This document shows positions 1-64,000 of a stretch of DNA of 64,000 nucleotides, piece after piece (the stretch's first letter is position 1; each line of letters starts with the position of its first letter). The translations under genes and the position numbers were made by a program. The stretch spans positions 186,001 to 250,000 of the forward strand of contig NZ_NOXU01000030.1 in the NCBI RefSeq assembly GCF_002251795.1. The letters are read 5' to 3'. The notes under the pieces are model-generated. The model was not told where the DNA came from and did not search any database. It saw nothing but the letters and a program-made list of their open reading frames with translations. Source of the stretch: Niveispirillum lacus (GTDB lineage: Bacteria; Pseudomonadota; Alphaproteobacteria; Azospirillales; Azospirillaceae).

Positions 1-50
1 GCGCCTGGATCGGGTAGAAGCGGGGCTCTTCTTTTGGGGAGCATCGGTTC

Positions 51-674
51 ATGAGCAAAGCCTATTGGGATTTGGAACAGCCACGGGGGCGGTTACTGCC
101 GGCAGTTGCGGCCGGTCTGGTACCTGTCCTGCTGGTTTTGGTCGCTGTCGGGCTGCTGCTGGTCCGCCCGGCTTTCCGTGGCTTGGACCATGCCCAGGCG
201 GTGTTATCGGCGGCCAGCGAACTGCGCTCTACCAGCCGCGCGTTACAGCGCGACGTGCTGCTGTTGATCTTTGATGAGCCGACGCGGGGAAAGACGGGCC
301 AGCGCCTTGTCACCAGGCTGCCCGAGTTCCGCGCCTTGGCGGAGCGTCTGGGCACTGAACTGGACCCCGTCGATCCTGACACAGCCCGGCGCATCCGTGA
401 CACGCATGCGGCCTTGGCCGATGGGGTCGCTGCCGTCGTTACATCTGTGCAGGCGCGGGAAGGCATCGACGCCAACTGGCGGGTGCAGCAGGAACGCGTA
501 CTCGCCGCTGAAATCCCAGCGGCACGCACGAACGATCCGATCATCGAACAATACCGGGCCTATGTGACCGCTTCACTGGGTGAGGTAAAAACTGCCCTTT
601 GGCTGTGCTTTGGGTTGGTGTTCGTCGCCTTGGGCTTTGGGGTAGCGTCCGCGGCTGTCGTGCTGCGGCGGTAA
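51..674 (+). CDS. Small two-pass membrane protein, truncated-sensor-like
   Basis: No family recognised. The 207-residue product has a hydrophobic segment at about residues 15-41, a mostly helical soluble part of about 140 residues that would face the periplasm, and a second membrane segment at about 182-205, followed at once by two arginines and the stop. This is the input half of a chemoreceptor or histidine kinase (membrane, helical sensor, membrane) without any HAMP or signalling domain. A GGGGAG ribosome site lies 8 bases before the ATG. The ATG overlaps a frame-1 TGA at 52-54, so it may follow another gene that lies mostly outside the window. It could be a stand-alone sensor partner or a truncated receptor. 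Confidence 0.6.
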   Translation: MSKAYWDLEQPRGRLLPAVAAGLVPVLLVLVAVGLLLVRPAFRGLDHAQAVLSAASELRSTSRALQRDVLLLIFDEPTRGKTGQRLVTRLPEFRALAERLGTELDPVDPDTARRIRDTHAALADGVAAVVTSVQAREGIDANWRVQQERVLAAEIPAARTNDPIIEQYRAYVTASLGEVKTALWLCFGLVFVALGFGVASAAVVLRR

Positions 675-687
675 CGGTCCCCCGGTG

Positions 688-1344
688 TTAGGCCGGCTGA
701 TGGCCGCTCAGTAACTCGACGGCATTGGCTAGAACCCTGGCGTCGGTCTGGGCATACAGGGTTGTAGCGCGTCCATGGATGGCGGACCCCGGCGTGACGC
801 GCAGCAATCGGGCAAGATCGTCATTGGCCACCAGCCGCAGGAACCCGGCTGGTCGGCTTTTGAATGACACACCACAGGCTGACAGGATCGCCCCAAAGGG
901 GATACGCCGCTGACGCACCGCGAACAGCGCACCCGGCGGCAGCGCATCCAGGTGGATTTCGATCAAGCCCAATTCGGCTGGTGTTCCGCTTGCCGCACCT
1001 GACAGCAAAACATGCCGGCGCAGCAGATTGCCCTTCTCTTCGGTATGTAATACCGACAGCCGCATCTGCTCTCCCCAGAACGCTTCCAAGGTGGCGGTCA
1101 TACCATGGTCATGTACCAGCAAACGGCGGGGTACATCCGGCAGCCCGCTCCCATCCAACCACAGCGGTGGCACCGGCTCACGACCAGGGGATTGCGAACG
1201 GAGAAAATCCGTCAGCAGGTCGGGAGCATCATTGGTCGGCAGCGAAGGGGCGGTCATCATCACGGGGCCAGAAGCCATCGGGGTGCGGGCACAGGCGGCA
1301 CGCGCGGCGGACCATAGCCACGACCGGGCCAGTTGCCAAGGCAT
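688..1344 (-). CDS. Chorismate pyruvate-lyase-like protein (UbiC/DUF98 type), tentative
   Basis: A 218-residue cytoplasmic protein. From residue 70 on it has the pattern expected of chorismate-lyase-like folds: RRLLVHDHGMT, then a segment around the residues RHVLLSG, then GLIEIHLDALPP, RQRRIPFG and a late segment with SRPAGFLR. Known members remove pyruvate from chorismate to give 4-hydroxybenzoate for ubiquinone. The match rests on remembered motif layout and is moderate; a related uncharacterised family is equally possible. The first 30 residues look unconserved, and starts at 1278 or 1260 are reasonable alternatives. The gene converges with the upstream plus-strand gene with only 13 bases between them and diverges from the TPR gene. 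Confidence 0.5.
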   Translation of the reverse strand: MPWQLARSWLWSAARAACARTPMASGPVMMTAPSLPTNDAPDLLTDFLRSQSPGREPVPPLWLDGSGLPDVPRRLLVHDHGMTATLEAFWGEQMRLSVLHTEEKGNLLRRHVLLSGAASGTPAELGLIEIHLDALPPGALFAVRQRRIPFGAILSACGVSFKSRPAGFLRLVANDDLARLLRVTPGSAIHGRATTLYAQTDARVLANAVELLSGHQPA

Positions 1345-1451
1345 GGCGGACCTGCGCTATCGGGCTTCACGGAATTGGAACCATGGCGCCATGAATCCGC
1401 CACAGCGAGCGACCAAATAGTTAAGCACCCTTAAGCATTCTGGACGGTCCC

Positions 1452-2432
1452 ATGCGTCTTATCGCTCATGTCGCCATGCTGTCGCTGCTTGTGTTGGCGG
1501 GCCCGGCGATCGCACAGACCGCGGTGCGTGACTATGCCGCCCTGGTCGAACCCGATGACCGGGAGGAGGTCGCGGCCACGCCGCTGAAGGACCGGCTTGC
1601 TGCCAATCCGGGAGACCTGAATGCCGCCCGCGAATTGCTGCGGGTCTATCAGCGATACGGCAATATCGAGGCAGGGCAATCGTTGGGAGCCAGGTTGGCG
1701 GCGGAGTTGCCGGGCGATCGGGATGTGCTTGAAGCCAGGATGGTACTGGCCACACGCCGCATCGATGCGGCCTCCCTGTTCTCCAAGAAGGCGGCAGCAG
1801 GGGAGTTGCTGACCCTGTGCGAGGGTGAACGTCAGCGTGACCCCCGCAGCATTCCGGCTCTCAACTGCATTGCGCAGTACCACCTGGTCGCGCCGTCGAT
1901 TGTTGGAGGCGATAAGGCTAAGGCGGATGAAGCCATCAGCGCCATGCAGGCCGTGAATGAAGGACATTATCTGCTGCTGCGCGCGAATCAGGCTCTCAGC
2001 AATGAGGATGAGGCGGGTGGACGGGCACGGCTGATGGAGGCGGTGGCCAAACTGGACGACGCCTCTGATCTGGCGGGGGCGGCTGTCCGCCTGGGCCGGC
2101 TGGGTGACATAGAGTCCGCGTTTGCAGCCCTGGATAGGGCGCTGGAGATTGATCCAGCCGATCCGTTCACCCTTTACCAGCGGGGGCGCGCCGCAGCCGC
2201 GTCAGGGCGCCATCTGGAAAGCGGACGCGACGCGCTCTTGCGTTTTCTATCGGGCCCGGCCTGGATAGGTGGCACGAACTACCGTGCGGCTGCCCATTGG
2301 CGGCTGGGGATGATCTATCAGGCCATGGGTGATACGGGCACCGCAGAACAGGCCTACAGGCGTGCCTTGGTTCTGGAGCCCAAACATAAGGAAGCGCAGG
2401 CAGCACTGAAGGCGCTCAAAACAGCGGGTTAA
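1452..2432 (+). CDS. Periplasmic tetratricopeptide-repeat protein
   Basis: 326 residues with a clear Sec signal peptide (residues 1-21, hydrophobic core then AIAQ). The mature part is helical, and the last third has canonical TPR units, for example around the residues AFAALDRALEIDPADPFTLY and a final one ending in RRALVLEPKHKEAQAAL. TPR proteins act as binding scaffolds, so a role in envelope assembly or protein interaction is likely, but no partner can be named. It stands alone just upstream of rpsB, from which it is separated by a GC-rich hairpin, so it is probably its own transcription unit. Confidence 0.75.
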   Translation: MRLIAHVAMLSLLVLAGPAIAQTAVRDYAALVEPDDREEVAATPLKDRLAANPGDLNAARELLRVYQRYGNIEAGQSLGARLAAELPGDRDVLEARMVLATRRIDAASLFSKKAAAGELLTLCEGERQRDPRSIPALNCIAQYHLVAPSIVGGDKAKADEAISAMQAVNEGHYLLLRANQALSNEDEAGGRARLMEAVAKLDDASDLAGAAVRLGRLGDIESAFAALDRALEIDPADPFTLYQRGRAAAASGRHLESGRDALLRFLSGPAWIGGTNYRAAAHWRLGMIYQAMGDTGTAEQAYRRALVLEPKHKEAQAALKALKTAG

Positions 2433-2443
2433 TGCGGAGCGGA

Positions 2444-2469
2444 GCCCCGCCATGCGGTGATGGCGGGGC
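2444..2469 (+). terminator. GC-rich hairpin after the TPR gene
   Basis: A perfect 10-bp stem (GCCCCGCCAT with ATGGCGGGGC) and a 6-base loop begin 12 bases after the TPR stop codon. There is no T-run after it, so it may be a weak or factor-assisted terminator, or a 3' end stabiliser, before the rpsB promoter region. Confidence 0.5.
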
Positions 2470-2685
2470 GGGCGGTCGCAAATCGCTTCCGGGTGGGGTT
2501 GCAAAGCAGGCCCGCCTGCGCTATTCCACCGCCCGTCGTTAATCCCACACGTGGGCTTGCGGTGTGCTGGCTTTTACACAGACGTTGGTTGTCTGAAAGG
2601 GGCCTGCCCATCGATCCGGTGTCAGGCGGGCATGGTGCCCGTCCGGCATTGCTCACGGAGGCCAAACCGGAAAAGGAAGTTTTCC

Positions 2686-3459
2686 ATGGCTATGCCGACC
2701 TTTACCATGCGTCAGCTCCTCGAAGCTGGCGTTCACTTCGGTCACCACACCCGTCGCTGGAATCCCAAGATGTCCACGTACATCTTCGGTGCCCGCAACG
2801 GCGTGCATATCATCGATCTGGAGCAGACCGTTCCGCTGCTGCACCGCGCCATGCAGGCCGTGCGTGACGTTGTCGCTGGCGGTGGTCGCGTTCTGTTCGT
2901 CGGCACCAAGCGCGCCGCCCAGGAACAGGTGGCTGCTTCCGCCAAGCGCTGTGGCCAGTACTATGTCAACCATCGTTGGCTCGGCGGCATGCTGACCAAC
3001 TGGAAGACCATCTCTCAGTCGATCCGTCGTCTGAAGGAAATGGACGAGGCGCTCGCCCATGGTGAAGGCTCTGGCCGCACCAAGAAGGAGCTGCTGAACA
3101 TGACGCGCGACCGCGATAAGCTGGAGCGCGCGTTGGGTGGTATCCGTGACATGGGTGGCTTGCCCGACCTGCTGGTGATCATCGATACCAACAAGGAAAG
3201 CTTGGCCATTCAGGAAGCCAACAAGCTGGGTATCCCGGTGGTTGCCATCCTGGACAGCAACAGCGATCCCGATGGCATCACCTTCCCGGTTCCTGGTAAT
3301 GATGACGCCCTGCGCGCCATCGAGACCTATTGCGAATTGCTGAGCGGCGCCGTCCTGGACGGCCTGCAGGCTGAAATGTCGGCCGCCGGTATCGATGTCG
3401 GCGCCCAGGAAGTCGCCCCGGCTGAGGCTCTGCCCGCCGAAGAGGCCGTCGAGGCCTGA
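2686..3459 (+). CDS. rpsB: 30S ribosomal protein S2
   Basis: Small-subunit ribosomal protein that binds 16S rRNA late in assembly and helps dock S1. The 257-residue product opens with the family signature ([22 protein letters not shown]) and carries the conserved [11 protein letters not shown] segment and the [10 protein letters not shown] / [11 protein letters not shown] region. The frame is open upstream to 2551, but homology begins at the ATG at 2686, which has an AAGGAAG ribosome site. The C-terminal 30 residues are Ala/Glu-rich, as is common in alphaproteobacteria. It is followed by tsf, the classical partner; the 250-base leader upstream holds small hairpins (for example CGGGCA-tgg-TGCCCG at 2627-2641) that could take part in feedback control. 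Confidence 0.98.
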
Positions 3460-3471
3460 GTTTAAGGTGCG

Positions 3472-3510
3472 ACGGCCGGGCCGCATCCGAATTGGATGCT
3501 GTCCGGCCGT
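3472..3510 (+). promoter_or_regulatory. Long hairpin in the rpsB-tsf spacer
   Basis: Two nested stems, ACGGCCGG with CCGGCCGT outside and GCATCC with GGATGC inside, begin 12 bases after the rpsB stop. No T-run follows. It is placed where an rpsB-tsf attenuator or processing site would sit and could set the ratio of S2 to EF-Ts. Confidence 0.5.
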
Positions 3511-3596
3511 TGTGCTGTCCGGGCTAGGCACGAAAATGCCTTAGTCCCTGTGCTATCCAGATACCCGTCAGACCCAAGACGATTAGAGAGGCGAAT

Positions 3597-4520
3597 ATGG
3601 CCGAGATCACCGCTGCCCTCGTGAAGGACCTGCGCGAGAAGTCCGGCGCCGGCATGATGGACTGCAAGAAGGCGCTGACCGAAACGGCCGGCGACCTGGA
3701 AGCCGCCATTGACTGGCTGCGTAAGAAGGGCCTGGCCGCCGCTGCCAAGAAGGCTGGCCGCGTCGCTGCCGAAGGCCTGGTTGGCGTGGCCGCCAACGGC
3801 ACTGTCGGCGCTGCCGTCGAACTGAATGCCGAGACGGACTTCGTGGCCCGTAACGATGCCTTCCAGACTGCTGTTGCCACCGTCACCAAGCTGGCGCTGG
3901 ACACTGATGGGACGCTGGACAGCCTGAAGGCCGCTGCCTATCCGGGCACCGGCCGCTCCGTCGCCGATGAACTGCCGAATCTGGTCGCCACCATCGGCGA
4001 AAACATGAATCTGCGCCGCGTCGCCAAGCTGTCGGTCACCGACGGTGTGGTCGCGTCTTATGTTCATGGTGCCCTGGTCCCCGGCTTGGGCAAGATTGGC
4101 GTGCTGGTGGCTTTGGAGTCGACCGGTGACAAGGCCGCTCTGGCCGAACTGGGCAAGCAGATCGCCATGCATGTCGCTGCCGCCCGTCCGGAGGCCCTGG
4201 ACATTGCCGACGTGTCGACCGCCAACCTGGAGCGCGAGCGCGCTGTTCTGGTCGAGCAGGCCCGGGCGAGCGGTAAGCCGGAGAACATCATCGAGAAGAT
4301 GGTCGAAGGCCGCGTCCGCAAGTATTATGAAGAAGTGGTCCTGCTGGAACAGCTCTACGTCATCGACGGCGAAACCAAGATCCGCAAGGTCGTGGAAAAT
4401 GCCGCTAAGACGGTTGGCGCCCCGGTTGCCCTGACTGGTTTCGTCCGCTTCCAGTTGGGCGAAGGCATCGAGAAGGAACAGTCCGACTTCGCCGCTGAAG
4501 TGGCCGCGATGGCCGGCTGA
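3597..4520 (+). CDS. tsf: Translation elongation factor Ts
   Basis: Guanine-nucleotide exchange factor that recycles EF-Tu from GDP to GTP form. The 307-residue protein has the N-terminal UBA-like module (residues 1-40, with [16 protein letters not shown]), the Tu-interacting motif TDFVARN at about 81-87, and the dimerisation/coiled-coil part later ([17 protein letters not shown]). Length fits the family. An AGAGAGGCG ribosome site precedes the ATG. It is followed by a strong hairpin and then pyrH. Confidence 0.98.
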
Positions 4521-4564
4521 TGCGGTTCCGGGGCCGGACCTGAGCCGGCTCTGGAGCGTTAATC

Positions 4565-4592
4565 TGTCGGGGCCGGTTCGCCGGCCCCGACA
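4565..4592 (+). terminator. 12-bp UUCG hairpin between tsf and pyrH
   Basis: A perfect stem (TGTCGGGGCCGG / CCGGCCCCGACA) closed by a TTCG tetraloop, 44 bases after tsf. It is one of the most stable hairpins in the window. Only a short, mixed sequence follows it, so it may act as a partial terminator or as a 3' end protector rather than a full stop before pyrH. Confidence 0.6.
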
Positions 4593-4634
4593 TGATCTGT
4601 TGAAGACCGGATTTCCAACCGAAAGGACAAACCC

Positions 4635-5357
4635 GTGCCCGAGGCCCGTTACAAGCGCGTTCTTCTGAAACTTTCAGGCGAAGCCCTTATGGGGGAGAGG
4701 GAATACGGGATTGATCCCAATGTCGTCAGCCGCATGGCGACAGAGATCAAGTCCGTGATCGATATGGGGATCGAGGTCTGCGCCGTTATCGGCGGCGGCA
4801 ACATCTTCCGTGGTATTTCTGGCGCTGCGTCCGGCATGGAACGCGCGACCGCCGACTATATGGGGATGCTGGCCACCGTTATGAACGCGTTGGCCGTGCA
4901 GAACGCCCTGGAAAAGGCCGGTGTGGAAACCCGCGTGCAGTCGGCCATCCCGATGGACAGCGTTTGCGAGCCTTATATCCGTCGCAAGGCTGAGCGCCAC
5001 ATGGAAAAAGGCCGGGTGGTGATCTTCGCCGCCGGCACTGGCAATCCCTTCTTCACCACTGACACGGCTGCGGCATTGCGCGCTTCGGAAATGGGCTGCG
5101 ATGCGATGTTGAAGGCCACCAAGGTGGATGGCGTCTACAGCGCCGATCCGAAGAAGGTGAAGGATGCCATCCGCTATGACCGCCTGACCTATCTGGACGT
5201 GCTGTCCCGCGATCTGCAGGTCATGGACGCTTCAGCGATTTCGCTTGCCCGCGAGAACAAGATTCCCATCCTTGTCTTCTCCATCCAGAAGGACGGTGGT
5301 TTCGCCGAGGTGATGGCGGGGCAGGGTAAATTCACCATCATAACCGAAGAGGCATAA
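4635..5357 (+). CDS. pyrH: Uridylate (UMP) kinase
   Basis: Phosphorylates UMP to UDP with ATP, the step that feeds UTP and CTP synthesis. The 240-residue protein is of the amino-acid-kinase fold: [13 protein letters not shown] at the N-terminus, the GGGN loop ([10 protein letters not shown], about residues 56-65), [16 protein letters not shown] at about 137-152, and [14 protein letters not shown] at about 160-173. Translation starts at a GTG with a GAAAGGA ribosome site. It is followed without a gap by frr, the usual order in proteobacteria. Confidence 0.98.
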
Positions 5358-5358
5358 G

Positions 5359-5919
5359 GTGGCTGCTTCCGCTCTGATCAAGGACATCGAGCATCGCATG
5401 GCCGGTGCTCTTGAGGTGCTCCGCAAGGAATTTGCCGGCCTGCGCACGGGCCGCGCGTCGGCCAACCTGCTGGAACCAGTGACGGTCGAGGCCTATGGCA
5501 CGACAGTGCCGCTGAACCAGGTCGCCAACATCTCCGTGCCGGAGCCGCGGCTGATCTCGGTCCAGGTGTTTGACCGGTCTACAGTCAAGGCCGTGGAGAA
5601 GGCAATCCGTGACGCTGGTTTGGGCTTGAACCCGCAGACCGAGGGCTCGACCATCCGCGTGCCGATTCCAGAACTGAATTCCGAGCGCCGTAAGGAACTT
5701 TCCAAGGTCGCTGCCAAATACGCTGAACAAACCCGTGTCGCTGTCCGCAATGTGCGCCGCGACGGCATGGACAGCTTGAAGAAGCTGCAGAAAGACGGCG
5801 ACCTGTCCGAGGACGAGCAGAAGACATGGGCTGACAAGGTTCAGGCCGCCACTGACGCCCACATCAAAAAGGTGGACGAGGCGCTTGTGGCCAAGGAAAA
5901 GGAAATCCTGCAGGTCTGA
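5359..5919 (+). CDS. frr: Ribosome recycling factor
   Basis: Splits the post-termination ribosome together with EF-G. The 186-residue length and the sequence [14 protein letters not shown] (about residues 30-43), ISVPEPRLI, and the C-terminal helix [11 protein letters not shown] are diagnostic. The GTG start lies one base after the pyrH stop codon, so translation is probably coupled to pyrH. Confidence 0.98.
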
Positions 5920-5956
5920 TCGTTTCCCGGTACCCAAGGGTTAAGGACCTGCTGCC

Positions 5957-6697
5957 ATGCCGGGCCCCGCCACATCCGCCTGTCTGCCGCCGCCCTCGCA
6001 CATTGCCATCATCATGGATGGCAATGGGCGCTGGGCGACGGCACGGGGCCTGCCCCGCACGGCAGGGCATAAGAAGGGCGTGGATGCCGTCCGCCACGCA
6101 ATCGAGGGCGCGCGCGAACTGGGCGTGCGTTACCTCACCCTCTACAGCTTCTCCACGGAGAACTGGAGCCGACCTGAGGACGAAGTCTTCACGCTTATGC
6201 AGCTCCTGCGTTTCTATCTGCGGGGTGAAATTGCCAAGCTGCATAAGAATGGCATCCAACTGCGGGTGATCGGGGACCGGTCCCGACTGTCCGCAGACAT
6301 CCAGGCACTGATTGCCAATGCTGAAACGCTGACAGCCGAAAACACCGACATGACCTTGGTGCTGGCGCTGTCCTATGGTGGCCGTCAGGAACTGGTGGAT
6401 GCCGCGCGCAAGTTGGCCCAGGCGGTGGAGCGCGGGGAGTTGAACCCGGATGCAATTACGACAGACGTCTTTGCCCGGGAGTTGAGCACAGGGGGCACCA
6501 TTCCTGACCCTGACCTGATGATCCGTACCAGCGGTGAAAAGCGCATCAGCAATTTCCTGTTGTGGCAGCTAGCCTATGCGGAGATGGTGTTTCTGGACAC
6601 GCTATGGCCGGATTTCACCCGACGCGACCTGGAAGCGGCCATTCAGGAGTACCACCGGCGTGACCGGCGGTTCGGGGCCACCGTTGGAAGTCGTTGA
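5957..6697 (+). CDS. uppS: Undecaprenyl diphosphate synthase (isoprenyl transferase)
   Basis: Condenses eight isopentenyl diphosphates onto farnesyl diphosphate to give the C55 lipid carrier for peptidoglycan and O-antigen. The 246-residue cis-prenyltransferase shows IAIIMDGNGRWA with the catalytic Asp at residue 21, RTAGHKKG, YSFSTENWSRP and the late signature DLMIRTSGEKRISNFLLWQ. Its position between frr and cdsA is standard. The start at 5957 gives the expected short N-terminus. Confidence 0.98.
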   Translation: MPGPATSACLPPPSHIAIIMDGNGRWATARGLPRTAGHKKGVDAVRHAIEGARELGVRYLTLYSFSTENWSRPEDEVFTLMQLLRFYLRGEIAKLHKNGIQLRVIGDRSRLSADIQALIANAETLTAENTDMTLVLALSYGGRQELVDAARKLAQAVERGELNPDAITTDVFARELSTGGTIPDPDLMIRTSGEKRISNFLLWQLAYAEMVFLDTLWPDFTRRDLEAAIQEYHRRDRRFGATVGSR

Positions 6698-6701
6698 AAT
6701 C

Positions 6702-7460
6702 GTGAACGATCAGCGCGTACCTGCCAAAAAACCCCGCTCCAACTTCACGCAACGCGTGATCTCCGCCCTTGTCCTGGCTCCGCCTGTGCTGGGCGCGGTC
6801 TGGTGGGGCGGCGTGCCTTTCCAGATGCTGGTTCTGGCAATCGCAGTCTTGTCTGGTTGGGAGTATTTCCGGCTGGTGCGGCAGGGGCGGCATCGTCCTG
6901 GCCATTTTGCCTTCATGCCATTTTATATTGGCCTCCCCTTTATCTCCATGCTGTGGCTGCGTCTGGAAAGCGGTCCCTATGGTTTGGCGCTGTTCCTGTT
7001 CCTGATGCTGTCCATCTGGGCCACCGATATTGGGGCCTATGCAGCGGGCAAGAGCATCGGCGGGCCGAAACTGGCGCCGCGCATCAGCCCCAAGAAGACC
7101 TGGGCCGGCCTGATCGGCGGCATGGCGGCATCGGCCTGCCTTGGGGGGCTGTTCGGGGCGGCACAGAGCGGGGACTGGTTGCCAGGCTGGTTGGTCCCAC
7201 CGGCGGCCACCGATGTGCCGCATGATGTGTCACTGGCAGCGATTGCCGCTTATGCGGCCATCGGTGCGGTGTTGGCCGTGGCCGGGCAGGCAGGGGATCT
7301 GTTCGAGAGTTACATGAAACGCCGGGTGGATGTGAAGGACAGTTCCACCCTCATTCCCGGTCATGGTGGTATTCTGGATCGGATAGACGGGTTGTTGTTT
7401 GCAGCCCCGCTTTATGCACTGTTCGAGATGACGGCCGGGGAATGGGTGCGATTTTGGTGA
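6702..7460 (+). CDS. cdsA: Phosphatidate cytidylyltransferase (CDP-diglyceride synthase)
   Basis: Makes CDP-diacylglycerol from phosphatidate and CTP, the branch point of phospholipid synthesis. The 252-residue membrane protein has several hydrophobic spans and the family signature near the C-terminus: [18 protein letters not shown] followed by [15 protein letters not shown]. The earlier motif [15 protein letters not shown] is also typical. I place the start at the GTG at 6702, four bases after the uppS stop; the frame is open further upstream but only inside uppS. Confidence 0.95.
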
Positions 7461-7471
7461 AATGTGAGACG

Positions 7472-8638
7472 ATGCGCCGCGTGACCGTGCTGGGCTGCAC
7501 CGGATCGGTTGGTAGCAACACCGTCGAACTTTTGGCGACCTACCCCGACCGGTTCCGCACCGAAGCCCTGGTGGCCAACCGCAATGTGGCCAAGCTGGCG
7601 GAACAGGCCCGCCTGCTGCGCCCGGCCCTGGCGGTGGTCGCGGATGACAGCGCCTATGCCGATCTGAAGCAGGCGCTGGGCGGTACCGGCATTGAGCTCG
7701 CCGCCGGCCCCGCAGCCGTTGTGGAGGCGGCGAGCCGTGAGCAGGCTGACTGGGTGATGGCGGCCATTGTCGGGGCGGCAGGACTGGCCCCGACGCTTGC
7801 TGCGGTTCAGCGCGGCGCCACCGTAGCGCTCGCCAACAAGGAAGTGCTGGTCTGTGCCGGTGAACTGGTGATGGCCGCGGTACGTCGCTGTGGTGCCACC
7901 CTGCTGCCTGTGGACAGCGAACACAGCGCCATTTTCCAGGTGTTTGACGAAGCACGCCGTGAAGGCATCTCCCGCCTGATCCTCACCGCCTCCGGTGGCC
8001 CGTTCCGCACTTGGACGCGTGAGGCTATGCAGGACGTGACCCCGGCCCAGGCCTGTGCCCATCCCAACTGGTCCATGGGTGCCAAGATCAGTGTCGACAG
8101 CGCCAGCATGATGAACAAGGGCCTGGAACTGATTGAAGCCCACCATCTGTTCGCCGTGCCGGAGAACCGGATCGACGTGCTGGTCCATCCGCAATCGGTG
8201 ATCCATTCACTGGTCGAATATGTCGATGGCTCGGTGCTTGCCCAACTGGGCACGCCCGACATGCGCACGCCCATTGCGGTGGCGCTGGCCTGGCCCAACC
8301 GGGTGGCCACGCCTGGCGATCGGCTGGATCTGGTAAAGGCGGCCAGCCTGACCTTCGAGTCGCCTGACCCAGAGCGTTTCCCCGCCCTCCGTTTGGCGCG
8401 CCGCGCCTTGCAAAGCGGGGGAGCGGCCCCTACAATCCTCAACGCGGCGAATGAGGTGGCGGTGGCCGCCTTTCTGGCCGGAAATCTGGGTTTCCTGGAT
8501 ATTCCGCGCGTCGTTGAAAAGTGTCTGGATACCCTGTCGCATGGCCCTATGGCGACGCTGGCAGATGTGGAGGCGGCCGATGCGGAAGCACGTTGCCATG
8601 CCTTTGCCGAAATTGCGGTTTTATCTCGCGCGAACTGA
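7472..8638 (+). CDS. dxr: 1-deoxy-D-xylulose 5-phosphate reductoisomerase
   Basis: Second enzyme of the MEP isoprenoid pathway, converting DXP to MEP with NADPH. The protein begins [17 protein letters not shown] (NADPH loop), followed by [12 protein letters not shown], the metal site [10 protein letters not shown] and the loop [17 protein letters not shown]. At 388 residues it matches the family. An in-frame ATG at 7442 inside cdsA would add 10 residues that are not part of the conserved fold. The gene sits 11 bases after cdsA, as in many proteobacteria. Confidence 0.97.
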
Positions 8639-8659
8639 GCGGCCCCAGGAGGCGCATTG

Positions 8660-9811
8660 ATGGAAGTCTTCGGCTTCATCTGGAATTACGGGGTAATGTT
8701 CCTGGTCGTGCTGACCATCCTGGTCTTTGTGCACGAAATGGGACATTTCCTGGTGGCGCGCCGCAATGGCGTGCGGGTGGAGGTGTTTTCCATCGGCTTC
8801 GGTCCCGAGATTTTCGGACGCACTGACCGGCTGGGCACCCGCTGGAGATTCAGCCTGATACCGCTGGGCGGCTATGTGAAAATGTTCGGTGATGCCGGGG
8901 CGGCCTCCACGCCGGGCGCCGGTCTGTCGAGCATGAGTGAGGCTGACCGTGCTGTGTCGTTCCATCACAAGCGTGTTGGACAACGCATGGCCATTGTGGT
9001 GGCGGGGCCGGCAGCGAACTTTCTGTTCGCCATCGTGGCTCTGGCCTTCATGTTCGTGGTCTATGGTCAGCCTCACACTCCGCCCGTGATCCGGGAAGTC
9101 CTGCCTCAGGGTGCAGCGGCTGAAGCCGGCATGAAGGCGGGCGACCGAATCTTGTCCCTGGATGGCCGTGAAACGTCTCGTTTCGAAGACGTGCTGGGCG
9201 TCATCGTTATGAATCCCGGCCGGACCGTGTCGATGGTGGTGGAGCGGGTCGAGGCGGAGGGCGCAGAGCCCAAGCGCCTGGAACTGAGTATCACGCCACG
9301 GGCGGAACAGATGGAGGACCGGTTCGGCAACATCCACACGATAGGCCGGATGGGGGTGATGCGTGGTAATGACGAGTACCGCCGCCAGACACCGCTGACG
9401 GCCCTGTGGGAAGCCGGTAAGGAGACGGTCCGGTTGACGGAAGGGACGCTTGATGCCGTCTGGCAGATGGTGCTCGGCATGCGCAGTACCGCTGAACTGG
9501 GCGGTCCGCTGCGCATCGCCCAAATGTCAGGTCAGGTAGCCCAGATGGGCTTCGTGACCATGATCTGGTTCGTGGCCGTGCTGTCCATAAATCTGGGTCT
9601 GATCAACCTGTTTCCTATTCCGATGCTGGACGGGGGCCATTTGCTGTATTACGCAGTGGAAGCCGTTCGCGGTCGGCCTCTTGGCGAACGGGTCCAGGAA
9701 TATGGTTTCCGGTTCGGTCTTGCTTTGGTATTGACCTTGATGGTTTTCGCCACGTGGAACGATATCGTTCAAATGCGTGTCGTTGATTTCGTCAAGGGTG
9801 TCCTGTCTTAG
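8660..9811 (+). CDS. rseP: RIP metalloprotease RseP (site-2 protease)
   Basis: Intramembrane zinc protease; in E. coli it cleaves anti-sigma factor RseA and removes signal peptide remnants. The 383-residue protein has the zinc motif HEMGH at residues 25-29 within the first membrane helix, a PDZ domain (about 110-210, starting near REVLPQGAAAEAGMKAGD), and the third zinc ligand in the MLDGGH motif at about residues 321-326. Four membrane spans are visible. The ATG at 8660 has an AGGAGG ribosome site; a TTG one codon earlier is less likely. The position between dxr and bamA is conserved. Confidence 0.97.
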   Translation: MEVFGFIWNYGVMFLVVLTILVFVHEMGHFLVARRNGVRVEVFSIGFGPEIFGRTDRLGTRWRFSLIPLGGYVKMFGDAGAASTPGAGLSSMSEADRAVSFHHKRVGQRMAIVVAGPAANFLFAIVALAFMFVVYGQPHTPPVIREVLPQGAAAEAGMKAGDRILSLDGRETSRFEDVLGVIVMNPGRTVSMVVERVEAEGAEPKRLELSITPRAEQMEDRFGNIHTIGRMGVMRGNDEYRRQTPLTALWEAGKETVRLTEGTLDAVWQMVLGMRSTAELGGPLRIAQMSGQVAQMGFVTMIWFVAVLSINLGLINLFPIPMLDGGHLLYYAVEAVRGRPLGERVQEYGFRFGLALVLTLMVFATWNDIVQMRVVDFVKGVLS

Positions 9812-9828
9812 CCTTTTTGGGGGAACAG

Positions 9829-12156
9829 TTGGTCTCGGTTTCCAGGTTCGCGCTGTGCCTGCTGCTGGGCGGCACCGCAACATCCGCTATCGCGCTGTCG
9901 ACCGGCGCCATGGCCCAGGAGGCGTTTGATGGTGGCATCATTCGCGATATCCGTGTCGAGGGGTCGCAGCGCATCGAAAGCGCCACGGTCCAGTCGTACC
10001 TTACGGTTCGACCAGGCGACAGTTTCGATCCCGACAAGATCGACCAGTCGCTGAAGTCGCTGTTTGCGACTGGGCTGTTCGCCGACGTGTCGATCCGCCG
10101 TGAAGGCGGGGTGATGCTGGTGCAGGTGGTGGAGAACCCCATCATCAACCGCATCGCCTTTGAGGGGAACAAGCGCATCAAGACAGAGGATATCAATCCC
10201 GAGGTCCAGTTGCGCCCCCGCACCGTCTATACCCGTACCCGCGTCCAGAATGACGTCGAACGCATCCAGGAACTCTATCGTCGTAAAGGCCGCTTTGCCG
10301 CGCGCATTGAGCCGAAGATCGTTCAACTGGAACAGAACCGCGTCGACCTGATCTTCGAGATCGAGGAAGGTCAGATGACGGGCGTGCAGGCCATCAACAT
10401 CGTCAACAATAATGTATTCGACGATGATGAACTGCGCGAGATCATGATCACCAAGGAGTCGCGCTGGTGGCGGTTCCTGTCGTCCAACGACAACTACGAT
10501 CCCGAGCGTCTGCGGTACGACCAGGAGCAGGTGCGCCGTCATTACCTGCGTAATGGCTATGCCGATTTCAAGGTCCTCACGTCGGTCGCCGAACTGACGC
10601 CCGACCGCGAGGAATTCTTCATCACCATGACGGTGGATGAGGGCAAGCGTTATAAGTTCGGCCGGATCACCATCCAGTCGGAAATTCCCGACATCGATGT
10701 CAACCCGCTCTATGAAGCCATCAGCGCCTATCAGGGCGAATGGTACAATGGCGACAAGATCGAAGAGAGCATCACCGCCCTGACCAACCGTCTGGGTGAT
10801 TTGCAATATGCGTTCGTTGAAATCGACCCGTTGCTGGACCGCAACCAGGAAGATCAGACGATCGACGTTATCTTTGAGTTGAAGGAAAGCCCGCGCGTCT
10901 TTGTCGAGCGTGTTGATATTATTGGTAATTACAACACCCTGGACAAGGTCATCCGGCGCGAGATGCTCCTGATCGAGGGCGATCCGTTCAGCGTGTCCAA
11001 GCTGAAGCGCTCCGAACAGCGCATCAAGGATCTGGGTTATTTCCTTGATGATGGTGTCGAGGTGAAGACCGAAGAGGGCAGCTCCCGCGATCAGTCAGTG
11101 ATCACGGTCGAGGTTGAAGAGCAGCCCACCGGCGAAATTCAGCTTGGTGCCGGTTACTCATCCACCGATGGCGCTTTGCTGGACTTTTCGATCCGTCAGC
11201 GCAACCTTTTGGGTAAAGGCCAGGATTTGCGCCTGTCCACCCTGCTGTCGAGCCGAAGCTTCGAGGTTGATCTGGGCTTCACCGAGCCTTACTTCCTCGA
11301 CCGCGATCTGGCTGCGGGTGTTGATCTGTTCCGTGTCGTGCGCGACAACCGCGATACCATTTCCTACGATTTGGAATCGACCGGTGTCGTGCTGCGTGCC
11401 GGCTATCCGCTTTCGGAAAAGCTGCGTCAACGCCTCAGCTACTCGTTGGTCCAGAATAAGATCGACAATATTTTCTTCGGATCGTCGCTGTTCCTTCAGG
11501 ACCAGTTGGGCACCACCATCACCTCATCGGTGGAAAGCCAGTTGCTCTATGATGACCGTGACAGCAAGATCGATCCGACCAGCGGTTACTATTTCCTCTG
11601 GTCGGTAGAGTTTGCTGGTCTTGGTGGCGACACCCGGTATCTGCGCAACCGCGTCACCGCAGGCCAGTATTGGGAGCCGTTCGAGGAAGTGGTGCTGGGC
11701 CTGACGACCGAGGCCGGCTACATCTGGGGAATGGGCGAAGACCTGCGCATCAATGACCGCTTCTTCATTGGCGGTGACACCCTGCGGGGCTTTGAAATCG
11801 GTGGTATTGGTCCCCGCAATGTGCCCGATCCGAATAATCCGGAGAATAGTGACGCGCTGGGCGGCACCATCTTCAGCCGGGCCAGCCTGGAGTTGACCAC
11901 AAAGCTAGGTCTGCCCGATGAACTGGGTGTGAAGGCACACGCCTTCTACGATGCCGGCACCCTGACGGCAGCCAAGGAAACCCCAGGCACGGGCGATGTT
12001 TTCCGCGACAGCAATAAGGTTCGCATGTCGGCCGGTGTGGGTGTGTCGTGGAAGTCGCCTTTCGGTCCGATCCGGTTGGATCTGGCTTACCCCATTGCCA
12101 AAGAGCCGTATGACCAGACCGAGACGCTGAAATTCAGCTTCGGTACCCGGTTCTAA
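9829..12156 (+). CDS. bamA: Outer membrane protein assembly factor BamA
   Basis: Core of the BAM complex that folds beta-barrel proteins into the outer membrane. The protein has a signal peptide ending at about AMAQ, then five POTRA domains (starting IIRDIRVEGSQRI), and from about residue 430 a 16-strand Omp85 barrel (QLGAGYSSTDG, LRGFEIGGIGPR) ending in a terminal Phe. I choose the TTG at 9829, which has a GGGGGAA ribosome site 6 bases upstream; a TTG at 9817 lacks one. No ATG is available before the signal sequence. It follows rseP by 17 bases. Confidence 0.97.
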   Translation: MVSVSRFALCLLLGGTATSAIALSTGAMAQEAFDGGIIRDIRVEGSQRIESATVQSYLTVRPGDSFDPDKIDQSLKSLFATGLFADVSIRREGGVMLVQVVENPIINRIAFEGNKRIKTEDINPEVQLRPRTVYTRTRVQNDVERIQELYRRKGRFAARIEPKIVQLEQNRVDLIFEIEEGQMTGVQAINIVNNNVFDDDELREIMITKESRWWRFLSSNDNYDPERLRYDQEQVRRHYLRNGYADFKVLTSVAELTPDREEFFITMTVDEGKRYKFGRITIQSEIPDIDVNPLYEAISAYQGEWYNGDKIEESITALTNRLGDLQYAFVEIDPLLDRNQEDQTIDVIFELKESPRVFVERVDIIGNYNTLDKVIRREMLLIEGDPFSVSKLKRSEQRIKDLGYFLDDGVEVKTEEGSSRDQSVITVEVEEQPTGEIQLGAGYSSTDGALLDFSIRQRNLLGKGQDLRLSTLLSSRSFEVDLGFTEPYFLDRDLAAGVDLFRVVRDNRDTISYDLESTGVVLRAGYPLSEKLRQRLSYSLVQNKIDNIFFGSSLFLQDQLGTTITSSVESQLLYDDRDSKIDPTSGYYFLWSVEFAGLGGDTRYLRNRVTAGQYWEPFEEVVLGLTTEAGYIWGMGEDLRINDRFFIGGDTLRGFEIGGIGPRNVPDPNNPENSDALGGTIFSRASLELTTKLGLPDELGVKAHAFYDAGTLTAAKETPGTGDVFRDSNKVRMSAGVGVSWKSPFGPIRLDLAYPIAKEPYDQTETLKFSFGTRF

Positions 12157-12170
12157 CGGGGGAACGGGCC

Positions 12171-12764
12171 TTGGTGCGCCGCTCCATCGCCCTTCTCTTT
12201 GCCGGCCTGGCCCTTCTGGTCGGGCCGGCCGCATCTTATGCCCAGGAAACGACGGGTGTGGCGCAGCCGGCGTCCCGTCGCTTGCCCTATGCGCAGGTGG
12301 CTGTGGTGGATATCCCCACGATCCTGCAGCAGGCCACGGCTATGCGTACCATTCAGCAGCAACTGGATGTGCAGAAGGAACAGTTGCAGCGGGATGTGGC
12401 TCAGCAGCAAGAAGGATTGCGCCAGGCTGAACAGGAACTGGCACGACTGCGGCAGACGGTGTCGGTGGAAGAGTTCGACCGTAAGCGAACGGAGTTTGAA
12501 ACCCAGGTTTCGGCCACCGGTCGCGCGTTACAGGAACGCACCCGCCGCCTGGATATTGCGTTTAATCAGGCCCGCAATAATGTCATCAACACGCTCGATC
12601 AGGTGATCGCGGAGGTGGCTCGGGAGTCGGGTGCCACTTTGGTCATCTCGCGGCAGTTCATTGTCTATCAATCGGGCGCCGCAGGTGACATTACGGCCGA
12701 GGTATTGGAACGGTTGAACGGCCGCTTGCCCCAGGTCACGGTCAGCGTACCGCCGCCGACATAA
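12171..12764 (+). CDS. skp: OmpH/Skp family periplasmic chaperone
   Basis: Binds unfolded outer-membrane proteins between Sec and BAM. The 197-residue protein has a signal peptide (about 1-25, ASYAQ), a short beta start (QVAVVDIPTIL) and a long Gln/Glu-rich alpha-helical arm from about 60 to 140, then a compact C-terminus (TLVISRQFIVYQS), the jellyfish-like Skp layout. The start is a TTG, or a GTG one codon later; both fit a GGGGGAA ribosome site. Its place between bamA and lpxD is standard. Confidence 0.9.
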   Translation: MVRRSIALLFAGLALLVGPAASYAQETTGVAQPASRRLPYAQVAVVDIPTILQQATAMRTIQQQLDVQKEQLQRDVAQQQEGLRQAEQELARLRQTVSVEEFDRKRTEFETQVSATGRALQERTRRLDIAFNQARNNVINTLDQVIAEVARESGATLVISRQFIVYQSGAAGDITAEVLERLNGRLPQVTVSVPPPT

Positions 12765-12818
12765 GGGACGAGGGGCTTGGTGCCCCGCCCTTTTCGTTAT
12801 CGAACGCAGGAAACCCCC

Positions 12819-13868
12819 ATGGCCGATCCCCGTTTCTTCGACCGTGCCGGCCCCTTCACGCTGGCCGAACTGGCAGCCCGGTGTGGGGCGACCTTGTCTG
12901 TCGATGCCGACCCAGCCCTTGTGCTGACCGATGTCGCCCCGCTCGATCAGGCTGGTGCCGGGCATTTATCCTTTCTGGATAACCGCAAATATCTGGAGGC
13001 CTTTCAGGCCAGCCGGGCGGCGGCCTGTGTCGTTCATCCTTCCTTGGCCGACAAGGCACCAGCGGGCACGGCCTTGTTGTTGTCGACCAAGCCCTATCGC
13101 AGTTATGCGCTTTGTGCGCAGGCCTTTTACCCGCTGCCGGCGTCGACCGGCCGGATCTCCGCCGCCGCCCATGTCGATCCGTCCGCAAGGTTGGGGGAGA
13201 ATGTTGAGGTGGCGGCGGGGGCGGTGATCGAGGCGGGCGCAGAAATCGGGCCGCGCACCCGTATCGCGGCTAATGCGGTGATCGGACGCCATGTGCGTAT
13301 CGGGGCTGACAGCGTGATCGGTGCCTGTGCTTCGTTGTCCCATTGTCTGATCGGCGATCGGGTCGTGATCTATCCGGGGGCCCGGATCGGGCAGGATGGT
13401 TTCGGTTTTGCCATGGATGTGGCGGGTCATGTCCGTGTGCCGCAGATGGGGCGGGTGATCATCGAGGATGATGTGGAAGTCGGGGCCAACAGCACTATAG
13501 ATCGCGGTGCGGGGCCGGATACCATCATCGGCCGGGGCACGATGATTGATAATCTGGTCCAGATCGGGCACAACGTCACGCTTGGTGCTGGCTGCGTCAT
13601 CGTGGCTCAGTCCGGCATTTCAGGCAGCACGAAGTTTGATCATCATGCTGTGCTGGCGGCGCAGGCAGGGGTGGCCGGTCACCTTTCCATCGGCGCAGGA
13701 GCTCGTATCGCGGCACAGAGCGGCGTGATGCGGGATGTGCCTCCGATGACGGAAGTGTTCGGCACGCCGGCGCAGCCCAAGCGGCAATATTTCCGCCAGG
13801 TCGCCATGATGGCGCGGCTGGCGAAGGGGAAAAGTGGACGGGGCGATGAGCACGACGGAAACGAATAA
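12819..13868 (+). CDS. lpxD: UDP-3-O-(3-hydroxyacyl)glucosamine N-acyltransferase
   Basis: Third step of lipid A synthesis, adding the N-linked hydroxyacyl chain. The 349-residue protein has the N-terminal uridine-binding domain ([34 protein letters not shown] type) and from about residue 110 a left-handed beta-helix with hexapeptide repeats ([23 protein letters not shown]). The catalytic His lies in [11 protein letters not shown]. The start at 12819 has a GCAGG ribosome site; the frame is open to 12777 without conserved sequence. Its end overlaps fabZ by 23 bases. Confidence 0.97.
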
Positions 13869-14319
13869 GGTCGCGGCGACCGAACTGGATATCAACCGGA
13901 TCATGGAACTGATCCCGCATCGGTATCCAATGCTGCTGGTTGACAAGGTGAAGGACATTGTTCCCGGTGAAAGCTGCACCGGCATCAAGAATGTGACGAT
14001 GAATGAGCCGCAGTTCACTGGCCATTTTCCGCAAAAGCCGGTTTTCCCCGGCGTTATGATCGTGGAAGCCATGGCCCAGACCTCGGCAATCCTGGTGATG
14101 CAGACCCTGGGACAGGAAGCCGAGGGTCGTCTCGTGTATTTCATGGGGATCGAAGAGGCGAAATTCCGTCGTCCCATCGGCCCCGGCGATCAGATCCAGA
14201 TCAAGGTCCAGAAGGTCCAGAACCGCCGCAATGTCTGGAAATTCAAGGGCGAGGCCTGGGTCGACGGCAATCTGCATGCCGAGGCCACCTACACGGCCAT
14301 GATCGTCATGGGGGATTGA
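13846..14319 (+). CDS. fabZ: 3-hydroxyacyl-ACP dehydratase FabZ
   Basis: Dehydrates 3-hydroxyacyl-ACP in fatty acid elongation and so competes with LpxA and LpxD for substrate. The 157-residue hot-dog protein has the signature [13 protein letters not shown], the catalytic His in this segment and the Glu in [12 protein letters not shown]. An in-frame GTG at 13834 is possible, but the ATG at 13846 has the better ribosome site and gives the usual length. The overlap with lpxD suggests coupled translation. Confidence 0.97.
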
Positions 14320-14371
14320 GGTCGGTTCGCGCTCCATCGGGTGGACACGGGGCCGACTTAATTTTGTCAAA

Positions 14372-14413
14372 CGCCTTTGTTAAAGGCGGTGTGAAGGGCG
14401 GGCGACCGCCCTT
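14372..14413 (+). promoter_or_regulatory. Tandem hairpins between fabZ and lpxA
   Basis: Two perfect stems occur in a row: CGCCTTT-gtt-AAAGGCG at 14372-14388, and AAGGGCGG-GCGA-CCGCCCTT with a GNRA loop at 14394-14413. They end 30 bases before the lpxA start. The only long gap inside the lpx block holds them, so they may partly terminate or protect the transcript and tune lpxA relative to fabZ. Confidence 0.5.
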
Positions 14414-14443
14414 TCGCATGTCAGGAAGCAGAAGGGCCGGCTC

Positions 14444-15232
14444 ATGAGCGCCAATATCCATCCCAGTGCCATCGTCGATCCCGGTGCCCGTATCGGTACG
14501 GGGGTGGAGATCGGTCCATTCTGTGTGGTCGGTCCAAATGTGGTGCTGGGCGATTATGTCCGTCTCGTCAGCCACGTCGCCGTTGATGGCTGCACTACCA
14601 TTGGCGAGGGCACGATTGTCTATCCGTTTGCCTCGCTGGGGCATGCGCCACAGGACCTTAAGTACCGAGGGGAGCCCTCGGAGCTGATCATCGGACGCCA
14701 TAACCGCATCCGTGAGAATGTCACCATGAATACCGGTACCGAGGGTGGCGGCATGGTGACCCGGGTGGGCGATGGCGGCCTGTTCATGGTCGGCGTCCAT
14801 ATCGGTCATGACTGCCAGGTTGGGAACAATGTGATCTTCGCCAATAATGCGACCTTAGGCGGGCATGTGGTGGTCGGCGACCATGCCGTTCTGGGCGGCC
14901 TTTCGGCGGTTCATCAATTCGTACGCATTGGCGCTCATGCCATGATCGGCGGCATGTCTGGGGTAGAGGCGGATGTCATCCCCTATGGTCTTGTTAAAGG
15001 GGACCGCGCCTATCTGGCGGGGTTGAACCTGGTTGGGTTGCAGCGTCGCGGTTTTGCCAAGGACGATATCCACGCCCTTCGCGCTGCCTTCCGGCACCTG
15101 TTCGAGGGAGAGGGCCAGATGTCCGACCGCATTGCTTCCGTGATGGCAGAGGCAGGTGCTGTGCCGTCGGTGGCCGATGTGCTGTCGTTCCTGGCGGATC
15201 GGGGTAGTCGCGCCCTGACACAGCCACGCTGA
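14444..15232 (+). CDS. lpxA: UDP-N-acetylglucosamine acyltransferase
   Basis: First step of lipid A synthesis: moves a 3-hydroxyacyl chain from ACP to UDP-GlcNAc. The 262-residue protein opens with hexapeptide repeats (IHPSAIVDPGARIG) and has the conserved block RENVTMNTGTEGGG and the catalytic His in HIGHDCQVGNNV, then a helical C-terminal domain (from about 195). Length matches E. coli LpxA. It has its own hairpin-bearing spacer after fabZ and runs on into lpxI after 6 bases. Confidence 0.98.
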   Translation: MSANIHPSAIVDPGARIGTGVEIGPFCVVGPNVVLGDYVRLVSHVAVDGCTTIGEGTIVYPFASLGHAPQDLKYRGEPSELIIGRHNRIRENVTMNTGTEGGGMVTRVGDGGLFMVGVHIGHDCQVGNNVIFANNATLGGHVVVGDHAVLGGLSAVHQFVRIGAHAMIGGMSGVEADVIPYGLVKGDRAYLAGLNLVGLQRRGFAKDDIHALRAAFRHLFEGEGQMSDRIASVMAEAGAVPSVADVLSFLADRGSRALTQPR

Positions 15233-15238
15233 TCCACC

Positions 15239-16057
15239 ATGGCGGGACGGCTGGGCATTATCGCCGGAGGGGGGGACCTGCCACGGCAGGTGGCAGAGAC
15301 CTGCCGACGGGATGGCCGTGGCTTCTTCGTTATCGCCTTGGAAGGGCAGGGGGCTGAGGTATGGCTGTCGCCCGACATGCCGCACGCGCTGTTCCGTATG
15401 GGGGCGGCTGGCGCGATACTTGATCGGTTGCGCGCAGAGGGGGTGACCGACATCATCCTGGCTGGTGGCGTGCGACGCCCGTCCCTGACCGATCTGCGCC
15501 CCGACTGGTACGCGGCGCGTTTTTTTGCTCGCCTGGGCCTGAAGGCTTTGGGGGATGATGGATTATTACGCGCTGTCGCTGCGCTGCTGGAGGAGGAGGG
15601 GTTCCGCGTAATCGCCATCCAATCCATGATCGCTGACCTGCTCATGCCCTCCGGCGTACTGTCACAGGCAGTGCCGGATGAGGCGGCCCTGGCCGATATT
15701 GCCCATGGCCTGACCGTCGCACACGCCCTGGGTGCCGTCGATGTCGGGCAGGCGGTGGTGGTACAGGCAGGGTTGGTGCTGGGCGTGGAAGCCATTGAGG
15801 GTACCGACGCCCTGATCTCCCGCTGTGGCGCATTGAGGCGGGACGGGACTGGGCCGATCCTCGTGAAATGTGCCAAGCCGGGTCAGGACCGTCGCCTTGA
15901 CCTGCCGACCATCGGCCCCGATACGGTTGCCGCCTGTATCGCCGCCGGTTTCGCCGGTATTGCGGCTGAAGCGGGAGCAACCCTGTTTGTGGGGCGTCAG
16001 GATGCCTTGCAGGCCGCCGATGCGGCGGGCCTGTTCGTTATGGGCGTATCGGCATGA
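15239..16057 (+). CDS. lpxI: UDP-2,3-diacylglucosamine pyrophosphatase LpxI
   Basis: Hydrolyses UDP-2,3-diacylglucosamine to lipid X and UMP. LpxI is the alphaproteobacterial substitute for LpxH and is unrelated to it in sequence. The 272-residue product starts LGIIAGGGDLPRQVAE, and the second half has LVKCAKPGQDRRLDLPTIGPDT, typical of the family. It sits between lpxA and lpxB exactly as in Caulobacter-type genomes and overlaps lpxB by 4 bases (ATGA). Confidence 0.95.
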   Translation: MAGRLGIIAGGGDLPRQVAETCRRDGRGFFVIALEGQGAEVWLSPDMPHALFRMGAAGAILDRLRAEGVTDIILAGGVRRPSLTDLRPDWYAARFFARLGLKALGDDGLLRAVAALLEEEGFRVIAIQSMIADLLMPSGVLSQAVPDEAALADIAHGLTVAHALGAVDVGQAVVVQAGLVLGVEAIEGTDALISRCGALRRDGTGPILVKCAKPGQDRRLDLPTIGPDTVAACIAAGFAGIAAEAGATLFVGRQDALQAADAAGLFVMGVSA

Positions 16058-17283
16058 CGGGCCCCCTGATCTACCTTGTCGCAGGCGAACCCTCGGGCGA
16101 TGTGCTGGGTGCGCGGCTGATGGCGGCGCTGAAGCAGGCGATGGGTGGGCAGGTGCGCTTTGCCGGAATCGGCGGTGAACGGATGATCGCCGAGGGCCTG
16201 GTCAGCCTGTTCCCCATGGAGGAACTGACCCTGTTCGGCCTGGCCGAACTGTTGCCCAAGCTGCCCCATCTGATCCGCCGTATCGGGCAAACGGCGGGCG
16301 ACATCCTGGCGTGCCGGCCCGACGCCGTCATCACCGTTGATGCCCCGGATTTCTGTTTCCGGGTGCTGAAAAAGGTGCGGCGGGCCGATGCGTCGATCAA
16401 GCTGATCCATTATGTCGCCCCCACCGTCTGGGCCTGGCGGCCCGGCCGAGCGCGGAAGATCGCGCAATTCCTGGACCATCTGCTTGTCCTGCTGCCGTTT
16501 GAACCGCCATATTTCGAGGCAGTAGGTCTGCCCGCCACCTTCGTCGGCCATTCGATTGTCGAGGCGGGGGTGGAACGAGGGGATGCTGCGGCCTTCCGTG
16601 CCCGCCATGACCTTGCCGCCGATACGCCGCTGCTCTGCGTCCTGCCGGGCAGCCGGCGCAGCGAGATCAAGGTGCTGCTGCCCGACTTTGCGGCAACCCT
16701 GGCCATCCTCAAGGAACGCCATCCCGGCCTGACCGTCGTGGTACCGACCTTGGGCAAGGTCGCGGCACCGGTCCGCGCTGCTGCTGCCGTCTGGCCGGTA
16801 CCCGCCATCGTCGTGGAAGGAGACGGAGAGAAATATGATGCTATGGCCGCCAGTATAGCGGCTTTGGCGGCAAGCGGCACGGTGGCGCTGGAACTGGCGC
16901 TGGCGCGTTTGCCCTCGGTCATCGCCTACCGTATCCATCCGCTGACCTTTTGGCTGTACCGGCGGCTGATCCGCGTGAAATTTGCCAATTTGGTCAACAT
17001 CATGCTGGGCCGGATGCTTGTGCCGGAATGTCTCCAGGATGACTGTACCCCACAGCAGCTGGCGGATGCCGTCACCTTGCTGCTGACCGATGCCGCGGCC
17101 CGTCGCCAACAGGTGGACGGTGTGGCGCAGGTTGCCCAGTGGCTTGGCCAAGGCGGTGGCAAAACACCCAGCCAGCGGGCGGCCGCCACCGTGCTGGACC
17201 TGGTGGACAAGGCACGGGTGGGAAGTCAACCGGAGTGTCGTGGTGACCATGCCATGTCACCCGGCCTGAATCCGCCGATCTAA
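16054..17283 (+). CDS. lpxB: Lipid-A-disaccharide synthase
   Basis: Glycosyltransferase family 19 enzyme joining lipid X and UDP-diacylglucosamine into the lipid A disaccharide. The 409-residue protein begins with LIYLVAGEPSGDVLGARLM, has the family block HYVAPTVWAWRPGRARKI at about residue 125 and the nucleotide-site segment LLCVLPGSRRSEI at about 193. ATGA overlap with lpxI shows co-translation. It closes the long plus-strand block. Confidence 0.97.
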   Translation: MTGPLIYLVAGEPSGDVLGARLMAALKQAMGGQVRFAGIGGERMIAEGLVSLFPMEELTLFGLAELLPKLPHLIRRIGQTAGDILACRPDAVITVDAPDFCFRVLKKVRRADASIKLIHYVAPTVWAWRPGRARKIAQFLDHLLVLLPFEPPYFEAVGLPATFVGHSIVEAGVERGDAAAFRARHDLAADTPLLCVLPGSRRSEIKVLLPDFAATLAILKERHPGLTVVVPTLGKVAAPVRAAAAVWPVPAIVVEGDGEKYDAMAASIAALAASGTVALELALARLPSVIAYRIHPLTFWLYRRLIRVKFANLVNIMLGRMLVPECLQDDCTPQQLADAVTLLLTDAAARRQQVDGVAQVAQWLGQGGGKTPSQRAAATVLDLVDKARVGSQPECRGDHAMSPGLNPPI

Positions 17284-17456
17284 TCCGTCAAGGTACGCCC
17301 CATGTGAGGCCTATTGCACCTGGTGCCGTTCTGGCCTGGAACCGCACCATCCGAAGAGGATGATGGCGTCTTTGATCGTTGCTTTCTGCAGGACGATGGG
17401 GCAGGCGGTCACGTCGGGCTTGGCGGCCACCCCGTCGCATACAGCAACCGCCCGCT

Positions 17457-19175
17457 TCAGGGTGTAGTGTCAGCCTTCACCGTAGCCATCAGCCCATTCT
17501 TCAGCTTGGCCTCTGCCGAACGGCGCAAGCTGTCATCCTTACCGGCCTGATGTGCAGCGCGTGCCCATTGGAACCGGGCTTCCGCCTTGCGGCCCACGGC
17601 CCAGTAGGCATCTCCCAGATGATCGTTGATGGAAGGATCGCCGGGTTCCAGTTCCAAGGCCTTTTCCAGCATCTCCACAGCCTGTTCCGTTTTGCCCAGT
17701 TTGAAGAGGGCCCAGCCCAGACTGTCGGTAATGAAGCCGTCATTGGGTCTCAGCGCGAGCGCCTTTTCGATCAGTGCCTTGCCTTCTTCCAGGCGCTGGC
17801 CGCGATCAACCCACGAATATCCCAGATAATTCAGAACGCTGGGCTGATCGGGTTGAAGCTCCAGCGCCCTTTTCAGGGCAGTCTCTGCCTCTGGCCAGTC
17901 GCCTTTGCTGTCGAGGGTCATGGCCCGCGCATAATGCAGCATCCAGTCGCGGGGCCGCGTTTCCTTGATCCGGGCCAGGGCCTGATCATACGCGGCCAAT
18001 GCTTCGGTTGTACGTTTGGCGATCCGGTGCATGTCGCCCAGCCGAAGCAATGCGTCGGTTCGTTCCGGCCGCTCTGCTGCCATTTTTTGCAACAGGGCAA
18101 TGGCTTCGTTGTCACGTTCCAGTTGGCGAAGCACGTCGACCTGGCGCAATCGCGCCATCCACAACATGCCTGGGCCACCGGTGATGCCCCGGAACTCGTT
18201 CAGCGCCGTATTTGCCCGGTCGCGGGCGACCAGGATATCGCCCAACAGCATGCGTGTCAGCGGCTGGTCCGGTTCCAGGTGCAACGAAACCCGGCCATAA
18301 AGCAGCGCCATCTCCGCTGCTCCTTCCTGGTGCAACGCCGAAGACAGCTCGAACAGCGCTTGGCCCAGTCCGGCGGCAGCGCTGCCAACCAGCGGGGCAG
18401 GTCTGCCGCCCTTTTCCAGCCGGTTCAGGGCATCTTCAACCACCATGCTATCCGGATTGGCTTCCAGATATTGCCTGTACAGTTTACGGGCGGCATCGCT
18501 TGCCCCAGACCGTTCCTGGAAATTGCCGATCAGCAAAGTCAGACGCAGCGGCATCCCTAGCTTGGCGGCTTCAGCATAGTGTTGGAAGGCCCCATCGCGG
18601 TTGCCCCGCAAATCCTCAATGAGGGCCAGTTGCTGCGTCTGGATGGACTTGAACCCCTCATGGCTCGATAGCGGGTTCAGCAACATTATGGCGCCGTCGA
18701 AGTCCTTTTCCGCCACCGCGATCCAACTGGCCAGGAGTGGACCGATATAGGGCGACATGCCATCGGCCGGCAACGCAGCAACACGGGCCGCAGCCTCCTT
18801 GGTGCGGCCGGCGCGAAGATCGTCGGCGACCAGCAGTGCGTGGGCTACGAAACTGCCGCCACCTGCCTCGCCGGACACTTGCCGGCGGGCCAGGGCCAAC
18901 GCCTCCTCATCCTGGCCTTCCCCCAGTGACAGCAGAAATGTGCGACGCAGAAGGCCCGCATTGCCGGGGTCCAGTTTCAGCACTGCCCCCAGATTCTCAC
19001 TGGCAACATCCCAGGCGCCGGCATTCTGGGCGATGCGGCCCATCAGATAGCGGGCAATGGCGGTGCTGTTGTCGGCGGGTTGGGATGGGGTGGCCTGCTG
19101 TGCCGATCCCATTCCTGGCAAAGCCAGGGTCAGCATGATCGTCGATACCACGACCATTTTCGGCCGAAATCCCAC
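17457..19175 (-). CDS. Secreted TPR-repeat protein
   Basis: About 572 residues, almost entirely tetratricopeptide repeats after a signal peptide (RPK n-region, hydrophobic core, then GMGSAQQ). Typical repeat units are seen near residue 430 onward (ALELQPDQPSVLNYLGYSWVD, ALALRPNDGFITDSLGWALF, ALELEPGDPSINDHLGDAYW). Proteins of this layout are common in alphaproteobacteria and of unknown partner. The start is uncertain: GTG at 19202, GTG at 19175 and ATG at 19157 are all open; I prefer 19175 because it gives a charged n-region. It converges with lpxB with 173 bases between them, in which I see nothing clear. Confidence 0.85.
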   Translation of the reverse strand: MGFRPKMVVVSTIMLTLALPGMGSAQQATPSQPADNSTAIARYLMGRIAQNAGAWDVASENLGAVLKLDPGNAGLLRRTFLLSLGEGQDEEALALARRQVSGEAGGGSFVAHALLVADDLRAGRTKEAAARVAALPADGMSPYIGPLLASWIAVAEKDFDGAIMLLNPLSSHEGFKSIQTQQLALIEDLRGNRDGAFQHYAEAAKLGMPLRLTLLIGNFQERSGASDAARKLYRQYLEANPDSMVVEDALNRLEKGGRPAPLVGSAAAGLGQALFELSSALHQEGAAEMALLYGRVSLHLEPDQPLTRMLLGDILVARDRANTALNEFRGITGGPGMLWMARLRQVDVLRQLERDNEAIALLQKMAAERPERTDALLRLGDMHRIAKRTTEALAAYDQALARIKETRPRDWMLHYARAMTLDSKGDWPEAETALKRALELQPDQPSVLNYLGYSWVDRGQRLEEGKALIEKALALRPNDGFITDSLGWALFKLGKTEQAVEMLEKALELEPGDPSINDHLGDAYWAVGRKAEARFQWARAAHQAGKDDSLRRSAEAKLKNGLMATVKADTTP

Positions 19176-19219
19176 TCCACCCAAGGGCCACCATCCTTCC
19201 ACCAGACAAGCCTGTCCGG

Positions 19220-19582
19220 TCAGTCGCCTGACCGGTCCGCCTTTATCATACGTTCAAATAGCATACCCCTGACCAGGGACCAGTGTCGCAAAAGGATGAG
19301 CGCCAGGCCGATACCCACGATATCTGCAATCACATCCTCCAGGCTGGCCTGGCGGTTGGGAACCATGCCCTGCACAAGTTCGATGCCGACTGCAAGGACC
19401 AGCAGCAGCAGCACGGCCATGATTCGCCCCCCCCGACTACGATAGGCCCAGAGGCTGAGACAGCTCAGACCGGCAAAACACAGGATGTGCAACCCCTTGT
19501 CCGTGTACCCATCCCCTGGCGGCGCCAGTCCGGCTTCAGCCCCCATCCAGGGCAAGATCACCATTGCCAGGGCCAGGATCAC
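19220..19582 (-). CDS. VanZ-like membrane protein
   Basis: A 120-residue protein with about three hydrophobic helices and the VanZ pattern: DKGLHILCFAGLSCL at about residues 28-42, then an E-x-x-Q motif (GIELVQGMVP) and an Arg and Asp further on (RQASLEDVIADIVGIGLA). VanZ itself gives low teicoplanin resistance; most family members have no known role. No ATG is present upstream before a stop at about 19650, so the GTG at 19582 is used; a CTG start would give a longer first helix. It lies 44 bases upstream of the TPR gene on the same strand and may be co-transcribed with it. Confidence 0.75.
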   Translation of the reverse strand: MILALAMVILPWMGAEAGLAPPGDGYTDKGLHILCFAGLSCLSLWAYRSRGGRIMAVLLLLVLAVGIELVQGMVPNRQASLEDVIADIVGIGLALILLRHWSLVRGMLFERMIKADRSGD

Positions 19583-19853
19583 CGTGCCGACACGATGTCT
19601 GACCTGGGCGGAAGGGTTTCGCAGAAAGGTTAACAGGGCAGACTCCGATCACTTCGGCTCTCTAAAGCAATGCTAGAATAGCGGAGTTTGGCCACTGCGG
19701 CGACAGATCCTGGCGTTGATACACCGCATGCATATTTTGCAGGCTGGTCGCGCATTTGACGCGCAGGCTCTTACCTATTTTTTAACAAACATCGCTGTAA
19801 TAAAGGGCTTGCTGACGGCGAAGTCGTGAGCTGCTCGAACCCAGGGACCTTGC

Positions 19854-20183
19854 ATGTTTCCCGCAGTGGCGACCGGAGCCCTCAATCCGGCCAATGGCAT
19901 CGTGGCTGCCGCTCTGTCCACCCCCACTTTTGATACCGCTGCGGCGCACACGCCGCCCCCTGCCAATGATCCTGTTTTTGACGGGGTTGAGGTTCTGACA
20001 GAGCAGATTCTGTCAGCCGTTGCGCGCAGCCGGGCACTTGGGCACCGTGACACCCGCATTACTTTGACCCGTCCTACCGAAACGGTGGAAGGGGTGCGCA
20101 ACCGCCTGTTGATGGCGGGTCTGGCCCCGGTCGTCCGTGCGTCCAGTACGGGTGGTGTTTCGGTGCTGTCGGTTCGCTGCTGA
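19854..20183 (+). CDS. Small protein of unknown function
   Basis: No recognised family. The 109-residue product has a Pro/Ala-rich first 45 residues and then a compact part with alternating charged and hydrophobic residues (VEVLTEQILSAVARSRALGH, TRITLTRPTETVEGVRNRLLMAGL). An AGGGA ribosome site precedes the ATG, and codon use resembles the neighbours, which supports a real gene. No signal peptide or membrane segment is evident. It lies 63 bases upstream of mmcB on the same strand. Confidence 0.6.
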   Translation: MFPAVATGALNPANGIVAAALSTPTFDTAAAHTPPPANDPVFDGVEVLTEQILSAVARSRALGHRDTRITLTRPTETVEGVRNRLLMAGLAPVVRASSTGGVSVLSVRC

Positions 20184-20246
20184 CCCAGCGGCCGCTGCCA
20201 GAACGGCCTTGCCTTGCAGGATGGGTGAGGTTCATGATCTGTGCTC

Positions 20247-20759
20247 ATGAACCCTACCACTGGGCCTGCCCTGATCCTGGACGGTGATCTACCGTTGCAG
20301 CCAACGGCTGCCTTGCCGCGCCCGCCATCCGATGCCGCTGCCGCGATCACCCGCGGCGTGCGGCGGATGCTGGCCGAACGCGGTCAGCGCGGGCTGTTGG
20401 AATTTCCACTGGCCAACGGGCGCCGGGCAGACATCCTGGCCCTAGCCGACGATGGGGATGTTACGATCATCGAGGTGAAAAGCGGGCCCGCCGATTTCAA
20501 GACCGACCAGAAATGGCCGGACTATCTTGAGTATTGCGACCGTTTTTTCTTTGCCGTCGCGGCGGACTTCCCGCTGGACCTGATCCCAGCCGGATGCGGA
20601 CTGATCATTGCCGATGCGTTTGGCGCCGAAATAATCCGTTCCTCGTCTTTGACAAAAATGGCTGCCGCCCGGCGCAAGGCACTGACCCTCCGTGTGGCCC
20701 AAATCGCAATGGCCCGCCTGCATCGGGTGGAGGACCCCGGTTTCCGGGTTGCAGACTGA
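20247..20759 (+). CDS. mmcB: MmcB family DNA repair protein
   Basis: A PD-(D/E)XK-type nuclease-like protein of the DUF1052/MmcB family, linked in Caulobacter to mutagenic DNA damage repair. In 170 residues it shows LLEFPLANGRRADILAL, then the nuclease-like pair of acidic residues and lysine in IIEVKSG, and the family segment KWPDYLEYCDRFFFAVAADFP. No GTTC-N7-GTTC box lies in the short upstream spacer, so direct LexA control is not evident here. A GTG at 20241 is an alternative start. Confidence 0.85.
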   Translation: MNPTTGPALILDGDLPLQPTAALPRPPSDAAAAITRGVRRMLAERGQRGLLEFPLANGRRADILALADDGDVTIIEVKSGPADFKTDQKWPDYLEYCDRFFFAVAADFPLDLIPAGCGLIIADAFGAEIIRSSSLTKMAAARRKALTLRVAQIAMARLHRVEDPGFRVAD

Positions 20760-20802
20760 AGCGGTGGCGCCGTCAGACATGCCTGTCGGCGTCCCTGCGC
20801 CA

Positions 20803-22161
20803 TCACTCCAGCATTGGCTTGCCGGTCTCGATTTCGACCAGCGCCGCCAGCAGGGGCACCGCGATGTCACGACGCTGGCCGGACCCGCGCTCGGCTTCCG
20901 AAATGGCGGCCTGGAACGTCCCGCGCCAGCGATTGTCGGCAAACAGCAGTCGGTCAGCGCGCGCCCGTTGCACCAGCGTAATGGGTGTCCGACTGTCCGT
21001 CACTGTCTTGTCAAGCCGGGCGGACAATGTGTCGGCCTGACCGCGGTCCTTGGCCCGTAGGGCGCCGTCAATTAACTCGACGTAGGTTTCGGCCTTCAGG
21101 TCATTGTCCTGCAACTGGTCGGCATAAGTCAGTGTCAGCACCTTTTCACCACGGGCTTCCAGCCGACCCAGTACCTGCGGGATCGTCCAGGGGCTTTCCT
21201 CCTGAACCGTGCGCAGCAGACCCAGCGCCAAATTGGTATCGCCCAGATCGCCGGCGGCCACGGCCAGTTCCGGCGGGCAGCAATTTCCGCGACGGTCTTT
21301 GAACCGGCTGAACTGCTCCTCCACCGTATTCAGGAACAGCGTGCGCGCCCTGGCCTCCAGGCCCACATTCAGCAGCGACTGCGCCACCAGACCCAGTTCC
21401 CAGGCGCACCCCTGCGTGCGGGCAAACTCGGTCAGTTCTTCTGTAATCTCCGTGGCTCTGGTTACGTCACCACGCCAGACCAGTGCCTCGACAATGTCGG
21501 ACAGGTTGTAGACGCGGGTGGCGCAGTCATGGAACTCACGTGTAATGGTCAGGGCTCGGTCCACCTCGCCGGTCAGGGCCAGGGTGCGACTGACGAACAG
21601 GTCGGGACTCACATCCCCTTTGGCCCCACCCGTCCGCAGGGCCTGCACGAAAGGGGCGACAATGGGGCGTACCCGCGCCTTTTCTCCAATCTGGTAATGT
21701 GCGACTGCCAGCGACAACCAGTCCCAACGTGGGGCCGCAATCGGGTACTCGATGGGGGTGACCAGCGCCTCGATCCGGTGCAGCAGGCAGGCATTTGACT
21801 TCGGATCGGCACAGACCAGCCCGCGCAGCCGGTTTTTGAACTCGACATAGTCGAAATCACCGATGAACTGGTTGGTCATCAGTTGTACGGCCAGGGTGCT
21901 TTCCGGCAACCGCATGATGATGTCGGCCAGCAAGGCGTCGGCCTGTTGCAGCAGCTTTGTCTGCTCCCCTTCATCATAGGATTGGTCGGCCTGACGAATG
22001 GTCTGCATGGCTTGCACAAACTGCCGGTTGGCCTGCGCGTTCTGGTCGCTGACCTGCGCCCAGGCGGTGCTGGGCACCATCATCAGGGCCAGGGCCAGAA
22101 GGGCAGGGACGAACAGTGCGTGCCCCCAGTGGCGGGCAGCGTCAATTCGGGACTTGGACAT
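20803..22161 (-). CDS. Secreted helical-repeat (TPR-like) protein, unknown role
   Basis: 452 residues with a signal peptide (about 1-36, STAWAQ) and no recognisable enzyme motif. The body is a chain of amphipathic helix pairs like degenerate TPR or Sel1 repeats, with an unusual set of cysteines (about residues 118, 125, 217, 253, 299 and 300) including a CC pair in NCCPPELAVAAG. Its start overlaps the end of the BON gene upstream by 20 bases, so both are co-translated. Secretion plus a linked BON protein and amidase suggests a cell-envelope function. Confidence 0.75.
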   Translation of the reverse strand: MSKSRIDAARHWGHALFVPALLALALMMVPSTAWAQVSDQNAQANRQFVQAMQTIRQADQSYDEGEQTKLLQQADALLADIIMRLPESTLAVQLMTNQFIGDFDYVEFKNRLRGLVCADPKSNACLLHRIEALVTPIEYPIAAPRWDWLSLAVAHYQIGEKARVRPIVAPFVQALRTGGAKGDVSPDLFVSRTLALTGEVDRALTITREFHDCATRVYNLSDIVEALVWRGDVTRATEITEELTEFARTQGCAWELGLVAQSLLNVGLEARARTLFLNTVEEQFSRFKDRRGNCCPPELAVAAGDLGDTNLALGLLRTVQEESPWTIPQVLGRLEARGEKVLTLTYADQLQDNDLKAETYVELIDGALRAKDRGQADTLSARLDKTVTDSRTPITLVQRARADRLLFADNRWRGTFQAAISEAERGSGQRRDIAVPLLAALVEIETGKPMLE

Positions 22162-22708
22162 GGCTCACCACCCGGCGGACCCGCGCGATTTCGCGCGCGT
22201 GGTTTCGTACCCGTTCCAGTTCCTGCGGCGACCGGGCGCGGCCCATGAGATAGATCACCTGATTAACCGTCTCGATCGTGAAGTTGCTGGAGGTAATCTC
22301 CGGGTCGGTCATCAGATCTTTGCGCAACTGTGCGGTGATCCACATGTCGGTAGCCCGATCAGACAGGCCGGATTCGTCGCCGATGCCGATCTCGTTGATC
22401 ACTTCCTTCAGCCCATCGACCTGCCAGGCCAGACGGACGCCGGTTACCCGCTCATCGGGGTTGGCGGCGCGGCCGGTCAGAAGCGCGCGGGCATCCCGCA
22501 CTTCCACGCGCAACCTCTCATTCAGGCCACCGGCTTCCCTCCAGCGTCGTTCGACCTCACGGCGCAGGCCATTGTCATCCAACGCCACAGCCGCTTGGTT
22601 ACTCCCCGCATCGTTCTGGCCAAGGGCCGGTGGCGTCAGGGCAGCGCCCATCGCCATCAGCATCGCCATTCCCAGACCCCTGGGCGCCCAAAGGCGCATG
22701 TTCCCCAT
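22142..22708 (-). CDS. BON-domain periplasmic protein
   Basis: 188 residues with a signal peptide (about 1-31, PPALGQ) and two BON-like modules: roughly 50-120 (LRREVERRWREAGG, VEVRDARALLTGRAANPDERV) and 120-185 (WITAQLRKDLMTDPEITSSNFTIE, QVIYLMGRARSPQELERV). Such double-BON proteins (OsmY/DolP type) bind membrane phospholipid or support outer-membrane integrity. It is the first gene of a pair with the helical-repeat gene downstream and follows the amidase gene on the same strand after 120 bases. Confidence 0.85.
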   Translation of the reverse strand: MGNMRLWAPRGLGMAMLMAMGAALTPPALGQNDAGSNQAAVALDDNGLRREVERRWREAGGLNERLRVEVRDARALLTGRAANPDERVTGVRLAWQVDGLKEVINEIGIGDESGLSDRATDMWITAQLRKDLMTDPEITSSNFTIETVNQVIYLMGRARSPQELERVRNHAREIARVRRVVSHVQVPN

Positions 22709-22828
22709 CGTTCATGCCTCCTGCGACCGTGATGTTCCCGTTGTACGGCCGGACTCTATTGGTGAAATGTGGTGAGAACCGGGCCGGGGGATGCGGTTTC
22801 CGCCCCGGCGGGGTGTGTCAAGAGGGCC

Positions 22829-23656
22829 TCAGGCGAAGGGAGCGGCTGTCATCACCGCTGTTAGTTCACGGGCCAGGATACCGGCGATGTTGCGGCGTGC
22901 CTTTGCATCGCGCAGCAGCGTCTCATCCTGGGGATTGGACAGAAAACCGGTTTCAATCAGCAACGACGGAATGTCGGGCGCTTTTAGCACCGCGAAATTG
23001 GCAGACCGCATCGGGTTTTCCAGCAGGCGGACATCCTTGCCCGCACCCTGGATAATCGATCGCTTGGCCTGCAGGGCGGCGGTCACAGTGTGTCGGGCAG
23101 CCAGATCCATCAGAATGCCGGCCACCTTCTCATCCAGACCGGACACATCCACGCCCAGACCGCCGGCGATGTTTTCCTGCTGGGCAATGGCAGCCGCAAA
23201 GTCGTCGCTGGCCTTTTCTGACAGTGTGTAGGCCGACATACCGCGCGCTGCCTTATTCGGCGCGCTGTCCGCGTGCAGCGAAATGAAAAGGTCGGCCTTT
23301 GCCGCTTGGGCGATCCGGACCCTTTCTTTCAGGTCGATGAACCGGTCATCATCGCGGGTTAGTTGTACCTGCCAGCCCCGCGCTTTGCCCACCTGACGGG
23401 CAACCTCCTTGGCGATGTCCAGTACGACATGCTTTTCGTAGGTGCCGCGAGCGCCAATGCAGCCAGGATCATGTCCCCCATGGCCGGGGTCCAACATGAC
23501 CAGACGGGGCGGTCGCGGCTTGCGGGATGGCGGTTTGGGCTTGCCGCCCTCCTGCGCTTGGGCATGCGAAGGGGAGACGTGCAGCAGCGTAACCGATGCC
23601 ATCGGCAACACGGCCGGGACACCTAAAGCGAAACGGAGCAAATCCCTGCGATTCAT
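22829..23656 (-). CDS. N-acetylmuramoyl-L-alanine amidase (AmiC type)
   Basis: Zinc amidase (Amidase_3) cutting the bond between MurNAc and the stem peptide during cell separation. The 275-residue protein has a twin-arginine signal (MNRRDLLRFALG), the zinc motif VMLDPGHGGHDPG at about residue 50, a conserved Glu in the ARGTYEKHV segment, the second His in DLFISLHADSAPN, and the catalytic Glu in IPSLLIETGFLSN. There is no AMIN domain, so septal targeting must come from elsewhere. The ATG at 23656 is chosen because it begins the TAT motif; the frame is open 5 codons further. Confidence 0.93.
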   Translation of the reverse strand: MNRRDLLRFALGVPAVLPMASVTLLHVSPSHAQAQEGGKPKPPSRKPRPPRLVMLDPGHGGHDPGCIGARGTYEKHVVLDIAKEVARQVGKARGWQVQLTRDDDRFIDLKERVRIAQAAKADLFISLHADSAPNKAARGMSAYTLSEKASDDFAAAIAQQENIAGGLGVDVSGLDEKVAGILMDLAARHTVTAALQAKRSIIQGAGKDVRLLENPMRSANFAVLKAPDIPSLLIETGFLSNPQDETLLRDAKARRNIAGILARELTAVMTAAPFA

Positions 23657-23729
23657 CGACGCGACCACCAATCGGGCCCGGAACGGACTGGCCCTTCGTC
23701 AACGGATCATGTTTGGACCCCAGCGCACC

Positions 23730-23765
23730 GTTGCGCAATAGAAACATGCGTTCCTGTTGCGCAAC
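23730..23765. promoter_or_regulatory. Paired TTGCGCAA palindromes before the amidase gene
   Basis: The 8-bp palindrome TTGCGCAA occurs twice, at 23731-23738 and 23757-23764, with centres 26 bases apart; the second extends to a perfect 10-bp GTTGCGCAAC. They lie 74-109 bases upstream of the amidase start codon and just past the end of nrdJ. The arrangement looks like an operator for a dimeric regulator. Confidence 0.45.
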
Positions 23766-23808
23766 TGCGGCATTGTGTGCCTGCAAGGCTACAGTTGGTG
23801 TCCGCGCC

Positions 23809-26800
23809 TTAGCTGCAGCCCGTCGTTCCGCCGCAAGTGTCGCATTTCAGGCAGGTCCCATTGCGCACCAAAGTCATGTTCTGGCACTCGGGACAGGGGT
23901 CGCCTTCATAGCCGCGGGCGCGGGCTTCCTTGATCCGCTCAAACCGGTTGTCTTGACGGCCGACGGTACCGCCGCGCAGCGCGGTGCTGGACAGGCTGTC
24001 AGAATGGACCGACGTCGCGGCCGCATAGGTGCTGACATCGGTACCTGTGGCGGCAAAGGCTGTGGTGGCTTGTTGGAAACCAGCGATAACCCGGCCCTGT
24101 TGACCGCCCGGTACGACGCGCAGGTTGGAGCGGACATAGCCAGTGGAAGCGATACGGGCCACCGCGGCCAGGGTTTCCTGGGTCATGCGGGCGGCATTAT
24201 CAGGCAGTTCGGGGGCCGTATTGGCGGCTTCCGGTACACCGGCCAGGTTGGCCTCCGCGTCGCCCCGCCCCATCGTGTCAGGCAGAAGGTCGTCCGGTGT
24301 GGCGTGCGCCAGGTCGTTACGCCCGAGATAAGAAATGGCCAGTTCCCGGAACACGTAATCCAGGATGCTCGTCGACATCTTGATCGCGTCGTTCCCTTGC
24401 ACGATGCCCGACGGCTCGAACCGCGTGAAGGTGAAGGCTTCCACATATTCTTCCAGTGGCACGCCATATTGAAGGCCCAGCGAGACCGCAATGGCGAAGT
24501 TGTTCATCATTGAGCGGAAGGCGGCACCTTCCTTGTGCATATCGATGAATATCTCCCCCAGGCGACCATCTTCATACTCGCCGGTGCGCAGATAGACCTT
24601 GTGCCCTCCGACATTGGCTTTCTGGGTATAGCCCTTGCGCCGCTGCGGCAGCTTTTCCCGTTCGCTGACGCGGATCACCTTTTCGACGATCTTTTCCATG
24701 ATGCGTTCGGCGACCAGTGGGATGCGGGCGGCAGCCGGTGCCTCGACCACACGTTCCAGCAGGGTTGGCTCGTCGGTCGTCAGAGCATCCTCGTCCTCTT
24801 CCAGCACCTGGGCGTTCAACGGCTGCGACAGTTTTGATCCGTCACGATAGAGCGCGTTGGCCTTGAGGCCCAATTGCCAGGACAGCATGTAGGCATCGGT
24901 ACAGGCCCTTACCGAGGCGCTGTTGGGCATGTTGATGGTTTTGGAAATAGCCCCTGAGATGAAGGGTTGTGCCGCTGCCATCATCCGGATGTGGGCTTCT
25001 GCCGACAGATAGCGCTTGCCGATCTTCCCGCAGGGGCTGGCGCAGTCGAACACCGGCAGATGTTCGTCTTTCAGGCCCGGCGCACCTTCCAGCGTCATGG
25101 CGCCGGCCACATGCAGGTTGGCCGCCTCGATTTCTTTTTTTGTGAAACCAAGATGTGTCAGAAGGTCGAAGCCAGGACTGTCGAGCGTGTCGGCCGCAAT
25201 GCCCAACGTGGCGGTGCAGAACGCCGCACCCAGGGTCCATTTGTTGAAGACGAACTTGATGTCGAAAGCTGATGCCAGGGCGCTTTCGACCTTCTCGATC
25301 TCTGCATCGCTGAAGCCCAGTTTGCGCAGCCGGTCATGGGTGATGCCCGGTGCGCCGACCAGCGTGCCATGTCCCACGGCATAACGTTCGATCTTCGCGA
25401 TGGCCGCGTCATCATAGCCCAAGCGCGAAAGCGCCTCGGGCACAACGCGGTTGATGATCTTGAAATAACCGCCGCCGGCCAGCTTTTTAAACTTCACCAG
25501 GGCAAAATCCGGTTCGATCCCTGTTGTATCGCAATCCATCACCAGCCCGATGGTGCCGGTGGGCGCGATCACGGTCGTCTGGGCGTTGCGGAAGCCATGG
25601 GCACTCCCCTGTTCAAGGGCCTGGTCCCAGGCCTGACGGGCCGACTTGATCAGGTCGGCATCGGGGCATTCATCGGCCAGCAGTGGCACCGGTGCTACGG
25701 AAAGCCCTTCATACCCGGTTCGTGCCCCATACGCCGCCCGGCGGTGATTGGCGATGACCCGAAGCATCGGCTCCCGGTTCGCCGCAAAGCCGGGGAAGGG
25801 GCCCAAGGCTCGCGCCATCTCCGCGGAGGTGGCATAGGCCACGCCCGTCATCAGCGCCGTAATCGCCCCTGTCAGCGACCGGCCCTCGGCGCTGTCATAG
25901 GGCAGGCCCGCCGCCATCAGCAGGCCGCCGATATTGGCAAACCCAAGGCCCAGGGTGCGGAAATCATGGGACAGGCGCGCGATCTCGCGGCTGGGGAACT
26001 GCGCCATTGCCACCGAGATTTCCAGGACCATGGTCCAGAGCCGGCACGCATGCGTAAAAGAGTCGACATCGAAACGACCATCCGATCGGCGAAACTCCAT
26101 CAGGTTGATGGACGCCAGATTACAGGCCGTATCGTCCAGGAACATATATTCGCTGCACGGGTTGGACGCGTTGATGCGGCCCGAGGCCGGACAGGTATGC
26201 CACTCGTTGATGGTCGTGTCGAACTGCACGCCCGGATCGGCCGATTGCCACGCGGCATAGCCGATCTTGTCCCACAGATCGCGGGCGCGCAACGTTTTGG
26301 CTACCTTGCCATCGGTGCGGCGAATCAGGTGCCAGGGGCCGTCTGTTTCCACCGCCTCCAGAAAGGCATTTGGTACACGAACGGAATTATTTGAATTCTG
26401 GCCGCTGACCGTCAGGTACGCCTCTGAGTCCCAATCCGTGTCGAAGGTGCGAATATCCATTTCCGCATAGCCCTGACCCGCAAGCTGTATGGCCCGCTGG
26501 ATATAGTTTTCAGGCACCAGATCGCGGCGCGCGGCGCTGATGGCCCGCTTCAGGGCGCTGTTCTTGGTTGGGTCCAGGCGGTCGGCATCCGGGCCGATAC
26601 CCTCGTTGGCGGCGGCCATCACCATATTCAAATGGCGGGACACCTGCTTGGACCCGGTCACCAGGGCCGCTACTTTCTGTTCTTCAACGACCTTCCAACC
26701 GATATAGGCCTCAATATCGGGATGATCCAGATCGACAGTCACCATCTTTGCGGCCCGGCGCGTGGTCCCGCCTGATTTGATGGCCCCGGCCGCCCGATCG

Positions 26801-27582
26801 CCAATTTTCAGAAAACTCATCAGCCCCGACGATTTGCCGCCGCCTGACAGTTTCTCATCCTCCCCGCGCAGGCGGGAGAAGTTTGTTCCACTACCGGAAC
26901 CATACTTGAACAGGCGTGCCTCGCGGACCCAGAGGTCCATGATCCCGCCTTCATTGACCAAATCATCGGCCACTGACTGAATGAAGCAGGCATGTGGTTG
27001 CGGCCGCTCATAGGCGGAATTGGACGGGACAACAGCGCCTGTCGCCGGATCGACATAGAAATGGCCCTGCGCAGGACCGTCGATCCCATAGGCCCAGTGC
27101 AAGCCGGTGTTGAACCATTGTGGGCTGTTGGGGGCGGCCATCTGCCGGGCCAACATGAACCGCGTTTCGTCGAAAAAGGCTGCGGCATCGGCGTCCGAAT
27201 CGAAGTATCCGCCCTTCCAGCCCCAATAGGTCCAGGTGCCCGCCAAACGGTCGAAAACCTGTCTCGCCGAGGTCTCGCCACCGCTGCGCTGATCGTCGGG
27301 CAGGGCGGCAAGCGCCTTATCGTCTGCGACATGGCGCCACAGGAAGCTGGGAACACTGTTTTCTTCCACCGCCTTCAAGGCCATCGGCACGCCGGCACGG
27401 CGGAAATATTTCTGGGCCAGGATGTCACAGGCCACCTGACTCCATTCCGCCGGTACCTGGATATCTTTGGCCTGAAACACGGTGGAGCCATCCGGATTGC
27501 GGATTTCGCTGGTCGCCGTTCGGAATGGGATGTCCGCATAGGCATCCTGGCCTTCGACAGTGAAACGGCGCTCGATACGCAT
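23809..27582 (-). CDS. nrdJ: Vitamin B12-dependent (class II) ribonucleotide reductase
   Basis: Reduces ribonucleotides to deoxyribonucleotides using adenosylcobalamin, independent of oxygen. The 1257-residue protein has the N-terminal domain, the class II core ([44 protein letters not shown], and [25 protein letters not shown]), a long linker, and a C-terminal zinc-ribbon-like tail with four CxxC-type cysteines (CPEC, CLKCDTC) ending GCS, which re-reduces the active site. The ATG at 27582 starts conserved sequence; the frame is open to 27798 without it. I see no recognisable B12 riboswitch in the leader. Confidence 0.97.
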
Positions 27583-27655
27583 TGTTGCAGGCCCCTTTTC
27601 CCAGACAAGGCGGCGGTCCCGGTCCAACCCTTCCAGACCGGACGGGCACCTCCAC

Positions 27656-27670
27656 ACCGCTATATATGGT
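27656..27670. promoter_or_regulatory. Candidate NrdR-like box, proximal copy
   Basis: On the minus strand it reads ACCATATATAGCGGT, 73-88 bases upstream of the nrdJ start. It matches the distal copy at 11 of 15 positions and has the ACC...GGT dyad of ribonucleotide-reductase repressor boxes. The assignment to NrdR is an inference. Confidence 0.4.
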
Positions 27671-27740
27671 GACGGGCGAGAGGCTAGGCCACAGGGGCGG
27701 GTGGGGCAACGAGATTTTGTTGGGAAAAACAGAGGCATAT

Positions 27741-27755
27741 ACCGCTTATTGTGGT
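27741..27755. promoter_or_regulatory. Candidate NrdR-like box, distal copy
   Basis: On the minus strand it reads ACCACAATAAGCGGT. Its spacing from the proximal copy is 85 bases, close to eight helical turns, which would put both boxes on the same DNA face; classical NrdR pairs are usually three turns apart. Confidence 0.4.
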
Positions 27756-27994
27756 TGACGCCCTTGCAGGGGGGAGTCCACGGCGATCTATCGCGCAAGT
27801 GGCGGAAAATCTGGCTGCCGGGCCTGGACCAACTGTGTGAGTCGTCTTAATCTCTACAGTCTCTTCGGCGCAGAAGGTCAGGTGCATCGCCGCAGGGCAT
27901 ATTCACACCGGACAGGGGGTTTCATTCCGTCCGCAACGGTGGCAGGGTGCCCCCGCCGAATGTGGCCGGTATCATCGTACAAGTCGTGCCCTGA

Positions 27995-29026
27995 ATGTCC
28001 CTGACGCCCGATCCCGAGTCTCCGCCGAGCCCCGCTGCGATGCCCGCCGAAGGCATGAGCAGGCGTCAAAAGACGTTGTTGGGCATCGGGACTATTCTGT
28101 TTCTGGGGGTCCTGCTTGCCGTCGCCGTTCAGCACGTGATGGCGGAGGTTAATTTCGGCGACGTACTGGCCTATCTTGAGGCGTTGCCGCTGTCCAAGGT
28201 AGTCAAGGCCATTGCCCTGACCGCACTCGCCTTCTGGTTATTGACCCTCTACGACCTGTCGGCGCTGATCTATCTGAAAAAGAAGGTGCCGTACTGCACC
28301 ACAGCCTTTGCGGCCGGTTGCGGCTACGCGATTTCCAACAATGTCGGTTGGGCAGTGATCAGCGGCGCTGGCGTCCGGCTGCGGGCCTATGGCAAGGCAG
28401 GGCTGTCGGCCGGTGACGTGGCCAAGGTCGTGGTTTTCTCCACCACGACCTTCACGCTGGGTCTGACTTTTACTGGTGCGGTCGGTATGATTGTTGGCCC
28501 GCACCCGGTTTCGGTCCTGCTGAAAATCCCGGAAGTCGCGGTTCAGGCAGCCGGCGCCCTGATGCTTCTGGGCCTTCTGGCCATCTGTGTGATCACTGCG
28601 GTGACACACAAGCCTGTGAAGATCTGGCGCTGGTCCATTCAACTGCCCAGTTGGGGTGGGGTCGTCTCCCAGATCACCATTTCATCGGCGGAGCTGGTGG
28701 TCACCGCAGGCATCCTCTGGATGCTGCTGCCGGTGAATGTGGATGTGCCCTTTGTATCATTCGTGGCGCTGTTCTGCGCGGCCCTGATCGTGGCCATCTT
28801 CAGCCATGTGCCGGGCGGCCTGGGTGTGTTTGAAAGCATCATCCTGCTGGGTATGGCCGACCATGACGCCGCCAGTTCCATTCTGGGGGCATTGCTGGCC
28901 TACCGGTTCATCTACTATGTCCTACCGCTGGCCATCGCAGGCCTGTCCATCGCGATCTGGGAAATCCGCCACCATACGGGTCGGTTCGGCCGCGCCGCCG
29001 ACCGGCTGCGAGGCCGGGGGCCGTAA
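27995..29026 (+). CDS. MprF-type flippase domain membrane protein (UPF0104)
   Basis: 343 residues with about eight hydrophobic helices, a Pro/Ser-rich cytoplasmic N-terminus of 25 residues and the hallmarks of the lysylphosphatidylglycerol flippase region: GCGYAISNNVGWAVISGAGVRLRAYGKAG at 103-131 (split here as two short motifs, GYAISNN and RLRAYGK), and SHVPGGLGVFESIIL at about 269-283. The C-terminal lysyl-transferase domain of full MprF is absent and no separate one is nearby. It probably moves a lipid across the inner membrane; the substrate is unknown. Confidence 0.8.
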   Translation: MSLTPDPESPPSPAAMPAEGMSRRQKTLLGIGTILFLGVLLAVAVQHVMAEVNFGDVLAYLEALPLSKVVKAIALTALAFWLLTLYDLSALIYLKKKVPYCTTAFAAGCGYAISNNVGWAVISGAGVRLRAYGKAGLSAGDVAKVVVFSTTTFTLGLTFTGAVGMIVGPHPVSVLLKIPEVAVQAAGALMLLGLLAICVITAVTHKPVKIWRWSIQLPSWGGVVSQITISSAELVVTAGILWMLLPVNVDVPFVSFVALFCAALIVAIFSHVPGGLGVFESIILLGMADHDAASSILGALLAYRFIYYVLPLAIAGLSIAIWEIRHHTGRFGRAADRLRGRGP

Positions 29027-29131
29027 CAGGCTCCCGTCAAGCACATCTGGGTGGGCCCTGTTGCAGTGGACAAGGTCACCGCCGCCGGTGCATAGTCGCC
29101 GCCGATCTTCGTTCCGCATCACGGAAGTACC

Positions 29132-29521
29132 ATGAGCGACCGTATCTCCCTGGCCACCTGGATGGCCAATATCCAGATCAGGCTGCTTGTCTGGCGCGCC
29201 GGCCGTCTGGTCGGCAGCGATGCCGCCGGGAACCGTTACTTCGAAGAGAAGAAGGCGCGTCCCGGCATGAAGGCCCGCCGCTGGGTCCTGTACAAGGGTG
29301 AGCCGGAGGCGACCAAGGTACCGCCGGAATGGCATGGCTGGATGCATTACAACATGGCCTCGCCCTTGCCGGCCGATAGTCCGTTTCACAAGCCCTGGCA
29401 GAAGCCCTATCTGCCAAACCCAACCGGAACAACCCAGGCTTATCGGCCGCCTGGCCATCTTTTCGCTGGCGGCAAGCGTGATAAGGCGACGGGCGACTAC
29501 GAGGCCTGGACGCCGAACTGA
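29132..29521 (+). CDS. NDUFA12-type complex I accessory subunit
   Basis: 129 residues matching the NDUFA12/B17.2 family, the accessory subunit that alphaproteobacteria share with mitochondria and that binds the peripheral arm of NADH:ubiquinone oxidoreductase. Diagnostic features are VGSDAAGNRYFEEK at about 29-42, RRWVLYKG and PPEWHGWMHYN at about 69-79, then P-rich HKPWQKPYLPNPTGT. A short ribosome site (GGAAG) precedes the ATG. It lies far from the main nuo operon, which is not in this window, and next to mlaD as in related genomes. Confidence 0.93.
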   Translation: MSDRISLATWMANIQIRLLVWRAGRLVGSDAAGNRYFEEKKARPGMKARRWVLYKGEPEATKVPPEWHGWMHYNMASPLPADSPFHKPWQKPYLPNPTGTTQAYRPPGHLFAGGKRDKATGDYEAWTPN

Positions 29522-29522
29522 T

Positions 29523-29574
29523 CATCCCTATCTTCAGGGATGTCGCATGGCGGCGCCGCACAAGCGCCGCCATG
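29523..29574 (+). terminator. Two hairpins after the NDUFA12 gene
   Basis: CATCCCT-atcttc-AGGGATG at 29523-29542 is followed by CATGGCGGCG / CGCCGCCATG at 29546-29574 with a 9-base loop and then ATCGTTT. This resembles an intrinsic terminator with a short T-run, so mlaD downstream likely has some independent transcription. Confidence 0.55.
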
Positions 29575-29629
29575 ATCGTTTAAGGGATGCGGGAGATTTT
29601 GCCCGGTCCGGCAGGAGTTGATCTGTCCC

Positions 29630-30106
29630 ATGCGCAAGAACGTGATCGAAACCGTCCTGGGTGCTGTCGTCCTTCTGGTCGCTGGCTTCTTCCTGTTCTT
29701 CGCCTACACGACCAGCAGTGTGAAGGCCGTGACGGGATATCCGCTGGAGGCACGGTTCAGCAGCACTGGCGGTCTGGCCGCTGGTGCTGATGTGCGTATT
29801 TCCGGCGTCAAGGTGGGCACTGTCACCAGCCAGCACCTGGACAAGCAGACCTTCCAGGCCGTTGTCCGCATGGACATTGACAGCAATGTGCAACTGCCAC
29901 GCGACACGACGGCCAGCATCGCCAGCGAAAGCCTGTTGGGTGGACGCTACCTGCAGCTGGACCCAGGTGGCGAGGAAGATAAACTGAAGGCTGGTGACAC
30001 AATCGAATATACGCAGTCCGCTGTGAACCTGGAGGAACTGCTGGGCCGCTTCATTTTCAGTTCTGCCGGTGGCGACAAGAAATCTGACACCCCTTCCACG
30101 CCTTGA
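29630..30106 (+). CDS. mlaD: Phospholipid-binding MCE protein MlaD
   Basis: 158 residues with one N-terminal membrane anchor (about 5-27) and an MCE domain: VTGYPLEARFSSTGGLAAGADVRISGVKVG at about 38-67 is the core, seen here as STGGLAAGADVRISGVKVG. MlaD hexamers hold phospholipids for the MlaFEDB transporter that keeps the outer membrane asymmetric. Here the gene has no mlaE, mlaF or mlaB beside it. An AGGAG site lies 12 bases before the ATG; the TTG at 29618 is too close to that site. Confidence 0.92.
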   Translation: MRKNVIETVLGAVVLLVAGFFLFFAYTTSSVKAVTGYPLEARFSSTGGLAAGADVRISGVKVGTVTSQHLDKQTFQAVVRMDIDSNVQLPRDTTASIASESLLGGRYLQLDPGGEEDKLKAGDTIEYTQSAVNLEELLGRFIFSSAGGDKKSDTPSTP

Positions 30107-30178
30107 CGTGAGGGCCATGATGCTGTCGCATTTCTCTGGCCAATCTGCCTGACTTTTCCTGCTGCCACTGGTTCGTTT

Positions 30179-30685
30179 ATGCTCACCCGCCTTGCATTCA
30201 TCGGCCTCGCCTTGGCACTGTTCCTGCCGGCCACTGCCCAGGAGGTGCCACCGGCAGACCCGGCCGCCTCTCCGCCTTCAGCCCCGGCACTCGAGGCGCC
30301 GCTGGGTGCCGTGCAGCGTCCGGCCCCGCCGCCGCCCCCCGCTCGTAAATTCGATCCGATGCCAGTGGCATTGTTGCAGGGGCTGGACAAGGTAACCGCC
30401 CGGACCAGCACTTTTGAAGCACCGGTGGGCGAACCTGTGTCGTTCGGTCAATTAACCCTTCTGGTGAAGGCTTGTCAGAAAGCCTCCCCCATTGATCCGC
30501 CTGAATCCGCTGCATTTCTCGATGCGCAGGAGAAACAGGCTGACGGGACCGTGGTTGCTGTGTTCCAGGGCTGGATGTTTGCCTCCAGCCCTGCCCTATC
30601 CGCCATGGAACACCCGGTCTATGATGTCTGGGTCAAGGACTGCAGGAAGTCAGACAGCAAAACACGTTCATCTTCAAAGCCGTAA
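30179..30685 (+). CDS. DUF2155 periplasmic protein
   Basis: 168 residues with a signal peptide (about 1-21, PATAQ), a Pro/Ala-rich linker to about residue 58, and the DUF2155 core: [36 protein letters not shown] and [22 protein letters not shown], with two cysteines (KACQ and KDCR) that could form a disulfide. Function unknown; it is consistently linked to NDUFA12, mlaD and aat in Rhodospirillales as I recall. Its 3' end overlaps the convergent aat gene by 67 bases. Confidence 0.88.
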
Positions 30686-31272
30686 AAGTCGGCCTGGGCG
30701 TTGACGGCCTTGGACAGCAGCGCGCGGTAGCGGTGTCGCGGTATCTCGGTGGCCCCGAACTGTGACAGATGTTCCGTCAGGAACTGTGTATCCAGCAGCA
30801 TATAGCCGCCGGCGCGCAGCCGCGCCACGAGATGGACCAAAGCGATCTTGCTGGCATCGGTCGCACGAGAGAACATGCTTTCCCCGAAAAAAGCGGCCCC
30901 CAGCGATACACCGTAAAGCCCGCCCACCATCTGCCCGTCCTGCCAGCATTCGACCGAATGGGCCTTACCCATGGCGTGCAACTGGCAATAGGTCTCCATG
31001 ATGTCGGTGTTGATCCAAGTCTGTGGGCGATCGGGGGCCGGCTCGGCGCAATGGGTCATGGTGGCACGGAAATCGCTGTCGACCCGGATGTCGAAAGGGA
31101 AATGGCGCAAGGTTTTGCGCAGTCGTCGCGGCACATGGAACCCATCCAGCGGAAGTACCCCCCGAAAAGGTGGATCAAACCACAGCAGATCGTGGGCATC
31201 GGCGCTTTCCGCCATGGGGAAAACCCCACTGCCATAGGCACGGATCAAAAGTTCGGGCGTCAGTATACCCAT
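30619..31272 (-). CDS. aat: Leucyl/phenylalanyl-tRNA--protein transferase
   Basis: Adds Leu or Phe to proteins with N-terminal Arg or Lys, marking them for ClpS/ClpAP degradation. The 217-residue product begins [23 protein letters not shown], then [35 protein letters not shown] and [14 protein letters not shown], with [16 protein letters not shown] near the end; all are hallmark segments. The start is one of two adjacent ATGs (31275 or 31272). The 3' end runs 67 bases into the convergent DUF2155 gene. Confidence 0.97.
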
Positions 31273-31275
31273 CAT

Positions 31276-31592
31276 TCCCTGGCGCGTGGTGGCAAGGGTC
31301 ACACACAACCATAGCAAGCTGAGCGCCAGCTTACAAATCTTCCCCGCGATGATTGAACGCCTGTCGCCGCTTTTGCATGAGCGCCATGCACAGGACGGTA
31401 ACTCACGCCCGCTTTGCCTTTGTGGAGGGACGGAGCGTTCCGTCATGGAAACTTCATCAAAGCGCCGCCGGAGCTTTACCAATTCGTCCCTATCTGGTGG
31501 TCAAAGCCCCCGCGTGGCTGGCCTTATCCGTCGCCCGCAGGGTGTCGAAGAAACAGATTTTGCTGGGATTTTAGCAAAACTCCATCAATGGG
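31276..31592. other. Divergent spacer between aat and the chemoreceptor gene
   Basis: 317 bases containing the upstream regions of two divergent genes. I see no further gene, no strong hairpin and no confident promoter in it. Confidence 0.5.
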
Positions 31593-33752
31593 ATGCGCGG
31601 CATGAGCGATCTGACCTTGTCCAGTGAGGAAACCGCTGGTTCGCATAAAAAATCGCTACTGTCGGCGGTGGGGCCTTTCCATTCAGTCTGGCTGAGCCGT
31701 CTTTCATCAGGGGTTGGGCGGGTGATGGCCCGCCTGCCAACCGGATTGCTGGCGGGTGATCGTGGCGAAGAGGGCGGTTGGCTGGCCCGCCTGTCTATTT
31801 CGACCCGTATCGGGTTTCTGGTGGGGGCGGCCCTGCTGACGGTTTTGCTGACTGCGGGTGTTTTCCTGCTGGGGGATACAAAGCGCGAAAGTGCCACCAG
31901 TCGGATGACGGGGCTCTCGTCCCTGGCAGAATCAACCGCCGATCTGAACAGGGGCATGACGGCGTTACAATTGCACCTCACGCGTTTCCTTAAGGAACGG
32001 GACCCGGCGGCTGGGGAGGCCTTCAGATCCACACTCACGGAAGTGGAGAAGGCGGCAGCCGCAGTGGCCGCCCATCCGTCTGTGGCTGAGGAGACGGAAA
32101 CGGTGTCCGCCCTCGCGGAGAAGCTATCGCGCCTGACCGCTGCCTTCGACAGTGTCGACAAGGCAACGCGTGACGTGGGGTTCACGGATGAGGATGGGCT
32201 TCGCGGGCAGATGATGCGCTCTGTGGCCGCGACAGAGCAGGAACTGAAGAAATGGCCCGCCAGCATGGGGGCGCAGCTCTTCATTGGCATGGCCGAAATG
32301 CGCAATGCCGAGAAATCCTTCCTGATGACCGGTGATGACAAATATGTCGGTCAGCATCGCAAGGCCTTCAATGAGTTTTCCTTCTTCATCCCGGAAAGCC
32401 AACTTGACCCACAGACCAAGGAGGCCTTGGATACCCTGTCACGCCAGTACCGGCAGGACATGGTTGCCCTGGCCTCTGCCGTCACGGCCCAGGGCCAGGC
32501 GGTCAAGGAATTCAATGCGGCCTTCAGCGAAACCACACCATTGCTTGGCCGGCTGTTCACCTACACCAAGGTTGGCTTGACCGAAGCCAAGGCGGCTGAA
32601 AGCGGAATCCGTATCCAGACACAGCGCCTGACCCTGATTATCGGGGGCGTTTTGGTGGCCTTGTTCTGCGGACTGTCGCTGCTGCTCGTCCGGTCTATCA
32701 CGGCACCGCTGGCCCAGATCGAAGGGGCGATGGAGGGGCTGGCGCGCGGTGAACGGCTCACCTTCATTCCCGGTACGGGCCGTCGGGACGAGATCGGTGA
32801 TATGGCGCGTGCCATTGACGTCTTTCGGGTCAATGCCGAGGAGATGGACCGGCTGAAAGTCGAGGAACAGGAACGTGAGCGCGCGCATAAGCAGGAGATG
32901 TCGGACCGGTTAGGTGGTTTGGCCCAGGCGTTGGAACAAGAAATGACCCGCCGGGTGGAAGCCGTCCTGACGGAGGCGGCCGGCATCGCGGCCATGGCGG
33001 AACGGATGACAGGTGCGGCCACCCGTACCGGGGAACAGTCAGATGGTGTGGCGGGTGCCGCCAATGATGCCACTGGCAATGTACAAGCGGTGGCGGCGGC
33101 AACCGAGCAACTGGCCACCTCCTCGCGGGAGATTGGACGTCAAGTCACTGCTGTGGCGGATATGGTGCATGAGGCCGTCCAACGCGGGGCGCAGACCCGC
33201 GCCATGGTGAGCCAGTTGGCCGATGCGGCACAGAATATCGGCCGTGCGGCGCAGTTGATCGGCGACATCTCAGGCCAGACCAACCTCCTGGCGTTGAACG
33301 CAACCATAGAGGCGGCGCGAGCCGGGGAGGCAGGGCGTGGCTTTGCCGTGGTCGCGGCAGAGGTGAAGAATTTATCGAACCAGACGGGTACTGCCACCGA
33401 AGAAATCACCTCCCAGATCAGCGCAGTGCAGCGCGCCACTGATCGTGTCATCGCCGATATCCACCAACTCCATGATGTCATTGCCCGGATCGATGAAATC
33501 GCCGGTTCGATCAGCGCGGCAGTTACACAGCAGGGCAGCGCCACGGAAAGTATCAGCGCGAGTGCGGCCGGTGCAGCCGATGGCACGATGGAGGTTTCCG
33601 ACCGCATCCGGTCGGTTGCTGCCGATGCCAGTGAAACCCGGACCCTGTCCCAGGACTTGGGTCAGCGCGCGACACAGGTGACGGCCGAAATGCGGGCACT
33701 GCGCGAACGGTTGGCCGTCATCCTGGCCGAAAGCCAGCGTCAGGTGGCGTAA
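31593..33752 (+). CDS. Methyl-accepting chemotaxis protein
   Basis: 719 residues. After a 65-residue cytoplasmic N-terminus there is a membrane helix (about 73-95), a helical periplasmic sensor of about 250 residues, a second membrane helix (about 343-365), a HAMP linker ([21 protein letters not shown]), and a long coiled-coil signalling domain with the hairpin tip around [21 protein letters not shown]. The sensor resembles helical bimodular-type domains rather than Cache or PAS. No C-terminal CheR pentapeptide is seen. A second ATG at 31602 is equally possible. No che genes are nearby. Confidence 0.95.
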
Positions 33753-33914
33753 CGCCGCTAAGGACGCTGGTTCAGCGCTGGAAACGGGCTGGGGACATTG
33801 CCATGCGGCAGGTGGGCCTCTGCCATCGGGACAGGTTGGGTGCGCTGCGGAAAGGCTGGTGCTTTAATCATTTCAGTGCCTGGTCAGTACCGGGTTCTGT
33901 GCAAGGCATCCAAC

Positions 33915-35159
33915 ATGCGCAGTGTTGATATCGGGAACAATCCCACCGAACAGACGGCGGGCGGTCAGGCCGTTGCCATTCCAGGTGGTTTGCCGCCGGG
34001 CACCAGCTTTACCTGGTTCGTTGTGGTCATGGGTTTCCTGACCATGTTCGGTCCGATGGCCATTGACATGTATCTGCCGGCCTTGCCCGCCATCGGCGCT
34101 GATCTGAACGCCGATCAGGCGGCGGTGCAGATGACCCTGTCGATTTTCCTGATCGGTTATGGTGCGGGACAGTTGTTGTGGGGACCCCTGGGCGACCGTT
34201 ATGGCCGCAAGGGTCCGGCGGCTCTTGGTGTGGCTCTGTTCATCCTGGCCAGTGCCGGCTGTGCGCTGGCGCCTGACATCTGGTCGCTGACCGCCTGGCG
34301 GTTTCTGCATGGTGTCGGGGCCTGCGCGGCACCGGTCATCGCCCGCGCCATGGTGCGCGACAGTTTCGACCGTGACCGGGGTGCCTCCGTCATGTCGCTG
34401 ATGATGCTTGTCATGGGGGTTGCCCCCATGCTGGCGCCCTTGGCAGGCGGCCAGGTCCTGGACCAGGCGGGCTGGCGCGGCATCTTCTGGTGCTTGGCCG
34501 GCTTCGGTCTGCTGGCGGGGCTGGGCTTGCTGACAGTCAAGGAAACAGCGCGGCCTATGGGCAGCCGATCGGGTGGTCTGCTGTCCAACTATGCCCTGCT
34601 GCTTCTGGATCGGCGCTTCATGGGTTATGCATTGTCCTCGGGCTTTGTCTTTGCTGGCATGTTCGCCTACATCTCCGGCACGCCCTTCGTTTACATTGAA
34701 CATTTTGGTGTGGCGCCGGAACATTTCGGTTTCCTGTTCGGCGTCAATGTCGTGGCCCTGATGATCGCCAACATCGTGAACAGTCGACTGGTTCTGCGGC
34801 ATGGTGTGGATCGTATGATGGGCTGGGGCATTCTGGCCACCGCCGGTATCGGCGCTGTGCTGATCGTTACGGGTGGTTTTGGCATTGGCGGTGTCTATGG
34901 TGTGGCCATTCCGCTGTTCTTCTATCTGGGCGCCCTGGGCTTGGTCGGGGCCAATGGCATGGCAGGATCGCTGGCCGCCTTTCCGCATATGGCGGGCACG
35001 GCCTCTTCGCTGTCGGGTGCCTTGCAGTTGACCATCGGCGCGCTGGCCGGTGGCATTGTGGGGGCGCTGTCCACGGGTGGGTCACCCCTGCCCATGTGCG
35101 CCGTGCTGTGCGGCTGCGCCCTGGCCGGGCTAGCGTCTGACCGGCTGCTGAAGCGGTAA
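33915..35159 (+). CDS. Bcr/CflA family MFS drug exporter
   Basis: 414 residues, twelve predicted membrane helices, DHA1 family. The first helix has the typical GPMAIDMYLPALPAI, the loop between helices 2 and 3 carries the motif GPLGDRYGRKGP, and motif C-like sequence lies in MLVMGVAPMLAPLAGG. Members export bicyclomycin, chloramphenicol or sulfonamides by proton antiport; the substrate here is not predictable. The frame is open to 33798, but conserved sequence begins after the ATG at 33915. Confidence 0.9.
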   Translation: MRSVDIGNNPTEQTAGGQAVAIPGGLPPGTSFTWFVVVMGFLTMFGPMAIDMYLPALPAIGADLNADQAAVQMTLSIFLIGYGAGQLLWGPLGDRYGRKGPAALGVALFILASAGCALAPDIWSLTAWRFLHGVGACAAPVIARAMVRDSFDRDRGASVMSLMMLVMGVAPMLAPLAGGQVLDQAGWRGIFWCLAGFGLLAGLGLLTVKETARPMGSRSGGLLSNYALLLLDRRFMGYALSSGFVFAGMFAYISGTPFVYIEHFGVAPEHFGFLFGVNVVALMIANIVNSRLVLRHGVDRMMGWGILATAGIGAVLIVTGGFGIGGVYGVAIPLFFYLGALGLVGANGMAGSLAAFPHMAGTASSLSGALQLTIGALAGGIVGALSTGGSPLPMCAVLCGCALAGLASDRLLKR

Positions 35160-35169
35160 GACCGGTTCC

Positions 35170-35188
35170 ATTGGCATGATCTGCCAAT
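35170..35188. promoter_or_regulatory. Operator-like dyad before parD
   Basis: A perfect 7-bp inverted repeat, ATTGGCA-tgatc-TGCCAAT, ends 35 bases before the parD start codon. ParD antitoxins are ribbon-helix-helix dimers that bind such dyads in their own promoter, so this is a good candidate autoregulatory operator. Confidence 0.6.
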
Positions 35189-35223
35189 TGTGGGAGAATG
35201 GGGGACCTGAATGGAGGTTCCCC

Positions 35224-35517
35224 ATGCCCACGCGCAATGTCGTCCTGACCGACCATCACGAAAAGGTGATCGAGGAACTGGTGCGTTCTGGCCGCTACCA
35301 GAATGCCAGCGAGGTGTTGCGCGAAGGCATCCGCCTGATCGAGAAGCGCGAGGCGGCGGAGAAGGCCAAGCTGGAGGCGTTGCGGGCGGCGGTGACCCTG
35401 GGTGCCACCCAGATCGACAATGGCGAGTATCTGGAGTTTGACGAGCAGGGCCTGTCCGATTTCTTTGACAGCATTGAAGCAGAGATTGACCGGCCCGTGA
35501 CTGCGCCGGTGCGGTGA
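35224..35517 (+). CDS. parD: ParD-type ribbon-helix-helix antitoxin
   Basis: 97 residues with an N-terminal ribbon-helix-helix fold (RNVVLTDHHEKVIEELVRSGRYQNASEVLREGIRLIEKRE, here spanning about residues 4-43) and an acidic, toxin-wrapping C-terminal tail (EYLEFDEQGLSDFFDSIEAEI). This is the standard ParD architecture. GGAGG lies just before the ATG. It is followed after 6 bases by the ParE-like toxin gene. A dyad upstream is the probable operator. Confidence 0.93.
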   Translation: MPTRNVVLTDHHEKVIEELVRSGRYQNASEVLREGIRLIEKREAAEKAKLEALRAAVTLGATQIDNGEYLEFDEQGLSDFFDSIEAEIDRPVTAPVR

Positions 35518-35523
35518 AAGCCG

Positions 35524-35880
35524 ATGGCGCGATACCGTCTTGCACCCGCTGCCCGTTCCGACGTGGCGGAAATCCTGGTCCATAGCCACCAGATGTTTGG
35601 CCCTCTGGCCCGACGCCGCTATCGCGGCCTCATGGAAACGGCTTTCCGGTTGGTGGCGGAGCAGCCCCGAAGGTCGGGTGCCGCTGTGCGCCCTGATCTT
35701 GGAGAGGGGCTTCTGCAGTTCCATCTGCGCCATTGCCCGGACGCAGCACTTCGCGACGGACGGGTTCAGCGTCCCTGCCATGCCCTCTACTATCGTGTTG
35801 TGGAACCGGGGCTGGTCGATATTTTGCGCGTCCTGCATGATCGCATGGACCCGCGCCGCCACGTGGATAATGACAATTGA
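35524..35880 (+). CDS. parE: ParE/RelE-superfamily toxin
   Basis: 118 residues of the RelE/ParE fold: [19 protein letters not shown] at the N-terminus, then helix [23 protein letters not shown] and the C-terminal strands [25 protein letters not shown]. ParE toxins poison DNA gyrase; RelE members cut mRNA, and the pairing with ParD favours gyrase. A 4-base TTGA overlap links its end to the first possible codon of priA, an unusual neighbour for a toxin. Confidence 0.92.
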
Positions 35881-38099
35881 CCGGCGATCTGCTTTCCGGC
35901 GTGACGGCGCCTTCGGCGCGCGTGCGGGTACAACTGCCCTTGCCGCTGCCCGAACCCTATGATTACCGCGTGCCCGGTGACATGGCGCTGGTCCCCGGTT
36001 CCTATGTGGAGGTGCCGTTAGGCCCGCGCCGGCTGTTCGGCGTGGTCTGGGCCGATGGTGACGGGCAGGGGGAGCGGGTGGAGGAACGCAAACTGCGTCC
36101 CGTCATCCGCGCCATTGACCTGCCCCCGATGCCCGACATTACCCGGCGTTTCGTGGAATGGGTCGCAGCCTATACCATGTCGCCCGTGGGGGCCGTTCTG
36201 CGCATGGCCGTGTCGGTATCAGCAGCGCTGGAGGACCCGCGTGCGCTGACCGCCTATATGCGCAGCGATGCGGCGGTGCCCGACGATCTGCGCCTGACCC
36301 CGGCGCGCAAGCGTATCTTGGAAATCCTGTCCGATGGCCCGCCGCGCCTGGCCGCCGACATCGCGGCAGAGGCGGGGTGCGGCACGGGTGTGGTGCGTGG
36401 GCTGGCCGACGCTGGCGTGCTGACCACGGTCCCCATGCTGGCCCTGCCGCGCTTTCCCCAGCCAGACCCGGAGGCCAATCCCAAAACCCTGTCGGGCGCG
36501 CAGCGTCTGGCCGCCGATGATCTGGCGGCCAAGGTTTCGGCGGGCGGCTATTCGGCCACGCTGCTGGACGGGGTGACCGGGTCGGGCAAGACCGAGGTCT
36601 ATTTCGAGGCGGTGGCGGCGGCCCTTCGCGCCGGCAAACAGGCGCTGGTCCTGCTGCCCGAAATTGCCCTGTCGGCACAATGGCTGGACCGGTTTGCGCA
36701 GCGGTTCGGGGTGCGGCCCGCTGAATGGCATTCGGAAATGGCCCCGCCGCTGCGCCGCCATACCTGGCGGGCGGTGGCCAAGGGGGAGGCGCGGGTCGTG
36801 GTGGGCGCACGCTCGGCCCTGTTCCTGCCCTATCCCGATCTGGGCCTGATCGTGGTGGATGAGGAGCATGAAGCCGCCTTCAAGCAGGAAGACGGGGTCA
36901 TCTACCATGCGCGCGACATGGCGGTGGCACGCGCCCATCTGGGCCGGTTCCCCATCGTCCTGGCCTCTGCCACCCCGTCGCTGGAAACGCTGGTGAATGC
37001 GGAGAATGGTCGCTACAGCCGCATCGACCTTCCATCGCGCCATGGCGGGGCCAGCATGCCCGACGTCACCCTGATTGACATGCGGCGCAAGGAACAGGCG
37101 CCGCCCGCAAGGGCTTGGCTGTCGCCCGTGCTGCGTGAGGCACTGGCCCAGACCATGCTGGCCGGTGAACAGGGGATGCTGTTCTTGAACCGGCGCGGCT
37201 ATGCGCCTTTGACGCTGTGCCGCAGTTGCGGCCACCGGCTGCAATGCCCGAACTGCACCGCTTGGCTGGTCGAACACCGGTTGACCAAGCGGCTGCAATG
37301 CCATCATTGCGGCTATCAGGCGAAAAGCCCCGATGCCTGTCCCGAGTGCGAGGCCGAGGGTAGTTTTGTTGCCTGCGGCCCTGGTGTGGAGCGGGTGGCC
37401 GAGGAGGTGGCGACCCTGTTCCCGGATGCCCGCATCGCGATGATGACATCCGACACCCTGTCCGGACCGCAGGCACTGCGCACCGTGATCGAACAGGTGA
37501 AGGATGGAGCGGTCGACCTGCTGATCGGTACGCAGGTCATGGCCAAGGGCCACCATTTCCCCATGCTGACGCTGGTCGGCGTGGTTGATGCCGATCTTGG
37601 GCTGGCCGGCGGTGATCCGCGCGCGTCGGAACGCACCTTCCAACTGCTGCATCAGGTGGCGGGCCGGGCAGGGCGGGAGGAGAGGCCGGGCCGCGTTATG
37701 CTGCAAACCTATATGCCGGAAAACCCCGTTATGCAGGCGTTGGCCAGCCATGACCGCGACAGTTTCCTGGCGGTGGAGGCCGATCAGCGCCGGCAACTGG
37801 AAATGCCGCCCTTTGGCCGCATGGCGGCGCTGATCGTGTCGGGAGAGGATGAGGGGCTGGTGGATGCTGCGGCTGCCGCCCTGGGCCGGGCCGCACCGCG
37901 CGACCGGGAGGACCTGACGATTCTGGGTCCAGCGCCCGCGCCGCTGGCCGTGCTGCGTGGTCGATACCGCCGCCGGTTGCTGATCAAGGGGCCGAAATCG
38001 GTCTCATTGCAACCAATCCTCTATGACTGGCTGGCGCGGGTCGAGGTGCCTGCATCCATACGTGTGCAAGTTGATATTGACCCCTACAGTTTCCTCTAG
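35877..38099 (+). CDS. priA: Primosomal protein N' (replication restart helicase)
   Basis: Reloads the replisome at stalled forks; a 3'-5' superfamily 2 helicase. The 740-residue protein has the N-terminal DNA-binding part starting [19 protein letters not shown], the Walker [12 protein letters not shown], the DEEH box ([11 protein letters not shown]), the zinc-binding cysteines ([13 protein letters not shown] and CHHCGYQ...CPEC) and motif [12 protein letters not shown] near residue 585. The TTG at 35877 overlaps the toxin stop; the GTG at 35901 is an alternative that still keeps the conserved start. Confidence 0.95.
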
Positions 38100-38193
38100 G
38101 GCGTGTGCAGGGCCCTTTACCGTGCCTGTACGAATATTCTACGCTCCTTCCTGTCAAAGGCGTTGGGGAACGTCATAGAAACGGGGAGTGGGA

Positions 38194-40128
38194 ATGCGTG
38201 CATTGTGGGGTGTGGCCCGGATTGCCGTGATATTGTTTGGGGGTCTGTGGGCAAGTGCTGCGCTGGCCGAACCTGCACCCGAAATCCCGGTCGAATACTT
38301 CGCGCATCAGCCTGTGATGGCCGATGTTGATCTGTCGCCCGATGGCAGCCATGTCGCCTTCCTGGCCCCCGTCAGTGGCCGTCAGCATCTGGTGGTGCGC
38401 AAACTGCCCCTGACCCAGGCAGAGAAGCCCGCCGTCATCGGCCCGTCGGATGCAGAGATCATCGGCTTCGACTGGATCAGCAATGAACGCCTGCTGGTCC
38501 GCATCCTGACGACCGAGAAGATGAATACCAGCGACGGACGCAAGCCCCTGCGCTTTACACGGACCGTGTCCATGTCGCGGGATCTTCAGGAAATGAAGGT
38601 GCTGCTGCAGCGCCCGCCGGATAATGGCTACTATCTCCAGCATACACCGATCCTGCAATTCATTGATGATGAATATGTGCTGGCCGCCTTTCCCACCGAC
38701 GATGGCCCCTGGCCGGGCGTCGTGAAGTTGAACGTGGTCACGGGTGCCTTTACCCGCGTGCGCCGTCCGGTCCGCAACGTCATGGAATACATCCCCGACC
38801 CCACGGGCGAAATCCGCATCGCGGAAACCTATGACGACCGCAAGCTGGAAAGCCGATACCTGCGTCGCGTGGCGGGTGGCGATTTTGAACTGATGATGAA
38901 GAACAAGGTGCTGGAGGATGATGGCGGATTCGGCATTCTGGGCTTCGATGCGTCTGGCCAGAACCTGTTTGTGGCTTCCCGGCACGAAGGCGACCGTTCC
39001 GCCGTTTACAAATATGATCTGGCCAATGACCAGATGGGCGAAAAGGTCGCCAGCGACCCGCGCTTTGATGTGGAAACACCGATCATACAGCGCGGGGCCG
39101 TTGTGGCCATCGCCTGGGTGGATGACCTGCCACGTCGGCAATGGCTTGACCCTGCCATTCAGAAGCTGCAGGACGCGCTGGACAAGGCACTGCCCGACAG
39201 CCGGGAGATCGTGATCGACACGGCGGCAGACGGCAATCTGATCCTGGTCGCCAGCTTCGCCCTGGACGCGCCGACGACTTACCGGATGTTCGATCGGCGG
39301 ACCAAGGAGTTCTCGCTGTTCGGCGACACCTATCCCGGCATCGCGCAGGAGAATGTCAGCAAGCGCCAGCCCGTGACCTATAAGGCCACGGACGGCACCG
39401 AGATCCCCGGTTACCTGATCCTACCCGTCGGCGTGGAGGGTAAGAACCTGCCCTTCATCATCATGCCCCATGGCGGCCCCTTCGCGCGCGATACCGGCAC
39501 CTTCGATGTGATGGCGCAGTTCCTGGCCAACCGTGGCTATGGCGTGCTTCAACCTAATTTCCGCGGTTCCACCGGCTATGGCGCCGCCTTCAACGAGGCG
39601 GGGGAGCGGCAGTGGGGCGGGTTGATGCAGGATGACGTAACGGATGCCGCCAAATGGGCCATCGCCCAGGGCTATGCCGACCCCAACCGTATGTGCATCC
39701 TGGGTTGGTCTTATGGTGGCTATGCCGCCCTGATGGCGGCGGTGAAGACGCCTGACCTGTTTAAATGCGCCGTGGCGACCGCACCGGTGGCCAATCTGGA
39801 GCGGCTTTATGATGAGGTGAAGTCGTCAGGCTTCGGTAACATCACGCGCGGCCTCTATTTCGGTGACAATCCCGATGCGCTGAAACCCATTTCGCCTTAT
39901 CACCAGGCCGACAAGATCAAGGTGCCGGTCCTGCTGGTGCATGGCGACCTGGACTATCAGGCCTCCGTCGCCCACAGCCGCGACATGCGCCGCGCCCTGG
40001 AACGGGCCGGCAAGCCCGTCGAGTATGTGGAGATCAAGGGCATGGACCACGCCCCCATCGTCACCGCCCAGATGAAGACTGTGCTGGAGGCGTGGGAGAA
40101 GTTCTTGAAGACGCATCTGGGGAAGTGA
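38194..40128 (+). CDS. Secreted S9-family prolyl-oligopeptidase-like peptidase
   Basis: 644 residues with a signal peptide (about 1-26, ASAALAEP). The first 370 residues form a beta-propeller-like region (DLSPDGSHVAFLAPVSG) and the rest an alpha/beta hydrolase with the triad Ser506 (GWSYGGYAAL), Asp587 (HGDLDYQAS) and His619 (GMDHAPI). Dipeptidyl or acylaminoacyl peptidases of this layout degrade short peptides in the periplasm. GGGGAG lies before the ATG at 38194; a GTG at 38188 is less likely. A strong terminator follows. Confidence 0.93.
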   Translation: MRALWGVARIAVILFGGLWASAALAEPAPEIPVEYFAHQPVMADVDLSPDGSHVAFLAPVSGRQHLVVRKLPLTQAEKPAVIGPSDAEIIGFDWISNERLLVRILTTEKMNTSDGRKPLRFTRTVSMSRDLQEMKVLLQRPPDNGYYLQHTPILQFIDDEYVLAAFPTDDGPWPGVVKLNVVTGAFTRVRRPVRNVMEYIPDPTGEIRIAETYDDRKLESRYLRRVAGGDFELMMKNKVLEDDGGFGILGFDASGQNLFVASRHEGDRSAVYKYDLANDQMGEKVASDPRFDVETPIIQRGAVVAIAWVDDLPRRQWLDPAIQKLQDALDKALPDSREIVIDTAADGNLILVASFALDAPTTYRMFDRRTKEFSLFGDTYPGIAQENVSKRQPVTYKATDGTEIPGYLILPVGVEGKNLPFIIMPHGGPFARDTGTFDVMAQFLANRGYGVLQPNFRGSTGYGAAFNEAGERQWGGLMQDDVTDAAKWAIAQGYADPNRMCILGWSYGGYAALMAAVKTPDLFKCAVATAPVANLERLYDEVKSSGFGNITRGLYFGDNPDALKPISPYHQADKIKVPVLLVHGDLDYQASVAHSRDMRRALERAGKPVEYVEIKGMDHAPIVTAQMKTVLEAWEKFLKTHLGK

Positions 40129-40142
40129 GCCCACCAAACAGG

Positions 40143-40175
40143 AAAACGCCCCGGTCGCATGGCCGGGGCGTTTTT
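40143..40175. terminator. Bidirectional intrinsic terminator
   Basis: A perfect 12-bp stem (AAAACGCCCCGG / CCGGGGCGTTTT) with an 8-base loop has T-runs on both strands. It lies between the convergent ends of the peptidase gene (stop at 40128) and the deacetylase gene (stop at 40175) and ends transcription from both. Confidence 0.9.
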
Positions 40176-41419
40176 CATTTCACCGCCGCCGTCAGCGGCA
40201 CAAGCTGGAACCCCTTTTCCTGTAGGGTCGGGAGCCACTGGGTCAGGGCGGCGATGGTGACATCGTGGGGGTGGCCGATGGCGATGGCGAGGCCGTTTTT
40301 GCGGGCGATATCCTCCACCTTGGCCAGTGATGCCGCGACACCCTGTGCTGTCATCACATGGTCCAAGAACACATCGCGCGACAGCATGGGCACCTGATAA
40401 TGCGCCGACAGAGGGCCGGCGGCGGTATTGGCCGTCGTGCGGCTGTCCAGGAACAGCAGGCCGCGTGCCCCCAGTTCGGCCATCACCACGGCCATGCCGG
40501 TAGGATCGGCGGTGAAGCGGCTGCCCATATGGTTGTTAATGCCGACAAAACCCTGGAAAGCAGAAAGATTGGTGGCCAGTCGCTGGCGCAAGGTGGCCTC
40601 GTCCAGCCGGGTCAGCAGGGCACCGGGGCCGGGGTCTTCCTTGCCCGTTGGTTCCATGGGCATATGCACGATCAGTTCATGCCCATTGGCGCGGGCCTTT
40701 CCCGTCTGTTGCGGCAGGTCGCGGGCATAAGGTAGCCAGGCCAGGGTCAGGGGGCCGGGCAGGGACGCCACCTTTTCCGACCGGGTCCTGTCCACACCCA
40801 TATCATCGATGACGATCACGATGCGCGGATGGCCGTTGGGGGCCGGGGCCGCCACCGCGAAATGTTTCCAGACGGGTGTGCCGGCGGGGGCAGCGACCAG
40901 CGGCGGCAGGGGCCGTGGCGGGGCAGCGGGCAGGGCCGCCACCTGTGTCGGCGGGGCGGCAGGTTTTGCGGTGTCCGCGGTTACCGGTGGCTGTGCCGGG
41001 AAAGTGGCTTGTGCGTCGGGCACGGGCGGGGCGGCGCCGGGGCGGGCGGGCAGGTCGGCGGTTTCCGCTGCTTCCTCATCGCCGGCATCTTCTGGTTGGT
41101 CCGCACCGCTGGCGTCCGCTTCCTCCTCCATTGGGGTCAGAGCCGGGCCGGCGGCAACAGGGTGATACCGTTCCTCGCCCAACAGGGCGGTCATGCCGCC
41201 CGCCACTAGCACCAGCGTGGTCAGTGCCAGCGCGATGCGCCCGCCCGCCCCTATACGGGCCAGCCAGAGCATAGCCAGACGCCGGGCGTGGACCAACCGG
41301 TCGCGACCCCGTTTCACGGCTCCCGCCCCTGTTCGCACGCGGGGACGCGGCGCACCCTGGCTGCCGCCAGTACGGGGGCGTTTGCTGTTTCCGGCGGGTC
41401 GGGGCTTTGAGGGCGGCAT
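40175..41419 (-). CDS. Divergent polysaccharide deacetylase family protein
   Basis: 414 residues. The N-terminus is very basic (about 1-50), followed by a membrane anchor (about 58-80), a long Pro/Ala/Glu-rich linker to about 190 and the YibQ-type divergent deacetylase domain: RIVIVIDDMGVDRTRSEKV, then GHELIVHMPMEP, FVGINNHMGSRFT, LLFLDSRTT and AIAIGHPHDVTI. Normal NodB motifs are recognisable but altered, as is typical of this family. The target is unknown. Likely periplasmic with an inner-membrane anchor. Confidence 0.9.
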   Translation of the reverse strand: MPPSKPRPAGNSKRPRTGGSQGAPRPRVRTGAGAVKRGRDRLVHARRLAMLWLARIGAGGRIALALTTLVLVAGGMTALLGEERYHPVAAGPALTPMEEEADASGADQPEDAGDEEAAETADLPARPGAAPPVPDAQATFPAQPPVTADTAKPAAPPTQVAALPAAPPRPLPPLVAAPAGTPVWKHFAVAAPAPNGHPRIVIVIDDMGVDRTRSEKVASLPGPLTLAWLPYARDLPQQTGKARANGHELIVHMPMEPTGKEDPGPGALLTRLDEATLRQRLATNLSAFQGFVGINNHMGSRFTADPTGMAVVMAELGARGLLFLDSRTTANTAAGPLSAHYQVPMLSRDVFLDHVMTAQGVAASLAKVEDIARKNGLAIAIGHPHDVTIAALTQWLPTLQEKGFQLVPLTAAVK

Positions 41420-41603
41420 AGAGCGGGCGACCTTGGCAACGGGAACTGGAACAGTTTACTGCTACAATCATAGGACTTCGCGCAATGCCCCTGCCGCAAT
41501 GCCGCCCGCCGCAGGGGACAGGGCTGCATGGGCTGGAAATCATCGCGGGCAGTCTGTAGGCTTCGCGGTCCAAGGCCCTGGGGGCCGATAGCGGAATAGA
41601 GCC

Positions 41604-42206
41604 ATGCTGCTGTTCATCGACAATTACGACAGTTTCACCTGGAACCTGGTGCATTATCTGGGCGAATTGGGCGCTGACATGGCCGTTTGGCGTAACGATG
41701 CGCTGCGTGTGGACGAGGCTTTGGCGCTTAACCCGGAAGCCATCGTGCTGTCGCCCGGCCCCTGCGACCCGGACAAGGCCGGCATCTGCCTGCCTTTGAT
41801 CCATGCGGCGGCGGAACACAAAATCCCGCTGATGGGTGTGTGCCTGGGCCATCAGGCCATCGGCCAGGCCTTTGGCGGCAAGGTCATTCGCGCGCCGGAA
41901 CCCATGCATGGCAAACTGTCGGATGTGTTCCATGACGGGCGTGGCCTGATGGCCGATCTGCCCAGCCCGTTCAAGGCCACGCGTTACCATTCCCTGATTG
42001 TGGAGAAGGAAACGCTGCCGGCTTGCCTGGAAGCGACATCCTGGCTGCCCGATGGGATGATCATGTCGCTGTCGCACAAGACCCTGCCCATCCATGGCGT
42101 GCAGTTCCACCCGGAAAGCATCGCGTCCGAACATGGGCACAAGATTTTCGACAATTTCCTGAAACTGGCCGGCGTGACCCGCGGTCCGCAGCTTCGCGTG
42201 GCGTGA
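41604..42206 (+). CDS. trpG: Anthranilate/aminodeoxychorismate synthase glutamine amidotransferase subunit
   Basis: Class I glutamine amidotransferase supplying ammonia to TrpE, and in many bacteria also to PabB. The 200-residue protein has [19 protein letters not shown], the catalytic Cys in [11 protein letters not shown] (about residue 80), and the His-Glu pair near the end in [10 protein letters not shown]. It heads the trpG-trpD-trpC order, with trpD after 7 bases. No trpE is in the window. No convincing Trp-codon leader peptide lies upstream. Confidence 0.97.
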
Positions 42207-42213
42207 GGGGCCG

Positions 42214-43251
42214 ATGTCAGGGGATATGGGGGATTTCAAGGCGCTGCTGGCGAAGGTCGCCACCGGCGCCCCTTTGAGCGAGGTGGAGGCGGAACACGCC
42301 TTCACCATCATCATGTCGGGCAATGCCACACCGGCCCAGATGGGCGGATTCCTGATGGCGCTGCGCGTGCGCGGCGAAACGGTGGGGGAGATCACGGGGG
42401 CCGTGCGCGCCATGCGTGCCAAGGCCCTGAAGATCGAGGCGCCGGACGGCATCATTGATACCTGCGGTACCGGCGGCGACGGCGCGCATACCTATAACAT
42501 CTCCACGGCCGTGGCCTTTGTCATTGCCGGCTGTGGCGTGCCCGTGGCCAAGCATGGCAACCGGGCCATTTCGTCCAAGTCGGGGGCCGGCGATGTGCTG
42601 TCGGCGCTGGGCGTCAATCTGGATGCCGATTTCACGCTGGTGAAACGGGCCCTGTTCGACGCCAATATCGGCTTTCTGCTGGCCACCCGCCACCATACGG
42701 CCATGCGCAATGTCGGGCCGACGCGGGTGGAACTGGGCACGCGTACGATCTTCAACCTGATGGGGCCCTTGTCAAACCCGGCGGGGGCGCAACGTCAACT
42801 CATGGGCGTCTATGATGCCAAATGGGTGGAACCGCTGGCGCAGGTGCTGTGCAACCTGGGCTCCACCCGCGCCTGGGTGGTCTCAGGCGCCGATGGGCTG
42901 GACGAGATCACGACCACCGGCCCCACCCATGTTGCCGAGTTGCGCGACGGGCAGGTGCGACGGTTTGAGGTGACGCCAGAACAGGCGGGCCTGACCCGCG
43001 TCACGCTCTCCGATCTGCGCGGCGGCACGCCGGAGGAGAACGCCGACGCCTTGCGCGCCGTCTTATCGGGTGCCACAGGCCCTTATCGCGACATCGTGCT
43101 GCTGAATGCTGCCGCCGCCCTTGTCGTGGCCGATGCCGTGCCCGATCTCAAGGCCGGTGTGGCTAAAGCCGCCGATTGCATCGCCTCCGGCCAGGCCAGC
43201 CTGGCGCTGGATAGGCTTGTCTCCATCACCAACACGCCGATGACCCTATGA
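42214..43251 (+). CDS. trpD: Anthranilate phosphoribosyltransferase
   Basis: Joins anthranilate to PRPP in tryptophan synthesis. The 345-residue protein shows the family segments [32 protein letters not shown] (PRPP loop, about residues 82-98), [17 protein letters not shown] and [19 protein letters not shown]. It overlaps trpC by 4 bases. Confidence 0.98.
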
Positions 43252-44066
43252 CCAGTCAACCCGACGTCCTGGCCCGCATCAATGCTGATAAGGCCGAGCA
43301 TGTGGCCCGCGCCAAGTCGGCCCGGCCGCTGTCCGTGGTCACCGATCTGGCTAAGGCCCAACCCGCCCCGCGCGGCTTTGCTAAGGCCCTGGAAAACACC
43401 GTCGCGGCGGGCCGCTGGGCCCTGATCGCGGAGATCAAAAAGGCCAGCCCGTCCAAGGGCCTGATCCGGGCGGATTTCGATCCGCCGACCCTGGCCAGGG
43501 CCTACCGCGATGCCGGCGCCACCTGCCTGTCGGTGCTGACCGATGTGCCGTACTTCCAGGGCGATGACGCCTTCCTTCAGGCCGCCCGCGCGGCGGTGGA
43601 ACTGCCGGCGCTGCGCAAGGATTTCATGATCGATCCCTATCAGATCGTGGAAAGCCGGGCGCTGGGGGCCGACTGCATCCTGCTGATCATGGCCTGCCTG
43701 GACGATGTCCTGGCGCGGGAGCTGTATGACGCGACCGTCGAACTGGGCATGGATGTCCTGGTGGAGGTCCATGATGAGGCGGAGATGGAGCGAGCGCTAA
43801 AGCTGCCGGGTGGTTTGCTGGGCGTGAATAACCGCAATCTGAAGACCCTGGCCATTGATCTGGCCACCACCGAGCGGCTCTCCGCCATGGTGCCGGCGGG
43901 TCGGCATCTGGTGGCGGAAAGCGGTATCCACAGCCCCGCCGACCTGACCCGTCTGGCCCAGGCCGGGGCCCGCCGCTTCCTGATCGGTGAAAGCCTGATG
44001 GCCAAGCCCGATGTGACGGCGGCCACCAAGGCCCTGCTCTCCACCCCGATGATCGAGGCGGCATGA
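43248..44066 (+). CDS. trpC: Indole-3-glycerol phosphate synthase
   Basis: Closes the indole ring from CdRP. The 272-residue TIM barrel has [15 protein letters not shown] with the catalytic Lys, [32 protein letters not shown] and [11 protein letters not shown], and [13 protein letters not shown] near the end, all diagnostic. It is a stand-alone enzyme, not fused to TrpF. Four-base overlaps with trpD and moaC suggest a single transcript. Confidence 0.98.
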
Positions 44067-44548
44067 ACAGCCCGCTCACCCATTTTGATGAGGCGGGCAA
44101 CGCCGCCATGGTCGATGTCTCGGCCAAGGATGAGACGGTACGGATCGCCACGGCGCGCGGCTATATCGCCATGAAGCCGGAGACCCTGGCCCTGATCCGC
44201 GATGGCGGCATGGAAAAGGGCGATGTGCTGGGCGTGGCGCGGCTGGCCGGGATCATGGCGGCCAAGAAGACACCCGACCTGATCCCGCTCTGCCACCCCC
44301 TGATGCTGTCCAAGGTGGCTGTCGATTTCACCATCGACGAGGCCGGGTCCAGGGTGGAGATCGAGGCGACGGTGAAGCTGAAGGGCCGTACGGGGGTGGA
44401 GATGGAGGCCCTGACCGCCGTGTCGGTGGCTGCCCTCACCATCTATGACATGTGCAAGGCCGTTGATAAGGGCATGGTCATCGGCGGGGTTCATCTTGCC
44501 TATAAGGAAGGCGGGAAAAGCGGGACCTATCTCGGGCCGGCGGCTTAA
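44063..44548 (+). CDS. moaC: Cyclic pyranopterin monophosphate synthase
   Basis: Completes the first stage of molybdenum cofactor synthesis after MoaA. The 161-residue protein has [36 protein letters not shown] and [20 protein letters not shown], followed by the catalytic-site lysine region CKAVDKGM. A 4-base overlap joins it to trpC, a linkage common in alphaproteobacteria. Confidence 0.98.
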
Positions 44549-44654
44549 GCCGCCCTCCATCGGCGAATTATCGGCTCTCCATCGCACCTGCCCCGTTGCG
44601 GGGCGTGATATATGCGCCAATATGTCGAACGCACTTGACAGACGGAGCATGTGA

Positions 44655-45854
44655 TTGATCCCGCTTTCCGAGGCCCGCGCCCGCATCCTGGCGGCGGCGA
44701 AGCTGCTGCCCGCTGAACAGGTGCCCATCACCCAGGGTCTGGGCCGTGTGCTGGCCGCTGATGTGGTCGCGCGCGTCACGCATCCGCCAACGGCGGTCAG
44801 CGCCATGGATGGCTGGGCCGTCCGCACCACCGATATATCCGCCTTTCCCGTCACCCTGACCCGCATTGGTGAAGCACCGGCGGGCCGCCCCTTTACGGGC
44901 CATGTGGGGCCAGGTCAGGCGGTCCGCATCTTTACCGGTGGGGCCTTGCCCGATGGGGCTGATACGGTGGTGGTGCAGGAGGATGCCGATGATCACGGCG
45001 CCATGGTCACCCTTCGCGATGGCAGTGGTCCCGGCCGCTGGGTCCGCCCGGCGGGACAGGATTTTGCAACCGGCGATGTCGGCGTCGCCGCCGGTCGCCG
45101 CCTGACTGTGCGTGATCTGGCGCTCGCCGCCTCCATGAATGTGCCCTGGCTGCGGGTACGGCGGCGTCCGCGTGTGTCGATCCTGGCCACAGGCGACGAG
45201 GTGGTGATGCCCGGCGACACGCTGGCGCCGGGTCAGATCGTCAGTTCCAATTCCCTGGCACTCTGCGCCTTGGTGCGGCAACTCGGTGGGGCACCGGTCG
45301 ATCTGGGGATTGCCGGTGACAGCGCCGACAGCCTGTCCACCCTCGTCGCTGCCGCATCGGGGACCGACCTGCTGGTGACCATCGGCGGGGCATCAGTGGG
45401 GGAACATGACCTTGTTCGCGCTGTTCTGGGTGCGGCGGGGTTGGAGCTGGATTTCTGGAAAATCGCCATGCGGCCGGGCAAGCCGCTGATGTTCGGGCAG
45501 ATGCATGGCGTGCCCATGGTCGGCCTGCCGGGCAATCCGGTCTCGGCCCTGGTCTGTGCCTGGCTGTTCCTGCGCCCGCTGCTGCTGGCCATGCAGGGGC
45601 TGCCGACCGACGATGACCTGCGCGATGCCATCCTGGCCCGCGACATGGGCGCCAATGACAGCCGCGCCGATTTCATCCGCGCCAGACTGTCCCGTGACGG
45701 GGAAGGGCGGTTGGTGGCCGAACCCTTCCCCAAACAGGACAGCGGCATGTTGAGCCGTCTGGCCTGGGCCGATTGCCTGATCCTGCGCGCACCCCACGCC
45801 CCGCCGGCCAAGGCAGGGGATCGGGTGCAGGTGATGCCATTGGACGGCCTCTGA
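44655..45854 (+). CDS. moeA: Molybdopterin molybdenumtransferase
   Basis: Inserts molybdenum into molybdopterin-AMP. The 399-residue protein has the expected order of domains: AMDGWAV (about residue 50), GADTVVVQED, RRPRVSILATGDEVVMPG at about 173, the MoCF-like block TIGGASVGEHDLV, and KIAMRPGKPLMFG followed by GLPGNPVSALVCAWLFL. Translation starts at TTG, with a GGAG ribosome site 7 bases upstream; no ATG or GTG is available in this frame. It follows moaC after 106 bases. Confidence 0.96.
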   Translation: MIPLSEARARILAAAKLLPAEQVPITQGLGRVLAADVVARVTHPPTAVSAMDGWAVRTTDISAFPVTLTRIGEAPAGRPFTGHVGPGQAVRIFTGGALPDGADTVVVQEDADDHGAMVTLRDGSGPGRWVRPAGQDFATGDVGVAAGRRLTVRDLALAASMNVPWLRVRRRPRVSILATGDEVVMPGDTLAPGQIVSSNSLALCALVRQLGGAPVDLGIAGDSADSLSTLVAAASGTDLLVTIGGASVGEHDLVRAVLGAAGLELDFWKIAMRPGKPLMFGQMHGVPMVGLPGNPVSALVCAWLFLRPLLLAMQGLPTDDDLRDAILARDMGANDSRADFIRARLSRDGEGRLVAEPFPKQDSGMLSRLAWADCLILRAPHAPPAKAGDRVQVMPLDGL

Positions 45855-45914
45855 TGCCTGTTCGGCGTGCAGATGCACGTAGGCGTTCAGTCTTTGCGAC
45901 GCAGCGATCAATGC

Positions 45915-45929
45915 GAACCAAAAAGGAAC
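45915..45929 (-). promoter_or_regulatory. LexA box, minus-strand orientation
   Basis: GAAC-N7-GAAC, i.e. GTTC-N7-GTTC read on the minus strand, the alphaproteobacterial SOS box. It lies 16 bases upstream of the -35 element of the lexA promoter and 91 bases before the lexA start. Confidence 0.8.
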
Positions 45930-45930
45930 A

Positions 45931-45960
45931 TTGCTTGGTGTTCCGTTATTGTTCTATAGT
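45931..45960 (+). promoter_or_regulatory. lexA promoter
   Basis: TTGCTT at 45931-45936 and TATAGT at 45955-45960 are spaced by 18 bases. A LexA box fills the spacer, so repressor binding would block RNA polymerase directly. Confidence 0.65.
45940..45954 (+). promoter_or_regulatory. LexA box within the lexA promoter
   Basis: GTTC-N7-GTTC at 45940-45954, immediately before the TATAGT -10 element. A perfect match to the alphaproteobacterial direct-repeat SOS box; it implies autorepression of lexA. Confidence 0.9.
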
Positions 45961-46019
45961 GATGGCGGTCACAAAGACGGCGCCGGATGGGCGGCCGCCG
46001 TCGCGGGTGAGGGAATGCC

Positions 46020-46754
46020 ATGCTGACGCGCAAGCAACAGGAACTCTTGTTCTTCATCAATGAACGCCTGAATGAGGGTGGGGTTTCTCCCTCTTTTGAC
46101 GAGATGAAGGACGCGCTGAGCTTGAAATCCAAATCCGGCATCCACCGCCTGATCACAGGTCTGGAGGAGCGGGGTTTCATCCGCCGTCTGCCTCACCGGG
46201 CGCGGGCGCTGGAAGTGCTGCGTTTGCCGGAGAAGCCGATGCCCAGGACCAAGCCTGCTGTTGCTTCACCGGCCTCTGCGCCGGCGGAAGTGTCGCCCCG
46301 ATTCAAGCCGAACGTGATCCGCGGCGATTTCCGCAACAGCCTGCCCGGCCGCCCAGCCAGCAATGATGCCGAAGCGGTCGCTTTGCCGCTTTATGGTCGC
46401 ATCGCCGCAGGCCTGCCGATTGAGGCAATGCGCGACAACTCCGTCACGATCGATATCCCTGCCTCCATGCTGGCCGCCGGCGATCATTACGCTCTGGAGG
46501 TGGCGGGCGACAGTATGGTGGAGGCGGGTATCTTGGACGGGGATACTGTGATTATCCAACGCTGTGACACGGCGGAGAATGGCACCATCGTTGTTGCTCT
46601 GGTCGATCAGCAGGAAGTGACGCTGAAGCGGCTGCGTCGGAAGGGCAATTCAATTGCCCTGGAACCGGCCAACCCCAACTATGAAACCCGGGTGTTCGGC
46701 TCTGATCGGGTCAGTGTACAGGGGCGATTGGTGGGTCTGATCCGGCGTTATTGA
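46020..46754 (+). CDS. lexA: SOS-response repressor LexA
   Basis: Represses DNA-damage genes and self-cleaves when RecA is activated. The 244-residue protein has an N-terminal winged helix (residues 1-65, [16 protein letters not shown] ... [15 protein letters not shown]), a longer linker than in E. coli, and the S24 peptidase domain with the Ala130-Gly131 cleavage site in GRIAAG, nucleophile Ser165 (GDSMVEAGI) and Lys203 (VTLKRL). It is controlled by its own promoter with two LexA boxes. It lies downstream of moeA in the same orientation. Confidence 0.98.
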
Positions 46755-46879
46755 TTGCGGTGATGTGACTATAGTCAGGTTACATCGGCCGGTGCCCCAA
46801 TCCGGTCATCTTTTCGTCCCGTTTTTTGTCGATCGCGCTGGGCAAGGTAGGGCTGTTCTCCCCTTCTGGAAACTGCGCG

Positions 46880-47104
46880 ATGCCGTCACCCCCGTTTCTT
46901 GCCCGTGCGGTCCCGTTGCTGTTTTTGCTGCTGCTGGCTGGCTGTGCCAGCCCCTGTCAGCGGATCGGTGCGGAACTGCGCCAATTGAATGCCGATGCAA
47001 TCCGGGAGCCGGCTATGGTGGGGGACGGTCGTTATATCGCCCGCTTTCAGGAATTGGCAGCGCAATCGGTGGAAAGGAACTGCCTCGTGGATCACAGGCA
47101 CTGA
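46880..47104 (+). CDS. Small lipoprotein of unknown function
   Basis: 74 residues with a lipoprotein signal peptide: hydrophobic core and the lipobox LLAGC at about residues 18-22. The mature part of about 53 residues has two more cysteines (ASPCQRI and ERNCLVD) and no family I recognise. The ATG at 46880 begins the signal peptide; the frame is open further upstream. The residue after the acylated Cys is Ala, which would favour outer-membrane sorting. Confidence 0.7.
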   Translation: MPSPPFLARAVPLLFLLLLAGCASPCQRIGAELRQLNADAIREPAMVGDGRYIARFQELAAQSVERNCLVDHRH

Positions 47105-47495
47105 AACCCTGTAATCGCTCAGCGCAAGGCTGCTTTCGCTTTCGTCACGCTCTTGGCCAGGACGCGGCTGTCACGTTCTGGGGTCGTGAATGACAAAACG
47201 GATGGGGGGCATCCGACGTCGAATCTGTTGCCGATGACGCCAGCGATGGGGACCTGACCTCCTGTCCCCATTCAGTTAAAGCGATCGCGGATGAGCTCTT
47301 GATTCTGGCCTGGATTACCTAGCCATCCAGCGAATTGCGCGATGCCTGTAACGCCAAGGTGATGAAAAATCCGCGTCAGCAGTGCGACCCGGCAGCCATG
47401 CCATTTGACGTTAAGCGTATGTTCTGGGGTTGTTTCACCACCTTGATTCAGGCCCGATATCTCCACGGCCGCTTGGTGGCAAGAATGGCTGCTGC
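47105..47495. other. Unexplained interval with decayed-looking minus-strand reading frames
   Basis: 391 bases between the lipoprotein gene and the end of pth. On the minus strand a 64-codon frame (47272-47466) ends directly before a 50-codon frame (47119-47271), and a perfect hairpin (ATGGGGAC / GTCCCCAT, 47246-47271) covers the junction. The peptides (for example LNVKWHGCRVALLTRIFHHL) read like coding sequence but match nothing I know. It could be a decayed gene, a small-protein pair, or non-coding sequence downstream of pth. No tRNA is present. Confidence 0.4.
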
Positions 47496-48107
47496 TTACG
47501 GTACCGGTTTTACTGGGTTCTCCACCTTGGGAGATTTCGGCGGTGCTGTCAGTGAGGCAATGCGGGAGGCGTATTTTTCTGGCTCGCCCTTGACCAGCAG
47601 GGGCAGTTCGGCTGCCATTACGTTCAGCAGTTTGGGCAGCCAGACCTCATCGGCTTTGGCAAAGTTGCCCAGCACCCAGCCATGCACCCGATCCTTATCG
47701 CCGGGATGGCCGATACCGATCCGCACGCGCCAGTAATCTTTGCCGATATGATCGTCGATGGAACGAAGGCCATTATGCCCGCCATGCCCGCCACCCTGTT
47801 TTACCCGGATCCTGGCTGGGGCGACATCCAACTCATCATGCAGCACAATGGTGTCAGCGGGGGTCAGCTTATAAAAGCGGATGGCCTCTCCGACCGATTG
47901 ACCAGACAGGTTCATGAAGGTCTGGGGTTTCAGCAGGAAGCATTTTTCGCCCCCTGTCATGCCTTCGGCGACCAACCCCTGGAAGCGACGCTTCCAGGGG
48001 CCGAAGCCGTAGCGGCCGTGGATCTCATCCACGGCCATGAACCCGACATTATGCCGGTGCCGTTCATATTCCGGGCCGGGATTGCCCAGTCCGACCAGCA
48101 GACGCAT
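47496..48107 (-). CDS. pth: Peptidyl-tRNA hydrolase
   Basis: Releases tRNA from stalled peptidyl-tRNA. The 203-residue protein opens [24 protein letters not shown] with the catalytic His, has [48 protein letters not shown] and [12 protein letters not shown], the standard Pth motifs. It ends with a short Lys/Pro-rich tail. It lies 30 bases downstream of rplY on the same strand, the usual pairing. Confidence 0.98.
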
Positions 48108-48137
48108 CGTCGGGTTCCAGCGTTACCGATGCAAAGA

Positions 48138-48719
48138 TCAGGCTTCGCCCTTAACGGTCGGAGCAGCGATCGTGGCGACGGTGAAGTCACGATCCGTGAT
48201 GGTCGGACGCACGCCTTCCGGCAGCTTGACCGAGGAGATGTGAATGGAGGAACCGACCTCAAAGCCGGCCAGATCGACGACGATCTTCTCCGGCAGGTTG
48301 GAGGCCTTGGCGAAGACTTCGATGTCGTGACGCACAATGTTCAGAACGCCGCCCTTCTTCAGACCCGGGCAGGTTTCCACATTCACGAACTCCACCGGCA
48401 CCTTCAGGGTGATTTCGGTGGTCTCGCCGACGCGCAGGAAGTCAACATGCAGCGGACGGTCATAGACCGGGTCCAACTGGACATCGCGGGGCAGGACACG
48501 ATGGGTCGTGCCGTCCAGCGTGATCTCAAACAGGTGGGTGAAGAAACCCGGACGGTGCAGTTCACGATTGAACTTGGCGTAGTCCAGCGAAATCATCACC
48601 GGCTTTTCCTTGTTGCCGTAGATCACGGCCGGAACCAAGCCCTCACGGCGAGCAGCACGGGCGGTCCCCTTTCCGGCCCGGTCGCGAGCCGTGGCGGCGA
48701 GCGAGATAATCTGGGTCAT
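48138..48719 (-). CDS. rplY: 50S ribosomal protein L25 / general stress protein Ctc
   Basis: Binds 5S rRNA. The 193-residue protein is of the long Ctc type: the L25 domain (residues 1-95, with GTARAARREGLVPAVIYG) and a C-terminal beta-rich TL5-like domain (about 100-185, with FVNVETCPGLKKGGVLNIVRHD, here seen as GLKKGGVLN). An AGGAGAG ribosome site is present. Directly upstream lies a terminator-like hairpin with a run of six Ts (separate entry), which suggests attenuation. Followed by pth. Confidence 0.97.
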   Translation of the reverse strand: MTQIISLAATARDRAGKGTARAARREGLVPAVIYGNKEKPVMISLDYAKFNRELHRPGFFTHLFEITLDGTTHRVLPRDVQLDPVYDRPLHVDFLRVGETTEITLKVPVEFVNVETCPGLKKGGVLNIVRHDIEVFAKASNLPEKIVVDLAGFEVGSSIHISSVKLPEGVRPTITDRDFTVATIAAPTVKGEA

Positions 48720-48736
48720 GGTACTCTCCTAGTACG

Positions 48737-48770
48737 AAAAAAGACCCGTGCGCGGCTTCCCGCGTCGGGC
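48737..48770 (-). terminator. Attenuator-like hairpin in the rplY leader
   Basis: On the minus strand a GC-rich stem (CCCG-a-CGCGG, loop GAAG, CCGCG-ca-CGGG) is followed by TC and six Ts, ending 18 bases before the rplY start codon. No minus-strand gene lies upstream, since the next gene runs on the plus strand. It therefore seems to sit inside the rplY leader itself and could attenuate its transcription. Confidence 0.6.
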
Positions 48771-49024
48771 CCGATAGTGGCGCCAGCCTCCAGGGGTGCT
48801 GTACGCCGTTGAAAAAGGTCCGGCCTTGTAGGCGCAAACCGGCCCGGAGTCAAGGTGCAGGCCGGCACTCAACGCGTGCAGATCCGCAGACCCTCCTCTT
48901 GTTGGCGCCTGTCATTGCGGCTTGGAAGGCGGAGTGGGCGCCACCGGGCCCCTGCGGTTCCGGCTTGCGTCTGTTCAACGGCAATGGTCGATTGCCACGG
49001 CTCTTTGCTGAAGGACCAGTATCT

Positions 49025-49954
49025 TTGTCAATCCGTGCTGCCCGTATGGTCGATGCTGTGGCAATCCTGCTCTGGGCGGGGGCCTTGGCCATGTTGTTGT
49101 TCACTATATTGCGCTGGGTTCCGGGCGGGTGGTCGGTCGCCGATCATCTGCGCATCGCTCTGTTATGGGGAGCGGTGCCCCTTGCTATGATGGCCCTTGT
49201 CGGGCGACGGTGGCTGGTCCTTTTACCCGTGACCTTGGCTTGTCTGATCAATGGCGCGCTGGTCGTTCCCACTCTGATGCCACGCTCCTCGCCACCGGGG
49301 CAGAGCGTGACGTTGCTTCATGCCAATGTCTGGCACCACAACCCGTCAATGGATGGGTTCGTGGCCCAGGCACGCGCGCAGCATGCGGACCTGTTGGTGG
49401 TACTGGAGCGCCACCATTTCCAGGGCTACGCCTGGGCCGATGCACTGGTCGACCGGTTTCCCCATCGCCTGACCTGTGAAGAGGCGGATTGCGGAAACAA
49501 CATTCTGTCGCGTTGGCCGCTGGAACGGCTGGGTGTTGTCACCAGCCCATGGCATGATCAACCGGACAAGCCGAGTTATCTCGCGGCCCGTGTTCATCGA
49601 CCATCGGGGGCATTTACCCTTGTCACGGCCCATCTTAGCCAACCGTTCGATCAGTCGATCCAAGATGCACAGGCCGAGTGGCTGGTGGCTCGGTTGCAGG
49701 AGTTGCCGGGACCGGTGATTCTGTCCGGTGACTTCAATGCCGCACCCTGGTCACCGCTGGTCCAGCGGATTAAGGATGGCGGCGGTCTGGTACGGCTGTC
49801 GACAACCGGCCCAACCTGGCCGTCATCGGCCCTGTTCATCGGCATCCCCATCGACCATGTATTCGGCGATGCCGGGCCGGGGGATGCGCGGGTGCTGGCC
49901 GATATCGGTTCTGACCACCGGCCACTCTTGGTGACATTCACCCTGACGGATTAG
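49025..49954 (+). CDS. Endonuclease/exonuclease/phosphatase-family membrane protein
   Basis: 309 residues: about three hydrophobic helices in the first 75 residues, then an EEP (DNase I-like) domain facing the periplasm. Motifs seen are LLHANVWHHN (first strand, with Asn), LVVLERHH (the family Glu), VTAHLSQPF, LSGDFNAAPWSPL and GSDHRPLLVTF (final Asp-His). The chemistry is Mg-dependent phosphodiester or phosphoester cleavage, substrate unknown. The TTG at 49025 has an AAGGA ribosome site 9 bases before it; the ATG at 49046 has none. Confidence 0.85.
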   Translation: MSIRAARMVDAVAILLWAGALAMLLFTILRWVPGGWSVADHLRIALLWGAVPLAMMALVGRRWLVLLPVTLACLINGALVVPTLMPRSSPPGQSVTLLHANVWHHNPSMDGFVAQARAQHADLLVVLERHHFQGYAWADALVDRFPHRLTCEEADCGNNILSRWPLERLGVVTSPWHDQPDKPSYLAARVHRPSGAFTLVTAHLSQPFDQSIQDAQAEWLVARLQELPGPVILSGDFNAAPWSPLVQRIKDGGGLVRLSTTGPTWPSSALFIGIPIDHVFGDAGPGDARVLADIGSDHRPLLVTFTLTD

Positions 49955-49961
49955 GGGAGGA

Positions 49962-50129
49962 TCAGGGCAGGGGGGCCGTCACCACATCAACCGTGGTGCT
50001 GACGGCTGTCGTTGCGACATCGGCCGCAGTTCCCACCACGGTTGTGGCCGCCCCGACCACAGCGCAGCCCGGCAACGCCGACAGGCCCGCCACCAGAAGC
50101 AAAAAGCCGACCCGCTGTTTCAGGTGCAT
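49962..50129 (-). CDS. Tiny lipoprotein, Val/Ala/Thr-rich
   Basis: 55 residues: a signal peptide with the lipobox LPGC at about residues 19-22, then 33 residues built almost only of Val, Ala, Thr and Gly in a repeating pattern (VVGAATTVVGTAADVATTAV). This layout resembles entericidin-like or small stress lipoproteins, but no specific family is assigned. Too short for certainty; the lipobox and a charged MHLKQR start support it. Confidence 0.6.
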   Translation of the reverse strand: MHLKQRVGFLLLVAGLSALPGCAVVGAATTVVGTAADVATTAVSTTVDVVTAPLP

Positions 50130-50341
50130 GATCCGCCCATCCTGTCGCTGATATTCCTGGGTAATACAAACTGGCGGCGCAGGCCAGGGCAAAGGTTCTA
50201 AGACAGTGCGCCACCCGGTCGGCAGCGCGGCCTTTCGTCCGCCTTGCAGCCATTGCGGGGGAGGGTGGCGGAACGCCGCGCTTGGTTCAGGGGCCGGGGC
50301 GGCTTATGTTCTGGGCCAAGGCAATTCCCAAGGTCAGGGCC

Positions 50342-51301
50342 ATGACGATCGAAGAACCCCGCGTCCGCCACCCGGAAAAGGTCAACCGCCCGGACAACCC
50401 GATCCAGCGCAAGCCCGATTGGCTGCGCGTGAAGGCGCCGACCAGCCGGGAATATGCGGAAACGCGCGACCTGATGCGCGGTTTGAAGCTGCATACGGTG
50501 TGCGAGGAAGCGGCCTGCCCGAACATTGGTGAGTGCTGGAAGAAGAAGCACGCCACCTTCATGATTCTGGGTGCCATCTGCACGCGCGCCTGCGCCTTCT
50601 GCAATGTCGCGACCGGCAAGCCGCTGAACCTGGACCCGCATGAGCCGGAAAAGGTGGCCGAAGCCGTCGGCAACCTGAACCTGGAACACGTGGTCATTAC
50701 TTCGGTGGATCGTGACGATCTGCCCGATGGCGGGGCCGACCATTTCGCCCGCACCATTCTGAACATCCGCAAGACGGCACCCGCCACCACCATCGAAATC
50801 CTGACCCCCGATTTTATGCGCAAGCCCGGTGCCGTGGAGCATGTGGCCAAGGCCCGGCCCGATGTGTTCAATCACAATCTGGAAACCGTGCCGCGCCTTT
50901 ACCCCTCCATCCGTCCGGGTGCGCGCTATTTCACCTCGCTGGCTTTGTTGCAGCGGGTGAAGGAAGTGGACCCGACCATCTTCACCAAGTCCGGCATCAT
51001 GGTCGGTCTGGGCGAGACGAAGGAGGAGGTGGGGCAGGTGATGGACGATCTACGTGCCGCCGACGTGGATTTCCTGACCATCGGTCAGTATCTGGCGCCC
51101 ACGCCCAAACATGCACCCGTCGACCGGTTCGTGACGCCGGATGAGTTCGAAAGCTACGCCACACTGGCGCGCGGCAAGGGCTTCCTGATGGTGTCCAGCA
51201 GCCCGCTGACCCGCAGCTCCTATCATGCTGGGGATGACTTCCGGAAGCTGCGTGCCGCCCGTGAGGCCAAGCTGGCGGGCACCCGCCCCGCCGCCGAGTG
51301 A
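50342..51301 (+). CDS. lipA: Lipoyl synthase
   Basis: Radical SAM enzyme that inserts two sulfurs into octanoyl groups to form lipoyl cofactors of pyruvate and 2-oxoglutarate dehydrogenases. The 319-residue protein has the auxiliary cluster cysteines [12 protein letters not shown] at about residues 52-63, the SAM cluster at Cys80, Cys84 and Cys87 (CTRACAFC), then GVRYFTS-like and GLGE blocks ([12 protein letters not shown]) and a conserved C-terminal RSSYHA. The frame is open to 50282 but conserved sequence starts at 50342. Followed after 26 bases by a RatA-like gene, a common linkage. Confidence 0.98.
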
Positions 51302-51327
51302 AGCGCTTGCCAGGGTTCTGAAATTCA

Positions 51328-51759
51328 ATGCCAACGCATGCCGAACGGCGCATCCTGCCGCACACACCGGAGCAGCTTTATGCCCTGGTTGCCGATGTGG
51401 AGCGCTACCCGGAATTCCTGCCCTGGGCTGTGGCCTGCCGCATCCGCAAGCGGCAGGAACCCGTGATCTGGGCCGATCTGGTGATCGGCTTCAAGATGAT
51501 CCGCGAGCGCTTCACCTCCAAGGTGACCCTCAATCCCGATGCTCTGCGGGTGGATGTGGAATATGTCGATGGCCCATTCCATTACCTGAACAACCACTGG
51601 GTTTTCGAGGCACACGCCGATGGCTGCGCCGTCGATTTCTTCGTGGATTTTGAGTTCAAGAACAAGGTCCTGCAGACCATTATCGGCGCGCTGTTCAACG
51701 AAGCGGTGAAGCGCATGGTGGCGGCGTTTGAGAACAGGGCTAAGCAGCTCTATGGCTAA
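51328..51759 (+). CDS. RatA/COQ10-like START-fold protein
   Basis: 143 residues of the polyketide cyclase/START-type fold: the N-terminal segment with YALVADVERYPEFLPWAVAC, the middle FTSKVTLNP and the terminal helix FNEAVKRMVAAFENRAKQLYG. In E. coli RatA was described as a ribosome-association toxin; in alphaproteobacteria and mitochondria the related COQ10 binds ubiquinone. The position behind lipA is typical of the respiratory-type members, so a ubiquinone role seems more likely than toxicity. Confidence 0.9.
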   Translation: MPTHAERRILPHTPEQLYALVADVERYPEFLPWAVACRIRKRQEPVIWADLVIGFKMIRERFTSKVTLNPDALRVDVEYVDGPFHYLNNHWVFEAHADGCAVDFFVDFEFKNKVLQTIIGALFNEAVKRMVAAFENRAKQLYG

Positions 51760-52094
51760 GCCATTGCTTTATGCTGAACACTCGCAGAAGCCATTGCGAC
51801 TGACGTCGCGCCGTCGATAGGCCGACGCCCCTTTCATACAATCCGCTGTGCCAAATACCGCCCAATTCGGGTGTGCGGGCGACGAGCATTGCCCGGTGGG
51901 GTTCTGTCGGACCTCAGCGACCGCAGAAACAACCCGCGTCGGCCAGCAGCAGAATCCGGCACGCCACCACCCCTGACCATGCCTATGCCAATGAAGGTTG
52001 CGATCTTCAAGAAACATACGAGATTTTATGTTTTGCGTAAAATGATAAATGATATATAGAAAATCCATACCTGCTAAACAAGGAGTTGGAGAGC
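51760..52094. other. AT-rich promoter region before the DUF2975 gene
   Basis: 335 bases without a supported gene. Most of it is ordinary; from about 52010 to 52070 it becomes sharply AT-rich, unlike the rest of the window, and includes the candidate promoter listed separately and a direct repeat of AATGAT. No tRNA is present. Confidence 0.5.
52033..52060 (+). promoter_or_regulatory. Candidate promoter of the DUF2975/Xre pair
   Basis: TTGCGT (52033-52038) and TATAGA (52055-52060) with a 16-base spacer. The AT-rich direct repeat AATGATAAATGAT in the spacer could be bound by the downstream Xre protein. Confidence 0.4.
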
Positions 52095-52736
52095 ATGTCA
52101 CTGCGTGTTCTGAACTGGATTTTGACGACGGCCATCTGGCTGCTCGCTTTCGGTATCCTGCTGATCCTGGGTGTCACTTTTTATGCCGGTCTGACCGGAA
52201 AGCCCTGGTTCATGATGGTTCCGGTCATCCTGAGCCCTGCTGTGTCCACCGACCTGTTGCGTGAAGGGCAGGCGGTGGTCGGCCATTTGCTGGCCGACCG
52301 CGGAACCCTGAACATCAACATTGACCAGATGTCGACGAAATTGCTGTCGGGCGTGTCCATGGCGGCGGCTGTTGGTCTGTGTCTTTATGCGGCCTTCACC
52401 CTGCGGCGGCTGGTCGGAGATATCGCGGGTGGTGATCCCTTTGCTGCGACCGCCGTGACACGTCTGCGGCGGATCGGCTGGCTGCTGATTGGTGCCAATG
52501 CCGTCACCGTGGCCTTCGGCTGCCTGTTGCCATTGTTGCTGTCTGGCGCCAGCATTGCCGATGGCCGCGAACTGGTGGTTAACCCTTTCTGGTCCTCTTT
52601 GCCCGATGCGCCCTATGCCAAGGTTGCACCCGATATCAATGGCTGGCTGGCACTGTGCGGTTTGGTTCTGCTGGCACTGGCAGAAGCTTTCCGCATCGGC
52701 CGCGATCTGAAGGTTGAAGGGGAGGGGATCATCTGA
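52095..52736 (+). CDS. DUF2975 membrane protein
   Basis: 213 residues with four hydrophobic helices (about 7-29, 84-104, 134-155 and 185-203). The signature is VSMAAAVGLCLYAAFTLRRLVGDIAGGDPF followed by an RLRRIGWLLIGAN block, seen here as LRRLVGDIAGGDPFA and RLRRIGWLLI. AAGGAG precedes the ATG by 9 bases. DUF2975 genes are nearly always followed by a small HTH gene, as here, with a 1-base TGATG overlap. Function unknown; likely a membrane partner or sensor for the regulator. Confidence 0.88.
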   Translation: MSLRVLNWILTTAIWLLAFGILLILGVTFYAGLTGKPWFMMVPVILSPAVSTDLLREGQAVVGHLLADRGTLNINIDQMSTKLLSGVSMAAAVGLCLYAAFTLRRLVGDIAGGDPFAATAVTRLRRIGWLLIGANAVTVAFGCLLPLLLSGASIADGRELVVNPFWSSLPDAPYAKVAPDINGWLALCGLVLLALAEAFRIGRDLKVEGEGII

Positions 52737-52984
52737 TGGCCATCATCATCAATGTCGACGTGATGCTGGCCCGACGCAAAATGTCGGTGACCAAGCTGGC
52801 AGAGGAGGTGGGAATATCCCTGACCAACCTGTCTTTGCTGAAAACTGGCAAGGTGAAAGGTATCCGCTTTGCCACCCTGAACCAGATCTGCACCGTTCTG
52901 AACTGTCAGCCCGGCGATATCCTGGAATATCGACCGGATGAGCATCCCCCGGAACCGCGGACGGGAGGCGATGACGGTTTTTGA
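52736..52984 (+). CDS. Small Xre/Cro-type HTH regulator
   Basis: 82 residues, a single helix-turn-helix of the Cro/YozG kind (INVDVMLARRKMSVTKLAEEVG, ISLTNLSLLKTGKVKGIRF, ATLNQICTVLNCQPGDIL), with a short acidic tail. It is the paired gene of the DUF2975 protein and probably binds its own AT-rich promoter. TGATG overlap shows coupled translation. Confidence 0.92.
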   Translation: MAIIINVDVMLARRKMSVTKLAEEVGISLTNLSLLKTGKVKGIRFATLNQICTVLNCQPGDILEYRPDEHPPEPRTGGDDGF

Positions 52985-52990
52985 AGACAA

Positions 52991-53015
52991 AAAGGGGGCC
53001 GTCCAGGTCCCCTTT
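52991..53015. terminator. Bidirectional terminator-like hairpin
   Basis: AAAGGGG / CCCCTTT, with an 11-base loop, stands between the convergent Xre and purU genes and has A and T flanks on both sides. Confidence 0.6.
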
Positions 53016-53021
53016 GCTGCA

Positions 53022-53894
53022 TCACTTAAAAATCACCGTCCGTGACCCATCCATGATGATGCGACGTTCCAACTGCCACCGTACGGCCCTTGCCAGCACG
53101 GCGCATTCCACGTCGCTGCCCATATCGACCAGGTCTTCGGGCGTGTGGCTATGGTCCACGCGCTGGATGTCCTGTTCGATGATGGGGCCTTCATCCAGGT
53201 CGGTGGTCACGAAATGGGCGGTCGCGCCGATGATCTTCACCCCACGCTCATGCGCCTGATGATAGGGCTTGGCCCCCTTGAAGCTGGGCAGGAAGCTGTG
53301 ATGGATGTTGATACAGCGGCCCGCCAAGACCTCGCAGAACGACGGCGACAGGATTTGCATGTAGCGGGCTAGCACCACCAGATTGGCGCCGCTATCTTGA
53401 ATGATCTTGGTGAACTGCGCCTCTTGCGCTTCCTTGTTGCCCTTGGTCACGGGCAGATGGTGATAGGGGATGCCTGACCATTCCACGAAGCTGCGCATAT
53501 CATCATGGTTCGATACCACTGCCGGGATATCCATGCGCAGGCTGCCCGAACGCTGCCGGTGCAGCAGGTCGTAAAGGCAATGGCCGAACTTCGATACGGC
53601 GATCACCACCTTGGGCCGCACCGACAAATCATGCAGTTCCCAATGCATGTCATATTGGCGGGCGATGGGCGTGAACCCTTCCTTCAAGGCGTCCAGATCG
53701 GGGAAATCGGCCCCGTCGGCGCGGAAGACCGTGCGCATAAAGAACAGGTTGTTCAGGGCGTCATTGAAATGGTTCGATTCTGTGATCGAGGCGTCATGCT
53801 TGGCCAGATAGGTGGATACCGCCGCCACGATCCCCTTGCGATCCGGGCATCGCACGATCAGCACATAATGGCCCTGTTCCCCGATCACCGACAT
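53022..53894 (-). CDS. purU: Formyltetrahydrofolate deformylase
   Basis: Hydrolyses 10-formyl-THF to formate and THF, balancing the one-carbon pool. The 290-residue protein has an N-terminal ACT domain (about 8-85, YVLIVRCPDRKGIVAAVSTYL) and a C-terminal formyltransferase-fold domain with SNHDDMRSFVEWSGIPYHHL, CINIHHSFLPSFKGAKPYHQ with the catalytic His, and IGATAHFVTTDLDEGPIIEQ with the Asp. A GTG 3 codons upstream is an alternative start. Confidence 0.97.
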   Translation of the reverse strand: MSVIGEQGHYVLIVRCPDRKGIVAAVSTYLAKHDASITESNHFNDALNNLFFMRTVFRADGADFPDLDALKEGFTPIARQYDMHWELHDLSVRPKVVIAVSKFGHCLYDLLHRQRSGSLRMDIPAVVSNHDDMRSFVEWSGIPYHHLPVTKGNKEAQEAQFTKIIQDSGANLVVLARYMQILSPSFCEVLAGRCINIHHSFLPSFKGAKPYHQAHERGVKIIGATAHFVTTDLDEGPIIEQDIQRVDHSHTPEDLVDMGSDVECAVLARAVRWQLERRIIMDGSRTVIFK

Positions 53895-54045
53895 GTCACG
53901 CACCCGCTACATCATCAAAAATTCGTGAGGGCTGGAGAGTTGCGACTGGCGCGCAGGCTTGTCCACCCCCAGATTAGGGAAAGGCAGGAAAAGGATGGCC
54001 GCCATGCAAAAACCGCTTGACGTTTGCGGAAGCTTCACTTACCTA

Positions 54046-54059
54046 TTACGTAAACGTAA
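54046..54059. promoter_or_regulatory. TTACG-taaa-CGTAA dyad before the MerR gene
   Basis: A perfect 5-bp inverted repeat 29 bases before the merR-type start codon. A TTGACG -35 element lies upstream at 54017-54022, with the candidate -10 TATTAC at 54044 overlapping the dyad (21-base spacer). TTACGTAAACGTAA resembles LiuR-type MerR operators, so autoregulation is likely. Confidence 0.6.
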
Positions 54060-54088
54060 GCAACCTGTCAGCGACAAGGGCAGCTCTC

Positions 54089-54523
54089 ATGCTGAACACC
54101 ATCGATCAGGCCAAACCCGCCTATAATCCGGCACAGACCTTCACCATCGGTCAGTTGGCCGACGAATTCGGCCTGACCCTGCGGTCGCTGCGGTTTTACG
54201 AGGATGAAGGTTTGATCTCGCCGGCCCGCATGGGCCAGACGCGAATCTATACCCATCGTGACCGCGCGCGGCTGAAGCTGATCTGCCGGGGCAAGCGGCT
54301 GGGTTTCTCTATCGGGGAGATCAAGGATTTCCTGGATCTCTACGACACGGACGAGGCGCAGGTGGAGCAGATGACCTATCTGCTGCGCGGCGCCCGCAAC
54401 CGTATCCGCCATCTGGAACAGCAGTTGCGAGATGTGCAGCAGACCCTGAAGGAGCTGCATGAAATTGACGGTCTGATCGTGTCTCACCTTCATTCCAAGG
54501 GTGTGCAGGTTCCAAGCGAGTAA
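54089..54523 (+). CDS. MerR-family transcriptional regulator of fatty/acyl-CoA degradation type
   Basis: 144 residues: N-terminal winged HTH (FTIGQLADEFGLTLRSLRFYEDEGLISP at 18-45, seen as TLRSLRFYEDEGLISPAR), then KLICRGKRLGFSIGEIKDFL and a coiled-coil dimer helix from about 90. It resembles the LiuR-like regulators of acyl-CoA breakdown. It lies directly upstream of a thiolase, HAD/hydratase and dehydrogenase set, so it probably controls that set. The effector domain is short; the ligand is unknown. Confidence 0.88.
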   Translation: MLNTIDQAKPAYNPAQTFTIGQLADEFGLTLRSLRFYEDEGLISPARMGQTRIYTHRDRARLKLICRGKRLGFSIGEIKDFLDLYDTDEAQVEQMTYLLRGARNRIRHLEQQLRDVQQTLKELHEIDGLIVSHLHSKGVQVPSE

Positions 54524-54599
54524 CCTTCATGCCGTGCGCGTTGATTTTTCATACGCTCGTTTGAATTTTTCCAGCCGTCCCCCTAAATCAAATGGTACC

Positions 54600-54616
54600 G
54601 CCCGCGAGAGGCGGGC
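54600..54616 (+). promoter_or_regulatory. Small leader hairpin before the thiolase gene
   Basis: GCCCGC-gagag-GCGGGC, 34 bases before the thiolase start. No TTACG-type dyad is repeated here. Confidence 0.35.
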
Positions 54617-54649
54617 CGCAGCCAACCCCAGGCGAGGAGTGCTCCAGAG

Positions 54650-55792
54650 ATGAAGAACGTCGTGATTGCCGGTTACGCCCGGTCCCCCTTCCACATTGCC
54701 AACAAGGGCGAACTGACCAAGGTGCGTCCGGATGATCTGGCCGCCGCTGTTGTGAAGGAACTGTTGGCCCGCACCGGTGTCGACGGTGCAGCCGTGGAAG
54801 ACCTGATCATGGGCTGCGCCTTCCCGGAAGGCGAACAGGGTTTCAACGTCGCCAAACTGGTGGCCATGATTGCGGGCCTGCCGCAGTCGGTAGCCGGCGC
54901 CACGGTCAACCGTTTCTGTGGTTCATCGATGCAGTCGATCCATCAGGCGGCTGGCGCTATTGCATTGGGCGCCGGCGACTGCTTCATCGCCGCCGGTGTG
55001 GAAAGCATGTCCCGCGTGCCGATGGGCGGTTATAACCCGATGCCCAACGCCGTTCTGCATGCTGCCAATCCCGGCGCCTATATGGCCATGGGCATCACGG
55101 CGGAAAACCTGGCCAAGAAATTTGGCTTCACCCGCGCCCAGCAGGAAGCCTATGCGGTCGAGTCCCACGCTAAGGCCGCCAAGGCTCAGGCCGAAGGCCG
55201 GTTTGAGGCTGAGATTGTCCCTATCACCGTACCGGGCGGTAAAGTTGTGAGCCAGGATGGCGGTATTCGCGCCGGCACCACGGCGGAGGGTCTGGCGACC
55301 CTGAAGCTGGCCTTTGACGCCGAGAACGGCACCGTCACCGCTGGCACGTCGTCGCCGTTGACCGATGGCGCCTCGGCCACGTTGGTCTGCTCGGAAGATT
55401 TCGCGAAGGCGCACGGCCTGAAGATCCTGGCCAAGATCCGCTCCATCGCCGTGTCCGGCTGCGACCCCACCATCATGGGTTATGGCCCGGTCCCGGCGTC
55501 CAAGAAGGCGCTGGCCCGCGCTGGCCTGACCATTGCCGATATCGACATCGTCGAGAGCAACGAGGCCTTCGCGGTGCAGTCCATGACGGTTGCCAAGGAA
55601 CTGGGTCTGGATGCGGCCAAGGTGAACCTGGATGGCGGCGCACTGGCGCTCGGCCACCCGCTGGGCGCCACGGGTGCCCGCATCACCGGCAAGGCCGCCA
55701 GCCTGTTGCAGCGTGAGGGTAAGGCCCTGGCGCTGGCCACCCAGTGCATTGGCGGCGGTCAGGGCATCGCCACCATCCTGGAAGCGGTCTGA
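54650..55792 (+). CDS. fadA: Acetyl-CoA C-acyltransferase (thiolase), FadA type
   Basis: Cleaves 3-ketoacyl-CoA with CoA in the last step of beta-oxidation. The 380-residue protein has the nucleophile Cys90 (NRFCGSSMQSIHQAAG), the GGALALGHPLGATGAR motif with its His, and the second cysteine in the CIGGGQG end motif, all at family positions. The next gene follows after about 30 bases and is probably the same transcript. Confidence 0.96.
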   Translation: MKNVVIAGYARSPFHIANKGELTKVRPDDLAAAVVKELLARTGVDGAAVEDLIMGCAFPEGEQGFNVAKLVAMIAGLPQSVAGATVNRFCGSSMQSIHQAAGAIALGAGDCFIAAGVESMSRVPMGGYNPMPNAVLHAANPGAYMAMGITAENLAKKFGFTRAQQEAYAVESHAKAAKAQAEGRFEAEIVPITVPGGKVVSQDGGIRAGTTAEGLATLKLAFDAENGTVTAGTSSPLTDGASATLVCSEDFAKAHGLKILAKIRSIAVSGCDPTIMGYGPVPASKKALARAGLTIADIDIVESNEAFAVQSMTVAKELGLDAAKVNLDGGALALGHPLGATGARITGKAASLLQREGKALALATQCIGGGQGIATILEAV

Positions 55793-55821
55793 TCAACGGC
55801 TGCAAGCGGGAGGAAACACCC

Positions 55822-58164
55822 ATGACCATTAAGAAAGCCGCCGTCATCGGCTCCGGCGTGATGGGCAGCGGTATCGCTGCCCACATCGCCAATGCGGGCA
55901 TCCCCGTCTATCTGCTGGACATCGTTCCGCAGGCGGTGAAGGACAATGGCGGCGACCGGTCGGTCGTTGCCAAGACCGCCATCGACAAGATGCTGAAGAC
56001 CGATCCGGCCCCCTTCATGCACAAGAAGGCAGCCAGCCTCGTCACCCCCGGTAATATCGAGGATGACCTGGAAAAGCTGGCCGATGTCGACTGGATCGTC
56101 GAGGCCGTGCTGGAGAACCCGAAGGTCAAGCACGACCTGTATCAGAAGTTGGAAGCGGTTCGTAAGGACGGCTCCATCGTCTCGTCCAACACCTCCACCA
56201 TTCCGCTGTCCATCCTGCTGGAAGGTCAGACGGAACGCTTCGCGGCCGATTTCTGCATCACCCACTTCTTTAATCCGCCGCGCTATATGCGTCTGCTGGA
56301 AGTGGTGAAGGGTCCCAAGACCCGCCAGGATGCGTTTGATACCGTCAGCGCCTTCTGCGACCGCGTCCTGGGCAAGGGCGTGGTAGAATGCAAGGACACG
56401 CCTGGCTTCATCGCCAACCGGATCGGCACTTATTTCATGGCCGTCGCCGTGAACGAGGCCATTGATGGCGGTCTGACGGTGGAAGAGGCGGACGCCATCA
56501 CCGGCCGCCCCATGGGCATCCCCAAGACGGGCACTTTCGGGCTGATCGATCTGGTCGGTCTGGACCTGATGCCGCTGATTTCCAAGTCGCTGCTGTCCAC
56601 CTTGCCGGCCGACGATGATTACCGCCGTATCCATCGCGACAACGCGCTGGCCAACAAGATGATCGCCGAAGGCTATACGGGCCGTAAGGGCAAGGGCGGC
56701 TTCTATCGTCAGACCAAGCTGGCCGATGGCCGCCGCGTCAAGGAAGCCATCGACCTGAAGACCGGCGCCTATCGCAAGTCCGAAAAGGCCACGCTGGCCT
56801 CGGCGTCGGCCAAGAACCTGAAGGCGTTGGTGGAAACCGCCGATGCCGGCGGTGCCTATGCTTGGCGCGTGTTGTCGCAGGCGCTGAGCTACGCTGCCGA
56901 TCTGGTGCCGCAGATTGCCGAACAGATTACGGCGGTCGATGAGGCGATGCGCCTGGGTTACAACTGGAAGTCCGGCCCGTTTGAGCTGATTGACCAGTTG
57001 GGCACCGGCTGGTTCGCCGAAAAGCTGGTCGCCGAGGGCAAGGAAGTCCCCCACATGGTGAAGGTGGCCGCTGGCCGTCCCTTCTATAAGGTGGAAGGCG
57101 CCAAGCTGCTGTTCCTGGGCACCGATGGCGAGTATGCCGAGGTAAAGCGTCCGGACGGTGTGCTGCTGCTGACCGATATCAAGCGCGGGTCGAAGCCGGT
57201 CGCCAAGAACGGTTCCGCCAGCCTGTGGGATATCGGCGACGGCGTCCTGTGCCTGGAATTCACGTCCAAGATGAATGCCCTGGATCAGGACATCATGGGC
57301 ATGATCCGCAAGGCCATGGGCATCATCGGCGATGGCAAGTCCGGTGCCTACAAGGCCCTGGTCATCCATAATGAGGCGCAGAACTTCTCCGTCGGTGCCA
57401 ATCTGGGCCTGGCCCTGTTCGCCATCAATATCGGCCTGTGGCCGCAGATTGAGGCGACAATTGCCGAGGGTCAGAACACCTATAAGGCCCTGAAATACGC
57501 CCCGTTCCCCACCGTCGCCGCCCCGTCGGGCATGGCGCTGGGGGGCGGCTGCGAAATCCTGCTGCACAGCTCCGCCGTGCAGGCCCATGCCGAGACCTAT
57601 TCGGGTCTGGTGGAGGTCGGCGTCGGTGTGCTGCCGGGTTGGGGTGGCTGTAAGGAGATGGTCATCCGCCATCTGGCCAACAAGCGGCGTCCGGGCGGCC
57701 CCATGCCGGCCCTGTCCGCCGCGTTTGAGGCCATCAGCACCGCCAAGGTCGCCAAGTCGGCGTTCGAGGCGCGCGACATGCTGATCCTGCGTCCGACCGA
57801 CGGCATCACCTTCAACAAGGACCGTCTGCTGGCCGATGCCAAGGCCAAGGCTCTGGAACTGGCGGCGAACTACACCCCGCCGCAGGAACCGGAAATCCGC
57901 CTGCCGGGCCCGACGGCTGCCGCGGCTTTCAGCATGGCGGTCGACGGCTTCGCCCAGCAGGGCAAGGCCACGCCGCATGATGTGGTGGTGTCCAAGGCCA
58001 TTGGCTTCGTGCTGTCGGGTGGCAACACCGACATCACGCAGGTGCTGACCGAAGACGACCTGCTGACGTTGGAGCGGGAAGGGTTCCTGGCCCTGACCAA
58101 GACCAACGGCACCATCAACCGCATCGAACATATGCTGGAAACCGGCAAGCCATTGCGGAATTGA
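55822..58164 (+). CDS. 3-hydroxyacyl-CoA dehydrogenase / enoyl-CoA hydratase fusion
   Basis: 780-residue bifunctional beta-oxidation enzyme, probably of the inverted order: NAD-binding dehydrogenase first (AVIGSGVMGSGIA at about 9-21, then ITHFFNPPRYMRLLEVV with the dehydrogenase C-terminal domain from about 190), enoyl hydratase-like part later (about 475-680, with the residues SVGANLGLAL and APSGMALGGGCEILLHSSAV). This is the FadN-like arrangement rather than E. coli FadB, where the hydratase comes first. The hydratase portion has its key Glu in a motif that I cannot confirm by eye. ATG at 55822 starts the conserved NAD motif. Confidence 0.93.
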   Translation: MTIKKAAVIGSGVMGSGIAAHIANAGIPVYLLDIVPQAVKDNGGDRSVVAKTAIDKMLKTDPAPFMHKKAASLVTPGNIEDDLEKLADVDWIVEAVLENPKVKHDLYQKLEAVRKDGSIVSSNTSTIPLSILLEGQTERFAADFCITHFFNPPRYMRLLEVVKGPKTRQDAFDTVSAFCDRVLGKGVVECKDTPGFIANRIGTYFMAVAVNEAIDGGLTVEEADAITGRPMGIPKTGTFGLIDLVGLDLMPLISKSLLSTLPADDDYRRIHRDNALANKMIAEGYTGRKGKGGFYRQTKLADGRRVKEAIDLKTGAYRKSEKATLASASAKNLKALVETADAGGAYAWRVLSQALSYAADLVPQIAEQITAVDEAMRLGYNWKSGPFELIDQLGTGWFAEKLVAEGKEVPHMVKVAAGRPFYKVEGAKLLFLGTDGEYAEVKRPDGVLLLTDIKRGSKPVAKNGSASLWDIGDGVLCLEFTSKMNALDQDIMGMIRKAMGIIGDGKSGAYKALVIHNEAQNFSVGANLGLALFAINIGLWPQIEATIAEGQNTYKALKYAPFPTVAAPSGMALGGGCEILLHSSAVQAHAETYSGLVEVGVGVLPGWGGCKEMVIRHLANKRRPGGPMPALSAAFEAISTAKVAKSAFEARDMLILRPTDGITFNKDRLLADAKAKALELAANYTPPQEPEIRLPGPTAAAAFSMAVDGFAQQGKATPHDVVVSKAIGFVLSGGNTDITQVLTEDDLLTLEREGFLALTKTNGTINRIEHMLETGKPLRN

Positions 58165-58469
58165 GGTTAAAGGGGGCGGGGAGCTCACGCTCTCCGCTTC
58201 CATTCGCTCCTTCCTGCCTTCCCCGCGAAAGCGGGGACCCAGGGTCCACAAGCCCGACCGTTAGTTCCGGCCACCCCTGGACCTCCGCTTTCGCGGGGGA
58301 GGCATCTTGGAGCTGCTAGAACTGTGTTGCACCTTGTTCCACATCTCCCCCGTCCACCCTATCGACGCCCCGAGGTGCCCCATCTGCCGTTAGGTCTGAA
58401 GCCAGTTCGGCGCCGGATTTTTCGGGGGATGACGGTCTGCCGCGGTAGCGGTCCACACGGAGAGTTTCC
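58165..58469. other. Spacer with REP-like element before the acyl-CoA dehydrogenase gene
   Basis: 305 bases with no supported gene. The core is the palindromic element listed at 58216-58302; the rest is ordinary GC-rich sequence. A promoter for the dehydrogenase gene may lie after the element, but none is clear. Confidence 0.6.
58216..58302. repeat. REP-like foldback element
   Basis: Left arm CCCCGC-gaaa-GCGGGG-acccaggg (58221-58243) and right arm ccctgg-acct-CCGC-tttc-GCGG (58275-58294) are inverted copies of one another separated by about 30 bases. The left arm is itself a GNRA hairpin. The CCGCGAAAGCGGGGACCC type of sequence is a widespread intergenic repeat in alphaproteobacteria as I recall. 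Confidence 0.7.
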
Positions 58470-60263
58470 ATGCCCATGTACAAGGCCCCGCTCGAAGATA
58501 TCAACTTCGTGCTGAACGATGTCCTGAATGCGCAGTCGCTGACCCAGCTTCCCGGCTTCGAGGATGCGACCCCCGACCTGATCCAGTCCGTTCTGGAAGA
58601 GGCCGCCAAGCTCTGCGAGAACGTGCTGCAACCCCTCAACCGTTCCGGCCACGAGGAAGGCTGCCACTACGAAAACGGTGTGGTGCGCACGCCCAAGGGC
58701 TTTAAGGAAGCCTATAACACCTATAAGGAAGGCGGCTGGCAGGGTCTGGCCTTTGATCCCGATTATGGCGGGCAGGGTCTGCCGCACACGATCGGGTTCG
58801 TGCTGGAAGAACTGATGTGTTCGTCGAACATGGCGTTTGCCATGTATCCGGGCCTGACCCATGGCGCCATGAACGCTATCCGCGCGCATGCCAGCGACGA
58901 GCTGAAGGCCCAGTACCTGCCCAAGATGGTCTCAAGCGAATGGTCCGGCACCATGTGCCTGACGGAGCCGCATTGCGGCACCGACCTGGGCTTGATGAAG
59001 ACCAAGGCCGTGCCCAGCGATGATGGCAGCTACCGCATCACCGGCACGAAGATTTTCATCTCCGCCGGTGAACATGACCTGACCAGCAATATCATCCATC
59101 TGGTGCTGGCCAAGCTGCCCGATGCCCCGCCGGGCATCAAGGGCATCTCCCTGTTCCTGGTGCCGAAGTTCCTGCCCAACGAGAATAATGAACCCGGCGT
59201 GCGCAACGGCGTGATGTGCGGTTCCATCGAACATAAGATGGGCATCATGGCCAACGCCACCTGCGTCATGAATTTTGACGATGCCAAGGGTTGGCTGGTG
59301 GGCGAGCCGCACAAGGGCATGCGCGCCATGTTCACCATGATGAATGCCGCCCGTCTGGGCGTGGGCATGCAGGGTCTGGGCGTGGCGTCCGTCGCCTACC
59401 AGAACGCCGTTGCCTATGCCAAGGACCGTATCCAGGGTCGCTCCCTGTCAGGCGCCAAGGCCCCGGACAAGGCCGCCGATCCCATCATCGTGCATCCCGA
59501 TGTACGTAAGAACCTGATGCAGGCCAAGGCCTTCACGGAGGGCGCCCGCGCGCTGGGCTATTGGGTCGGCATGATGATCGACCTGGTGGAAAAGCACCCG
59601 GACCCGGTGGTCCGTCAGGAGGCTGACGATTTCGTGGCCCTGCTGACCCCCGTTGTGAAGGCTTACTTCACCGACATGGGCTATGAGGTCGCCACCAACA
59701 GCCAGCAGATGTATGGTGGTCACGGCTATATCCGTGAATGGGGCATGGAACAGTTCGTGCGCGATGCCCGTATCGCCATGATCTATGAAGGGGCCAACGG
59801 TATCCAGGCGTTGGATCTGGTTGGCCGCAAGCTGCCCCAGAATCTGGGCCGCCTGCTGCGTCGTTTCTTCCACCCGATGCAGGCGGAATTGGAGCAGAGC
59901 CAGGAGAACCCGGCACTGCTGGAATTCGTCATTCCGGTCGCCAAGGCTTTCGGCAAGTTGCAGCAGGCAACCGCCGTTGTCGCCCAGAAGGGCATGGCCC
60001 GCCCGGATGAGGCCGGTGCCGCTTCCACCGACTATCTGCGCATCTTCGGTCTGGTGGCCGTGGGCTGGATGTGGCTGAAGATGGTGAAGGTGGCCCAGGA
60101 GAAGCTGGCCAATGGTGCCGATGGCAAGGACAGCTTCTACGACGCCAAGATCAAGACGGCCCGCTTCTTTGTCGAAAAAATGCTACCGGAGGTGGATTTC
60201 CGCTTCAAGAGCCTGATGTCCGGCGCCAAGTCCATGATGGAACTGGACGCCGAACAGTTCTGA
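58470..60263 (+). CDS. Acyl-CoA dehydrogenase, FadE-like
   Basis: 597 residues, the long class of acyl-CoA dehydrogenases. After the N-terminal helical domain it shows CLTEPHCGTDLGLMKTKA (the FAD/substrate-side strands), a catalytic-Glu region near YEGANGIQALDL at about residue 440, and the extra C-terminal helical domain of about 130 residues seen in this subfamily. It oxidises acyl-CoA to enoyl-CoA with FAD and ETF. It completes the beta-oxidation set with the thiolase and fusion genes. A strong terminator follows. Confidence 0.93.
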   Translation: MPMYKAPLEDINFVLNDVLNAQSLTQLPGFEDATPDLIQSVLEEAAKLCENVLQPLNRSGHEEGCHYENGVVRTPKGFKEAYNTYKEGGWQGLAFDPDYGGQGLPHTIGFVLEELMCSSNMAFAMYPGLTHGAMNAIRAHASDELKAQYLPKMVSSEWSGTMCLTEPHCGTDLGLMKTKAVPSDDGSYRITGTKIFISAGEHDLTSNIIHLVLAKLPDAPPGIKGISLFLVPKFLPNENNEPGVRNGVMCGSIEHKMGIMANATCVMNFDDAKGWLVGEPHKGMRAMFTMMNAARLGVGMQGLGVASVAYQNAVAYAKDRIQGRSLSGAKAPDKAADPIIVHPDVRKNLMQAKAFTEGARALGYWVGMMIDLVEKHPDPVVRQEADDFVALLTPVVKAYFTDMGYEVATNSQQMYGGHGYIREWGMEQFVRDARIAMIYEGANGIQALDLVGRKLPQNLGRLLRRFFHPMQAELEQSQENPALLEFVIPVAKAFGKLQQATAVVAQKGMARPDEAGAASTDYLRIFGLVAVGWMWLKMVKVAQEKLANGADGKDSFYDAKIKTARFFVEKMLPEVDFRFKSLMSGAKSMMELDAEQF

Positions 60264-60293
60264 TTTCGCTTGTTTGGACTGCTCTGCAACTTA

Positions 60294-60325
60294 ATGGCTG
60301 CCGGTGCGACCCGGCAGCCATTTTC
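60294..60325 (+). terminator. Intrinsic terminator of the acyl-CoA dehydrogenase gene
   Basis: An 11-bp stem ATGGCTGCCGG / CCGGCAGCCAT with a 6-base loop is followed by four Ts, 31 bases after the stop codon. It forms the left arm of a longer inverted repeat with a second hairpin. Confidence 0.85.
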
Positions 60326-60373
60326 TTTACAGGCTGCCCGAAAAGAAAAGGGCCGCCGGGTCGCACCGGCAGC
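60297..60373. repeat. Long inverted repeat with nested terminator hairpins
   Basis: The left hairpin (60297-60320) and the following TTTTCTTT are repeated in inverted form as AAAAGAAAAG and a second hairpin (60350-60373). Arms of about 30 bases match nearly perfectly across an about 13-base centre. It separates the convergent dehydrogenase gene and the orphan gene at 60400, and would terminate both. Confidence 0.8.
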
Positions 60374-60399
60374 CCGATCCTGAACGTCAGGCCTCAGGC

Positions 60400-60777
60400 T
60401 CACTCATACTCGGCCCAGGTCGTGTCCTTCTTGCGATCATAAAAGATTTTGATGGTCGACACGTCGCAGAGGTTGAAGCCTTCCCACTCGGCCGGGGTGC
60501 CGTCGTCGTAGACCACCTTCAAATCCCACATGCAGGGCTTTTCCTTGCGGCTAAACTGGATTTCATAGGACTCGCCATCGGACATCTGGTCCCGGCCCAG
60601 GATGTCCTCTTCCCAGCTCGACGCTTTGCTGGGGGAAACATAGACCTCAGAAATCGTGTAGCCGGTCCGGTTCTTCAAAGTGAAGTTTTGCTTTCCCTCC
60701 GCCCATGCGGAAGGAACGGCCAACAGCGTCATCATCGACAGGCCCAGCAGAGCCCTCACGAAAACATGCATCATCAA
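60400..60777 (-). CDS. Secreted protein of unknown function
   Basis: 125 residues with a signal peptide (about 1-26, AWAE). The mature part has an alternating beta pattern with N-T-G-Y-T-I-S-E-V-Y-V-S-P (about 37-49) and two cysteines (PCMWDLKV and NLCDV) likely to form a disulfide. I do not recognise the family; small beta-sandwich proteins of this kind are common in alphaproteobacteria. A terminator-grade inverted repeat lies at its 3' end. Confidence 0.75.
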   Translation of the reverse strand: MMMHVFVRALLGLSMMTLLAVPSAWAEGKQNFTLKNRTGYTISEVYVSPSKASSWEEDILGRDQMSDGESYEIQFSRKEKPCMWDLKVVYDDGTPAEWEGFNLCDVSTIKIFYDRKKDTTWAEYE

Positions 60778-60845
60778 GCCCCAATGCTAGTAGAACGGGC
60801 GGATACTTGCATGCTTTCATTGAGGTTTCAATGTTTTCACTGTCG

Positions 60846-61649
60846 CTATACAACCAGCTTGCGGTACAGATGCCAAGTGGCATGCCCCAGGATCGGCATC
60901 ACTACCGCCAGCCCCACAAATAACGGCAGACTGCCCAGCAGCAGCAATCCGGCAACCATCAGGCCCCAGATAGCCATGATGACCGGGTTGCGCCAGACGG
61001 CGCGGGCTGAGGTGACCATGGCATCCAACAGCCCGACGCGCCGGTCCAGCAGCATGGGGAAAGACACAACGGTCATGGTGAGGACCAGCATGGCAAACAG
61101 AAACCCGACACCATTGCCGATCACGAACATCATCATGCCTTCACGCGTGCTGATCAGGGCATTGATGAAGCTGGCAATCCCTTCATGCGGCTGGCTGGCC
61201 AGCGTTGCCATGTAGATCCGCTCCGCCACCCCCAGCCAGACCAGGAAAACAGCCAGCAGCATGGCGCCCAGCCAGGCGATGGGCATGATCTGCCCCGAGT
61301 TGCGTACATCCAGAGCATTGCGCCAAGTGATCTCGACCCCCATCTCCCGCTGTCGCGACAACTCATACATGCCCAGGGCGGCGATTGGCCCCATGATGGA
61401 GATACCGGCCAGTGCCGGATAGAGCAGGGGGACCAGATCATTCTGTGCGGCCGCAGCGGCGGCCAGCGCCCCGACAACCGGATAGATCAGTCCCAGGAAC
61501 AGAAGCTGTGTAGGGGCCGCCATGAAATCGCGAACGCCCATGGATAATGCTTCCATCAGATCATGCACGCTGATCCGCCGGACCTCCGGCATGGCGATGG
61601 AACGATCATGCTTCATCGCCGCCTGATTGGCGGCCACACGATAAGCCAT
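60846..61649 (-). CDS. DUF2189 membrane protein
   Basis: 267 residues with about six hydrophobic helices. The DUF2189 pattern is present: VRRISVHDLMEALSMGVRDFMAAP at the start, then FLGLIYPVVGAL and the long hydrophobic repeats, and a final FVGLAVVMPILGHATWHLYRKLV. Function unknown; the family is widespread in alphaproteobacteria. The frame is open to 61829 but homology starts at about 61649. Confidence 0.88.
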   Translation of the reverse strand: MAYRVAANQAAMKHDRSIAMPEVRRISVHDLMEALSMGVRDFMAAPTQLLFLGLIYPVVGALAAAAAAQNDLVPLLYPALAGISIMGPIAALGMYELSRQREMGVEITWRNALDVRNSGQIMPIAWLGAMLLAVFLVWLGVAERIYMATLASQPHEGIASFINALISTREGMMMFVIGNGVGFLFAMLVLTMTVVSFPMLLDRRVGLLDAMVTSARAVWRNPVIMAIWGLMVAGLLLLGSLPLFVGLAVVMPILGHATWHLYRKLVV

Positions 61650-61863
61650 ATCCTCAACCTCCCCAAATGCCAGCGGTCCGCCATCCGGTCGGATGGCCGG
61701 CGGGTCATGGTTCGGCCGGCGGACCCGGCGAATCAAATCGGCATTCCGGACATCCGGAGCCGCAAGGGGCGATCGGTCGAACCCACTGCGACAAATCATA
61801 GCAGGTTCGCGCCAAATTGCACCTGGCAAACCGAACCCGGCGCGGGGCTGCCAGAGGGTGGCG

Positions 61864-62592
61864 CTAAATGGTCAGCGGCGCCCAGCCGTCACGGCCAAGT
61901 GCTTCCAGGGGCTGGAAATTCGCCTTGTATTCCATTTTTGGGCTGCCTTTGATCCAGTAGCCCAGATACAGATATGGCAACCCTTCCTGGCGACAGCGTT
62001 CGATCATGGCCAGGATCAGATGTGTGCCCAGGCTGCGCTTGGGTTCTTCAGGATCATAAAAGCTGTAGACGGCGGAATAGCCATCTTCCAGCCGGTCGAC
62101 CAGCATGGCCCCGCGCAGGCGCCCCATCGGGTCGCGGGTTTCGGCCATAAAGGTGTGAACGCGCCCCTCATCGACCATGGAGGCGAAGTCGCCGGGCGTC
62201 ATCCGGTTCATGTCGCTGTCATTGTGGCGGGCCTCCTGATACAGCGCGAACAATTCGAACTGCTCCGGATTGGCAGCGGCGGGTATCACCTCCAGGGTCA
62301 GGTCGGCATTGGCACGCAGGATCCGACGGTTGGTCCGGCCTGCCACAAAGCTGGCCACCGGCACCCTTACCGGTACACAGGCACTGCATCCCGGACAGAC
62401 AGGGCGGTAGACAATGTCATGGCTGCGCCGGAACCCGGCCCGCGACAGGGCCGAATTTACCTCCCCCGCCTGCGGGCCCACCAACCGCGTAAACAGCTTC
62501 CGCTCCACCCGCCCGACCAGATAGGGGCAAGGCATGGGGCCGGAGCGGAAGAACTGCTGCAAGGGCCGGTGCAGGGGCGGGATGACACTCAT
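61864..62592 (-). CDS. bpt: Aspartate/glutamate leucyltransferase
   Basis: Adds Leu to N-terminal Asp or Glu (and oxidised Cys), sending the protein to ClpS/ClpAP. The 242-residue protein starts with CPYLVGRVERKLFTRL, has the cysteine-rich VYRPVCPGCSACVPVRVPV segment at about 63-81 and ends with LPYLYLGYWIKGSPKMEYKANFQPLE, the bacterial Bpt signature. It complements aat at 30619-31272, so both branches of the bacterial N-degron pathway are in this window. Confidence 0.96.
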   Translation of the reverse strand: MSVIPPLHRPLQQFFRSGPMPCPYLVGRVERKLFTRLVGPQAGEVNSALSRAGFRRSHDIVYRPVCPGCSACVPVRVPVASFVAGRTNRRILRANADLTLEVIPAAANPEQFELFALYQEARHNDSDMNRMTPGDFASMVDEGRVHTFMAETRDPMGRLRGAMLVDRLEDGYSAVYSFYDPEEPKRSLGTHLILAMIERCRQEGLPYLYLGYWIKGSPKMEYKANFQPLEALGRDGWAPLTI

Positions 62593-62619
62593 TCGTGGCC
62601 CTGGGCGTGGGGGGCTGGA

Positions 62620-63594
62620 TCAGGCGGACAGCGTACCCGGTTGGTCGATCAGGAAAAAGGCCTGTGCGATGTCGTTGGACAATTTGGCAAAATTGATCTG
62701 CAACCCGTCCAGATATTCATGCAGGCCCACGGAAATAACGGACTCGATGGTCTGGTTGGACAGATTGCCCAGCAATTCGTCCGACCGTTCCAGCGGCAGG
62801 GTGCCGCGGCGCAGGCGGTATTTGCTGTTCAGCCGGTTGAGAAGACTGTCCACCTCGCGCATGCAGACCAGCACGGAACGAGGGAAATTATCGTTGAACA
62901 GCAGGAAGCCGGCCACCGCCGCCGGCGTCATGCCCCTCGGATAGACCCGCCGGAAGGCGTGGTATCCGGCGGCCGAGCGCAGCAGGCTGTTCCATTGGCT
63001 GATATCAATGGGGGTGCCGACATCGCGCGGGCTGGGCAGCAGCGTATGGTACTTGATGTCCAGGACGCGGGTGGCCTGGTCCGCCCGCTCCAGATTGCGG
63101 CCCAACTGGTAGAAGTACCAGCCCTGGTCACGAAAGAAGGTGCCCTCTGTAATGCCCGTATGGGTCTGGCAGGCTTCCTTGATCGAGGCACATAGCCGTT
63201 GGATATTGTGCTGGGCCAGATCCGTGGCCGGTTCCAGCGCCAGCAGACGGTTATAGAACATATTCAAATGTGCCCACATCTCGGTCGAGATCAGGGGCCG
63301 TAACTGCCGCGCATTCTCCCGCGCCGCAGCAATTGCTGCGATGATCGAGGTGGGGTTTTTCTGGTCCAGTACATAAAAATTCAGCACATTCTTGACGCTG
63401 GCCGTGGGGTACAGCTCAAAAAAGCGCTTTTCATCGGCGTTCAGGCGCAGGATCGGCAACCAGTTGGTGGACCCGAAACTGTCACGGGCAAAGGTTTCAT
63501 GCACGTCCAGGATGCAGGCCAGATTTTCGGCCCGTTCCATATAGCGGGCCATCCAGAAGATGCATTCGGCGTAACGGGCGAGAAGGGCTGCCAT
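62620..63594 (-). CDS. Alpha-E domain protein (DUF403)
   Basis: 324 residues, all-helical, opening with LLARYAECIFWMARYMERAENLA and with YNRLLALEPATDLAQHNI and GWYFYQLGRNLERADQATRVLDI later, the alpha-E signature. Members are partnered with a circularly permuted ATP-grasp protein, thought to form an amide ligase whose product is unknown. The partner gene lies immediately upstream on the same strand, 14 bases away. Confidence 0.93.
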   Translation of the reverse strand: MAALLARYAECIFWMARYMERAENLACILDVHETFARDSFGSTNWLPILRLNADEKRFFELYPTASVKNVLNFYVLDQKNPTSIIAAIAAARENARQLRPLISTEMWAHLNMFYNRLLALEPATDLAQHNIQRLCASIKEACQTHTGITEGTFFRDQGWYFYQLGRNLERADQATRVLDIKYHTLLPSPRDVGTPIDISQWNSLLRSAAGYHAFRRVYPRGMTPAAVAGFLLFNDNFPRSVLVCMREVDSLLNRLNSKYRLRRGTLPLERSDELLGNLSNQTIESVISVGLHEYLDGLQINFAKLSNDIAQAFFLIDQPGTLSA

Positions 63595-63608
63595 GTCCGA
63601 TTCTCCCC

Positions 63609-64000
63609 TTACTGGCTTTGCGACTGGGACTGGGATGACGATAAGGCGGCGTGTGACTGGGACTGGGTGTGGAACGGATCGGTGCTGTCATCGGCCACCG
63701 GCTCCGGCTCCGCCTGCCCCCCTTCGGTCAGGACCCAGGTATCCTTGGACCCGCCGCCCTGGCTGGAATTCACGATCAAGGTCCCTTTCTTCAGCGCCAC
63801 GCGCGTCAACCCGCCCGGCAGCACCCAGGTGCTTTTGGCGGTGATGGCGAAGGGACGCAGGTCCACATGGCGCGGTTCGATGCCTTCCTCCGTCAAGGTC
63901 GGGCAGACCGACAGCGGTACCATGGGCTGGCTGATATAATTGGCCGGGTCTTCCAGCAGCTTGGCCCGGCATTCCTCCAGCTCGGCCTTGCTGGCGCGCG
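63609..64000 (-). CDS. Circularly permuted ATP-grasp protein, C-terminal end (partial)
   Basis: The 5' part lies outside the window; 130 codons of the 3' end are present. Recognisable are [16 protein letters not shown] (the usual NYIAQ-type segment) and [48 protein letters not shown], seen here as [13 protein letters not shown] and [13 protein letters not shown]. The last 25 residues are an unusual Ser/Gln alternation ([10 protein letters not shown]). It forms the expected pair with the alpha-E gene downstream. Confidence 0.93.

Follow-up and report, generated by a model that had tools for sequence, protein, structure and literature searches.

What is a terminator-like hairpin doing directly in front of rplY, the gene for ribosomal protein bL25, when no gene on the same strand lies just upstream? 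The question arises in the window, the whole 64,000-nucleotide stretch of a Niveispirillum lacus contig (NZ_NOXU01000030.1) that we analyzed. According to the original prediction, a GC-rich minus-strand stem with a six-T run precedes the L25/Ctc start codon and no minus-strand gene lies just upstream. Both observations are confirmed: 17 bases separate the T-run from the rplY ATG at 48719, and the neighboring ORF is divergent (PF03372, plus strand). The parts of the locus that bear on the hairpin, here called P2, are as follows.

48138–48719, minus strand: rplY, two-domain bL25/Ctc (PF01386 + PF14693; NCBIfam equivalog)
48726–48730, minus strand: rplY Shine-Dalgarno AGGAG (sequence)
48737–48742, minus strand: six-T run 3′ of P2 (sequence, family comparison)
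48742–48772, minus strand: P2, the flagged terminator-like hairpin, optional and in a form specific to the window's genus (sequence, fold, family comparison)
48825–48830, minus strand: promoter −10-like TACAAG, spacer 17 (consensus match only; family pattern)
48848–48853, minus strand: promoter −35-like TTGACT (sequence; family pattern)

The encoded bL25 has PF14693, the TL5 C-terminal domain, and bears the annotation general stress protein Ctc; pth comes next after rplY. Since the promoter-like TTGACT-N17-TACAAG lies upstream of P2, the likely start site precedes the hairpin, which is thus probably transcribed within the rplY leader, as the original prediction supposed; this placement follows from a consensus match, and the pattern TTGACN-N16..18-TA recurs 46–56 nt upstream of a second hairpin, P1, in 17 of 33 family loci. 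The Shine-Dalgarno of the window's rplY itself falls within a small GUAC/GUAC hairpin at 48721–48735 (GUACUAGGAGAGUAC). In four Azospirillum-like relatives (L013–L016), a strong stem stands upstream of the rplY promoter and probably serves as terminator for the gene before it.

On the minus strand the P2 stem reads CCCG-A-CGCGG-GAAG-CCGCG-CA-CGGG, that is, 4+5 bp with a 1×2 internal loop, and is followed by TC and the six T's at 48742–48737; the minimum-energy fold extends it to 12 bp once outer pairs are counted. The folding energy of this 36-nt segment is −20.5 kcal/mol (z −3.15), a value matched by 3 of 200 shuffles. A simple terminator scan did not pick up P2, probably because of the internal loop. 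All nine loci of the window's genus with covering sequence (L001–L009) keep the stem, with compensatory replacements (CGCGG/CCGCG to CACGG/CCGUG, for example), and in seven of the nine a T5–T6 run follows. Among the 24 loci from the rest of the family, none has five consecutive T's; 11 have a spacer of 19–25 nt with a weak or absent stem, one (L028) has a stem of intermediate strength, and 12 have a stronger stem of different sequence that lacks the P2-type T-run. Given this distribution across 33 family loci, P2 appears from comparison to be an optional spacer stem whose U-tract is confined to the window's genus, and we rejected it as a conserved element of the rplY leader. The stem conservation expected by the original prediction therefore holds in the genus but is optional elsewhere in the family.

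Could P2 nevertheless be the attenuator that the original prediction proposed to gate rplY-pth, stopping transcription before rplY unless some signal intervenes? It shares its stem and U-tract with intrinsic terminators and attenuators, its GC-rich stem and T6 fold better than most shuffles and lie between the gene and a likely promoter identified by consensus only, and compensatory changes have kept the stem in the genus. However, P2 is genus-restricted and not a conserved part of the leader, the stem is missing from many family members, and no competing antiterminator was seen in the leader folds inspected, so that we regard attenuation as unlikely. It seems no less doubtful that P2 is a remnant terminator, or one working in both directions, that plays no part in rplY. 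The divergent neighbor would suit such an origin, as would the stems ahead of the promoter in L013–L016, but compensatory change has maintained its stem, and P2 itself stands between the likely rplY start site and the ATG, 17 nt ahead of the latter. We return to the reading of P2 as a genus-specific spacer stem with an acquired U-tract, which may add some premature termination and might end a fraction of transcripts.

If P2 is dispensable, which part of the leader is kept? Comparison of the leader in relatives finds P2 limited to the genus, but just upstream of it the hairpin P1, together with its pairing to the coding sequence, extends across the class.

48779–48807, minus strand: P1 hairpin, 9 bp with one bulged A; loop 48797–48788 = ACCCCUGGAG (alignment, covariation, fold)
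48792–48796, minus strand: P1-loop CCCCU, which pairs with 48666–48670 (codon comparison across loci)
48787–48791, minus strand: invariant loop GGAG plus the closing G, Shine-Dalgarno-like (alignment)
48666–48670, minus strand: AGGGG, codons 17–18 (Lys-Gly) of rplY, partner of the P1 loop (codon comparison, tree, offset scan)
48658–48680, minus strand: P3, potential hairpin in rplY, CGGGC...GCCCG, codons 14–21, with AGGGG in its loop (comparison)

P1 is common to all 33 window-family leaders compared, and rplY itself was found in 56 of 59 relatives of the window. More widely, P1 precedes rplY in 209 of 244 scored loci (71 families), and the recognized loop is missing in the other 35; since L054–L143 were partly picked for having model hits and L144–L203 came almost all from among the rplY matches listed, these fractions are not prevalence estimates. 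In a gap-free alignment of 43 loci and 41 columns, six columns are invariant. The nine stem pairs are formed in 69.2% of cells, compared with 61.7% after shuffling (0 of 500 shuffles as high), and eight of the nine vary on both sides. All slid controls gave fewer paired cells and a lower covariation score than the P1 register. The window's own minimum-energy fold includes P1, and the mean predicted pair probability of the hairpin is low (0.32 in the rigid register).

A covariance model built from 31 of the 43 aligned loci and run against 289 genomes of the class, 275 of which have rplY, gave 68 hits in 65 genomes at E 0.01, some of them in genomes that had supplied training rows. Where rplY coordinates were listed, 54 of 58 hits lie 11–101 nt upstream of rplY on the same strand; the other four are weak (E 0.002–0.009), away from rplY, and provisionally taken as chance. 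As for the remaining ten hits, nine come from loci later retrieved together with rplY, in which the motif precedes the gene, and the tenth genome gave no rplY match. P1 is also found outside the Alphaproteobacteria: a search of 299 genomes of the phylum gave hits in 13 genomes from outside the class, and all 11 outside-class loci examined have the hairpin before rplY and AAGGGG. In named records, among the matches listed, rplY stands beside the motif in 77 of 80; the carriers include Bradyrhizobium, Devosia, Afipia, Reyranella, Terasakiella, Roseomonas and a Magnetococcales bin. As these 80 loci were selected with AAGGGG in the pattern, they were kept out of the codon tests.

In the loci measured, the loop GGAGG ends 24–193 nt before the start codon (median 47), and the copy at the largest distance may be misassigned. 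We considered whether this GGAGG starts an upstream ORF and dropped the idea, as the listings, judged by eye only, show no consistent downstream start codon. Two further exact copies of the loop 12-mer in the N. lacus genome lie inside long ORFs and, by eye, lack a flanking stem; we take them as chance. Two records, L207 (titled as a Lactobacillaceae MAG) and L215 (Frankia sp. RB7), have an rplY and a leader of alphaproteobacterial type and are probably mis-binned or mislabelled. In two loci without a recognized loop (L141 and L153), a C-run (CCCCC or ACCCC) and GGGGAGG are split by an insert and the GGG codon is present; these leaders are possibly P1 with an expanded loop.

What does the P1 loop do? 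Its five bases 5′ of GGAG pair with A-G-G-G-N in codons 17–18 of rplY in 953 of 960 cells (192 distinct rows). When the codons are listed beside the loops, the canonical loop is accompanied by AAGGGG (or AAAGGGG) at Lys-Gly. In codon counts covering 175 of 191 distinct rplY loci (the 16 that lack a G-K anchor were left out), AGGGG occupies codons 17–18 in 117 of 118 loci with the exact loop, L190 being the exception, and in 26 of 57 loci without it (Fisher p 1.3e-17, uncorrected for kinship). Many of those 26 carry the loop CCCUU, which keeps the same register with one G-U. Among the other Gly codons of the 118 genes, GGG makes up 91 of 1780 (5.1%).

Loop base 1 faces the silent third position of the Gly codon. 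In the 209 loci with a recognized loop (from the 244-locus set, from which three duplicates had been removed), this pair is C-G in 166, U-A in 28 and G-C in 8, with 7 mismatches (A-A in four; A-G, C-C and C-A in one each). The 202 paired loci compare with a mean of 161 and a maximum of 172 in 10,000 shuffles. One deeply scanned family has the loop UCCCU with codon GGA; in another, the codon is GGC in the 8 loci with loop GCCUU and GGG in the 21 whose loop is CCCUU or CCCCU, without exception. Within the latter family, each trait changes three times on a tree with weak inner support, on which the starred branches would allow a single origin. A scan of 220 offsets placed the loop match at +4 in 193 of 209 loci, with the overlapping offsets +5 and +3 in 115 and 32 and every other offset in at most 7; where loop base 1 is U or G, the match is at +4 in 36 of 36.

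On a protein tree built from the 168 rows that have C in the loop, the third base of the target Gly codon changes 2 times, and those of six other conserved Gly codons change 35–52 times. For presence or absence of the loop and the codon, independent pairs on the tree ran the same way in three cases, the opposite way in none and without difference in two, an underpowered comparison with too few supported pairs (p 0.25). The loop and its distal partner show the compensatory pairing expected of a kissing loop or long-range pseudoknot, with pair 1 passing through C-G, U-A and G-C, and from these comparisons an RNA contact between the P1 loop and rplY codons 17–18 is near certain. It is very improbable that something other than the leader, for instance a pause site or a codon effect, preserves the GGG codon and AAGGGG and that their match with the loop is coincidental: the codon GGG does occur in 8 of 35 loci without a recognized loop, but elsewhere the codon tracks the loop base through three pair types and switches inside one family.

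Two loci depart from the common pattern. The loop CUUCCC of L030 is complementary to coding GGGAAG over six bases in another register, a possible shifted variant of the loop-coding pairing. L324, a member of the UCCCU/GGA family, combines the canonical CCCCU loop with a GGA codon, leaving one mismatch, and is possibly an intermediate state.

How is the coding partner displayed? Codons 14–21 (Arg-Ala-Gly-Lys-Gly-x-Ala-Arg) can fold into P3, which would present AGGGG in its loop. The silent pair of this hairpin, between the third bases of the Arg and the Ala/Ser codons, is formed in 127 of 131 rows, a count that never rose above 120 in 5000 shuffles, and takes the form A-U, U-A or C-G in eight families; in loci without the P1 loop it is formed in 17 of 34. 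At least four of the five pairs are present in 27 of 27 distinct rows of family f1, 26 of 30 of f13 and 85 of 107 elsewhere, and in 1 of 28 of f23. P3 is absent from the window's minimum-energy fold, and its mean predicted pair probability is 0.22 (one locus skipped). With f23 nearly devoid of P3 and these low pair probabilities, a strictly universal P3 was not upheld. Because P3 is patchy and weak in folds, we grade the geometry below the pairing itself: a kissing arrangement of the P1 and P3 loops around the ribosome binding site is likely in most lineages.

If the loop contacts the coding sequence, how might expression be regulated? We propose that the rplY mRNA is a two-part control element in which the P1 loop CCCCU pairs with AGGGG of codons 17–18, so that the Shine-Dalgarno and start codon fall between the two halves of the contact, the coding partner lying about 50 nt past the start codon. 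In most lineages P3 would present this partner, which makes the contact a kissing loop. The invariant GGAG and A would stay unpaired in the loop, GGAG being the likely ligand contact. Once 5S rRNA is saturated, free two-domain bL25 would bind or stabilize the contact, and the closed contact would hinder initiation, either by impeding 30S entry or by trapping the 30S subunit, as for S15. L25 and its operon partner Pth would thereby be tuned to ribosome assembly. The loop-coding contact cannot govern attenuation at P2, because codons 17–18 are transcribed after the U-tract and hence after the termination decision. On balance, autogenous translational control of two-domain bL25 via this long-range RNA contact seems to us somewhat probable. 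The element shares two marks with r-leaders: a place in the 5′ leader that precedes an r-protein gene, and a conserved RNA structure with covariation. That bL25 is the ligand, and that repression results, we infer. Among candidate ligands bL25 comes first, since the element stands ahead of rplY and since, in E. coli, bL25 acts as a repressor on the mRNA that encodes it (Aseev et al. 2015, as described in PMC10931766).

Does the element mimic 5S rRNA? As no 5S rRNA was found in the draft genome of N. lacus, we compared the 5S rRNA of two relatives, in which the P1 loop strings are absent; exact mimicry was rejected on this ground, and bL25 as ligand is thus not supported by mimicry. The arrangement GGNAA-GGGG / CCCC-UGGAG presumably resembles 5S helix IV plus loop E, a likeness that we did not adopt, as the N (in the first Gly codon) is not conserved. 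A more far-reaching version, which we put forward tentatively, is a class-wide r-protein operator, half of it coding, in which bL25 would read the kissing or pseudoknot helix formed by P1 and the codons as a stand-in for its 5S site, with the leader holding a silent codon position fixed.

It is also possible, and a reading to be taken seriously, that the RNA contact is real and bL25 is not its reader. The contact might instead serve mRNA stability, basal translation or a thermosensor for a stress protein, or it might be read by the 30S anti-Shine-Dalgarno through GGAGG, by a small RNA or by another protein. The invariant, unpaired and Shine-Dalgarno-like GGAG of the loop would fit such roles, as would the annotation of the protein as general stress protein Ctc and the lack of 5S-like sequence in the loop. 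Yet the element stands at rplY in 54 of the 58 placed model hits, the other four being weak, and the comparative work in PMC7247131 assumes that a leader ahead of one r-protein gene is bound by the product of that gene.

Is the element already known? At the gathering score, Rfam 15 gave no match over it in the window or in sets of 12 and 18 loci, and a permissive Rfam search of 451 nt gave one chance match, outside the element. No report of an alphaproteobacterial rplY leader element turned up in the open-access literature searched, which covered neither Aseev et al. 2015 nor a 2017 catalogue of 224 motifs. Within the sections of PMC7247131 used here (Eckert and Weinberg 2020), 20 r-leaders found, like ours, by comparison include an L2 motif in Alphaproteobacteria; L25 is named there for an Enterobacteria motif only, and an alphaproteobacterial L25 leader is absent. 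On bL25 regulation, the part of PMC10931766 used here covers the short form alone, from E. coli and its relatives: the E. coli rplY operator is an irregular hairpin by a weak GAGA Shine-Dalgarno, restricted to gamma-proteobacteria with short bL25. Both systems have a leader hairpin upstream of rplY, with autogenous control shown there and proposed here. Unlike that operator, the element before us precedes a two-domain rather than a one-domain bL25 and a normal AGGAG (48730–48726) rather than a weak GAGA, so that neither hallmark of the E. coli type is present, and its loop ACCCCUGGAG pairs with codons 17–18. Another close parallel is offered by the pseudoknot and kissing-loop leaders of rpsO (S15), in which, in the portion of PMC8470358 that we used, the operator consists of a long-range contact made within the initiation region or close to it, reaching the start of the coding sequence in E. 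coli and drawn in a kissing form for M. tuberculosis. The rplY element is likewise an r-protein leader with a long-range contact near the initiation region, but gene and sequence differ, the partner lies about 50 nt into the coding sequence, and across families the covariation involves a silent codon position. The original prediction was partly right: the rplY leader does hold an undescribed structured RNA, although the hairpin flagged for it is not the conserved element.

The real result is a class-wide leader of rplY, unlisted so far, that pairs over a long range with the coding sequence of its own gene. It offers a concrete candidate for the regulation of two-domain bL25 across a very large bacterial group, and compensatory mutants can test the loop-codon pairing directly. 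It also provides a clear natural example of a distant leader loop that holds a silent codon position, the two switching together. What began as a terminator-like stem leads to what looks like a built-in switch for L25 production in alphaproteobacteria.
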